Origin: Vigna angularis
Taxonomy: Eukaryota; Streptophyta; Magnoliopsida; Fabales; Fabaceae
NCBI RefSeq assembly: GCF_016808095.1
Contig: NC_068977.1
Span: forward strand, 5,950,479 to 6,014,478
Reading direction: 5' to 3'
Length of the DNA: 64,000 bases
Shown: one piece after another, positions 1-64,000 of the stretch
How positions within the stretch are numbered: the first letter of the stretch is position 1
How the letters are laid out: each line of letters starts with the position of its first letter
Notes under the pieces: model-generated
The model's database searches: none
What the model was told of the DNA's origin: nothing
What the model saw: only the letters and a program-made list of their open reading frames with translations
Made by a program: the position numbers and the translations under genes

Positions 1-90
1 GGTGAGAAGATAGTCTTGATTAGGTTATTGGCATAAAGTAACCTAACAAATTGGTCCGACCTGCCGGATACAAATCACCGGAGAGGCAAG

Positions 91-2025
91 ATGGAGAATA
101 GGATGAGTGCACTGGAGGGAAGATTTGATTCCATGGAGGCGACGTTGGAGGATATTCAAGCGGAGTGGAGGGGAATGGCTCGAAAAGCAAATCGCGACCG
201 TGGGAGAAGAAGGAACCAGCGTCGGAGCTCCGAAGGGAGTCGCGATTCCGTCAACGCTGAACGCAAACGGCGACCACCAGAGAAGTCGGAGGACGAAGCG
301 GAAGAGGACAGAGGAGACGTGCAACGTAGCGGGATGAAGCGCATTAAACTCCCAACATTCGAAGGAGTGGACCCCATGGGCTGGATCGCGAAGGCAGAGA
401 AATTTTTCGATCTACAGAACTTGACGGAGAGGAAGAAGATGAAGTTGGTATATACCTGTATGGAGAGAGGCGCGAGCTACTATTGGATTCGTTTCTGGCG
501 GAAGAAAACCCGACATCCAAATTGGAAGATATTCACGGAAGCGCTGACGCGGAGGTTCGGCGAACTGAATCGAGACACCGTTTGTGAGGAGCTGGCAGCG
601 GAGCGACAGGAGGGAAGCGTCAACAAGGACTTCCAGGAGTTGGGAAATTCGGTGCCACAAGCATCGGGAAAACCAGATCACTCATTTTCTGTTTCCGTCG
701 ATCTTGGAGCTGGCATTATAAATGGTGTTGAGGCTGTGGGGGCTATTGAGCGAAGATCAGATACTTTTTCGTTGATTGGTGATCCGTTCGATCTTGGGTC
801 GACAATGATGAACAGTGATTGCCTTCGCAATGACAAAGAAACCAAACAAAACAATTCGGCAAATAGACCATTTAACTCCGAAAGGGACAGTTCGGTGGAA
901 AGAAAGCTTGATGAGGATATTTTGAGCTCTCAGGAGAGGAGGGTTAGGGATTGGCACTTCACTCACTTGGAGCATGATTGTGCTGCTTCACTTAATAATG
1001 TTTCTCTTTCCGATTGGAATCACGATGAAGTGTATAGGAGTTTTGGAGGAGATCATGGTATGATTATAAGGGGTCACAGTTTCGTTGTTGAGTATCTGGG
1101 AGAAAGAATCACAATTCCCTTGAACCACATTGTAACAAATGTGTCAAATGATATCAAGGAGCCTGGTCAAAAGTATAAAATCAAAGTTTCTACAGCAAAT
1201 AACAACGATTTCTTGGGTGATACTGTTCTTGTTACTGTTTTACTGGGCAGTTTGAAGGCTGGAACTATACAGTGGTACCCACCTTTGCCACAATGGAAAT
1301 GTTTTTCGGGGAAGCGTTTTAGTCATGGAACTCTAAATACAGTGGTTCTGGAATTTCCTAGTGAAGTTTGGGATTATGCTGGGGACTACTTGGAAGCAAC
1401 AAATGCGAGGAGAAACACTAGAGGTCACTACTTTATGTTTTGTAATGTTAGGAACGCAGTTGGGGTTCCTGCCCTTATTGCATTAGAAGTTGGTAAAGTA
1501 GCCATAGATGGTCAAAGCTGGAGCTCTTCGGGTCATCTCAAACATGCAATTAAGGTTCTCCGAAAATTTTTTGGGCAGGATTCAGTTCCAGATCATGTTA
1601 CATATGTGGTGACTGATTGGGATACTGTTTGGGGGGCGATGATGAGTGGACTACGTGAGTCTGTTAGCAAAATGGACATATTGAGCACTGGAAATGAATA
1701 TATTGTTGAGATGAAGGGATTAGAAATCAGAGACAAACTTTATCTCTTTGAGTCGGGAGATTTGGATGTGAATTTAGGAGCTACCTGTTGGGCATCCCTG
1801 GGAAAAATGAAAGTAGATTGGTGGCAGTTGAGCATGGAGATTGAGCAGGAAGAATGGAAGACATCGGTGGAGGATTCGAGGAGCAGAATGTTGGAAGTTG
1901 ATAGAATCCAGGAAGAATGGAAGATATTGGAGGAGGATTTGCCACCACCCAAGCCTCCAGACTTAAATTGGCGGGCATCACCTGGGAAGGGAAGAGGAGC
2001 ATTACGGCAAATAACAGTTCCCTAA
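91..2025 (+). CDS. Chimeric gag / LDL3-like (histone demethylase) ORF
   Basis: This is a 644-codon ORF with ATG at 91. Residues 1 to about 190 are Ty3-type gag: a coiled, basic N-terminus, then the KLPTFEGVDPMGWIAKAEKF core. From about residue 195 (DHSFSVSVDLGAG) to about 545 (EMKGLE) it matches plant lysine-specific demethylase 1 homolog 3 as I recall it; landmarks are VLVTVLLGSLKAGTIQW, FCNVRNAVGVPALIALEVG and GAMMSGLRE. VVTDW is joined directly to DTVWGAMMSGLRE, so the FAGEAT-type FAD-contact segment is deleted; the GxGxxG nucleotide site is also absent. After it comes a protease-to-RT linker remnant (YLFESGDLDVNLGATCWASL) and a proline-rich tail. No intron-like breaks interrupt the LDL3 part, which suggests capture of cDNA. 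Enzymatic activity is very unlikely; a fused gag-like protein could still be made. Confidence 0.8.
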   Translation: MENRMSALEGRFDSMEATLEDIQAEWRGMARKANRDRGRRRNQRRSSEGSRDSVNAERKRRPPEKSEDEAEEDRGDVQRSGMKRIKLPTFEGVDPMGWIAKAEKFFDLQNLTERKKMKLVYTCMERGASYYWIRFWRKKTRHPNWKIFTEALTRRFGELNRDTVCEELAAERQEGSVNKDFQELGNSVPQASGKPDHSFSVSVDLGAGIINGVEAVGAIERRSDTFSLIGDPFDLGSTMMNSDCLRNDKETKQNNSANRPFNSERDSSVERKLDEDILSSQERRVRDWHFTHLEHDCAASLNNVSLSDWNHDEVYRSFGGDHGMIIRGHSFVVEYLGERITIPLNHIVTNVSNDIKEPGQKYKIKVSTANNNDFLGDTVLVTVLLGSLKAGTIQWYPPLPQWKCFSGKRFSHGTLNTVVLEFPSEVWDYAGDYLEATNARRNTRGHYFMFCNVRNAVGVPALIALEVGKVAIDGQSWSSSGHLKHAIKVLRKFFGQDSVPDHVTYVVTDWDTVWGAMMSGLRESVSKMDILSTGNEYIVEMKGLEIRDKLYLFESGDLDVNLGATCWASLGKMKVDWWQLSMEIEQEEWKTSVEDSRSRMLEVDRIQEEWKILEEDLPPPKPPDLNWRASPGKGRGALRQITVP

Positions 2026-2067
2026 CTTCAACCTTGAGGACAAGGTTGATTTTGAGGGGTGGAGTAA

Positions 2068-2373
2068 TGTTAGGAATAAAAGAGAATGAGTTAGACACGT
2101 GTGAGACACGTGTAAGGAGAGTAATATGTTATAGTTGTTAGAAGAGAGAGAGGGTATAAATAATAAACTAAGTAGGGGGAGAGGGGTATCGGGGATTTTG
2201 TTCAGACTGGATAGTTTCCAGAGGAGGAAGGTTAGGCTTCCTTGGGGGTGATTCTTGTATTCTGATTCACTCATTCATCATTAATACATATATACATATT
2301 TTTCCATTCTTTATTCGAGAGTTGTGGTGAGAAGATAGTCTTGATTAGGTTATTGGCATAAAGTAACCTAACA
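2068..2373 (+). repeat. 3' LTR of the LDL3-carrying element
   Basis: This 306-bp LTR begins TGTTAGGAATAAAAG and ends AAGTAACCTAACA. A TATA-like string (GGTATAAATAATAAA) lies near 2153. Its last 48 bases match bases 1-48 of the window. Confidence 0.85.
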
Positions 2374-2375
2374 AA

Positions 2376-2494
2376 TTGTATTCTGATTCACTCATTCATC
2401 ATTAATACATATATACATATTTTTCCATTCTTTATTCGAGAGTTGTGGTGAGAAGATAGTCTTGATTAGGTTATTGGCATAAAGTAACCTAACA
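2376..2494 (+). repeat. Extra partial LTR copy (119 bp)
   Basis: Bases 2376-2494 repeat 2255-2373, the last 119 bases of the 3' LTR, after a two-base AA spacer. The junction reads CTAACAAATTG, the same as the LTR/primer-site junction at 43-53, so the copy looks joined through the first internal bases of the element. Confidence 0.85.
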
Positions 2495-3459
2495 GGCTCA
2501 GTTGTTTACAATTCAATAACACTCATACACTGGCTTCTGTTCTTGAGTTGAGTGTCCTAACAGATGGCTTGCAAATATACTCAACGCTTGTATCTAAGCA
2601 CTTTAATATAAAGGTAGTGTATTTAGACAACATAGAATTAACAAATAATGATGCAAGCAGACTATTTTCACGAACCAAAGGTCATTTGCAAGAGGAAAAT
2701 GAAATTGACAAATCTAATGAAGCACATAACTCTTTGGGCTCAGCTTATATGATTCAGCAAATGCAACATTTTACTTCACCTCCAACACAACTGGAGTAAC
2801 TTACACATAGTAAAAAATACATTGACAAAAGCATAAGCTTTTTCCACCAAAATTTTCGAAAGTGACAATCATGTAAAATTAAGTATACAAAAAAACTATT
2901 TGTGACAGTAATAGAATAAAACATCTGTTTTTGTAAAACTGAGTGACATTTGTCACATTAGCAAAGCGGTTATTTCTGTTGCATATTGTTGAATTTAGTC
3001 CCACATCAGTGAAGGCTGCTTCACAAGCATCATGTTTGTACTATATAAATTGTATCTCTCATTTTGAGAAATTAAAAAGGAACAACAGAATTGGTATTTT
3101 TCAGATTTAAATTTTCTGTTTTTCCTTAGATCTAAGTTTTCTTTAGTATGGAACATAACCTATGATGCATCAATACTTTAATTTGTGTTACGACTTATCT
3201 ATGAAATATCTAATTTATAAAGTACTGATACTTTTATAATGATAATAATTTATAATTTTTTTGTTTTGACAACATTTTAATACATGTTATTTTAATTTGG
3301 ATCACATAATAACAATCACATGTTTATTATGTTTTTAAAAAATTTAGTATATTTTTCAAAATGCATATATCACGTACAATTCAGATATACATATTGTATC
3401 CGTGTATCATAGGCCACAACCTAATAAAGAAGAAACCCAAAAACAAGTAAAATCCAAAC
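2495..3459. other. Probable SnRK1 intron 5 sequence; no recognised exon
   Basis: I find no SnRK1 C-terminal exon (UBA-like or KA1 region) here on the minus strand. An open stretch of 83 codons on the plus strand (2548-2799, TTG-initiated in frame) matches nothing I recognise and is not called as a gene. A short LTR-like segment lies at 2987-3087. Confidence 0.5.
2987..3087 (+). repeat. Possible degenerate short LTR (TRIM-like)
   Basis: It starts TGTTGAATTTAGTCCCACATC and ends GGAACAACA. The AGTCCCACATC motif is shared with 59815. No target-site duplication is visible, so the limits are weak. Confidence 0.35.
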
Positions 3460-5595
<2,136 letters not shown>

Positions 5596-5605
5596 TTTTA
5601 TAATC

Positions 5606-8145
5606 TAGAGACAAATTCAGAAAAAAAGAAAAAAAATAGAACATGAGAAATCAGACACATAAAAGTATACAATCACAGATTCACAAATGAAAATTAGATT
5701 GAAGAATTTCATCAAATGAAACAAATACTAGTACCATGAATGAAATGGTCAAAAAATGCTAAGAGCTTTTGTAATAATTGTACAAATTCCGTTGGCATAA
5801 CAAGCACAGCTTTACAGTGAGTTAGTAAAACTTCAACAAGGTCTCACATAGTGGCATGCGGCAGCTAAGAATAAAAATACTATAGCAAGCTGTGAAGCAC
5901 AGACACGCCTCCTCCAAACGAGGTGTTAGACACTCTTCATGCATGACATTTGACAAGCACATGTCAGTTTCTGAGTTAGATTCCTGATAGCTTTGACTCA
6001 TTAAGGTATATAGATCTTTATTTTCCATGAAGGATTGATCCCTACCCTTCCATATAAATCAAAACTCATATTGATAGAAACTGTAGGAAGTACGGACTAA
6101 AATCTGATTCAAAATTTTAGCGGCATTGTTTTAACTCATTAAGGTTCTCATTTGCTTTAGTCCCCATAAGCTATGGACAGTGATGTTAAAAAGCAGCCAA
6201 TGTGAATTTCTCACTGGCAGCCATTAAATGGCACCGGCATGGCAGGTTTCACATGGCTGTTCTATGGAATCCAATTTTCATGCAGTGACTAACACAAAAA
6301 TCAACAGTCATGGCAGAATCTAAGACAAAGATGGGAAAGGAGTGATGAGAGAAAAAAAACAGTCTTAGATTAAAAAACAGAAGCCCGATCCTAAGCCCAA
6401 ATTTAGAAGACCCTAAACTCCCAACCCACGACCACCCACCTAAAACCCAAACTAATTGTATTTTCTCAAACAATGAGCCCAAGCCACAAGCAATGACTCT
6501 GCTTTTCAATGAAATGTATCACTAATCCCTTATACATACCTTTCAAGTGCAAGTAAGGCACTCACCTTTAGCACCTGCCAATTAGATCTGTTTCCAAATA
6601 ATTGTCACTGTAAGGTTTTTCAGAGGATTAAGAAAGTTATAACTATTTAGAATTTTAAGACAAAAATAAGTTCCATTTTACTACATTACCATCTCATTTC
6701 ATAAGTGTTTTCTCATTCCAAAAGTAAAATACCAAAAAGAACAAGGATAAGTTGAAAAAAGTAATGAATAATTTGGGAAACCTGAAAACTAACAATTATT
6801 TTGATATGGACAGAGTAATTGATAGCCATAAATAACACAGTATGCCCAATCATCTAAAGTGTTGAATGTTACACTGAAGGACTGACAAATGGTCTAAATA
6901 AATTACTATAAATGAGGCTCTGATTTCATGGAAAACACTGCTTAATTGCAAGCATATGGTGTACAACTAAGGATATAATTTTTCCTGCATTTAGTTGGTG
7001 TAAAAAATTTCACTTATCATAGAAGAGTCGACAGAGGAAAAACACAAAACATATGCATCATAAGGCACATCTAATTTGTCGCCTCATGCTAATTGAGGTA
7101 CTACCCAGCCAATCCCTGTGGCCCCTTCGGCAAGCCCTTTTGGTTCATCGACGGCACACCCTACCAGTAGCAGGAGAAAAAAATCTCAAACTGTACAGCC
7201 ATCTAATATGCTAACTTTGATGCTAATTGGGACAAGATAAAATCAACAAAATTGTCCCAAACTCGACGCCTTATTTCTGTTAGCCAAGCATTCTTCCGTT
7301 ACAAATGCAAGCTAGTTCTGTGAGGTGGCAGATTGGATCGCGTTTCCTCATTACCGCTGATTGAGATGCTGCCCCAGCCCACACCCGTGGCACCTTTAGC
7401 AAGCCTTGTCAGCTCAAACAAAGCACACTCTACTAGGAGGTGTTAAAAAAGATTCAAAATATCCAGACATCTAACGAATTGTCAGGTCTTTGGCAATCTT
7501 CTTTACGTCACACACAAGCTACTGGCACCTCTAGACATGCAATGCAACCTACTGGCACATACCTCTCTTCTGTTAGACATGCAATGCAACCTGCTGGTGC
7601 CTCTCAGGTCAAGGCAATCGAAACCCCTCAGGGCCTCAAGTCAACCTCAAGCCAAGACAAAAGAACCCCTCTTCTCAAAAACCTACCTCCTTATATATCA
7701 TACCTTAATCAAATCCTTTCCGGTTTCCACCAAATATAACATTTTTTTCTCAAGTGTTCCACACTAGCATCAAATCAAAGTAATCAAACATTCAACAGAC
7801 GCGAAATGCCGCAATCTACCATATCCTAATCCCCCCGTTTCAAGAAATTCCAAACGAAAACACACAATCAGGCGTGCAAAATGTATTGAAACCGACGCAC
7901 AACAACAAACACCACGAACTCAATCAAAAACAAAAACAAAAAATCTGGAAAAAAAACATTTTAGAAGTTGAGTCGAACAGATTGAAAAGGAAACGGCAAA
8001 TCGAGGAAACGAAACAGAAGAGAAAATCGGAATGAACTGATCTGAGGGGAAGGGAATGCAGAGAGAGGAGACAAGGCATGAGAATTAAGATCCGAGAAAG
8101 GAATAAGAGAAAAGGCGAAATTGGAAAGAGGGAAGGCACGCTCAC
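5606..8145 (-). other. Probable long 5'-UTR intron of SnRK1
   Basis: A good acceptor (TTTGTCTCTAG) lies eight to ten bases upstream of the SnRK1 ATG, and a donor (CG followed by GTGAGC) lies at 8146/8145. This implies an intron of about 2.5 kb in the leader. Inside it are a diverged duplicated segment (about 7083-7190 and 7347-7450) and a short 42-bp repeat at 7533. No coding exon was recognised. Confidence 0.55.
7533..7610. repeat. 42-bp tandem repeat, two copies
   Basis: AGACATGCAATGCAACCT recurs at 7533 and 7575, each followed by a CTGGC/CTGGTG stretch. It accounts for overlapping short open frames here, which are not genes. Confidence 0.6.
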
Positions 8146-8300
8146 CGAAGCAAAACGAAGGTTAGAGTGGTGGATTGTGAAAGAAGATACAAGAGAGCAT
8201 TGTTTGCACTCTTCGTTCGTGCGTTGTTGCTATTATTACGGTAAGATGCTGCGTTTCTCTTACCCCCTCTCTTCCCTTCGCCACGCAATTCATCTCTTTG
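8146..8300 (-). other. Likely SnRK1 non-coding first exon
   Basis: On the minus strand this stretch is less AT-rich than its surroundings, contains CT-rich leader-like sequence, and ends at a strong donor (GTGAGC). The upstream side (8320-8350) holds TTATTTATA-type runs that could serve as a TATA region. The transcription start is a guess. Confidence 0.45.
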
Positions 8301-9090
8301 TCTCTTTCCTTTTTCTTTAACTCTCCATAAATAAATAAATAATAATAATATAAATAATTTGTGTTTTTTCTAAAAGTATAAAAAAAATACTAATTAAATT
8401 TTTATTAAAATGATATTTTTATCATTTAATTTTTGTGTCCAAGCATATTGTTATTCAATTTAAGTTCAATGACATATGATCAATATTTTTACCTTTTGGT
8501 CTTCCATTTACCAATTTATTTGTTTTTTCCTTTCTAATATTTTATAATTTATCATTCAATTTTGTGAAAATAAAATAAGAAATACATAAAAAAAGTTGAA
8601 TTATAATTTTAAATTTGTTTATTCTTTTTACAAATATCATTTATTTAGATAGTTATTATCTTTTATATATCAATGATTCATTTATTGTGTTTGATGAAGA
8701 ATTAAGCTTTAGCTAATTTACTTAAGAATATTTTTGTTAACTTCTTTTTCAACCTCTTTCTCTAAATCCATATAATAATATGTAAAGTAAAACATTAAAA
8801 AAAATATACAATATTTTATATTGATTCATCTAATCATTCCTTACTTCAAATTTTCAATCATTTAATTAAGTTTAACTAAATAAATTTGAATATTATTTGG
8901 ACTTGTAATTACTTTTAGCTAACTCTTTAAGTATTATTTCGACAAATCACTCTCAATTCAACAAAGTATTCACTTTTAAACCACTTGTAACTCAATTAAG
9001 TATTCCTTTTCAAGTCACTTATAGTTTAGCAAAAATATTTTTTTGATTCTTAACCACTCTTAGTCAACTTCGTTTAAATATTATTTTACG
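8301..9090. other. AT-rich intergenic DNA, no gene seen
   Basis: Both strands are full of stops. From about 8700 the sequence begins to resemble diverged parts of the tandem units that follow. Confidence 0.6.
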
Positions 9091-11200
9091 TAACTCAAGA
9101 GGGTATTTTGTCACAAAGAACTTCTAGTTTGGTAAACATTCTCTACAAAACAATTCTTCTTACTAACATGTAAATATTGTAAAATTTGTGATCACTTATC
9201 ACACATTTGTTTTATAAAAAAGTTAATAATTTCTTGATATATGTAAGTTTAATATTCACTTCCTTCTAACTTACCAAAATAAACACTAGTAATGTTTCTC
9301 TTTAAACTTTTGTTGGCTTAAAATTTTTTTGTAATGTATTTACAAAAGACAATATGGTCTTTTTTTTATTTTTCTTCTTAAATGACTTTATGGACTCTTG
9401 AAAAAAGTAATCCTTGCAAAACTCTTTTGACAGATGAGTATCTTCACTTTTTTTTTAATGAATTTTTCTTGGATGGAAGAACTTGATATTAATGGATCCA
9501 TTTAATGCATTTCATGCAACAATAAATGTTTCTTTCTTCTTTATTCAACATTTCAATAGCTAGATGTACTTAGTGTGCATTTCTTGATTCATCTTAAAAA
9601 TAGATAATTTTTTATGAAAAATTTGGTGAAGAAAAATAACTTCAGCTCTTTGTATTCTTCTTATGTGACTTGCCCTTTACCTAACTGAAGAGAGTATTTT
9701 GTCACAAAGAACTTCTAGTTTAATAAGTATTCTTTACAAAACAATTCTTCTTACTAACATATAAAGATTGTAAAATTTTTTATCACTTATCACACATTTG
9801 TTTTATAAAGAAGATAATAATTTCTTGATATATGTAAGTTTGATGTTCACTTTCTTCTAATTTGTCTAAATGAACACTAGTAATTTGTCTAAATGAACAC
9901 TAGTAATGTTTCTCTTTAAACTTTTGTTGGCTTAAAACTTTTTTGTAATGTTTTTACAAAAGACAATATGGTCTTTTTCTTCTTAAATGACTTTATATGG
10001 ACTCTTGAAAAAAGTAATCCTTGCAGAACTCTTTTGACAGTTGAGTAGCTTCACTTTTTTTTAATGAATTTTTCTTGATTTGAAGAACTTGATATTAATG
10101 GATCAATTTAATGCACTTCATGCACTTCTTTACTCAGTATTTCAATAGCTAGATGTACTTAGTGTGCATTTCTTGATCCATCTTAAAAATAGATAATTTT
10201 TTATGAAAAATTTGGTGAAGAAAAATAACTTCAGCTCTTTGTATTCTTCTTATGTGACTTGCCCTTTACCTAACTCAAGACAGTATTTTGTCACAAAGAA
10301 CTTCTAGTTTAATAAGTATTCTCTACAAAACAATTCTTCTTACTAACATATAAAGATTGTAAAAATTTTTATCACTTATCACACATTTGTTTTATAAAGA
10401 AGATAATAATTTCTTGATATATGTAAGTTTGATGTTCACTTTCTTCTAATTTGTCTAAATGAACACTAGTAATTTGTCTAAATGAACACTAGTAATGTTT
10501 CTCTTTAAACTTTTGTTGGCTTAAAACTTTTTTGTAATGTTTTTACAAAAGACAATATGGTCTTTTTCTTCTTAAATGACTTTATATGGACTCTTGAAAA
10601 AAGTAATCCTTGTAGAACTCTTTTGACAGTTGAGTAGCTTCACTTTTTTTTAATGAATTTTTCTTGATTTGAAGAACTTGATATTAATGGATCAATTTAA
10701 TGCACTTCTTTACTCAGTATTTCAATAGCTAGATGTACTTAGTGTGCATTTCTTGATCCATCTTAAAAATAGATAATTTTTTATGAAAAATTTGGTGAAG
10801 AAAAATAACTTCAGCTCTTTGTATTCTTCTTATATGACTTGCCCTTTACCTAACTCAAGACAGTATTTTGTCACAAAGAACTTCTAGTTTAATAAGTATT
10901 CTCTACAAAACAATTATTCTCACTAACATCTAATGATTGTAAAATTTGTGATCACTTATCACACATTTGTTTTATAAAGAAGATAATAATTTCTTATATG
11001 TAAGTTTGATGTTCACTTTCTTCTAACTTGCCGAAATGAACACTAGTAATGTTTCTTTTTAAACTTTTGTTGGCTTAAAATTTTTTTGTAATGTTTTTAC
11101 AAAAGACAAATGGTATTTTTCTTTCTTTTTCTTCTTAAATGACTTTGTATGGATTCTTGAAAAAAGTAATCTTTGTAGAATTCTTTTGACAGTTGAGTAG
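9091..11200. repeat. Tandem array of about 590-bp units (units 1-3 and first part of 4)
   Basis: The landmark TAACT(C/G)AAGA...GTATTTTGTCACAAAG recurs at 9091, 9682, 10271 and 10851, giving unit lengths of about 591, 589 and 580 bp. Units 2 and 3 share an internal 23-bp duplication (AATTTGTCTAAATGAACACTA) that is single in units 1 and 4, so they are the closest pair. Unit 4 is cut at 11200 by a Ty3 element and continues at 17612. No coding potential is seen. Confidence 0.9.
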
Positions 11201-11564
11201 TGTTAGCAAGCCAACTATAAGTCATCCAAATAATGCAAGGCCCAAAAGGATTACTACCACACCAGCCCATTTGAAGGACTATGTTCCATAAAAACCTCTT
11301 TGTTTCTAGAAGTGCCTCACTGCATCAGAATAATTCAGTTATGCATTTTGGAAGATTTGCTTTTGATCTTTGTAGATTTCCTTACCTACCAAATCAGGAA
11401 TACCCTTTGATTGCAACCAACTGTGATATGAATATTCCTTGTAATGGCTTTATATAGATTTCGTATGAATGAAAAGGGGAGGAAAAATTCTATCATCTCT
11501 GTCTCTTCCCTTATTCTGTTTCAGGGGCTCCCTTAGCCATTAATTAAGGAAGTGAAATCTAACA
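11201..11564 (+). repeat. 5' LTR of the Ty3-type element
   Basis: It is 364 bp long with TG...CA ends. It is followed by ATTTGGTGCTTTCATTG as the likely primer-binding region. It also carries a copy of the last 30 or so codons of the polyprotein, because the ORF runs into the LTR. Confidence 0.95.
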
Positions 11565-11596
11565 ATTTGGTGCTTTCATTGAGCTCATTTTCAGTC

Positions 11597-14500
11597 ATGG
11601 CCAACCGACCCACCAACGCAGAACGCTTGGATGATTTAACCATCAAAGTTGATTCTATTCTAGAACAACTTTCTCTTTTGATGGTTCGACCACCTTCCCC
11701 CCAACCACACGTTTCTCCCTCAAATTCCAATGCCCCTGACGGGTTCCGCAGACCACACATGAAGCTCGAAGTTCCCAGGTTCGATGGAACTGACCCCATT
11801 GGCTGGATCTTCAAAATTTCCCAATTCTTCGACTACCAGAATACACCGGAACAGGAACGTCTTCAAGTCGCCTCCTTCTATATGGACGGACCAGCCCTAA
11901 GTTGGTACCAGAGGATGTACCGGAACAACCAGATTCAGACATGGTTTGGGCTCCTTCGCGCCTTGGAAACTCGTTTCGCTCCGTCACTCTATGATGAACC
12001 TTCTGATGCTTTATTCAAACTCACACAGAAAGGGACAGTTCAACAATATCTCACAGAGTTTGAACGCCTCGCAAATCGAATAGTGGGTTTACCTGCCACA
12101 TTTGCCCTGAACTGCTTCATCTCCGGATTGACACCAGAAATCCACCGCGAGGTTCAGGCCCTCCGTCCCGCATCTCTGGATCACGCGACCCAGCTTGCTA
12201 AGCTGCAAGAAGACAAAATCGAGGAACGTCGTCGTTCTTTCCGCCCCAAAACTCAGATTCCGGCAACTAATTTCAATACTGCCTTACCACCCGCCACTGC
12301 GCCCCCGACACTCCTACCGGCACCCCAACCCCGCATCAACTTTCGCCGCCTCAACCCAGAAGACATGGCCGCTCGTCGGGAAAAGGGTCTTCGCTATAAC
12401 TGCGACGAGATCTTCACACCATCCCACCGTTGCAAAGGGAAATTTTTTCTCTTCACTACCGAAGACCCTATCACCGATGATTTTACCCCGGATCCTACAA
12501 TGCTTCTGGATCCACCTTCTCCTACGGCCGTTGCTGACGGAAACCATTCTCAGGTCAGCCTCCATGCTTTCACTGGCGGTGTTGGTTCATCCACCATACG
12601 TCTCCAAGGGCAAATCGGCAACAACCCTGTTTCTATTCTCGTCGACGGTGGTAGCGACCACAATTTTATTCAAGACTGGGTAGCCAAATTCCTAGATCTC
12701 CCTTCAATCCCATACAACCCCTTGACCGTTATGGTTGGGAGCGGCAATCTCTTACGATGTGATCGTCTTTGCCTTGAGGTCGAACTAAAAATTCAGGAGC
12801 ACACTCTCCATGTTAATTTCTACATCCTTCCTTTGAGAGGTGCCGATATTGTTTTGGGCGCGCCATGGCTCAAATCTATTGGGCCTGTTCTCATGGATTA
12901 TAACCACCTTACCATCTCATTTACCCACCAAGGCCAACCCATCACATTAAGGGGGATTCACCATAGTCACACTGACCCACTCTCTAGCCCACAACTCAAA
13001 CGGTGCATCCAAACTCATAGTGCATCCGAACTATTTACTATCCAAATTATACCCATACATGAACCCACCACCACAAATTCACCGCCCCACACCGCTTACC
13101 TACCACCTACCATCAAGACATTTCTCCTCCGTTTTGACAATCTCTTCCACTCACCATCATCATTACCCCCATCTCGTCCATCTGATCACCGTATTCACCT
13201 CCTTCCTAATGCTACACCGGTAAACGTCAAGCCCTACCGTTACCCTCATTCCCAGAAAAGTGAACTTGAAAAACAAGTAAAAGAGTTGCTTGACAAGGGC
13301 ATGATCCAACCAAGTAGGAGTCCGTTTTCTTCACCGGTCCTCCTAGTTCGTAAGAAGGACGGGTCCTGGCGCTGTTGTGTCGATTACAAGGCTCTTAACG
13401 TTGTCACTATTCGTGACCATTTCCCAATCCCTACCATTGATGAGTTGTTAGACGAGCTTGGTGGCGCAACATGGTTTTCCAAACTCGACCTTCAACAAGG
13501 CTTTCATCAAATATTGATGCATCCGGATGATATTGCTAAGACAACATTTCGTACTCACCAGGGACATTATGAGTACCGCGTAATGCCCTTTGGCCTCTGT
13601 AATGCGCCGTCAACGTTCCAAGCTACCATGAACACCATCCTCGGCCCATTTCTCCGTCGATTTGTTGTTGTCTTTTTCGACGACATTCTTGTTTATAGTT
13701 CGTCTCTCTCACAACATGTTTCTCATTTGGAACAGGTACTACAATGTCTGTTGGAGAACCAATTTTATCTCAAAATCTCTAAGTGTCTCTTTGCACAAAG
13801 GCAACTGGAATATCTGGGACACATCATTTCCGTTGCAGGGGTTCAACCTGACCCTTCCAAGATTCAAGCCGTGCTGGATTGGCCTCCTCTTTCTAACGTC
13901 AAGGCTCTCCGTGGCTTCCTCGGCCTTACTGGCTTTTACCGTAAATTTGTCAAAGGGTATGCCAATATTGCCTCCCCTCTTACAAATTTACTTCGAAAAG
14001 ATGCCTTTGCTTAGACTCCGGAAGCTCAACACGCATTTGAAGCTCTTAAGGCAGCCATGACCCGTGCACCAGTTCTTGCCTTGCCGGATTTTTCTGTCCC
14101 TTTTACTGTTGATACGGACGCATCTGGCACAGCTATGGGTGTCGTTCTGATGCAACGCAATCAACCCATTGCGTTTTTCAGTAAGCCATTGATAGTGGCA
14201 TATTTTACTATGAATTCAGTATTGAATTAGAGAAAATATCAACTCTTTCTCATCCTTTTTACCTTGTAAATCCTAGTTTTCATTTAGTTTAAGAAGTGGT
14301 TTCATCCTAAGCTTTAAGTAGATAAATTGATCATTAACCCCTTCATTTATACAAGTGAATTAGTTGGAAGAAGTCTCTGCATCAAATGAAGAGTGCTGGA
14401 ACCAGAGAAAACAAGAAAACAGCAAAAACAGCAAAAATATGAAGAACCAGAATCTGGAAAAAGTTAGCTGGAGCGCCCTTTTTCCATGGGCGCTGGAGCG

Positions 14501-17338
14501 GGCTCTGCACCAGGACTGGAGCTAGCTGGAGCGCCCCCTACAAAAGGGCGCTGGAGCGCCCTTTTTCCTGTTTTCGCGCGCTGGAGCGCGGTCTCAAGCG
14601 CGGTCTCAAGCGCGCCTGCTGCTGATTTGGCAGATTGGGTTTATTTAACCCCAAATTAGAAGGGCTTTGAGATCTTTGGCATCCCAGACACAAATTCTCT
14701 CAATTGGAGCGTCTAGAGGCGAGCTAGGAGCTGTGGGAACAGCCCTTCTTCATCCTTGGGTCCTCCTCCTTCTTCCATTTCCACCATTGTTGTAAGCTCA
14801 AGCTCTCCATTCATGGAGAGCTAGTTTCATTCTTGTTGGGGATTGATGTAACCACAGATCTCTTATGTAATTACAGTTGTTTTGAATGATTATATGCCTC
14901 TTTCATTGATTGTTAGTGTTTAATTCCTCTACTTAAAGCTTGTATGAGTAATTCAACCATATCATGATTTTAGGGTTTGCTTGATATTGGGAAATATTTG
15001 GTGAATCTAGAACTGGATTAAACACCTAAAGGAAATTGTATCTAGGGATAGAACTAGGACCTTTGGTTGTCTTGAATCTCAATTCTTAAAGCGGATGAAC
15101 TTGTTAGGTTTTCCAAGGGATTGGAGTTTAAGAAGTAAGTCTAGGCTCTCTCTACCAAGGGATTGGGTTTGAGTAAATTAGAAGATTGACATTGGCTAAT
15201 TAATGAAGAGGAAGTGATTTTCTATACATAAGAGTGAAGTAGGTGAAATCATCCCCCAACAATATCATTCCATAGCATTTCTAATCTTTCCATTTCCAAG
15301 TGTTTGCATAATCAAAGATCACTTTTACCATTTATGTTTTATCTTTAATTCAATTTCATGAAAACCACAAAAACATGGAATCATTCTTTAGTCTAAATTA
15401 GTTAGTTATTATACGATTGTCTAGGACACGAGTCTCTTGGGAAACGATATCCGGTCTTACCGGTTTTATTACTTGAACGATTTGGTACACTTGCCGAAGT
15501 CACAACAGCCATTCAGCCCCAAACTCCTTCATTCTTCCACTTATGTCCGGGAATTACACGCTCTTACTTCAACTGTCAAGAAATGGCGCCAATACTTGTT
15601 GGGGTACCCCTTTGTCATTAATACCAATCATAATAGCCTCAAAGAGATTTTGTCTCAGATCATACAAACTCCAGAACAACAACATTACCTTTCTAAGTTA
15701 CTGGGATATGAGTATACGGTCCAGTACAAGCCAGGATCTCATAACGTTGTTGCAGATGGTCTTTCTAGACTTCCCGATGCTTCCCCTGCTATGTGTTATG
15801 TAATCTCCATGCCTAATTTCATTTTTATGGATCAGTTGCGCCAATCGGTACATGCTAGTTCTACTTACATCAAATTACTTGACCGCATACAAACGGATTA
15901 TAAGTTGCATAATGGGTTGATTGTATTCAAAAATCGTTTATGGTTGAATCCAGATAATACATTCTGCCTCAAGCTTATTGATGAATACCATAGTACTCCA
16001 ATTGGTGGCCACATGGGCATAACTAAAACGATGACTCGACTATTAGCAAATTTCTATTGGGATGGACTCCGTAAAGACATTAAAATCTTCATTCAACAAT
16101 GCTCTATCTGCCAACAAGTGAAATCTAGAACACACAAACCAGCTGGCCTTCTGCAACCTTTGCCAGCACCTACAACTGTGTGGGAAGATTTATCCCTTGA
16201 CTTTATAACTGGTCTACCCTCTTCTCAAGGCTTCACAGTTATCTTGGTTGTTGTAGACCGTTTTTCTAAAGGCGTTCACTTAGGACCTTTGCCACCTCAC
16301 TATTATGCTTCTAAGGTGGCTCATTTGTTCCTTGATATTATCTGCAAATATCACGGTTTACCCCGCAGCCTTGTATCCGATCGCGACCCCATATTTATCA
16401 GTAAATTTTGGCGCGAATTATTTCGCTTATGTGGTACCAGACTGCGCATGAGCACATCCTATCATCCAAAAACGGACGGCCAAACAGAGGTTTTTAACTG
16501 GGTCTTGGAGCAATACCTCCGTGCCTTCGTTCATTCCAATCCCTCTCAATGGTCTAAGTATTTAGCTTTGGCGGAATGGTCTTATAACACTTCTACCCAC
16601 TCTTCCACGGGGTATTCTCCTTTCCATATTATTTATGGCAAACCAGCTCCATCCATTCCCCATTACTTACTGGGTTCATCCTCTGTCGAAGTTGTTGATA
16701 CATTATTGGCATCGAGCCAAACCCTCTTAGCACAATTGCAGCAAAAAATAATTAAAGCCCAAGCCACTATGAAGCATTATGCAGATCTCAAACGACGTGA
16801 TATGTCTTATGAGGTAGGTGATTTTGTTTATGTTCGCCTCAGACCATATCGACAATAGTCTCTTTCTGGTTCTACTTATCACAAACTTTCCAAAAGGTTT
16901 TATGGTCCTTACAAAATCTTGGCCCGAATAGGTAAGGTTGCTTATCAATTGGATTTACCACCTGAGTCTAAAATTCATCCAGTCTTCCATTGTTCCTTGC
17001 TGAAACGTCATCATGGTCTTATCCCGGACCCCACTCCACTTCCTTTGAAGGCCTTCAACCAACAACCCGTAATTAGGCCTTTGGCGATTTTAGATACTCG
17101 AACGGATGATTCAACTGACCCTCCAACCAAAATGGTCCTTGTTCAATGGTTTGGTCTTTCACCTGATGATACTAGTTGGGAAAAGTGGGCACAACTCAGT
17201 TCTGATTATCACCTCGAGGACAAGGTGATTTTTCCAGAGGCGGACATTGTTAGCAAGCCAACTATAAGTCATCCAAATAATGCAAGGCCCAAAAGGATTA
17301 CTACCACACCAGCCCATTTGAAGGACTATGTTCCATAA
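11597..17338 (+). pseudogene. Ty3 gag-pol polyprotein, with stops and an insertion
   Basis: ATG at 11597 (MANRPTNAERL) is preferred over a start inside the LTR. Gag runs to about 12360. The zinc knuckle is damaged: RYNCDEIFTPSHRC has Arg where the first Cys is expected. The protease has VDGGSDHNF near 12640. RT runs from about 13250 to 13980, with FFDDILVYS at the catalytic site. A TAG at 14012-14014 replaces the usual Trp after KDAFA. RNase H (VDTDAS) is split by the solo LTR at 14190-15507, after which the same frame resumes. Integrase follows, with the HHCC finger (CSICQQVK), catalytic Asp in DFITGLP and DGQTE. A second TAG lies at 16856-16858. The chromodomain-like end (VLVQWFGLSPDDTSWEKW) runs to a stop at 17338 inside the 3' LTR. 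The frame is non-functional as it stands. Confidence 0.93.
14190..15507 (+). mobile_element. Solo LTR (1318 bp) nested in Ty3 RNase H
   Basis: The insert starts TGATAGTGGC, ends AAGTCACAACA and is flanked by the 5-bp duplication GCCAT (14185-14189 and 15508-15512). Removing it restores the RNase H frame, so it is a later insertion. The end region (GGGAAACGATATCCGG to TACACTTGCCG) is typical of long plant Ty3 LTRs, possibly of Tat/Athila type. A GC-rich block at 14470-14625 repeats GGAGCGCCC and GAGCGCG strings. No internal coding region remains. Confidence 0.9.
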
Positions 17339-17611
17339 AAACCTCTTTGTTTCTATAAGTGCCTCACTGCATCAGAATAATTCAGTTATGCATTTTGGAA
17401 GATTTGCTTTTGATCTTTGTAGATTTCCTTACCCACCAAATCAGGAATACCCTTTAATTGTAACCAACTGTGATATGAATATTCCTTGTAATGGCTTTAT
17501 ATAGATTTCGTATGAATGAAAAGAGGAGGAAAAATTCTATCATCTCTGTCTCTTCCCTTATTCTGTTTCAGGGGCTCCCTTAGCCATTAATTAAGGAAGT
17601 GAAATCTAACA
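17248..17611 (+). repeat. 3' LTR of the Ty3-type element
   Basis: It is 364 bp long and differs from the 5' LTR at five positions that I can count, about 1.4 percent. The insertion is therefore fairly recent in relation to usual plant neutral rates. Confidence 0.95.
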
Positions 17612-17815
17612 AGTAGCTTCACTTTTTTTTAATGAATTTTTCTTGGATGGAAGAATATGATATTAATGGATCCATTTAATACACTTCATGCAAAGCATTT
17701 CAATACCTAGATGAAAAATAGACAATTTTTGATGAAAATTTTGATGAAGGAAAATAACTTCAGCTCTTTGTCATCTTCTTATGTGACTTGCATTTTTTTG
17801 TTAGATGAAAGAGAT
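17612..17815. repeat. Remainder of tandem unit 4
   Basis: The sequence resumes AGTAGCTTCACTTTTTTTT and follows the other units (AATTTTTCTTGG, AACTTCAGCTCTTTG, ATGTGACTTGC) before diverging near 17815. Confidence 0.85.
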
Positions 17816-18979
17816 AAATATTCTTTACAACCTAGAATAACATTTTTGTGTTTTTTATTTTGGTACTAAGTTAGTTAACATCTATACATCTTATCATCTA
17901 AAATTATTTATATTTTATCAAGGATAAACAAAGACTACACAGTATCATATCGTTTATCAAACCAAACATTTTCATTTTTCATTATTTGTCGTGTATTAAA
18001 ATCGCATATTAAAATAAAATCAAGTTCAAAATCTAATAGCTTGAAAAGCTATTAAGGAAAAAAAGACTATTAAAGTGTGGTGTGTTTAAAAAAATAAAAG
18101 AAAATAATTGGTTTAATAGATCAACATATTTCGTTTTTATTATAATAAAAATAAATTATAATCTTCATATAAAAAGTTAATTTTATTAGTTTTATTTGAA
18201 TTTCCTAAATAATAATTTAGGTAATTAAACATATATTTAATCTTTAGTATATAATATTAATTGATAATTATTAATATTAATATTTTTTTAATTAAAAATT
18301 ATTTATTATTTAAATATTTGGTTTTTTATTTATGTCGTAATTAAAATATTGTATTCTAATGAGAAAATTAAAATTCCTTAACTTCAAATTACCTTAGAAA
18401 AACAAAATGTTAGAAAATGAAATTATACATTATATCAATTTAAATTGAATGCATTTGAATGTCTTAAAATTTGTGAAATTATATATTCAAATGCAATCAT
18501 AATTTTATGAATGTGAAATAAACTCTTCCATACAAGTTTTGGATAAAGTTATTGAAATTGTGAGAAAACACACGGGTTGAATAATGTTTTCTAGAACTTT
18601 CGTGAAGATTTAAATATGATGTAGGTAGCATTTGAGAGTTAGTAATACTTCGTCTATAAACATTATTTTGCAAAGATTTTTTACAGGACTAACTCAACTT
18701 TCTCCAAAGATATACAAACAATAAGTTGTTGAAGATGTAAATGGTAGTTGATAACTTTAGGCTAACTCGAGCACTTAAGGAGATTGCTTTCAACAACAAT
18801 CAATAGTTTACCTAGAGGACTACAACACACAAACAATTTTATACTGGTTCACCTATTAGGGCTACATCCAGTTCTCCTCTAAGTTAACTTAGAGGATTCC
18901 ATTAAATATTCAATGAAGTACAATTGAGTGTTTTAAATCATTCCTGGTGTTCCTAGTTCTATTAAGTAATCATCGTTTA

Positions 18980-19440
18980 TTTCTTACTAGTTGAGTTTGA
19001 CTCACTCCTGATTGTGTAGTACTATTAACCACTTCTAGTATCCCTAGACGATTCTAGTATCATTGTGATACATCGTCTAGTTGAGTTTTACCCAATTCTG
19101 GTTTTCCTAGACAGTTCCAATATCATTGTGATGCATCGTCTAGTTGAGTTTCACCCACTCTTGGTTGTGAAGTATTTCACCACTTCTGGAATCCCTAATC
19201 AGCGAATAACATCCAATTACCCTAGACTAGTTGAGTATTTGCACCACTCCTGATTTTCCAATCAACAGGTAGTTGTTAATTACCTTTGACTGGTTGAGTA
19301 TTCGCACTACTCCTGGTCTCAGTCAACGAATAACCTCCTGTTACCCTAAACTCGATGAGTATTTGCACCACTCTTGATCTAAGTCAGTGAATAACACCCT
19401 AGACTTATGAGTATTCGTACCACTCCTGGTACTAAACAAC
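18980..19440. repeat. Degenerate tandem repeats of about 55-80 bp
   Basis: Variants of GTTGAGTATTTGCACCACTCCTG recur about seven times (near 18984, 19083, 19145, 19227, 19297, 19355 and 19408), interleaved with AATAAC...TACCCTAGAC strings. Confidence 0.7.
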
Positions 19441-22400
19441 CTTGCCTAGATTTCCTTAACTCTCTAGAGTTAAGTTGTAAGTGTTTTGATTCTCTCCAGA
19501 ATTGCAATCAACGATTGCTTACAAGTCATTTAAATTATTACTCTGGTAGAGAGGATGTGATTACAATACAAAGTAGTCTAAATCCTCGTAGGTGTTTCTC
19601 TCCTTACTCTTTTTTCTCATCTTACAAAAGTAAGCAAATAATACAATGAAGCTCAAGAGAATTGCTTAACTTTTCCCTTTTTCTTTTTCTCTCTTCTCTT
19701 CGCTCACAAGGTGAGTGGATATGACAATGAGGCTTGAGAGAATTTCTAGGTGTTTCACTCAATTTCTCTTTTCTTCCTTCAAGTGGATATTATGATGAAG
19801 CATGAGAGTATCTTTCTTTTCTTGAGCTCTTCTCTCCTACTGTTTCCTTGGTTAGAGGAATTTTGCCTTTAGTAGCTCCAAGAGATTTCCTTGCTCAATT
19901 GATGATGGTATATCTTCATACTTATCTCATCTTCCCCATCATCATTTTCTTCTTCTTCTTATCTTCTATTTATACACCTTGATGATATAGCCATTATGAC
20001 GAAACTTTTCTTGAGATTTGGCAATATGATCGTTTGACAAAGCTTGTCTTGAGATCTGTTCTTTTCTAGCTATTGGTGTGGATGTTTGTCAAAGGATGAA
20101 GTCTTTTGTCAGACGTGCTTTTCAAAGCTTTTATCAAAAGGAAACTTGACTTCTCATTTGGCACAACTTTTGATAAACTGATCAGTTCTTGTTTTATCTT
20201 CAACTTTTATTTTGATACTTACAAGAAGAGGTAACCGATCATTTGTAGCAATTGTCCTGCACAAGATAAAATAGAAGTTTGTATAACAAGTATGCCCTAT
20301 TTCTTATTCATTTTGGTGTTTTCAAAAACTTTCACCGTTGGTACAAGATTCTATGTTTTCCATTGTTTTGTTTGTGTGTTTGACTGATGTCATATAGTCT
20401 GTAAGATACTTCTTCTTGGTTAGTGTTTACTTATTGTCTTCATGTTTTGTTTAGGAATAGGTATTGTATCATGATTTCCTAGGATACGAATATTCCGTGA
20501 ATGTCTTTCTTGTTACTAACACTTACTACTGATTGTGTAGACTACTTATCAGATATCACTTTTGTTGTTTTTTAACGTTGAGTATTTAAAGTCATTTAAT
20601 GGTTGTTCAAAACAATAAAGTGCTTTTTGATTTCCTACCATTGAGGTAGCATTTGACAATCAAGCTTTTTCTCTTAATTGTCGAAGTAAAGCATTTGATT
20701 AAAGACTTCATCGTTTATCGAAGTAAGGTTTTAGCTCATGGTATCGTTTAGAACGAGTAAACGCTTCTTGTGATTTTGTCTTTTTAGACAGACAATGTTA
20801 GCTTTGTTTGCGTTTTCTCTAGTGTCTTAAGTTTTAGTCTTTTAGTGTGTTTTATCAATGACATCGTCTTTACATTGTTTTGTTTTTCCGAGAGCTAAAC
20901 TGAACAACCTTTAGGTATGATAAGCTTTACGCATTTAGCTTCAACTCTCTTAGACGCTTTTGACTTGATAGTCGTTTAACATTGCGTTTGGGTGTTTTGA
21001 CTTAATTATTTTTCTATTTCCTAAGATCCTAAGTGTTTACCTTGTTTGGCCTGACTTTAATATTTTGTTTATGTTTTCCTATTGTTCCTGAGTGTTTTCT
21101 TAAGGTAGTTTAATCTTATTTCTCCTATGTTGTATTCAATTAGTGTTTTAGTTTTCTACTTGTCCTATTCTCCTAATTTGGTAGCCTAGTTTGACTTTCT
21201 AAGGATTTTTTGTTGTGTTAGACTTCTTTTAGAGGATCGTCTATTTCTTTTTTTCTTAGTGATTTAAGGTATGTTGTGTGGATACATGTACTTTCCAATT
21301 TTAGGGTTTTATATTCTATCGTTTAAGGTTTGTTTTCTATTATTCTATTCTATGAGGCTTTCTATTGTGTGGTTATTTGTTCTTCTTAATTTCATATTTT
21401 TTATAGCTTTTAATGTTCTTTCTCACTCAGAGTTTTCTATCCTGAGTTTTTCTATTCTTCTATGGAACTTTTTCGTTGCCTTTTCTAACTTAAGGTTTTT
21501 TATCCTATGAGTTCTTTTGTGGAACTTCTTTGTGGTTTTATATCCTATAAGTTCTCTTATTCTCTTATGGAACTTCTTCGTTTTATATTGTTTAGTTAAA
21601 CTTCAACGTGTTGTTTAGTTAAACTTCAAAATTAGATTCTTATAAACGAGTTTGTCTTATCATCCAAAGTTCCTATACACAAACTTGTTTTATCCTAACA
21701 CTTATACTAACTTTGACTAGAAATCTCTCTATTAATTAAATGTGAGTATATGTATTACCTAGTTCTTTAATTGGATATAAGGAAAAGAATAAATGTATAC
21801 ATATTTGTCATGTACTTGTTCCCGTACCTTTTTCGTTCTCATATGCATCCTATTTTAAATTCCTAAAATCCCTAAAACACTCATAGTTGATAGGTAGCTT
21901 AAAACAATTATATTCTTGTTTTCTTAACTTGTTTAAAATTTACAAAGTTTACTCTGAAAAAACTAACACTCTTTTCGTAATTTTGATAACATACTTTTAT
22001 TTGTGTGATTTTGTTCAAATGGTATAGATTTTAGGAAATACAGACCTCAAGTTTAATCCAACCATTTTCAACATGCTTAATTATTTCTACCTGTTTTAGT
22101 ATTTTTATTTATTTTTAGATGAAAATGTTTGACTTTCAATTGTATGGGTCAATTCAACTACGTAAACCTTTGGTTTAGTATGTAATATTAAAAATTAGTT
22201 TTACTTTGTTCTCTTTTCACTCATAACTTTGTTTTATTTGAAAAACCTTTATTTCACTAAAAAAATTCAATATCTTTCAACACTTCAACTGATTTGATAA
22301 ATCTATTTAAATATCCAAGATGTTTGTTTTCTTGTTATAACTTTAATTATATTGTGTGATTTCATTCAAATGATTAAGAAATATTATTATCAATTTCATT

Positions 22401-22485
22401 AAATCAACACATTTGATTATTTTTATTTTTTTATAATTATTTACCTTATAATTATAATTTCTTTCTTAATATTTGACATTAAAAA

Positions 22486-22487
<2 letters not shown>

Positions 22488-22538
<51 letters not shown>
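22488..22538. repeat. TA dinucleotide microsatellite
   Basis: An uninterrupted alternating AT run of about 50 bases. Confidence 0.95.
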
Positions 22539-22539
<1 letters not shown>

Positions 22540-23140
22540 TTTTTTACATTACATCTCAATAATTTTGTTTATTTTTATTTTTTTGTAAAAAAACTATTTA
22601 ATTAGTAGTTGAAATAGTAAAAGAGAAAATACAAGTATACTCATTACCTAATAGACATAGACATGAGGATGAAACATAAAATTTATACTTATTAAATATG
22701 ATGAAAAATGAATTTTTATTTTAGAGATAAAGATAGAGATAATAAAACACACTAAGGTATAAAGTATTTGTTTATATTGTTTTTCTTTTCTTAAAACCAA
22801 TCTTACACTTAAGACAAAATTTGCAAATGTGAGGAAAGTGAAATTTCATGAGAAATGTAAAGCATTATTGTATTGTATCATCTTCCATTTTTTGCCTTGT
22901 TGCATGTATATAGTGTAATCTTGTTTTTGAATGTTAATAATGTTAATGATTGAAGGGTATGAAGAATTAACTATAGTGTGATCAAAAGGAGGGAAATGAC
23001 ACCAAGATGCCAATAGGGGTGAAGTAAAAAACTAAAATGGTTCAAATGTCCCTACTAAAGTTCATCAACAGCATAAATGTTTTCTATAGTCACCCTTGTA
23101 ATGATGAAGATTACACCACTTTCACAATCCTTGCTTCATC

Positions 23141-26100
23141 TCATTTATCTGTAAACAACAATTTCATCATTAGTTCACTTATAATGTCATTTTTTACAAT
23201 ACAATTTTTTATTCACCCCAAATATAAAAGTTACTTCTTTTATTTTACTTTTAATTGTGTTATATATGCAACTTATATAACAATTTTTATAACATTATTA
23301 TTATTATTTTTAATTTCGTTCTTGTGCATTATTTAAATATACAATACAGATAAGACAATTTAAGTAAAATTTTGTACACAATAGTTTTTTTTTTGTTTTT
23401 CTCTATCTCTCCATAATTTATTACATTTTAATTTAGTTATTTGTTGTAATTTATTATGCAAATTATTTCACATACAACATTTTTCTTTTCTTTCTCGTAT
23501 CTATGAAAATTTTCAAATATAAATGTTTATTTACCTCTTCCAAACCTTGATTTACGAATTGCACGTTGTGCATCATTTTCTCTACGGCCCTGTAAAATGT
23601 TAAATATAACATATAAATTAATTTGATATAAATAGAATACGCAAATATTTTAGCTAGCACACTCAAGTTCATTGTCTAAAGAAAAAGATGTCACTATAGT
23701 AATTAACATCTAACTTACTTTTTTAACTAAGAAGAAAACAAAATTATAAAACTCGTGTATTTGTCATCTAAGACAATTATAACATTATACCATGTAGTAA
23801 TTAATGAGTATTTTTTGAATTGGAAATTGATAGGAGAAATTTAATAACAATGAGAAATTAGTGATTAACATTACCTTTAACCAAAAAAATTAAAATAATT
23901 AATTTATGAGTTTTCATATTTATGAGTTTTCTTTTTACTCGATATTAAACGTAATTGAATTGTTAACAATAATTTATGGCCATATATGTCATATGTTAAT
24001 TTTCACTAGTCAAACTAAAACTTATGTTAACTTATATTGACAGTTTAAGATTAATTTAAGTAACAATGGTAAATTTGAAGGTTTTGTGACTTAATAATTT
24101 AAAATATTTAGTTGGGATAATGTTTACCTGAGCATTTAGCAATTCAGCAGGATCAAAATCCATGGAAACCCTTTGGTTAGATAAATCATATGTTCCTTTG
24201 GCAAAGTTGGTATCTAGTGCACTAATTTTGCTTTTTGATCCATCTGATAGAGTTGATGATGCATCTTGTTTTCTTCTTTTGACCCATGTATAATCATTAG
24301 TAGATCCTGAGACTTGTATTGGCACACTGTATCCATTACCATTAACAACATTCATCATTTGGGAGGTCTCAGACATGGTATCCATGGCAGGCTTTGCATG
24401 ATCTTTGTACATCCCTCCTCCTCTTCCTTTTGTAAGATGTGTTTTACCATCATCTTTATGGCCATTTTGAGAAGTGTTTTGCATGTTCTACACAAAGAAC
24501 ACAAGATAAGTAATTGTAAAAATGATGATATTTAAGTGTTTTATAATATTCCGTTGAAAAATTAGTACCTCTTTTGAGCTTGATTTACCAAAATTGTTTG
24601 GATCATGCAAAAGTTTATTGGCTCGTCTTGGTTGTCTTCTTGATGTTGCAACCTCTCTCACTTTACCTTCAATTTTTTTCCTAAGAGTAAGGATCAAGAG
24701 TTAGTCCTAAAAATGAGAGAAAATGCATTTGATTTAATTGGAATGAGATATTCCAAAATACTAAAGAGATAGCACATACAACATCATATGAGATAATTAC
24801 TAATAAAACTCAAACTCTTAATGCATAAAATAATTCAACTCAATAAATAATTATATCTATGACAATGTTTTATGAAGATTAAATAATCAATTCAATACAA
24901 CAAATATTTACATATTTCATTTTTAATACAATAAAAAAAATTAAAATCTTAGTATAAATTTTTTAATTTTGTGAATTTTGTTTGAACTTCGATAATAATT
25001 AAGGTAATCAAACAAAGTTAATAGAATTAAAGTTTTTATACTAAGAAAATATTGTTTTATTATACTGAAAATGAAATATGTCAATATTTATTCTACTAAA
25101 CTGACTAATTATCCTTTCATAAACAAGAAATACCACAATAGTGTACCTGGATGAATCTTCTTGAACTTTTACATCCATTTCTTTGCTTGGTGGGTATCTT
25201 GGGAGATTTGATGGGTTACAAGCGTATGGCTTAGTGTTAAAGTACTATAAAGAATATACAAAGAAAAGAAAATTAGAAATTCAAGTTAGTTATATATGAT
25301 TGGTCCACATTAAACAAACATCCTAATAAATTAACATTTCTAGCAAAATAATTACGAAGTCATATGCATAAAACATCAACTATTTCTTACAATATAGGAT
25401 TAAAACAAGAATTTTTCTAAAAAATGAAGAATACATTATACAAAATACAAATCAATGAAATGTTTACCTCAGACATTAAGGCAGATGAGGAAGTTCCTCG
25501 GTTGCTTGCATCAATGGATAATAAAGTCTCAAGTAGGTCTATAGCACTTTCAGGAAAATCTGCACATCTTTCTCGAAGAGAGCTTTCATAATTTGTTTGA
25601 GGCTTAAACATGGTTGCATGAGGAAGTTTGGTCTTTTTCCAAAACTCCTCAGGTGGAGAACCACACAACTTAAAAATTTTGTGCAATTGTTCAACCTATA
25701 CACTCAAGAAATACATGCATGTCAAACTATAAAAGTAAGTTTAGTGTTTGTGTTACTTTTAAACTATATGTCTTCTTAGGAAACAATTGCTAACACATTC
25801 AATGGAAATTGGTTTTTGTTACATTAGAAACACTCCACATATCGTTTACTATGGAAGATGTTTTACATGACTTTATAAAGTGTAGGAAAAAAATTTATAA
25901 ATGAAACACAATTTAAGACAATAGTTTATAAACAAAAAAACATATTCAAACTAAAGATAAATTATACATAGCATACATCAATTATTAAAGTTACCTCAGT
26001 TCTTCCTTTAAGGATAGGCTTCCCAAGAAAAAGTTCTGCAAATACACAACCAACACTCCATAGATCTACTGACACTCCATAGCTAGTTGATCCCATCAAT

Positions 26101-29100
26101 AGCTCAGGAGGACGATACCACAAAGTCACGACACGACTTGTCAAAGGATTTTTGTTACTTGTACTAATTGTATTTGCTAATCCAAAATCTCCTATCTTGA
26201 GAACACCTTCATTGTTTAATAAGATATTTGATACTTTGATGTCTCTGTGCATAATACCACGCATATGACAATGCTCGAGTCCACTTAAAAGTTGTCTCAT
26301 GTAACATTTTATCTATGGAAAGGAAACATTACACACGAATGTAAACCTAATTCAAATTTGCACTGAGTCTTGTCTAATATATATCAGATAGGATTTATGA
26401 TTAAATATGTTTTTCGTTTCTAAACTATTTTTAAAAATTATTTCAGTGACAAAATAACACGAGTTTTAAAAATAGTTGAAAGATGTAAACGAACCTGTGA
26501 TTCAGTGAATACTATCTCAGGACGTGATACTAGGCCAGCAAGATCATGTTCCATGTATTCAAATACGAGGTATATGCTATTTGAGAGGCGAGAAGTGATT
26601 ATGCCCTCCAATTTCATGATGTTTGGGTGGTCAAGCCTTCGAAGGATGGTTATTTCTCTTGCCATAAACCTAATACTCTCAGGTTGAAAATTGTCAAAAC
26701 GCACTTTTTTCAAAGCAAATAGCTTCCCAGTTTCAACTTCACGAGCTCGAAACACACTACTATATGTACCTTGTCCAATCTATTAAAAATTAATATATAT
26801 GTATATAATTATTAGTTCAAAATATCTTAATAGATTTTAACAACTATATATACTCATAAAATAATTATTTTCTAAAGTTAAATGTTAAATAATATCATAA
26901 TTCATATTAATTTTTAAAATAACATATTAGGAATAAAAAAGAATATTGTGGGGGAAAACTTTAAATGTAAAAATACAACAAGCAACAACTATTACATGAA
27001 CTAAAGAATAACACTTTAATTGATTTTCAATTACTTTTATGATAAAATTGAAACTTTATCTCAATGCATGGTTTATGTGATGTCAAAATAAAATGTTACA
27101 ATAAGTAATAAATGTCAACACTAACCTATAATCCTTTAGTTGAAATTTTAAATTTTCTATTAATACTAAATTTTCATGTAGATAAACTATATAATAAATA
27201 TCAAATACTAGTATGTTAGTTGATTTTTGATAGGGTAAATAATCAATTTTGCCTTCAAATGTGTGTCTTGCAAATACTTTCATCCTTTAATAAGGAAAAT
27301 TCATAATTAGTCTACAAAATAGGAAACTTTCTAACAACTTTGTCATAACAATCCAAAAGATTATTAAGGTTTCAACACTTTAATTATCAATGATGAGTGT
27401 CATTCAAAGTCACTAAAACAAGCCTTCAGATTTTTCTTTTACTTTTAGATTTTCATAAATTTGAGTTCCAAACAACACAACAATAAATAAATAATGCCTC
27501 GGAAAAAAAATAGCATCCCAAATAAAAAAAATTAGTCCTTCATGATGTTCTCCTATGTGGTCATCAACATGTGAGGGTTTTTTTTTTTTTTTCATTCAAG
27601 GACTAAATTGTCCACAACATGCATATTCAAATATTAATGTAGCAATTTATCTAATTTTTACATTACTCCTTTATTACTGATAAATTTTCTTGCTATGATA
27701 AATGTCATCATAACAATTTTCATGATTAAAAGTACTCTACTTTATTTAGTTTTAATATTACCTTTTTTCTATTAAATGTAATACAATATATTATTAATTC
27801 AATGACTAATGTTACAAATGTTAATGTAAAATGTTATAATATTAAGAAATATCAATATTAAAAGTTTGACCTTGATAACTTTCACAATATAATTATGTTT
27901 AATTAATGAAAGAAAATGAAGATGAAGAAAATAGCAACCAAAATACATTAATTATTTATTTATTTTTCTTTGGTGGGAGACGACAAGAAAATGAAAGAAA
28001 ATTTTATTTGATTGATTTTTTTAAAATTATTTTCTTAAACAATTATTATTTAATTATAAATTAATTTACAATATGAATTTTATTGAAAATACAAGAATTG
28101 TTTTCAAATATTTTAAAAGAAATAAAAGGATAAAAACTTAAAGATGTTGTTCTTCTCATTTATCAATGGAAACTGTTGAAGAGGTTTTAAAGGTCCATCT
28201 AAATAATTAATTAAAACGATGACATAGTAAAAAGATAAACAATAAAGTCTTTTTACTTAGACCTTTGAAAACATATCACTTCTCGATGAGTTATGTCATA
28301 ATGTCTAAACTTTACAACTTTTCAAAACTAAACATAAGAACAAAATTATGATAAAAATATCTCCACTTATCAAACAAGTCTATTTATTTGTTTATTTCAA
28401 AACCTATGAAAAATAAAACCTACTCTTAATTATTTTTCTTCTTTCCACCCTCTATTTAATTTAAATAAAAAAAATTATCTTATTTGTTATTTTTCTTCTA
28501 TCTTACCAAACAACCAAACTCTAAAAGCTGATTTTATAGTAAAAATTAGATGACAACAAATCACAAAATTTTCCAAATTGTGTTTTTCATAGATAAAATT
28601 TAAATATAACTTTTGGTGTTGGATTCCTATTAGAATTGAAGTTCCATATGAGAGTAATTTATGATTACTTTTATCATAACCTATATTAACTAGATTGATT
28701 ATCCACATAAACTTTAGGGATTGAACATGAAAAAGAACCCAAATAACATAAGAAACATAAACACTACACCTATTATTATGATTATGATTATGATTATGAT
28801 TATTGTTACCTTTTCTAACTTTTGAAAAGAATCTGCTTTGAGAGGGATCCATCCTTGAATGGCTTCTGCTGCAACAGCAGTGAGCCATGGCGGCCAACCA
28901 ACAGCATTTTGTTCAGCCTCCACGTTTCTGTGAACCAACCCATGCCGTAAGCTAAAAGACCCATTACTCTTCTTTGAACTAATTTTCTTAATCTTGCTGT
29001 TGCTGTTGTTGTTTCTCTCATTGTCTACATTTCCTTTAGAATCCAAAATCGTCAATCCAGAATGGCCCCTGCTGGAAGCGCGAATCGACTCTGAAATTTC

Positions 29101-29163
29101 CACCATTGTAGGGGATGGAGAATAAGTTTTGGCGACCACATTCTTGGAGCTAATGCAACCCAT
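23141..29163 (-). CDS. CDK-like Ser/Thr kinase with N-myristoylation signal (IBS1/At1g09600-type)
   Basis: Nine exons on the minus strand: 29163-28810, 26779-26495, 26312-25995, 25695-25468, 25244-25147, 24680-24569, 24487-24128, 23589-23535 and 23148-23141. They give 605 codons plus stop with all phases compatible. The N-terminus MGCISSK fits N-myristoylation and suggests membrane attachment. The kinase domain starts at residue 119 (IGQGTYSSVF); Lys142 in ALKKV, the cyclin-helix-like PESIRFMAREI, HRDIK (235-239), DFG (255-257), TLWYRPPELLMGS and a GRTEVEQLHKIFKLCGSP segment are visible. The Ser- and Asn-rich linker before it and the basic tail (GRRENDAQRAIRKSRFGRG) are typical of this plant CDK-related group. 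Exon 9, which supplies only two codons and the stop, is the least certain. Function by family is regulation or defence priming through phosphorylation; substrates are unknown. Confidence 0.87.
28770..28806. repeat. ATTATG microsatellite in intron 1
   Basis: About five ATTATG-type units lie within a few bases of the intron 1 donor of the CDK-like kinase. Length variation here could affect splicing; that is inference. Confidence 0.8.
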
Positions 29164-31205
29164 TTGATCAAGAAGAAGATGATCACGACGAAGAAAAAGA
29201 AGAAAATGGACGATGGCGATTGTAGGGGAGAATTTCCCCTACATCAACACCTCCAATGTGGTTGCTACACCCAGAACAGAGGAGCTCAGAATACAGGGAG
29301 ATGAGAAAAACAAGAAAACAGGGGCATTTCGAATTCGACAAAAACAACAACTTTGTTCTTTGTTCCTCCTCCTTTGTTGTTGTTCTTGTCGGTTTTGTTT
29401 TCTCTTCTTCCCTGATTTTGAGTCTCTTCGTCTTTGTTCTATATAATTCAATGCAACCCTTTGGGTTTTCCCAAGAGGGTGTGCGAGACGCACATGGAAA
29501 AATGGTAGCTTTGTTGTGGAATAGAACAAGGAAACGAACGACCCCCTCCTTCACCAAATTTTCTCTCTCCTCCCCTGTTCTCTCTCTGTCTTCCATTGAT
29601 TTCGGAAGGAATAAGGGGTTGGAGGAATTTTATGGAGAGAATTAGAAACTCATGGGTCAGAATTGAGTCTGCATTTTGGTTGTTGAAAACTATAGAAAAC
29701 AAAAATGGATATCATTTGATTAAATAAGAAGAGAGAAAATATGATACTAAGGTATAATATATAACATGTCATGGTAAAGTGGTTAAGAATGACTTCATTA
29801 CAACATGGATATGATAAAATGAAAACTAGCTTTTATTCTTATTTTTTGTTGTTGCAAATAACACATTATTCCTAAATTATATTGTAAAATTAAAACTATA
29901 AAGTATGTTGAATCAATATTTAATTTATTTAAAAAATAAAAATATTATTAGAGTTAATAAAATAAAATATAACTATAATCATAAAATAACTTTATTTATA
30001 AATAAACTAGTTTTTTTTATTATCAATATATTATAAATAAATTCCCTATTGAAAATAAAGAATAGTGGTAAGTCAAATTAAATTTATATTCAATAAACAT
30101 TTTAAATGAAACCAAAGTAATACAGTATTTGAATACTAATAATATTAATATAATGAAAACCATTACTTTCCATTTATTCATCAAACAATAAAAAAAGTGA
30201 GTTAACTAAAGTTTTGAAATAATGTTTGATTTTATTTTACACGATAAATTTATAAAAAGATATTTTTTTTCCATTATTTAGAGATTATATGTTTTAAGAA
30301 ATAATATTAATAATAATATATGTTGACATATGAATGGTTTAATATAAGCATCAGATCTTTCTTAATGAAAAGTTTGGATGCTTACAAATATAATTAATTA
30401 ATTAAATTAATCATACCATTTGTAATTATGAACCTTCTAAACTATGTTCTATTTAAGAGAGTTATTAGTACATCAATTAGAACCTTCTATGAGATACATT
30501 AAATGATTTTTCATTAGTTAAAACAACCAATATTAAGTAGTTTGTAATCTAAGTCACACTTGGTTTGTTTTTACCAATACATATTTAGTAAAATACATTT
30601 ACCCAAAATAAATATGAACATAACAACCAACATCCAACACGCATCCCTCTATATAAAGAACACAAACAATTCTAGCAACATTTGAAAAATATTAATTTAT
30701 CTTAAAATCAATTAGAATGCAAACAATGACAAATTCAAACGTAATTAAGATATATACTTATGTCATATATGTTTGCAATGCTTTTGCATTTGTTGCAAAA
30801 AAACTTAGAACGAAATTGTTAGACATTTTTTTAACAAACTTAAAATTATCATAAGTGATTTTGATTAAGTAATAAAGTTTGAAATATAAAAGCCTATGTA
30901 TGTTTTAAGTATCAAATCTCAAAAAATTGCAATTGCTTTATCTGATAACCACAAATATGAAGTAGTTTGTAATATATCTTAAGTTCACGCTTAGACATAT
31001 GATAATATGTACTCATTAACATTATATAGTATAGTATATATGAAAACTTATAAATATTTATATTATGTTTTGTATATAATGTTCTTTTATCTTACCACTA
31101 AAAGATCTCATAAGATATGTCAACATCAAATATATCTAGAAAAAATATATTAAAGTTTTCATAAACCAACAACTCCTATAAAATAACTGTATGAATATAC
31201 CATCA
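29164..31205. other. 5' leader/promoter side of the kinase gene, then AT-rich intergenic DNA
   Basis: 29164-29640 is less AT-rich, with CT-rich runs on the minus strand as expected for a leader. The overlapping open frames here have no recognisable domain. From about 29700 onward the DNA is AT-rich without genes. Confidence 0.5.
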
Positions 31206-31210
31206 ATCTT

Positions 31211-31408
31211 TGTTGGGTATCCAAGTGTGAATCTAAGTCTCATATTGGATAGAAATAAAAAAAATAGAGCAGTATATAAAGATGTAAGACCCATTGCCTT
31301 AATGTTTTGGATAAAGAGTGATGTCAATCCTTTAGTTACCTTAGATGTTATTAGTGTTTGTATAATCCAAAGAGAAATTAGAGAACTTTCTCCTCAATAG
31401 ACCCAACA
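31211..31408 (+). mobile_element. Solo LTR, 198 bp, TRIM-like
   Basis: It starts TGTTGGGTATCC and ends GACCCAACA, with matching inverted ends TGTTGGG/CCCAACA. It is flanked by the perfect 5-bp duplication ATCTT (31206-31210 and 31409-31413). AAGTCTCATATTGGAT inside matches the AAGTCCCACATCGGAT of 59815. A TATATAAAG string lies near 31275. Confidence 0.88.
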
Positions 31409-31413
31409 ATCTT

Positions 31414-32818
31414 ATATGAATATGAACTTTACTAAAGAAAATAAAAATTATCAGACTTAAGTTTGATAAGTCATGGTAAATATTTAAGATATTTTTATGA
31501 AGAAATTTGCATGTAATGATTCATGAAGAATATTTATTACAATTTTCTTTATCTAAAAGGACAAACACTTGATGAATAAAGAACACTTCAAAATTACACA
31601 ATTCGTAATAAGGATTTTTAATGACTATTTTCTCAATCCTATATAAAAAGAAGATATCTTGAAGAACAAATATTACAAATCCTAAAAAATTTTAAGTGAA
31701 AAAGTTTTCAATAAATTTTGCTCTAACCTATGTAATTCTTTTTATAGAATACTTTAGTGTTCTTTAACAATCTCAAAAAGTAAATGCAATATGTAAGGAC
31801 ATTAATTTTCTTTTAGTTAGCATGTTCTGGCAAAAATAGTTGCCTGTCCAAACTATATTCAGTTTTTAGCCGTGGATAAAAAAAATTCCTTATTAGTATT
31901 GAAAATCACAATAATAATGAAAATTAAATAAAATAAATGAAATAAGTATTTAATATTATATATTGATAATATAAGAGTAAGGGTAGGTCATATAAAATTT
32001 AATAGTCACAATTTTGAAAATATATTAAATTTAAATTTAAATTATTTTACTTTTTAAATATCTATGAAAACAAAAATGAGTTCTCAATCACAAATTCTTA
32101 TTCTCTAGTTCTCAATTAAGAGAATAGAAAAATATTTTCAAATATGAATCATTATTTTTATATATCCAATAATTTCATATCACTCAAAAATTAAAGTCAA
32201 AAATAATTTGCATATATTATCTCCTTCACCCATTTGAAATATTTTTTAAAATTAAAACTGTTATAAAATTCGAATTTTAAAACAAACAATATTTAAATAT
32301 TGACTTCAATATTATATCAAAAGAATTTGAAATTGGAACAAATATCAATTTAAAATAGCAAATGCATCATGGAAGTGCTAAACAATCTCATATGAGTTGT
32401 AATTAACAATCCCATGCATCACTAAAAAAAGTAAAGACATACATCACTAAAAAGTGTAGAGAGGGGAAAATTTACTTGGTTTACTGAACATTAATAAGTG
32501 CTTTTTCTGTTTAAAAAAAGTGATTTCCCTCTCTTAAAAGCCAAATAAAATCACCCATAATATACATCCATGAAATATCAAGAGAATATTCTTTACACTC
32601 CAATATTCTTGTGATTTTATACAATGAAACCTAGCTCCATTTCACCTTCAAAATGAAAGAGAAAGAAAACAATCAGAGCCAATTCTTCAACAGCTTTCAT
32701 TTTTTTCAACATCAATAACAACATAATTTGGAACATTTTAATTTTGTAATATTAAGATATAGTTTTTCACACACCAAAATTTCACAAGGACACAAACAAG
32801 AGATGCAATCTGATTTAC
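31414..32818. other. AT-rich intergenic DNA, no gene seen
   Basis: Stops are frequent in all frames and I recognise no repeat with defined ends. Confidence 0.6.
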
Positions 32819-33153
32819 CTGAGAATATAGACCATATATAAAGAGAAGTCCAAGGAATATGATGATAGAATTCTACGAGAGACAAATAAAAAAAATGAAT
32901 TTTTTTTTCATAAATTAAAATTAATTTATGCTTCTTCAAATTAATTAACTTACATATGAACTAATTTCAAAAAACTAATTTTGCTTTATTTTTGTTCTCT
33001 CTTGAAATTTTTTATGAAAAAAATGTTTCCAAGCAAACCCTTAAAGTAAAGAAAATAAACACAAAGGAACATACATACCTCAGAAAGATGGGTAGGAGCA
33101 TGAGACGATTTAGGGTTAGAATTGTATGGAAGTGATTGTTGTGAATCTTGTGG
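32819..33153 (-). other. Two exon-like segments downstream of PAP15 (possible alternative 3' exons)
   Basis: On the minus strand, 33153-33079 (75 bp) and 32872-32819 (54 bp) are each bounded by an AG acceptor and a GT donor (GAG/GTATGT and CAG/GTAAAT) and keep the same phase. They read PQDSQQSLPYNSNPKSSHAP and so on, then the hydrophobic NSIIIFLGLLFIYGLYSQ. They would connect in frame to an internal donor at 34113/34112 in PAP exon 7. This is a prediction only; a chance origin is possible. Confidence 0.3.
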
Positions 33154-34028
33154 CTGTTACAACAAAGGCAAAGGAAAATTGAAATCATAAAAACCAAAAA
33201 ATAACTTCAATATTTTTATTATGAAAAATTGACAATAAAAGTAAAGCAAACAAAATTGATAATCAACTATTGACATAACAAAACAAAACCCTTCTGTAAT
33301 AAGTAAAATGTCAAGTGAAAAATTTCTATTCTACACAAATAGAAATCAATAATGCAACTCAAAAATGGCGGCTTGGAAAAGTTGGAAAAGTTGCACCAAA
33401 AATAATACTTATCAAGTGAATTTTACTGTGCATGGATTTTAACAGCTTGAATTCAAATTACAAAAGCATTTCAAAGGAAAGTTTTCAGACAAAATTTTAA
33501 TGTGAAAACCTATATTTTAGGGTGATCAAATATGTCACCAAACTGAATTTACTCTTCAATCTCAGTTGGGAATAACATCAAACTGAAACCAACATATCAT
33601 AAATCCTTAGGGATATCAATTCAATTTTACACCAAAGAAGACAACAAGAAGAAAAAAAATTCTTGGCTAGACATGGTATTGGATGTAGCTTCTGCACCTT
33701 ATCAGTTGAAAACAACAAAACAAAAATTTGAAGTCAGTTAAAACAGTTTCCCTTTGTCTTAGAGAATGTTGGTTCACATAAAAAATTAATTTTAAGCTTA
33801 ACTTAATTATATAAAATCAGTTTTTAAGATGTGATTCTACTCACTTATATACAAGTAATACAATAAGTCCAACAAATAACAAACATTTTTAAGATAAACT
33901 TTTTATATATAGGAAATAGACTTTAAGTCTAACTAAATCTTATAAAACAGATTAATAAAATAAGTTTTTTATTTATTTATATAGTAAATTTGTCTTATTT
34001 CTAGTTGATATAAAATATAAAAAAAAAA

Positions 34029-37000
34029 CTATATGAAATTCTCACGTTCACATATAATATCATATTGAGGAAAAAGCTTGTGCATGATAAAGCTTATATA
34101 TGGAAACATTACTTTTAAGTCTTTCATGCACAATTCTGGTTGCCTCACAATGTATATTTGGTCACCAACTGCATTTTCTTTATAGTTTTCTTGATTTCGG
34201 TGCCAAGTCCATAGTGCATACGTGGAATTCACAGCCTGCATGCAACATACGATGATAGAATTTTGAAGAAAAGAAAAGATATCATGTAGGTGAGAATCCA
34301 TGGACTGTATCCATGTCATGAACAGAAAGAAAAATTCAATGAAATACATTATATAACCACATACAAAGAAACTTTTTCATCCAAAATATACATGGACAGA
34401 TTTTGTTCTTTGATTTTGTCATCAACAAGATAATGTTGTGATTACTTTTGTTTTTTCCTCTTTAATCTTTTCCCACTTGCGAATTGTTGGAAGAGATTAA
34501 AGAAAAAAGAAGCAAGTTTGACCAGTGAATTAGAGACATTAGAGACCCAAAGCTAGAAGTACCATTCATATAGAGAATTCATCATTTAGCATAAGCCTAT
34601 CTTTGAAAGACTAAATTAATAAACCTAAAAGATACTTCAAAAAGAATTTTGATAAAGGTAAGGAAAATAATCAAATTATAGACTTAAATCAGCTGAACTC
34701 AAGCTTCCAAGTTTCAAACAAACAATTTCAAGATTTGAATTTGACATGTCTATATAAAACATTCAAGTTGGAGCACTACTTTATTCATCACTAGCTTCAA
34801 ATACTTGACTAGGTTGATTCATTTACACCCAAACGTATGAATCGTTCTAATTGATTCCATGTACAAATGAATGTAACAACTAAATTATTTCCTTATCAAG
34901 TTGCACACCACCACTAAACATTGGTGTAAACATCTTGCAATGTTGAAGCAAGCACAAACTAACAAAGACAAACATAGCATCCCAAAGCTTGTGATTATAT
35001 GCACATAAAATCTGTTTGGATAAACTTCTCCACAATACTTCCAAGAGAAGAAAAAAGTGAAATAAACTTCTCCATAAGCTAAAATTAACATATACATAAT
35101 TAAAAAACTGTCTTATAAAATATTAATCTAAGACAAGTTCTACAAAATAGCATATGCATAAGCTATTTTAATTCATGGAGAAATTCATTCCATTTTTTTT
35201 CTTATAAGTGTATTGAAAACTTTATCCAAATAGATTCATAGATCATGAGTAATAGTATTATCCATATTCCAATGACCATTAACCAGAACAAAACAATAGA
35301 TGAATGAGCTAATTGAACCAGTAATAGAAATCCTTAATAAGTGAAATTTAAGCCAAACTCAACCCTATAAAATCATTTTGTAAAATAAGGTTTGTACCGG
35401 GTTATATATTGTAAATTTTCCTTGGCTTTTATCAATGTGAAACTCCAACATACCTCATCATTCCAAGGCGTATACATTTTGAGCAGGGACTAGGTATTTA
35501 TGGATGGTTCGATAACAGATGGCACTATAACTTTAATAAACAATAACTTTCATTAGGATAGACTTTTAAATGTTTTTTATACCATCTTTAAGTAATGGAT
35601 TTTAAGTCTAATTCAATCCTACAAAATCAACTTGTAAGATGAAGTTTGCACTCACTTGTATATTGTAAATTTGTCTTATTATTGTGAAAAGGTTCAGAGT
35701 ATGAAGGTTTAACCTCAAGTATTCCATGTCCAAAACTGCTTTCTCTAAAAGCACTCCACTCAGGTTGTTTGTTCCAACAAAAGTTTCCTTTGGCAGGACC
35801 AGAGGAAAATTTTGATTTGCAAACTCCACCAAATTCTGGTATGTTATCTCCAGGAGAAGGACACTTTCCAGGGTCATCTGCATGATCAACATCTACTTTC
35901 TCTATATTTCCACCATCTCCAACAGTTATGTAGATTGGTGCACAAGGATCCAATGTGTAATTATAAACTCTGTTCATCCTCTCATAAGCATGAACCTGCA
36001 ACATGGACAACATGTGACACTGCTTGTGTGAACAATAGGAAAAACCTACTTGTAAAATACTCTTAATTTCAACACAGTTGCAGATAATTCTATTTCCAAA
36101 AATTGTGCAAAATAAGATATTCATTACATATTTTGCCAAAAAAAGTCCTAGACTAACTAATTAAATTAACAAGTGAAAAGAGCAACATCCATGAATTTAT
36201 CTCCATAAAAGCTCTAGGTTTAGAATTTCAGGCAGGCTTAGAATGCATTTTTTCACATTTCCTAATCCTATAATATATGAACAGCATAACTCCATCATAA
36301 GAAAAAAATCTATGTAAAACTGCAGAAGAGAGATCTTGGATATTTTCAAACTAATGTTCTAAAGCACAAAAATTTAACTCACATGACCATTGAAAACAAT
36401 GTCAACCCTGTATTGATAAAGAATCTCTTCCATTTCCAATCTCATACACTCAAATTCTTGATAGTGTGAAGCATAACTGTTATACCATGGAGGATGCATT
36501 GCAGCTACTAACCAAGGGGTCACACTACGGTCTATGTTTTGCAGGTCTTGCTTCAGCCAAGAAAATTGTGCACCTGAATTGAAATACTTCAAGTTGAGTT
36601 GAAGCATCTAAAATTATGTGCATTCAGTGGTTAATTTACACAAGGTATGCATTAGTTATCATTTACCAGAACTATTGTAATCAACATATGCTCCTAACAT
36701 GATAAAGTGTATGCCCCCAGCATCAAAAGAGTAGTAGAAGTTACTTTTAGAGCCACTTTCTTCTGCAGGAACTGCAAATCGTGTCATGTATGATTTGAAT
36801 GTGATCCCACCAGCTTGAGGTTCAATCTCATGATTCCCTTCAATAACCATCATAGGAACTTCTGAGGTCAAAGGTTCCATAAACCTGATGTTTCAGAAAC
36901 CAAATTGCTTTTCAACTATTTGTATCAGAGATTCTAATGTTTCACCTCTTCCCCTTCCACCCTCAATATGTTTTTCTAACAAGCATATATGCATAGCACT

Positions 37001-39062
37001 AATAATGCAGCAAATTCACAAGCCTAACAAACTACCAAATGAAAGAATATGCAGAATAATATCAAAGCAGAAGAAACATTTTGAAAAAAACTTGTCCCTT
37101 ACAAAATTCATGTGGAACTTAGACTTACATAAATTCCAACAAAATGCCTATTTATCCCATGTCCATATAGAGAAAAGTAGATTTTTTTTCAAGTTATCTT
37201 TTAACACACAATTAGATTAGTCTGCTTCAGATAGTCTTGATTACATAATTTGTCATAGAACTCAGAAGTTGAGGTAGTTTACCTTCCCCACCCATCCCAT
37301 CGAGGTTGATACGTTTCTCTAATAGGAGCATCTGGAAATGCACATGAATAACATGAAACTCCCTTTCCACCAGTTGTAAGATACTGATTTGCATATGTCA
37401 AATCTCCAACCATTAGAATCATTGAGGGATCATTATAAATTAGATGATCAATAGTTGATGTAGAATTTCTTGTGAGGCCCAGATCTCCAACAACTGCTAT
37501 TCTAGCTGGATAATTATTTGGACTAGGTTTTGGAAAAGTCTCAAAAAAACGCTCTTCGCTCATGGCTGGAATAGAACTATCCCCACATTTGTAATAATAT
37601 CTTGTTCCAGGTTCAAGACCTGCACCAAGAAAGAAGTATCTCTGAACTTTCTCCAAACTGCTAACAAATTTGTATCATTGCAATTATTCACTTGGTTTAT
37701 ATCTTACAGTTTGTATCTTAAAAAAATTACAGAAAATAAGTCACATTCCTTTAAAGGAATTTTATCACAAGAACAATCGTTCAAAAGAGTTCTTTTATCC
37801 AAGAATTGTGTCACAAGACAAACATCAAACTTTGGAAAGTATTGCTTTTAAGAACCTAAGTAATTAACAATAACAACAATAGGTCTTTTAAGCACAAGAC
37901 AGATAACACCAATGAAACATGAGTCCAACCCATATAAAGAATTGACATCATCACCAACTCAAAACATTAAGATAACGAGTTTCGGAGTCTTATTTTCTTA
38001 TATATTATTAAAAATTTTCATCTCTACTCGACATGGGATTTAGACTCACTTATATTTCCAACAACCCTCCATTTGAGCAGAAATACAAATCAAAAGAAAC
38101 TCAAACATACCTTCAAGTTTCACATGATGAATGATACCAGAGGTGTAATTCCATAGGCCTTCAAAGGGATACAACTGACTGTAAACAACAGAATCACCTT
38201 TCCCAACACTTGTGTACTTGCCACTCTCTTTTCCATACCACACTTCACTTCCAATAGATGCAGGATCTACTGGGGTCACGTTGAGGCCAATCTGTGCATC
38301 CCCTTATCCGAAACCAAACAACACAAACAAGTAACAACAACTTGATGCTTTAGAACACAACACTATTAACATTCAAAAAATAATTTATTTTCTGCCCACT
38401 TTCAATTTAAAGAATGTTACACTGTCGGCAAATCATAAATCATCCTTCTTATGACAGTAGAATGGTCTATTTCGTTCTCAAAGTGTACGACAGATTCAAT
38501 ATAATCCTGTAATTCAAATAAATTAAGAAAAAAAGTCCATGAAAGTAGCTATCTTCCCTATATATTATCATCAAAGTGCAATTTAGTTCTTACTTGGAGA
38601 TGCTAAATTGCATTTTAATGATAACATGTGATGAACAAAAACTACCTTAAAAGACATTTTTTGTGAGAACTATCAAGCTTTTGAGATCAGATGCCAAATA
38701 AAACCCCTTTGAACTATCATGGACTAATTATTCTTAAAAATGACAGCTTTTTTGGAAACTCTGAGGAGAGGAGGTAAAGTACCAGTAACCCAAGAAACCC
38801 ACATAGAAGTTGGTGAAGAAATTGCAAGAGCAATCTGTTCAGGGAAATTCAAAGTGACATTCTTTCTGAGCCTTGGATGAGTCATGGGCAGGTCATCACT
38901 GCCCCGTCGCAGTGATGGGTCGAACCGGCGGGTCACAGGCTCAAATGGGCCATCCAAAGTGGTGGGAATGTGACTCTCAGTCACTGCCATGACGGTGATG
39001 AAGTCGCTGGTCATCATCACCAAAACCATGGCCAGCATGCATAAGGTGGTGCAGATTTTCAT
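34029..39062 (-). CDS. PAP15: Purple acid phosphatase, PAP15/phytase type
   Basis: A secreted metallophosphatase releasing phosphate from phytate and other esters. Seven exons on the minus strand are 39062-38783, 38302-38111, 37619-37283, 36884-36667, 36573-36383, 35995-35714 and 34235-34029, giving 568 codons plus stop, close to the usual 530-550. The start MKICTTLCMLAMVLVMM is chosen because it begins a signal peptide; an in-frame upstream ATG at 39149 would precede it. All seven metal ligands are visible: Asp203 (GDLG), Asp230 and Tyr233 (GDLTY), Asn287 (GNHE), His369 (MHPPWY), His406 and His408 (NGHVH, split by intron 5). ESHIPTTLDGPFEPVTRRFD and QPRWDGWGRFMEPL are typical of the PAP15 group. 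After VRQPELCMKDLK the ORF reads about 27 further residues that I do not recognise, so the true last exon may differ. Confidence 0.93.
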
Positions 39063-40168
39063 TTCTGGCACAAAATGAAGGAATGGCTGAACTTTTTTTT
39101 CTGTACATGATGTTGTATTCTTAAGGGTAACTAAACAAAGCATTAACAAGGTTGATCACTGTGGTGTAACTGTAAAAGACATCATTTGAGTAAAGTAGTT
39201 AACGCAACTCATGTGCCATACGTTGTCGCTTAGGTGGCACATTCTTATCAGCATCTCTGTTAATGTTCGAATATGCTGCTTCTTCTATGTTTTCAATCAT
39301 ACAAGTTATTACTAAAAAAAACTTGGAAAATAACACCAACTTAACATTTTGTTTCATATCCTTCAAAACAAAATAACATAAACTTAACATTTTATTTTGA
39401 TAAAAATATGGAAACTTTGTACTTTTTTTAATATAGATAAATAATTTAAATAGAAAGATAACTAAATTTAAATAAATAATTTAAAAAGATAAAATGATGA
39501 AATATTTATTATAATTTAAAAAATAATTAAATTTAAACTTATTGGTTATTTAAAAGGTAAAAATGTAATATCCCATTTAATAAATTAATACCACTAAAAT
39601 GTGCATCACAAAATCAATAATTCAATAGTAGATAATCCAATATCTAGAGGAAAATTTATTATAGTTAGCTTAAGTATTACCATAATACCAAAATTGTATG
39701 GAATGGTTTTATATAACTTCAAGATATTACACCGAAAGAAGATAACTACCAAATTTTTCAAAAGGATTATGTACAACTAGATCAAACCTGGAAACTAAAT
39801 TGTTACATCTTTCTTTTCCTAAGCTAGATCAATTGTTATTTCCTTCTTAACTCACCAATTAAATTAATTGCCGCAAAGAAGAAAATAACATTGTAGAAAG
39901 TAAATTAATGTGCAAAAGAATTTTTATATAATGGAAATAAAATTAACATCACATACTTAGTCATTCATACAAATCATTGCTAAAAAAACATATCATATAC
40001 AAAGACTTATACAAGACTCAATTATTTAGATACAAATATTAATATCAGACTTTGAAAAGTTATGCATATTTCTACTGTTCTGCAGAGTCATTGATAATGT
40101 GTTTTATCTTATCATACAAAAAGTTAGTTCATTAATATCTTTGGCCAAGGTAAACCCCCTATACTAGG

Positions 40169-40296
40169 ACCTCATATTCTTCCCACCACATATGTCATCC
40201 ATCTCCACTTGAAATTAGATGGTTATTAGAGCACCTCATATTCTTCCCACCACATATGTCATCCATCTTCACTTGAAATTAGATGGTTATTAGAGC
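40169..40296. repeat. 64-bp tandem duplication
   Basis: ACCTCATATTCTTCCCACC begins both copies (40169 and 40233); they differ by about one base (CATCTCC against CATCTTC). Confidence 0.95.
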
Positions 40297-40747
40297 ATTG
40301 GATATATGAAACCCGAATGCGAAACAGACACAAACACATAAATGTAGTTTAATTAAGAAACATTAGGACATGGGACACGTGTATAAACATATATACTGAT
40401 TGGTTGGAGAACACGCCGTGAAGATCACTCTAGCAGTTCGCAATCTCCAATCTTCAAATAGAGGAGTAGAGAGTGAGAAAGCTAAGAGAGAATTGAGAAA
40501 GTTTCAGAAGAATGATTTCCAAAAAAAGTGATGATTTTAAATAGTAAAACTTTTTTATAAAACTTTATATTTACACTTTAATATTTTAATATTAAAATAA
40601 GTAAGTATCACTATTTTAATTAATCCATTATCAATTCAAAAATATTATTTTCTAGACTCTTAAAGAAATGAAAATATAATTATTTTAATTAAAAATAACG
40701 TTCAAAAGTAAAATTGGAAAAAAGATATTTTTACGGAAAAAAAGAAA

Positions 40748-40859
<112 letters not shown>

Positions 40860-41517
40860 TATGAAAGAAATTATGAAAGAAAAGATACCAAGACTTACAT
40901 ATTTATTTGTTTGTTATATGTATTGAATCGCATAACTAATATAAATGGTAAGTTCAAGTATCGTTTTTCCAACAGATTTGTGTTGAATTAGCTAACTGTG
41001 ATTATTTACTTTGGCTAGAAATATGAACATCAATGGATTTTTAACAAACAAAACATAAATTTCATGTTTACAATTTATGAAATAAATTCAAGTATAGATT
41101 CACCGGGATTGGATTTCATGTTCTTCACTATGTAAAACTCTCTACGCAATATATTTCTCACATAATCAAGCATCAACATCAAAAGTATACAAGCCTATAA
41201 TCCCTTAGATGACAAATTCTAAATCTTCATGCAAAAACAATAGTCGTTTCATACACAAGTTTTGCATTAAATATTATGTTTATGATGACCAAAAGTTTCA
41301 ATTTATGTCTAGAATCAAATTACCTTGGTTATTCTACCTATGTCCACAGTATAAACATTTTCCAATAATTACAACCACTCAAATAGCATAAATTCCCATC
41401 ATATGTGTGAATAACAAGAATAGAACACAAGATTCAACAAAGATAATCCATTACATAGAGAAATTTACACAGAGTTTCGAAAACAAAAATGATTCTTTGA
41501 CACGGTTAAACCAAATA

Positions 41518-41531
41518 ACATTCATTTGACA
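41518..41531. repeat. 14-bp motif repeated inverted at 55154-55167
   Basis: ACATTCATTTGACA here matches the reverse complement of 55154-55167. A nearby TTTGACACGGT (about 41496) also matches the reverse complement of the right side. These may be remnants of terminal inverted repeats. Confidence 0.4.
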
Positions 41532-41639
41532 TGCGGTGGGCCCCGAAAACTGTCAACATCATGAAGGATAGCTTGGTCATTTGACATTATGGGCTGGTGC
41601 TGAGTTGGCAGGTAAAAAAGTTAAATGAAACGTTGCGTT

Positions 41640-41935
41640 TCACTGTGTGGCTTAGGATCTGTGTGTGGGATTTCAAATTTCGAAACGCTCGAGTTAACTT
41701 GCTGGCTTAGGATCGTGTGTGGGATTTCAAATTTCGAAATTTCGAGCTAGGGTTAGGATTGAGAGAGAACGAGAGATAACGAGAGAACCAGAGATATCGA
41801 GGGAGAAAACACAAACCTAACACCATTGCTGCCACCGGAGGCTGGACGTGATAGGAAAAGTTTGTACCAGCGAAGGTGTAGCCGAAGGCAAAGTTCGTAC
41901 CGGACGTGATCGATGTGGAGCGCGGAAGGTTTGTC
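41640..41935 (+). other. Candidate non-coding first exon of the OB-fold fusion gene
   Basis: A GC-richer stretch holds a roughly 55-bp tandem duplication (GGCTTAGGATC at 41649 and 41704) and purine-rich GAGAGAACGAGAG strings, and ends near a possible donor (GGAAG/GTTTGT). No coding ATG in frame with the fusion gene was found here. The 42100-42405 open frame has no recognised domain. Confidence 0.35.
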
Positions 41936-43335
41936 CCCTTTCTTATTTCTCCCCTTTGTACCGTTTGAATAATATAAAGTATGATACTGTTGTTCCTTTG
42001 TTCTTTTCTCAGAATTTGTCTATCTTTGTTTTTATTTTTGGTATTTTATCGGAAACCCTAGACTAAAGGGGGAAATGTCGTGAGAGATAAAATTCTGGAT
42101 TGGGCAAACCTGTAGGATTATTTACTGTCGTTAGTGTTTTTGGGCTTGGTTTGCTTATTTGCAAAAGGGAATATTGCAATAAATGGATAAAGTGTGAGAT
42201 GATTACAAGAAATGGAAAAAGGGTAGTGTCGATGGAGAGCTACAGAGTGAAAAAGTTCCACGAAATCAGAGGGAATAGTGATTGGAATAGTTTTCAAAAT
42301 GGCAACTACCCAGCACGGTTATTCTGCTCAGCAGCAGCACGAAATGCAACGCAAACGTTTCTAACTGTCTTCGCGCCAATGCTGGAGCTACTTCCCATGA
42401 ACTGATTGAAATGATTCCCCTTTTTGTTATAGTCCGAAAACTCCCTGTCCATGCTGCATTGGCTCCCTCTGTGTTCCTTCATTATTATCTGTTTGATGAT
42501 ATTTTTTTTGAGTTAGAAAAAGGGAAATATTGTCATGAGAGTTGAACATCAGTTTAAGGTGTCCTGAATTTTTCATACATTTGCTTGTGGCACCATTTTA
42601 TTTTTAATTTATGTATTGTATATGTTATTTACCTGCATCCACTGTTTTTTACTGAGTGATAAATTTTCTTTGGAATCCATCACATATATTTTATTTATAT
42701 CACTACTAGGTTGCCCTTTATTGGTCAGTTGTATTAGCATTTTGCATTGTGCCCTGTTTGCCCCTAGATATATTGTGTGATTATGTTGTTTGTGGTTTGT
42801 ATATGGTGTTTGGCCACTGTTATTTATAACTCCTTGGATTTTATGTAGAGAATAGTTTCATCTAATTTATGAATTTAAATATAGGTTATTCTTTCATAGA
42901 GCTAAGTGGTTGATTAACACCAAAAGTTTGTTTCTCCAATTTTTCTGTTTCTAGTGTCCTTGTGGAATCAGCTCTTACGAAATTAATTGTTTTGCATGTA
43001 TTACCCTATGACAATTGATGCAGGAGTTAGATTTTACAAATGTTCGTGAACTTGAAGATTGCATGATTACCCTATGACAAATGTATGTATTCCCTTCCAC
43101 AGAGTATTTAATGCTTTCCTACTATCCACACAATCATTATTACCACTATTTTATTTTTTATGTTGTCTTTTTGTAGAATGTTTGATATAATTAGGTTAAT
43201 AAATTGGTAGGTTGAAACGATATTTGATGAATGACAGACATGATTTTTAATTTTCTATCTTTTATGGCTTGAAGTCTAACTTGTTTATTTTATGGACATT
43301 CAGTACAAACCATAGAGATAGTTGGAAGAGTCATT

Positions 43336-44624
43336 ATGGAGAAACAGGTTTGAATACACATGATGATTTATTATGTTTTTAAAATTAATTTGGTGAAATG
43401 ATTTGTCTGACTTATTCAATTGTATACTTTGATGTATAGGTTTATGTACGGCATTCATGCAGGACAAAATACTTGGCACATGTGAACACATTATTAACAG
43501 ATGTGCAAAAGACATTGATACAAACAACTCCTTTTGCATGGCTATTGTCCATTGATGTGGATGCCAAAATGAGTAGGACACTACTTTTAGAATTGTGTAG
43601 TAGATGGTCAGAGAGGAGGGGCGGGTTTGAAGTTAGGTCTGTCTTTATTCCATTCACCAAGTTAGACCTTTGTTTAGGTTTAGGGGTTAGGGTTAATGGA
43701 GAGATGTTTAAGTTGTTTAAAGACGAAGTTGATTGTCATACTAGGAGATTGAGAGACATAGCTAAAGCTAGTTTTGATCGTGACTTCACTTCCAATGCAT
43801 GGTTATGGGCTGAAAAATTCATTGACATCCACGGTAAAAACCTAATTGGGAGTTGATGTTCATAGATTTTTTGTAATTTGCTATTTTAGGAAGATTATCG
43901 AAATATTTATTTCATTTGCAGGATTGTTGATTAAACATGAGGTTGAGCATATCTCAACCCTTGATTCATTGAGAGGAACTTGTAAGTTATCGTTGTTGCG
44001 ATGTATTGTTAAAGCTTGTGAACATAACGGATTGGGTGACATGAAAATAACAATTCGGGTAGGTTGATGTATATTTACTTTGACGACCAGCTTCAAATAT
44101 AATTCTGATAAATGAACCTCTTTCTTAACAGGATCCAACAGGGACTGTAAAAGCAAGTGTTCACCACAAGGCCATTGATCATCCTGAAATAGGCATACAC
44201 TTAAAAGTTGGAAGTGTGATAATCCTACAAGATGTAAGTATATTTCATTTTCATTAACACTTAGCTATTGACCTTATATTCCCACATAAAAATATGGATT
44301 CCGCCAATAATATTTCTACAGGTTTCAATTTTTTCACCAATACGTGAAACATACTATCTTAACATAACTCTGAGGAATATTGTCAAGGTAAAGATTTTGG
44401 TGAACAATTTTCTATTGTACTATTATATATGTTGTAAACTTTTCTAGGACTTTAAATGATACTCTCGGATTGTGCAGGTTTTTGGAAGTGATATTGGGGG
44501 CCCAACTGATGACCTAGTACGTCTATCAATACCAATTGATACCAACAAGCCTCCAACACGCTCCGTTGATGACATTCTATCGAAATTGATTCCACTTCTT
44601 CACAAACCTCAAGGCACTGGATGA
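43336..44624 (+). CDS. Fusion of Ulp1-transposon-type N-domain with HROB-like OB-fold
   Basis: Six exons (43336-43347, 43440-43833, 43922-44058, 44132-44233, 44322-44387, 44478-44624) have GT-AG borders and consistent phases, giving 285 codons plus stop. The first exon supplies MEKQ. Residues 5 to about 135 (VYVRHSCRTKYLAHVN, LIQTTPFAWLLSID, LELCSRWSERRGGFEV, LDLCLGLGVRVNGE) match the N-terminal domain that precedes Ulp1-type protease domains in plant transposon proteins; a relative lies on the minus strand near 48.7 kb. From about residue 160 it reads KLSLLRCIVKACEHNGLGDM, DPTGTVKASVHHKAIDHPEI, GSVIILQDVSIFSPIRETYY and LNITLRNIVKVFG, which fits the OB-fold of HROB (homologous-recombination OB-fold, DUF4539). 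No protease triad is present. HROB proteins work with the MCM8-9 helicase in recombination; whether this fusion acts there is unknown. Confidence 0.7.
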
Positions 44625-44957
44625 AAGAAGAACAATATAAATGGCCTATGTTAAAACTTTCATAATTTCCTTGCCTGTATTTCAGATTTATCGTTGTTGT
44701 TTGTTGTCGAATATTGTGCGTGGTCACATGGATGTGTTATTTAGAAAAATTTGTGAACTACTTAACTTATGTTGATCAATTTGTTGTTGCATTAAGTGCT
44801 TATGTAATGTTCGTTATGTTATAAGTTTTATATGAAGTTCATTTCGTGAAAATTAAAAGTGTTTAACTTTATGGACAACTTTATTCGGTTATTTATTGAA
44901 TTGGTTTTCTACAACAATACAAGTGGTTATTTATGCAATTTGGTTTTGTACACCACC
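44625..44957. other. 3' flank of the fusion gene, no gene seen
   Basis: AT-rich sequence. The string ACAACTTTATTCGGTTATTTA (near 44875) recurs near 45661, suggesting a duplicated segment around the GC-rich array. Confidence 0.5.
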
Positions 44958-45325
44958 ACGAGCGTCCTATTTTATAAACGACCGTCCAATTTTCTGGAGG
45001 AGCGTCCAATTTTATGGACGAGCGTCCACTTCTGTACGATCTTCTGGACGAGCGTCCTTCTGGATGAGCGTCTGGACGAGCGTCCACATGTGGACGACCG
45101 TCCTTCTGGATGAGCGTCTGGACGAGCGTCCAACTGGTCCAGCGTCTGCACGACCTATAAACGACCGTCCATGTGCCAGCGACTGACGTATGGACGAGCG
45201 TCCACTAGCTTATCGAGCGTGGACTTGATCTTCTGTGGACGACCGTCCTCTTGTGCGTGCAGTGGGCGACGAGCGTCAGCTTGCTATGAAATGTTCGTGC
45301 GCTCGCTATGTGACGACCGTCCTGG
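44958..45325. repeat. GC-rich array of short palindromes GGACG-NN-CGTCC
   Basis: Seven perfect copies of GGACG(AG or AC)CGTCC and many one- or two-base variants are packed into about 370 bp. Each perfect copy has 5-bp self-complementary arms around two bases. GC content and CpG density contrast sharply with the AT-rich flanks. Open frames crossing it are low-complexity and not called as genes. Confidence 0.85.
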
Positions 45326-45340
45326 GCGACAGGGTGATGT

Positions 45341-45554
45341 GCGAAAACGCTGGACGCTCGGTCAGCTGTCCAGAACGAACGCTGGGTCACGTGTAGAGAG
45401 CGCTCGTTCACTAAATGCATAGGCGCTGATTTGGTTACAATAAATGGGCGAAAACGCTGGACGCTCGGTCAGCTGTACAGAACGAACGCTCGGTCACGTG
45501 TAGAGAGCGCTCGTTCACTAAATGCATAGGCGCTGATTTGGTTACAATAAATGG
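45341..45554. repeat. 107-bp tandem duplication
   Basis: GCGAAAACGCTGGACGCTCG begins both copies (45341 and 45448), which end CAATAAATGG. They differ at about two positions. Each copy holds a TCACGTGT motif that looks like a G-box core. Confidence 0.93.
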
Positions 45555-45856
45555 TTATGTTGTTAGACCTTTGTGGTTATTTCTGAATTTTATTTTGTAC
45601 AACAATATTACTGGTTAACTGGATATATGGACATCTTTGATGCAGTAACTGGATATATGGACAACTTTATTCGGTTATTTACTGAACGACCGCGATATTC
45701 CAACAACACATTTTTAACACTCTTTTAACATTATTTCATGGATAACTGTAATATTTGAAACGTACAATGTATCATTTTGTTGTGTATGTTGTGTAACTGA
45801 ATCTCTATTAATGGTGTGTTATAATGAATTTAATTATGTCATACAAAATGGTGCGT

Positions 45857-46940
45857 AAAAGTCAGTTTTTTTTCAAATGGTGACCTGTGTTCACCTGACT
45901 GAGTACCTGTGTTGGACTTTCTGTACAAATTCCCATTTTATCTCGGGTAATCGTTTACAGGGTTCCTGTAAACGATTACCAGCCCCATTTTTCAGCAGTC
46001 TCACTCATTTCTTGCACAGCTTGCTCCCCCAAGTCATGAGGGGTCACCCCACCCTCCTTGGCCTCACATCACATCATCATCCACCTTCTCCCACCACTGG
46101 AACACCTGCACAAGCCTCACACAGGTGCAGATTAGCCGAAAAGTCAGTTTTTTGTCCAATGGTGACCTGTGTTCACCTGACTGAGTACCTGTGTTGGACT
46201 TTCTGTACAAATTGGCAATTTCTCTCGGGTAATCGTTTACAGGGTTCCTGTAAACGATTACCAGCCCCATTTTTCAGCAGTCTCACTCATTTCTTGCACA
46301 CCTTACTCCTCCAAGTCATGAGGGGTCTCCACACCCTCCTTGGCCTCACATCACATCACCATCCACCCTCTCCCACCACTGGAACACCTGCACAAGCCTC
46401 ACACAGGTGCAGATTAGAAGAAAAGTCAGTTTGTTTTCCAATGGTGACCTGTGTTCACCTGACTGAGTACCTGTGTTGGACTTTCTGTACAAATTCCCAT
46501 TTTCTCTCGGGTAATCGTTTACAGAGGTCCTATAAACGATTACCAGCCCCATTTTTCAGCAGTCTCACTCATTCCTTGCACAGCTTGCTCCCCCAACTCA
46601 TGAGGGGTCACCCCACCCTCCTTGGCCTCACATCACATCACCATCCACCCTCTCCCACCACTGGAACACCTGCACAAGCCTCAGACAGGTCCAGATTAGC
46701 ATAAAAGTCATTTTCTGTCCAATGGTGACCTGTGTTCACCTGACTGAATACCTGTGTTGGACTTTCTGTACAAATTGACAATTTCTCTCGGGTAATTGTT
46801 TACAGGGTTGCTGTAAACGATTACCAGCCCCATTTTTCAGCAGTCTCACTCATTCCTTGCACACCTTGCTCCTCCAACTCATCACCTGTCACTCCACGCT
46901 TCTTACATTCACATCAATCACCTACACCCATCTCCCCACT
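45857..46940. repeat. Four tandem 282-bp units, each with a hairpin
   Basis: ATGGTGACCTGTGTTCACCTG starts at 45877, 46159, 46441 and 46722; the fourth unit fades near 46900. Because 282 is 94 codons, one frame stays open over three units (45877-46704), but the product is a Ser/Thr/His/Pro-rich repeat with no known domain and is not called as a protein. Unit 1 has a perfect inverted repeat at 45946-45980: GGTAATCGTTTACAG, five-base loop, CTGTAAACGATTACC. Unit 2 keeps it intact; units 3 and 4 carry one or two changes. Confidence 0.92.
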
Positions 46941-47883
46941 CAGAAATTTATCAAATCCGTCGCATTAATTACCATTAATTTTAGTGAAAATGGTCTCGTA
47001 CTGTTCAAATTTTAATTATAATGCTGCGTTTATTTTTCAATCGCTAATTTTGTCATTATAACAAACACAAACGCAAAGTAAAAACAATTCATTTCCAAAT
47101 CCAACCACTATTCTTATTACAAACACATAGTGTACATTGTCAAATAACATTAGGTACATATTTCAACATCTTATACATGTCAAAATTGTCAAATAACATT
47201 AGGTACATATTTGAACATCTTATACATGTCAAAATTTGATAATTTCTTAGCAATCCTAGACAATGCCGTATAGATGTAGGGCTTCCATTCTGCTAATGTT
47301 CTCATTGTCCAGGATGCAGTCACACAGCGAGAGAGAAGACGGACGAGAGACAAGGCTTGAACGAACGAGAAGAAGCAAGGCTTGAACGAAGAGAGACGGA
47401 CGACACAACAATACAAGTGTTGAACTTCAATTTCAATGTCAAATATTTTTCGTACAGTTAGTGGTTATCTGTTAAGTTTTATATGGTTATTTGCTCGATA
47501 ACTTTTGTTCACTGCAAGTTCTGCTAATTTAGTTAATAGCTTATGTACACAAAATGGACGTTGGTGATACTAGTGCATAACTAATCCTTCACTATACATA
47601 GTAAACAACTTAAAAAACCATAGAACAAAAATTGTTTCATATTCTATCATATTCCAATAACATCATTACAAGTTATATCCTATTTCATGACTTCTTCATT
47701 TGCTATAGCATTCCACAGTTCTTCATTACTGTACTTCTATGCATATTTCCTTCATGTAATACCCAATCACACACCGTTTGTTGTCGAATAAGTTGTAACT
47801 GCTCCTGCATTGATATTACATAGTGAAATATTATAATTAATAACCTGTTTTAAAAAACCATTTAAAACAATACAAACATATAC
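46941..47883. other. Intergenic DNA between the repeat array and the Ulp1-type fragment
   Basis: Contains a 49-bp tandem duplication (47137-47234, starting TTGTCAAATAACATTAGG) and a purine-rich stretch near 47320-47400 in which CAAGGCTTGAACGA recurs twice. No gene is recognised. Confidence 0.55.
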
Positions 47884-48905
47884 TTAAAGAAGACCAACCG
47901 TTGTGTAATCGGGCATTTTTTTCCCATCAAATTTAGGTTGGTTGTCCCATAACTCCATATATTTCATCACCAACAAACCACAATCATACCTACACATTAA
48001 ACTAATATTAGAAGGATCACATATGACACAACCTAATACATTGGTTATGGATAAGGTGACTAACGTATTTGGTTGAATTGGCAAATCTTCTTTAATGACC
48101 TTCAATTGTCGCTCCTCACAATTTGCTTCATTATCTATCATATTGAATAACTCTTGCAAACAACCGACCTTGGAAATTTGTATTCAACACATTCATTATT
48201 ATTGTACACCACTGACGCTAAAATAATACTTCCATCAAAATAACAAGTGTACAAAACAACTTCTCTTACCATTGCCTTGTCAATACCATATCTGGTCCGC
48301 CTCTTATGACCAAGAGAATCTAAAATGAAAAATTCCCTTGATTGGCAATTGACACAATAGCACCACCAATGGTCATCACTCACAGTAGGCACAAACAACT
48401 ACAGAACCACAACCACAAACATCAATATAGTGAACAACACATGTTATGATAAAGGTATACGTTGAAGTACTTACAAATTCAGAATTTAACAAATGATTTA
48501 ATGAACAACTCTGAGGTTGGAAGAAATTATGGTAATCTATTGCTTCCAATAATTCTCTCTTTTTTTTAGGAATCTATTGCTTCCAAGTATTATACAATGC
48601 CACCGACATCATTCTCTAAATTAACACTCTCACCAACATTAGGTAAACCTAAAAAAAAAACAAACTTCATCAACTCTAAAAGGCACTAAATTCTCCCTAA
48701 TCCTAAACGCCTTATGAACCACGTCCCACCTACTGATTAACTCTATAAGAATAGGGCTAGAAATAACCATATCATCAACCAAATCCACCAACCACTTGAA
48801 AGGTGTTGACTTTAAACGTTCCTTTTGAAAGGATGATAGGCAACCGTTCACTTGAACTATATGTTGTGTCTGGACTCGATGCCTAACTCTAAGTGAGGCC
48901 TGCAA
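47884..48905 (-). pseudogene. Ulp1-type cysteine protease gene of transposon origin, decayed
   Basis: Read on the minus strand, 48905-48639 gives the same N-terminal domain as the fusion gene (LRVRHRVQTQHIVQVNGCLS, KSTPFKWLVDL, LIELISRWDVVHKAFRI). The frame breaks in a run of ten T at about 48644-48654; a shifted frame continues GLPNVGESVNLEND, then stops. Further on, 48398-48160 gives FVPTVSDDHWWCYCVNCQSR and FFILDSLGHKRR, and 48159-47884 gives RYDCGLLVMKYMELWD. These supply the His, Asp and Cys expected of a Ulp1/SENP-type (C48) protease, spread over separate exons. Such domains are known in plant Mutator-like elements of the Kaonashi group. No transposase was recognised here. Confidence 0.75.
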
Positions 48906-49527
48906 GTATAAATCAAACCGTATGTTACTTAATTCAATACAACATTGTGCATATTTAATGGTAAATTAATAAAAATACACCATACTTACCATTTCACTGA
49001 CATCTTTGTCCATATCACTATATCCTGCAAATTTAACAAAACAAAATAATATTGATTGTATAATACTATGTATCTCACTTGACAGTCACATGTTCAAATT
49101 AATAAATTGGTTAAATACAGTGTATCAAACTAATGCATGCATAAAGTGGAATCGTGATATTAAAATTTGAACATTGACCACTTACTGTACCAAAAAATAC
49201 AATGTATCTAACTAATGCATGCATAACTAACCATAACACCACTGATTGCACTTTAAAATGTGGACATTGATATTGTATATAAAAACTGCTACAGATGTAC
49301 AAAAACCGATTTACAAATCACCACATCCGACTAACAACATAACCAGCTAATGCAGGGAGAATATTGCAATCTGATTTCGTTTGGGAGTGGAAGAAAAGGT
49401 TGCCCTGCAAGGTCACTGGCTTAGCAGGTTGTGAAGGGTCTCGTTGTTTCTAAGGCTCTCATTGTCTCATTGAATATAAAAAACTTCTACGGCAGTACAA
49501 AACCAGATTTACAAATAACCACATACG
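48906..49527. other. Flank of the Ulp1-type gene with short direct repeats
   Basis: ACTAATGCATGCATAA occurs about 81 bp apart (near 49130 and 49211). The segment 49284-49355 is duplicated at 49480-49532, and that second copy is where the copia element inserted. No coding exon was identified. Confidence 0.5.
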
Positions 49528-49532
49528 ATTAA

Positions 49533-49757
49533 TGTTAGGATATTTATCCTATTTTATCATCATTATAGTGTGTCAAGGGTTACCCTATTTATCATGATTA
49601 TATTATGTCTAGGATTACCCTATTTATCATGATTATATTGTGTCTAGGGTTACCCTATTTATCATGTATTTGTGTATCAATTTATTCATATAAATAGAAG
49701 ATTGTGAGAGGGATCAATCAAGCCCTCTAGAATTATTTTACAGTTTCAATCTTAAGT
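49533..49757 (+). repeat. 5' LTR of the copia element
   Basis: It is 225 bp and contains three near-repeats of GGGTTACCCTATTTATCATG. CATATAAATAGAAG near 49690 is the likely TATA region. Confidence 0.95.
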
Positions 49758-49814
49758 TGGTATCAGAGCGGGTCGATCCCGCTCTGGTTTCTGTCTCGTA
49801 ATATATATCTGTCC

Positions 49815-50030
49815 GGCGCCACAGTTCTTTGTCGCCCGCCGCTGCCCGCCGCTGCCCGCCGCTGCCCGCCGCTGCCCGCTGCTGCCCGCCGCCGGCCACT
49901 GTCAACCGCCGGCCACCGTCGTCCGTCGCCGGCCACCGTCCGGCCACCGTCTCCGGCCACCGCCCGCCGTTGCCGGCCACCGCCGGCCACCGCCCGCCAT
50001 TGCCGACCACCGTCGTCCATCACTGTCAAA
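49815..50030. repeat. GC-rich short repeats in the copia leader
   Basis: CCGCTGCCCG repeats about six times, then GGCCACCG-type units follow. They lie between the primer-binding site and the gag ATG. Open frames on both strands across it are artefacts of the repeat. Confidence 0.85.
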
Positions 50031-50095
50031 GTTTCCTTCGTCTAAACCCTTAGGGTTTTCTTGTTCTTCGTTAGTACTATTCGTCTTCTTCAGAA

Positions 50096-53000
50096 ATGGC
50101 GTCTGGCAGTACTCTTTCCTTCTCTGGAAGTCCATCAATTACCTCCGAGAAGCTAAATGGAAAAAATTATCTATCATGGTCTGCTGCCGTTGAAATGTGG
50201 TTCCTTGGCCAAGGGCATTATGACCACCTTGAGCGAGATGGAAGCCATGTGCCTACTGAAAAAGCTGATCAGTGGAAACAAGCAGATTTCCAGTTGTGTG
50301 CCTTGTTATGGCAATCAGTGGAACCCAAACTTTTTGTATCTTTGAGGGCTTTCAAAACTTGTCACTCCTTTTGGAAGAAAGCCCAAAGCATTTATGCCAA
50401 CGATATTCAACGTCTCTATGACACTACGAATAAACTTGCATCTCTTAAAATGGCAGACCATGATATGGTGTCCTTCATGGCTGAAGCCCAATCTGCTCTC
50501 GAAGAACTTAGGATGTTTTTGGAAGTAGATCCATTAGAGGATATAAAAAAGAAACTAGACAAATTCTACATGGTGTTGATCCTTCGTGCCCTACATCCCG
50601 ATTTTGATCATCTCAGAGATCAACTTCTAACTAGTCATGAGGTCCCCTCTATGGAAACATTGACCACTCGCCTTCTGCGTGTCCCGGTATCTCAAACTCA
50701 AGAAACGCATGAACTAGTGGAACCATCTGTCATGGTTGTCACACGAGGAAGAGGAGGACGTGGCACTAGAGGAGGAGGACGAGGAGGTCGGGGACGTACT
50801 CAATGCACATATTGTAAAAGGATGGGTCATACTCAAGAGAATTGCTACTCCTTACATGGTTTCCCTTCCAAAACCGCCAATATTTCGAAGACTGAAACTT
50901 CCACTTTGAAAACTGAAACCTCCACTTCTATGTTTTCTGAGGATGAATATCAAGAGTATTTAAGGTTAAAGTCTAACAGCTTGGCACAACCATCTCAATC
51001 TCCCAATACATCAACAGCGTGCGTTTCTCAATCTATGGAATGTCAAAATTCATGGGTAATTGACTCAGGTGCTTCTGATCACATTTCTGGTAATACCTCT
51101 TTGTTCTCATCTATTTCCTTTCGAGAAAAACCTCATTTCATAACCCTTGCAAATGGATCTAAAACTTCTTCCAAAGGAGTCGGTCATGTTTCTTTGTCTC
51201 CCTCCCTCAATCTCAACTCAGTCCTTTTTGTCCCTAATTGTCCTTTTAATTTAATTTCCTTAAGCCAGTTGACTAAAATGTTAAATTGTTCAATAACCTT
51301 TGATCATAAATCTTTTGTTATACAGGAGCGTGGTTCGGGGAGACAGATTGGAGAAGGATATGAAGCTGGCGGATTATACCATTTTGGATCTCGTCCAAGG
51401 GTGTCTTGTGTTGCTGCTCTTAATCCTAAAGTGCTACATGATCGACTTGGCCATCCTCATTTGTCCAAATTAAAAAAGATGTGTCCTGAACTTAGTGGTC
51501 TCCAAACCTTAGAATGTGAGTCATGTCAATTAGGAAAACATGTTAGATCTTCCTTTCCTAAAAGGTCTCAATCAATATGTAATTCTAGTTTTTCCATCAT
51601 CCATTCTGATATATGGGGACCTAGTCGTATCTCCTCCTTTGGTTTTAGATATTTTGTTACCTTTATTGATGAATATTCAAGATGTACTTGGGTTTATCTT
51701 ATGAAAAATCGTTCTGAATTGTTAGCTATCTTTACATCCTTTTTGAATGAAATCAAGAATCAATTTGGTCAAGTAATCAAAATATTAAGAAGTGATAATG
51801 CCAAAGAGTATTTTTCATCCTCCTTTTCGGCCATCTTGAGTTCCCATGGTATCTTACATCAGTCTACTTGTCCTCATACACCACAGCAAAATGGTATAGC
51901 AGAACGAAAAAATAGACACTTGGTTGAAACTGCTCGTACCCTTTTGCTTGGTGCCCATATTCCTGTCCATCACTGGGAGGATGCCATCTTAACTGCATGT
52001 TATCTTATTAATAGGATGCCCTCCTCCTCTCTTGATAATAAAGTCCCTTTCTCCATTTTGTTTCCTAATGATCCTCTCTTTCATACATCTCCCCGAGTGT
52101 TTGGCTGTGTCTGTTTTGTTCATGACATGTCTCCAGGTCTAGACAAACTCTCCGCTCGCGCTCTCAAATGTGTCTTCTTAGGCTATTCTCGACTTCAAAA
52201 AGGATATCGGTGTTACTCTCCTGAAACTAAGAAGTATTACATGTCTGCCAATGTCACATTCTTTGAACAGACTCCTTACTTCTCTCCATCTGTTCAGGAT
52301 GTTTCTATCCTCCAGCAGGTCCTTCCTATTCCAATGGTTGAGTCAAATAACTCCACCGTCTCTGTCATTCCCAGTCATGATCACAATCCTTCTACACCTG
52401 TTTCTCCACATACTGAGATCATCCCACACAGGGCCCCAATGGATAGTCCACCTCCCCAAGACAATGGTGAATCTCCTACTTCAGATTCTTCTCCCTCGTC
52501 ACCTCCTCCCACGCCTCCTGGTGCAAATGATTCAGCATGGCCTATTGCCCTCAGAAAAGGTACTCGTTCCACTCGGAACCCTCATCCCATTTATAATTTT
52601 CTAAGCTATCATCGATTGTCGCCCTCCTATTTTTCTCTTTTATCCTCAGTGTCCTCTGTTGTTATACCCAAGAATGTGAAAGAAGCACTTGATCATCCTG
52701 GATGACGACAAGCTATGATTGCAGAAATGCAGGCTCTTGACCACAGTAATACTTGGGAGCTGGTGCCCCTTCCCCCAGGAAAAAAGGCGGTTGGTTGTCG
52801 ATGGGTGTATGCAGTTAAAGTTGGCCCTGATGGTGAAATTGATCGGCTCAAAGCTCGGCTTGTTGCAAAAGGTTACACTCAGGTTTATGGTCTTGATTAT
52901 TGTGACACTTTCTCTCCTGTAGCCAAGATGACTACTATTCGTCTCTTCTTTGCCATGGCAGCCATTCGTCACTGGCCACTTCATCAATTGGATATCAAGA

Positions 53001-54205
53001 ATGCCTTCCTACATGGTGATCTTGAGGAAGAAGTTTATATGGAGCAACCTCCAGGGTTTGTTGCTCAGGGGGAGTCTGGTATGGTATGCAAATTGCATCG
53101 ATCTCTATATGGCCTCAAGCAATCCCCACGTGCTTGGTTTGGAAAGTTTAGCTCCATTGTTCAAAAATTTGGGCTAAAACGCAGTGAAGCAGACCATTCA
53201 GTTTTTTATTGTCATTCTTCTCTCGGGAAATGTGTTTACTTAATAGTATATGTTGATGATATAGTCATTACAGGAAATGATGCTGTTGGAATATCTCAAC
53301 TAAAAGAGTACTTGTGTAGACATTTTCAAACCAAGGATCTTGGAAGTCTCAAATATTTCTTAGGTATTGAAGTAGCGCAATCAAAAGATGGAGTTGTAAT
53401 CTCCCAAAGGAAGTATGCTCTTGATATATTACAAGAAACAGGCATGATTGATTGTAGACCGGTAGACAGTCCCATGGACCCAAACCAGAAATTAAGGACA
53501 GAAGAAGGTGAATTATTCTCCGATCCAGAAAGGTATAGGAGGCTGGTTGGCAAACTGATTTATCTCACTATTACAAGGCCAGATCTATCCTTTGCAGTTG
53601 GAGTGGTTAGTCAGTTCATGCAGGCTCCATGTATTGACCATTGGAATGCTCTCATTCGCATTCTAAGGTATGTAAAGAAGGCTCCCGGGCAAGGATTGTT
53701 ATATGAAGATAAAGGAAGCATTCATGTCTCTGGGTATTGTGATGCAGATTGGGCAGGTTCACCTATTGATAGACGGTCTACAACAGGATATTGTGTTTTT
53801 CTGGGAGGAAACATTATTTCATGGAAAAGTAAGAAACATAATGTAGTAGCTCGATCAACCGCGGAAGCCGAGTATAGGGCAATGGCATCACTAACATGTG
53901 AACTTATATGGGTGAAACAATTCCTTCAAGAGGTTAAATTTTGTGACATCCATACTATGAAGATGTATTGCGACAATCAAGCTGCTCTCCACATTGCATC
54001 AAATCCAGTGTTTCACGAGAGGACTAAACATATAGAAATTGATTGTCATTTTGTTCGTGAAAAGTTGTTGACCAAAGAAATATGTACTGAGTTTATTGGG
54101 TCAAACGATCAACTCGCAGATGTATTGACCAAGTCATTAAAGGGTCCTCGGATTGAGTTTATTTGTTCCAAGCTTGGTACATACAATTTGTATGCTCCAT
54201 CTTGA
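50096..54205 (+). pseudogene. Copia gag-pol polyprotein with one nonsense codon
   Basis: ATG at 50096 (MASGSTLSFSGSPSI) begins a frame of about 1369 codons, open except for TGA at 52703-52705, where Trp is usual (DHPG-W-RQAM). Order: gag with the zinc knuckle CTYCKRMGHTQENC near 50800; protease with WVIDSGASDH near 51055; integrase with an HHCC finger (ESCQLGKH), HSDIWGP, RSDNAKEY and QQNGIAERKNRHL; RT from about 52715 with YVDDIVITG near 53253; RNase H with YCDADWAGSP and STAEAEYRAM. Gag, protease and integrase lie upstream of the stop, so the first part could still be translated. Without readthrough, RT and RNase H are lost. Every other motif looks normal. Confidence 0.95.
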
Positions 54206-54212
54206 GGGGGAG

Positions 54213-54437
54213 TGTTAGGATATTTATCCTATTTTATCATCATTATAGTGTGTCAAGGGTTACCCTATTTATCATGATTATATTATGTCTAGGATTACCC
54301 TATTTATCATGATTATATTGTGTCTAGGGTTACCCTATTTATCATGTATTTGTGTATCAATTTATTCATATAAATAGAAGATTGTGAGAGGGATCAATCA
54401 AGCCCTCTAGAATTATTTTACAGTTTCAATCTTAAGT
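54213..54437 (+). repeat. 3' LTR of the copia element
   Basis: No difference from the 5' LTR was found over 225 bases, indicating a very recent insertion or recent gene conversion. Confidence 0.95.
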
Positions 54438-54442
54438 ATTAA

Positions 54443-55280
54443 CAACATAACCACTTCCTGCAGCTCGTTACTCAACTCATGCATGCATAAAGGGTCTTAA
54501 AAACCAACCTCAGTCAACGGCATAGCGACAAAAACAAACTCAAAAGTCTAAGAAACCACCTCCCCAATTTTAAACCAAATGGACCCCGTATCACGCCTAC
54601 ACCCTAGGGCCAAAATGAAACTCAAAAGACTCAACCTTTTTACTACTCTGCTTCCTGTCGCACCACACATAAAGCTCCTACATAAAACACGTTACCAGCA
54701 AAGCAACCCCAACCCCACCTCCAACATAGAACACATCACCAACAAACCAACCCCACCTCACATCAACCCAAAAATCAGATATTGGTCCCCCACAACCCCA
54801 CATCAATAAACCGATGTACCAAAAAATTACATTGCCACAAAAACTACACAGCCTAACACAGAAAATAAAAAATCAAAAACCTGTACCGTAAAATCCGAAG
54901 ACGAAACGCGCGACAGAAATGGAGTTTCTTGATGGAAACGCGCGACACAAATCCGAAGACCAAACCTGGACCGTAAAATCAAACCAAAAAGGTGTCTGAA
55001 AGATGAAACTGAGAAGCATATGACAGTGGTGGAAATCGAGTTTCTTAAGAAAACTCAAATGGGGATTTCGAATCTGAAAACACAAATCCTAGGTGTTTTT
55101 CCACTTTTACCCTCCACTTTACAGTTTTTTTTTTAAAAAGCTGACGTGGACCGTGTCAAATGAATGTAAGTGACACGTAAGCGTGTCACCGTATTGCTAC
55201 TCTTTCGAAAATCATTCCAATTATAAATAAAAGGTCGTCGTTTGGAAGGGGGATAACTCTGTCATTTTCCCCACGTCACC
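54443..55280. other. Probable 5' region of the minus-strand Ulp1-type gene; inverted motif at its edge
   Basis: 54890-55080 on the minus strand is GC-richer, with a repeated CGCGCGTTTC string and a possible donor (TACGGTACAG/GTTTTT). GATTCGAAATCCCC resembles GGATTTCAAATTTCGAAAT in the left module near 41730. 55154-55167 is the inverted partner of 41518-41531, next to overlapping GTGTCA/TGACAC palindromes (55154-55188). Confidence 0.4.
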
Positions 55281-55544
55281 ATGGACAGGCTAGTAGAAAC
55301 TCATGCTGATATTATTTTGCAACATCTGGAGCTGTGCAAGAAATACGTAGAAGAAGGAAAATTCGAGCGAGCGAAGCTGGAGTGGTCAAGATGCCGGCAG
55401 TCCTTCGTTATTATACAAGAAACCAGACGTGATACTCCACGGCCACGGCCACGGCCACGGCCAAGACCCGCTGCCAACCAGGAAGAAGCCAACCAGGCCG
55501 CTGCCAACCAGGAAGAAGCCAACCATGAAGAACCGGCCGCCTGA
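55281..55544 (+). CDS. Small repeat-bearing ORF, unrecognised
   Basis: This is an 87-codon ORF with a favourable start context (TCACCATGG). Residues 1-50 (MDRLVETHADIILQHLELCK and onward) are predicted-helical and charged. They are followed by about five Pro-Arg dipeptides from a CGGCCA repeat and by repeats of NQEEANQ. It is immediately downstream of a TATA-like TTATAAATAAAAGG (about 55220-55233), which is well placed for a promoter. I do not recognise a family. It could be a real short gene, a 5' exon of a longer one, or chance. No signal peptide or membrane segment is seen. Confidence 0.4.
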   Translation: MDRLVETHADIILQHLELCKKYVEEGKFERAKLEWSRCRQSFVIIQETRRDTPRPRPRPRPRPAANQEEANQAAANQEEANHEEPAA

Positions 55545-56593
55545 TTTTCTTTGTATCAGAGATGGATAGGATTTAATTTCTTTTTTTGTCAAGAAATTTT
55601 CTTTTTTTGTCAAGAAATTTTCTTTTTGAATTGAGGTTCGAGGTTTTTGAGCTACGTCTTACCCCAAACGTCAAGAAGTAAAGCTTCCACCATTGTGAAA
55701 TGGTCTCCCCATTCTCCATACAAACAACATCCCCTGGGTCACCACCATGTAAACCCGAGTGCTGCAATATCAGAGAAGACAAACCAGTAAGCATTAATTG
55801 TGCAAAAAAATGTGAAATTAACTACTCAAGAAGGGTGAGGCTAAACATTGTTATAGAGTAGAACCAGTTTTGACGGGATTCACCTCACAAAACCTATAAT
55901 TTGGAAATCAAACCTAACAACCAATAATTTGGAAATCAAATCTAACAACCAACAATGCCCAGCATATATATCAACAACACTAAATAATCAAACTAAGACT
56001 TTCAAAGACTTTGAATATATTTGGGGAAGAAAAGTCAAACAAGTTAGAAGATAAGGTGAGTTCTTTTACCATTTAGGGTTCGGATTTTAGTTTAGTGTGC
56101 ATGCTTAATAAAACTATTATATTTGTAGACTAAAATTCTTATATCTCTTGAAGTAGTTTTATAACATTTATTATTTTAGTAAACAGCATAAATAAGGTTA
56201 TAAATTGAAGAAAATTATATATATATTGGATATATATAAAATAACCATAGTTTTGAAGCAAAACTAAAATTGTTAATATTCATTCATTCCATTTTAATAT
56301 GCAGTTTTAATATTTTAATTTCCCGAGTTCATTGTTTAATAGGTTTGACAACCATATAGAATTGATTTTATCGAACTATTTGGTTTGATATTGTTTTTTA
56401 GTAATAAAGAAAAAGAACAAAGAAAAAAAATATGGAAACTAAAGAAAGATGACGTTGCTATTATTGAAAGCCAGACCATGTATATATGATAAGAAATGTT
56501 TAAAAGAATCACCTCTTCAACTGTGGTTCTCTTGGTAGTCCTTATATGATTGTTCAAGAGTCTCCGCTGCAGGTTCGTGAGTCATTTTTGGCA
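55545..56593. other. AT-rich intergenic DNA, no gene seen
   Basis: A tandem TTTTTTTGTCAAGAAATTTTC lies at 55580-55625. Otherwise no recognisable feature. Confidence 0.55.
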
Positions 56594-58555
56594 CTAACCG
56601 GTAGTCTTATTATAAGCTTCCGCGGAGGGAGGGGAAGAGCAAGTAAGAAGGGACGACGCACCAGTGCTGCCGGTAGTCTTATAAGCTTCCGACGCCCTAA
56701 GCTCTTCTGAGACAGAGTTGAACTCTTCCGCCGCCTTTGAGAAATTCTTGGAAACAATGTGGTACGTGCCCATTACCGCGTGGAAATTCGCTTTTGCAAT
56801 ATAGTAAGTTCTTAAATCGTCCTGAGATGTTGCGGATGCATAGTAATCTCTCACGGCAGTCAGATAGCTTTGTTTAGGACCTTTTATTGAAGAGACGACG
56901 GATGGCTGGATGTCGGATTAAAGAAAATTAATCATCTTCAAGTATCAACAGAGGATGCTAAAATAAATTAATCATACCTTCATAGCATCTGCCATGCCAT
57001 CCAACAATTCATCCCATGCCGAACATACAATTCTCTTCACTTCGGTTTTAAGATTGTTTAGATCCGATTTATACTGCATCAACTTAGCAAGAAGCACGTT
57101 GCCGTTTGGCTGCAAACTTCTGGCCTCGAGTTCCATTTTTCGAACCTACAGATTCATTAAATAAACCATATCAGAACCAGAGTATAGAGAAAATAAAGAC
57201 AACTTTCTATTGCAGAAGAAAAAGAAGTACCAAAGCTTCAGCTGCATCAATTCCAGTCTTTATTTCAGAAACTTTTTGTTTCTTTTGCTCTGAAAATGAA
57301 CAGAAGGTGTGGAAAAATTATAATGAAATGTGTATTGCTCCAAAATAATCATAAGATTCAACACTTCATCCTGATAAAAACTTTCCATAGTTTGACATTC
57401 CTATAGTTCATTACTCAAGAATTAAGATAATCTTCTATAAAAATGATAAGATCCATAAGAATTTATGTTTATAGAGTAAAAAACTGTTGGCATGCCAAAT
57501 GTGTACAAGAATTCACTTTATTCTACCATGCATACTTTAGAATGCACTCCACGCACCCATTCAACTGACAAAAAGTGCAAAAAAAAAATGCAGCAACAAA
57601 CATAGAAGGGAGAAAAACAAGTTCTGAAATAGTACAGTAGAACGAAACAGAAATGATAGGGAACTTTACATAGCCATTTTTAACCTTTATAACCAAATGT
57701 CCAAAATCAACAGAATGCAGTGTCGACTCCAAAACACAGCTTACATCATCAAGAAATGCATAAATTGCAGTTGTAGTTGTCTCTCCAAAATTTATGAGAT
57801 ATTTCTAAAATGACATATAGAAGACACAAATAAAAGAGTGTCCCTAGTCATGACCAAAGGAAAACAATAGTAGCAGTGACATCCTGAAAACCGTTGAGAG
57901 GAGAAATTTTCTGGACAGAATTTCAACCACCAGGAGAGAGCTACACAACGGGTCCAAAGGAGCTATACAAACCAATAAGTGAAACGATCCTAATTCATGA
58001 TATGTGCCATTATCCAAATTCAATCAACTGAATCCAGTAATAAAGGAGTTTAGATCATTTTTTTTTAAAAAAAAGATCTTGTGAACTTTTAGATTATATT
58101 CTAAAATAGAAAGAAAAACCTATAAACAAAATAAGCAAATGAACTTGACAAATTAACTGTACACACAACAATAATTTAAATGATCCTAATTCATACTAAA
58201 TGTTATTATCTAAATTAAAGCAATGTAACAAAATTCTACAATAAAGGAGTTTCAATCATATCTTATTAAGAAATGCAAAACTAAGAACTCAAACTTTTGG
58301 ACTATATCCTACAAAAGAAAGAAATACCAGTACACAAAAATACCCCGAAAAACCAAGCAAATTAACTAAACTTATACATTATAAAATCAAAAACAATAAC
58401 ACAAGACGGCTGGAAATTTAAAAAAAAAAAAAGGAAGAATCGAGTTAGAATTTTCCAGTACCTCCATTAAGAGCACCAGCAGCAGTGCACTTTTTCGTTA
58501 GATTCGCCAAGAGTTCGCAGTATTGGCGTTCGTATCCCTCGAACACGTTGCTCAT
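56594..58555 (-). CDS. VTI1-like v-SNARE paralogue with an unrelated C-terminus
   Basis: Four exons on the minus strand: 58555-58462, 57289-57231, 57145-56978 and 56905-56594, with compatible phases, giving 210 codons plus stop. Residues 1-107 (MSNVFEGYERQYCELLANLT, EQKKQKVSEIKTGIDAAEAL, VRKMELEARSL, YKSDLNNLKTEVKR) clearly match the Habc-type N-terminus of plant VTI11/VTI12, Golgi-to-vacuole Qb-SNAREs. From residue 108 the sequence is different (PSVVSSIKGPKQSYLTAVRD, AAEEFNSVSEEL, then a GAAGCTTATAAGACTACCGG duplication); the SNARE helix and membrane anchor are missing. Without them it cannot be a normal fusion SNARE. It may be a decayed paralogue, or a soluble Habc protein. Exon 4 is the least certain. 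Confidence 0.68.
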
Positions 58556-59814
58556 CGTCCACGACCTTCTTCACTCACTGCATCAATTCACGATCAAGAA
58601 AACGAAAAGTTATAAAACTAAGAGAACGTGGAAACGAAATTAGAGAAACGAAATCGGAACCCAGGGATCAAGAATCCGGCACCGAAACCCTGTTCGAACG
58701 CGGAAATGTAAGAAAATCGACGATGTTCAGCGTGTGTAGAAAAATAAACGTCACACCAACAAATAATCCATGCAATTAACCCGCCGTGATTTCATTAAAC
58801 CCGCTTTTAAATAGTTAGTTACAAATAGAACCGTGAACTAACTAAAAAATAAAAACTACAAATAAAATATTAACTGATGCAAAAAAAACTATTTAATTTA
58901 TTAATCAATATTATACCTAAATAATGAAAAGTTAAAATTAACAATTAATATCTTATTATTTATATAAAAATCAAACTAATATTATTGTACTCAAAATAAT
59001 AAAATAAAATTCAAACAAAATTACTAATAAATCTCTTAGACTTACTTTTATGTAACAATTTCTTCATAATAAACTTAAATCTTTTTCTTTTTTATCATTG
59101 CACTCTAACTTTTGATATGCACCATCCCAAACCAAACTAATATTTTTCAACTAGATTCTTCATTTTCTTCACAATCGACTCTTTCATTGCATTGACCGAC
59201 TTCCTAATTTGACGACTTCATTTTTATTATAGTCGTCGTCCTCTTGACTTTGTCCGTCTTGTCTTTAAGATTTGTTAATTTATTATTTGTTCAGGTTATC
59301 TTCTCAATAACCTTGTTGTCACCATGGTCTACCACAACTTCAACATCATTGTTTCCAAATTCGATTTGTTAATGGCTACTTTACTATGATGGTGGTTCTC
59401 ACACTAAAATTCTTCACTTTTTCTTAAAGCATCCAATCTAGCTTTCTTAGACACATTGTATCTCTTAATTTTGGACTATCTGAGCTCTCCACTTTTGCAC
59501 TCTCTACCAAGCTTTGTAGGCTATCCAAGGATCCCAGCAATTTGGTTGGGCTTGACTCACTCAGGCTTCCTTCATATTGCTCTGAGCTGCGTAGAGGTAC
59601 CACCAAGCTAATCGGGTTGTCCTCAAGTTCAACCGGACTACTTGGTCTTTACACAGAAACATCCCAAATTGGTTTGATAGAGGTAGTGAAAGAAGCTTTA
59701 TAATTGAAAGTTCTAGCTAAATAGTAGAAGGTTTAAGACCATGTTGTCATTATCTAATGTGATAACAACTATATATGTTATAAAATTATCTAAGGACCAA
59801 ATCTACCATGAAAT

Positions 59815-59935
59815 TGTTGGGTACAAACAAAGTCCCACATCGGATAAAATATGAAATACACATGGGTTTATATACACATAAGATACATCCCTTAATAAGA
59901 GGTCTTTTGTAGCGGTACCAAAAGCAAATCCGTGA
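59815..59935 (+). repeat. TRIM-like LTR fragment
   Basis: It starts TGTTGGGTACAAACAAAGTC and contains CCCACATCGGAT, as in the solo LTR at 31211. A matching CCCAACA end and a target duplication were not found, so it is probably truncated. Confidence 0.45.
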
Positions 59936-61623
59936 TCAGAAATAACTATTTGTGTGAGAGGAGATTGCATGAGCATATGAGGAGGTGGTGAAGGCCTCTA
60001 AATCATAATCCTTTAGTATGATCCCAAAAGCTTTGCTTCACAGTAAATTCTTTCATTACTTGGATTTAGTCTAGTGTCTATCTGGTTTGATGTTTGTGAA
60101 GTATTGCTCATGTGTCTTTTTCTACTGTTTTGGCATGTTTGACTTTAGTTAGTTTTGTCAAATTATTTTCTGTATAAATAGGACCTTGTATGAGCTATTA
60201 TATTCAACCTAGAATTAAGAGTTCATGTTGAGAGAAACCTTAAAGTTTTAATATGTATTTGTAATGAATTTGTGATAGTAGATGTATATTGAAGTTTAGT
60301 TATCATTTTAATTGAACCATATCTAATTTCTCTGTCTGTTTTCTTTTCCAATCTTTCTTATTTATCTGTCTAATTGTTCTTGCGATGTTCTTATCGTTTT
60401 GTACTAATTATGTTGTTAGGCAGTTTGGTGGGTTTTGGGATTGAAAAAATAAAACAAAAATAGAAATCAAAAGCTAAATCAAGAGATACAAAAAAAAAAT
60501 CAATCCAAAATTCCAATAATCAAACAATCAGAGAAAATCATAGTTTTCTAAAGATTAAATCCAAATTTAAACAATTAATCATTCAATTAATCAATGAAAC
60601 CTATTTACATAAATTAAATATCAATATCATTTAATCCAACTTATATTCATTTGTCAAAATAAAATTTAATCGATTTTTGATTTGAATTCTAATTTAGAAA
60701 TGCAAATTAATATCACAGAACAAAACTAAAATTTGGAGAGAGAAAAACAAACTCAAATCATTTGCAGCAAATATGCCTCAACTTCTAAAAATTGTTGAAA
60801 ATAGCATAGGAATTCAATGCAATAGGAATTACCAAAAAATGGGAATATGTCTAAAAAAAAGTTATCACCGAAATAATGAGCAAAAATTAGATGAGTCAAA
60901 AATATGAAATTAAAGCATTTATGAGTAATGAACCCAATTCATTATTAATAAAAAAAAAACTAAATTTGAGGAATGTCATACGAATGAAAAACCAACAAAA
61001 CTTTCCTAGTTCTAACTTATGAGGGTGAAGCTTAGGGTCAAAGGTATGGATAAACAATCAATTAATTAGTGAATAGTTAAGAACAACTTTGCATACTCAT
61101 TATAATCTAGGAGTGACAAAGACAACACTTGTAATTAATTGATTGATTAGTGAATTTTTTTATGATTGACATTGCAAAAAATATATGTAGCGCGTGTTAA
61201 GGGTTAACAAGTATAAAAACAAGTGGTTAACTACTTCTTTGTGTAAAATGTGTTTCTGTGCTTTTTACCATCACAAAAGGGATTTTAAAGAGCTTTTGAA
61301 CTTTTTGATAAACCATTGCCTGTTAGTGTCCAATAAGCATATTTGCAAAATACTTTCAAAGATAAATTTAAGTTTTATTAAAACTCTCCTTTTAAAGCTA
61401 ACACTATTTCAGATAATTATGTATTAATTTTTTTAGTTATATCTTTTTCTATTTGTGATAGAGGATCTTGATTGCTTAGTACATTAAGAGTAGGTTTTCT
61501 ACAAATGTATATATGACAGACATTGCTCAATTCGTAGATGATAGATTTATGTGGATGAATGTGAGTCGTGAATTGTCTACATTGTTGGATATGTTGGTAT
61601 GTGGGATAAAGTTTTGATGATAA

Positions 61624-61663
61624 TAAATAAATAAATAAAAAAAAAAAAATATATATATATATA
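61624..61663. repeat. A/T simple repeat
   Basis: AAAT units, then an A run, then TA units. Confidence 0.9.
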
Positions 61664-62256
61664 ACAATTTATTAAATATATTAAGATGACTATTTTTATT
61701 AAAATAATCTAATTAATTAAATTATGAGTAAAAACATATATCAATGAAAGATTTATTATATAAAGACTATAAATAATATTTTATTTGTTAAGAGACCAAA
61801 TTATAAATATTAAAACATAAAAAAAAATAACTGACAACAAAAATTACATAAAAAAAAGTCATTATTATTTCTATTTCTTTCTCTTAATCTCCGTCAAAAG
61901 ATAAAATCAATAAAAAAACTAGGATGTTCTGTAATTAGAAGATTAGATACAAAATTAATCTACGTTATTTCTAACGGTCAATCCAGTTTACTGTTTTAAG
62001 GAAATTGAGAATTGCTCAATAATAATTGATTTGTTTTGGATTCATAAACATAATTATCATCTAAGTTGACACACCATTAATATTATGTAACCCAACAACA
62101 ACAACAAAAATCTGCATTCCCACCAGAGGCTCAATAAATATACTAGAAAATCACATTCCTCCAATGGATGCAAAGACAAATATGAACATTTATTGCACAG
62201 GCCATTTTCATACTCAACTATAGGATCCATTTTCAGGAAAAAGGACAACATAGGAT

Positions 62257-63578
62257 TCACAATTTGGTCTCATAAAAATAAGTAGATGAGACAGCCAAGC
62301 CTTGCACATCATATGTGCGAACAAGTCTTTGCCTCTTGTCAGGTGTCTCCAACCAACAGAACTCCAAATGGAACGATTTTGATTCTGCCACACTTTTTGC
62401 TATATCACAAGGGCATCCCATGTACATGCCCCCCGGTAATAGTATCATCTGATAACCTCCATCAAATGTCACCAAATACTCTGATATTCTGCCACTCCAA
62501 TGCACATTTGTTGTAACATTTTCCCCATCAGATACTGAAGTAACATCCTGATATCCAAACAAAAATAGCAACAACATAAACCTCCAGTATTCAGAAAGTG
62601 GTGATAATCTTAAAATATCTTATGGTCTACAACATATGAAGGTAGGGGAAAAGGACTCATGTTGAGTCAAATAGAAGAAATAACTTGTTTATCAAATGTT
62701 AGTACATTGCTCCAATAAAATAAATTTGAAAGGGGGTGATGAAGAAGTATACAGAAGAAAATGTCATTCAATAAAGATTCTATGCATCTCATATAGTATA
62801 TGTCTGCATCTTCTGAAAAACTTTGACGATACTTTTTGGACTGTTGTATGTTAATAACTCCATTTCAAACATCTGAATAGTAGAACCAATATTGCAAAAG
62901 GGAATTAGAGAGTAAAAACTTCATAAAATATATTCAAACAGAAGACAAGCAAAGGGGATATAAAGCATCAGGGCACTAAAATTTTGACTTGTTTTCACAG
63001 ACACAAATTGCATAATTCAGTGTTTTAACAATTCTATTGAACTAAAGTTTCACTGAGTAGGCCACATTTGTTATTGAGTTGTAAAATACCTGAATAAGTT
63101 GGCCATTGTGATCCATCTCATGTAACACAACGGTATCGGCTTTAGCAATTGTGGAACCATAAACACCACTTCGTTTTGTAATGGAATGGCCTTTCCATTT
63201 ACCAAGAAAAGGTATAATCCTATTATTTGCATCCTGAAATGAATTCAAAATGAATGAAAAAGGTCATAAGAAACTATAGAATAAGATATTGTTCTGCTGC
63301 TGCAGCATGAGTAGAACATACAAAACAAAAACTCTTATCAAATCTGCAGTGGACATACACAATAAATGAAAGCTACACCTATCTCAGTTAAGCTCACCTT
63401 AGAACTGTCAAGTAGAGGAGGAGCCCCATCACTTCTTTCCTCTAGGAAGACGATAAGCATATCTACAGTACCTTTTGGCTCCAAAATGTGAAAGGCTCTT
63501 GCTCGCTTATCTCTTTGAAGAGAGTACAGGCAATTCTCACATACAACAGAAGGTCGCCGAGAGGGAAGCTTGAGATTT
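62257..63578 (-). CDS. Conserved plant protein, DUF3598-like, 3' exons only
   Basis: Three exons on the minus strand: 63578-63398, 63233-63090 and 62547-62257, with GT-AG borders and matching phase, ending at a TGA (62257-62259). The gene continues upstream beyond the window or in 63579-64000, where I could not identify another exon. Readable blocks are NLKLPSRRPSVVCENCLYSL, LIVFLEERSDGAPPLL, FLGKWKGHSITKRSGVYG, TNVHWSGRISEYLVTFDGGY, LLPGGMYMGCPCDIAKSVAE and SFHLEFCWLETPDKRQRLVR. The pattern fits a calycin-like fold protein of unknown function found in plants and cyanobacteria (DUF3598-type), probably plastid-targeted. The transit-peptide exon is not visible. The family name is from memory and tentative; that it is a real gene is secure. 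Confidence 0.75.
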
Positions 63579-64000
63579 CTGCACCGTATGGAAGTGTAAA
63601 GTAAATAATCTAAGGCATAAAATAAGACATGCGTGCTAGTAATTTAGTATGCCTTCCTTTTACCATGTCGGAGCTCAGTGGTCAAATCACTCAACAATAA
63701 AACCTTCAATCCAAAGAGGAAAAGGTTCTCATTACAAATGTAAGGTGGCAAATAGTGTAGTTTTTCACATTAGGGTGTTAAAAGGGGAAGGGTAAAACTG
63801 AAAAGGCCAAGAAAAACTACTAAAGAAGATCTTGGTTTTTGATACAGCAATGTCATCAAGTAATCAATGTGAAAAACAACCTAGTCAAATAAAACTTGGT
63901 TTCTAGGATGTTTCAGATTAATCAAAATGACATTAAATCTGAAGGTTTCAAAGTAACTAAGTAAGCAATTGCCATGATATATTGTTAATTATAACCAAAG
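63579..64000. other. Probable intron of the DUF3598-like gene
   Basis: Upstream of the exon acceptor (CATACGGTGCAG, minus strand) no further exon was recognised before the window ends. Confidence 0.45.

What the first reader, a model, noticed from the sequence alone, without database searches (positions are those of the whole stretch)
43336..44624. Apparently intact fusion of a transposon-derived domain with an HROB-like OB-fold
Six exons keep phase through five GT-AG introns from a clean ATG to a stop, which is hard to obtain by chance. The N-terminal half is the domain normally found ahead of Ulp1 proteases in plant transposons. The C-terminal half fits the OB-fold of HROB, a recombination factor. 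The protease domain is absent. This may be a host gene fragment captured by a transposon, or a domesticated gene with a new architecture that could bind DNA.
Basis: partly seen in the sequence, partly recalled or inferred. Interest (0 to 1): 0.8.

Follow-up and report, generated by a model that had tools for sequence, protein, structure and literature searches.

The report
Transposon-gene join with HROB-like OB-fold
In a bean genome, the start of a transposon-type gene has recently been joined in frame to most of an HROB-like recombination gene; the HROB-like part belongs to a dispersed family of shortened copies that evolve as if still useful and that are joined to the same kind of transposon gene in at least two other gene models.

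Summary
Six exons at 43336-44624 (+) read as one 285-residue protein, and residues 157-240 match Pfam HROB (E 1.4e-23). The closest proteins are from Vigna, mainly adzuki bean. The join is young: residues 1-108 are identical (108 of 108) to a V. angularis plant-mobile-domain (PMD) protein, and residues 108-285 differ at 6 of 178 positions from a short HROB-like V. angularis protein. Only one junction, inside exon 2, is new; the introns are inherited. An open frame is expected at this age, so it is no evidence of domestication. The PMD is truncated (62 of 202 residues).

The larger result lies behind the chimera. Short HROB-like proteins of Vigna and Phaseolus form one clade beside host HROB (100/100), lack its C-terminal motif (0 of 25 against 92 of 104) and keep HROB-like constraint. 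Two more gene models, one adzuki, one cowpea, join PMD to short HROB. Best reading: short HROB is long-lived cargo of PMD/Ulp1-type transposons, and an internal deletion fused neighbouring genes here. Element ends were not found; transcription and dN/dS could not be tested.

The parts
43336..43347 (+). Exon 1 (MEKQ), PMD-derived
   Evidence: Same start as P0007 and P0008
43440..43833 (+). Exon 2; PMD-derived to 43751, short-HROB-derived from 43749 (leucine 108 fits both parents)
43749..43754 (+). Junction L108-R109 between PMD-derived and HROB-derived sequence
   Evidence: Residues 1-108 identical to P0007; match to P0001 from its residue 54
43922..44058 (+). Exon 3, start of the OB-fold
44132..44233 (+). 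Exon 4, OB-fold
44322..44387 (+). Exon 5, OB-fold; holds F219 (probable counterpart of human F553, by counting only)
44478..44624 (+). Exon 6 and stop
43984..44486 (+). HROB OB-fold, residues 157-240 (introns included)
   Evidence: Pfam PF15072, E 1.4e-23
44996..45322 (+). Cluster of GGACGASCGTCC repeats that begins 372 nt past the stop
   Evidence: 9 of 9 matches in the window lie here; 0.05 expected. Belonging to the element is not shown
47721..48905 (-). Fragmentary PMD/Ulp1-like remnant facing the chimera
   Evidence: tblastn of P0007 and P0141; Peptidase_C48 at E 0.0071, below Pfam's cut-off

Best explanation
The gene is a recent join of two neighbouring genes of a Vigna transposon family: a PMD gene upstream and a short HROB gene (sHROB) downstream on the same strand. 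A deletion, possibly from interrupted repair of the element, removed the rest of the PMD gene, the space between the genes and the first 53 codons of sHROB, and by a one-in-three chance kept the frame. Shown: the two parents, the junction, the inherited introns, and, in the proteins sampled, one sHROB clade that keeps HROB-like constraint. Inferred: that PMD and sHROB sit in one element, and that a deletion made the join. Likely working of sHROB (inferred): most copies keep both the conserved region ahead of the OB-fold, presumed to touch MCM8, and the OB-fold, presumed to touch MCM9, so sHROB should act on the MCM8-9 helicase at breaks such as those left by excision. The chimera lost the IPGPAG and TQEF region, so at most it should bind MCM9, and it would act poorly or as a competitor, if it is expressed at all.
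For: Residues 1-108 are identical to P0007, and there are 6 differences in 178 from P0001. 2 of 142 fetched proteins hold both PMD and HROB matches: P0005 (adzuki) and P0142 (cowpea; HROB part 85 percent identical to P0026 over 111 residues). In both, and in the window, PMD comes first. The 23 short rows form one clade, 100/100, sister to the host HROBs of Vigna and Phaseolus (99/91). Short-HROB gene models whose names give a linkage group lie on 6 groups in adzuki (7 models) and 5 in cowpea (6 models, P0142 included) (names). Host residues are kept at 288 of 342 cells at invariant sites, against 353 of 664, 95 of 258 and 129 of 517 at increasingly variable sites; 0 of 20000 permutations reach the difference. 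AlphaFold2 of the parent P0001 gives confident OB strands, and the PDB matches are largely OB-fold proteins, though with low TM-scores.
Against: No inverted repeats or target-site duplication were found around the gene, and no profile search for a transposase was made. 24 of 26 short HROB models (25 plus P0142) carry no PMD sequence. P0005 and P0142 may be annotation joins across neighbouring genes, which would show adjacency but not one element. Joined models can only be seen on one strand, so order (PMD first, 3 of 3) is the only orientation signal, and it is weak. No model joins complete copies of both. The sHROB stem is long (0.58), so its exact place in the tree could be affected by branch length.
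Confidence: 0.6

Rival explanations
1. sHROB genes are ordinary dispersed host paralogues, and PMD transposons landed beside or inside a few of them; the window gene is one such insertion followed by a deletion.
For: Element ends were not found; 24 of 26 short HROB models carry no PMD sequence. The constraint on sHROB would also fit a host function.
Against: Three separate PMD-to-sHROB joins in two species with different PMD subfamilies, and gene models on many linkage groups (names), are unusual for a repair gene.
Confidence: 0.28
2. The fusion is a domesticated new host gene with a selected function.
For: Open frame, intact splice sites, an in-frame stop upstream of the ATG.
Against: The two halves are 100 and 97 percent identical to their parents; the chance of no stop without selection is 0.72-0.85. 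PMD is truncated and the region ahead of the OB-fold is lost. No protein with this join was among the 25 hits (which sees lengths of about 157-499).
Confidence: 0.07
3. An assembly or gene-model artefact.
For: No reads were available to test it.
Against: The junction lies inside one exon of continuous sequence, and exon structure on both sides agrees with other gene models.
Confidence: 0.05

Closest known systems
HROB / MCM8IP / C17orf53, activator of the MCM8-9 helicase
   Same: OB-fold PF15072; F219 where counting puts the likely counterpart of human F553
   Different: The chimera lacks the region with IPGPAG and TQEF and the C-terminal WTxEQL motif. None of the 25 short proteins has the C-terminal motif; 20 of 25 keep a loose IPGPA pattern and 18 of 25 a loose TQE pattern
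Plant PMD proteins (MAIN, MAIL1) and transposon-borne PMDs (PMC5418596, passages seen)
   Same: N-terminal 108 residues come from a PMD protein
   Different: Only 62 of 202 PMD residues are left
Ulp1-carrying VANDAL or Kaonashi non-TIR MULEs (PMC13317346, passages seen)
   Same: PMD/Ulp1-like remnant downstream; a related PMD gene joined to sHROB in cowpea
   Different: No protease in the chimera; MULE membership of the element is not shown
Pack-MULE and related host-gene capture (PMC13317346, passages seen)
   Same: Host-derived exons with introns, dispersed copies
   Different: One old origin in the sampled tree, kept under constraint, rather than a young fragment

Membership tests
HROB | OB-fold PF15072 above curated cut-off | tested here: met
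   83.1 bits against 30.8
HROB | Conserved region before the OB-fold (IPGPAG, TQE), presumed MCM8 contact | tested here: not met
   Absent in the chimera; exact IPGPA in 102 of 104 other HROBs and 13 of 25 short ones, a loose form in 103 and 20. That it is the MCM8 contact is inferred
HROB | C-terminal WTxEQL motif of plant HROB | tested here: not met
   Absent in the chimera; 0 of 25 short, 92 of 104 other HROBs
HROB | Binding and activation of MCM8-9 | not testable with these tools
   Needs protein assays
PMD protein | Complete PF10536 domain | tested here: not met
   No PMD match in the chimera; 62 of 202 residues left
Ulp1-bearing non-TIR MULE | Ulp1 protease in the same gene | tested here: not met
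   No match in the chimera
Ulp1-bearing non-TIR MULE | Element ends (inverted repeats, target-site duplication) | tested here: inconclusive
   None found; non-TIR elements need not show inverted repeats
Ulp1-bearing non-TIR MULE | MURA-type transposase | not tested
   No profile search over the window's frames was made
Domesticated fusion gene | Purifying selection on the fusion (dN/dS) | not testable with these tools
   No DNA of related copies was fetched; the genome search gave no answer

The most novel reading that the evidence does not exclude
A PMD/Ulp1-type transposon family of Vigna and Phaseolus carries its own working activator of the MCM8-9 helicase, taken once from the host and kept under selection, which helps complete long-tract repair copying at excision sites and so raises the number of element copies. 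The window chimera would be a by-product of failed repair of this kind.
Probability: 0.18. Interest if true: 0.85.

Novelty: new variant of a known kind. Interest (0 to 1): 0.5.

Why it matters
Plant transposons often carry dead host fragments. A captured recombination mediator that stays under constraint and turns up joined to the same kind of transposon gene would be a rare case of cargo that may serve the element's own copying. It would make the link between transposon excision, MCM8-9 and repair copying testable in a crop genus. It also warns that many Vigna database entries named homologous recombination OB-fold protein are not host HROB.

Tried and rejected
DUF1985 as the N-terminal domain: rejected, because P0007 scores E 0.13 for it and 1.8e-10 for PMD.

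A full-length PMD plus sHROB gene model: searched with P0001 and P0007 joined; none among the 10 hits.

Terminal inverted repeats with a target-site duplication: none convincing. A 57-nt inverted pair, 45545-45601 and 49296-49352 (75 percent), lies outside the chimera.

GGACGASCGTCC-type repeats as a link to models P0023 and P0018: matches are weak (E 0.21 in the repeat region for the P0023 tail; E 0.035 elsewhere in the window for the P0018 head; none for the P0014 head), so not used.

P0006 as the annotated form of this locus: identical over residues 136-256, but no good match for its first 25 residues exists in the window, so it is probably another copy.

PDB sequence relatives: none at E up to 1 for the chimera, and for P0022 only two HtdX dehydratase matches at E about 0.34. 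Structure of the PMD parent P0007: poor model (mean pLDDT 57.5), not used. The sigma-70 promoter scan is not meaningful for a plant gene.

Papers: searches (HROB with plant, OB-fold, Arabidopsis; 2 papers; HROB full name; 2; DUF4539; 3) listed no paper on HROB in plant transposons. Searches listed 15 of 127 and 15 of 26 papers, none of that kind by title. One search listed 12 of 18,708, none holding the word HROB, so it says little. All this covers only the held open-licence library. PMC5735166 (passages) and PMC10398659 (no term found) were looked at for Ulp1 and DUF1985 and are not used.

Selections made before counts: the tree used 46 of the 137 proteins then held, 22 of 25 short ones (P0021, P0023, P0024 left out as irregular models), plus the chimera from residue 108. 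Searches used 20 of 104 other HROBs and 10 of 25 short ones. The split into 25 short and 104 other HROBs was made by me; the 104 include models of 232-655 residues from other plants. One search scored the 7993 candidates sharing most words and listed 120 of 367 hits, so short HROB outside Vigna and Phaseolus is not excluded.

Full report
Observation. The six exons and five GT-AG introns are as described, and the joined frame has 285 codons and a stop. Pfam HROB matches residues 157-240 at E 1.4e-23 and no other family reaches its cut-off. An in-frame stop at 43270 precedes the ATG.

Two parents. A search of 5.8 billion proteins returned 25 relatives at E up to 1, of which 24 are named as Vigna and one as Morus. 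None covers both halves fully. BLAST splits the query: residues 1-115 match P0007, a 461-residue V. angularis protein with Pfam PMD (E 1.8e-10), and residues 108-285 match P0001, a 231-residue V. angularis HROB-like protein. Counted directly, residues 1-108 show 0 of 108 differences from P0007, and residues 108-285 show 6 of 178 from P0001, one of them at the junction. The junction is at 43751/43752 inside exon 2; leucine 108 fits both parents, so up to 3 nt of shared sequence is possible (the parents' own codons were not seen).

What the open frame means. The introns are inherited from the parents, so only the in-frame junction (one chance in three) is new. With so few differences, the chance of having met no stop without selection is 0.72-0.85. 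Adding a guessed indel rate of 0.15 per substitution gives 0.31-0.56. The intact frame therefore says little about function.

What was lost. The PMD part keeps 62 of the 202 residues that Pfam matches in P0007. The HROB part lacks the first 53 residues of P0001, which hold the conserved PWE, IPGPAG and TQEF stretches. In human HROB, residues 396-413 suffice for MCM8-9 interaction (PMC7290032, passages). The human OB-fold is modelled to contact MCM9 through F553, is needed for helicase stimulation and is not needed for ssDNA binding (PMC11055865, passages). Equating the plant IPGPAG region with the human MCM8 contact, and F219 with F553, is my inference from order and spacing.

The short HROB family. 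An alignment search listed the best 120 of 367 hits. They include longer HROBs of 366-433 residues in Vigna and Phaseolus (P0033, P0034, P0035) and many short ones in the same genera. In a maximum-likelihood tree of 47 rows, the 23 short rows (with the chimera) form one group with support 100/100, sister to the longer Vigna and Phaseolus HROBs (99/91), on a stem of 0.58 changes per site. The stem is long and the tool flags some long end branches (P0045 among the short ones), so the exact sister is less sure than the group. The C-terminal WTxEQL motif is in 92 of 104 other HROBs and 0 of 25 short ones.

Constraint. Ten short lineages, 42 of 45 pairs 40-60 percent identical (the others 0.87, 0.69 and 0.61), keep the host residue at 288 of 342 cells (0.84) where the other HROBs are invariant, at 353 of 664 (0.53) and 95 of 258 (0.37) at intermediate sites, and at 129 of 517 (0.25) where they vary most. 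None of 20000 label permutations reached the difference between the first class and the two last. Each of the ten lineages shows it (0.72-0.91 against 0.24-0.30). Three cautions apply: gene predictors favour intact genes, host residues at variable sites may be derived, and only proteins could be compared. Some sites invariant in other HROBs are changed in all ten, for example alanine to cysteine at P0001 position 109, which suggests a common shift.

Link to transposon genes. Of 142 proteins held, 130 match HROB, 14 match PMD and 2 match both. P0005 (adzuki) begins with 21 PMD residues identical to P0007 and continues past the window's junction, so it is a different join. P0142 (cowpea) has 39-71 percent identity to the PMD protein P0141, then 111 residues at 85 percent to the sHROB P0026, starting within a few residues of the exon 5 boundary seen in the window. 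P0141's C-terminal part aligns with the fragmentary minus-strand remnant at 47721-48159 in this window, next to a frame with a sub-threshold Peptidase_C48 match. Pfam finds no protease in P0141 or P0142; the HW and DCG signatures of Ulp1 that I read in the remnant are recalled, not tested. Three joins in two species with PMD first each time fit one element with PMD upstream of sHROB, but element ends were not found.

Fold. AlphaFold2 on P0001 with 60 sequences gives mean pLDDT 79.5; block means are 86-96 over the OB strands at 103-185, and helices lie at 50-66 and 69-81. Of the 50 best Foldseek matches in the PDB, many are proteins known for OB-folds (Teb1, Oxytricha telomere protein, TPP1, POT1, RPA, tRNA synthetases), at E about 1e-4 but with modest TM-scores (0.26-0.36 by query length, up to 0.67 by target length). 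That these are OB-folds is general knowledge. The chimera starts inside helix 50-66. The chimera itself was not folded.

Mechanism proposed. sHROB could stimulate MCM8-9-driven repair synthesis after excision. [quoted passage not shown] This would favour copying the element back into the gap. No step of this was tested here. The chimera would at best bind MCM9 alone.

Known context. Capture of PMD by MULEs (PMC5418596, passages) and of Ulp1 by VANDAL-type MULEs (PMC13317346, passages) is published. I saw nothing on HROB in transposons in the listings, nor among the capped listings. The kind of event is known; the cargo and its long constraint look new.

Noticed in passing
window 47721-48905 (-): Fragmentary PMD/Ulp1-like gene facing the chimera; its PMD start is about 32 percent identical to P0007 residues 1-83, which equal the chimera's N-terminus.
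   Followed up: partly
window 44996-45322: Cluster of GGACGASCGTCC repeats (7 exact, 2 with one mismatch), the only one in 64 kb.
   Followed up: partly
window 45857-46936: Tandem array of 282-bp units, 3.8 copies, 92 percent.
   Followed up: no
window 45545-45601 and 49296-49352: 57-nt inverted repeats at 75 percent, with related copies at 44887-44929 and 49479-49532; possible subterminal repeats of one element.
   Followed up: partly
window 50075-54202 (+): Long frames that read like a copia-type retrotransposon; identification from reading only.
   Followed up: no
protein P0129 (Tetracentron sinense): HROB joined to an RNase H-type domain (RVT_3, E 3.9e-13), another gene model with transposon-like sequence beside HROB.
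   Followed up: no
sHROB alignment, P0001 position 109: Alanine, in at least 19 of 20 other HROBs, is cysteine in all ten short lineages compared.
   Followed up: no
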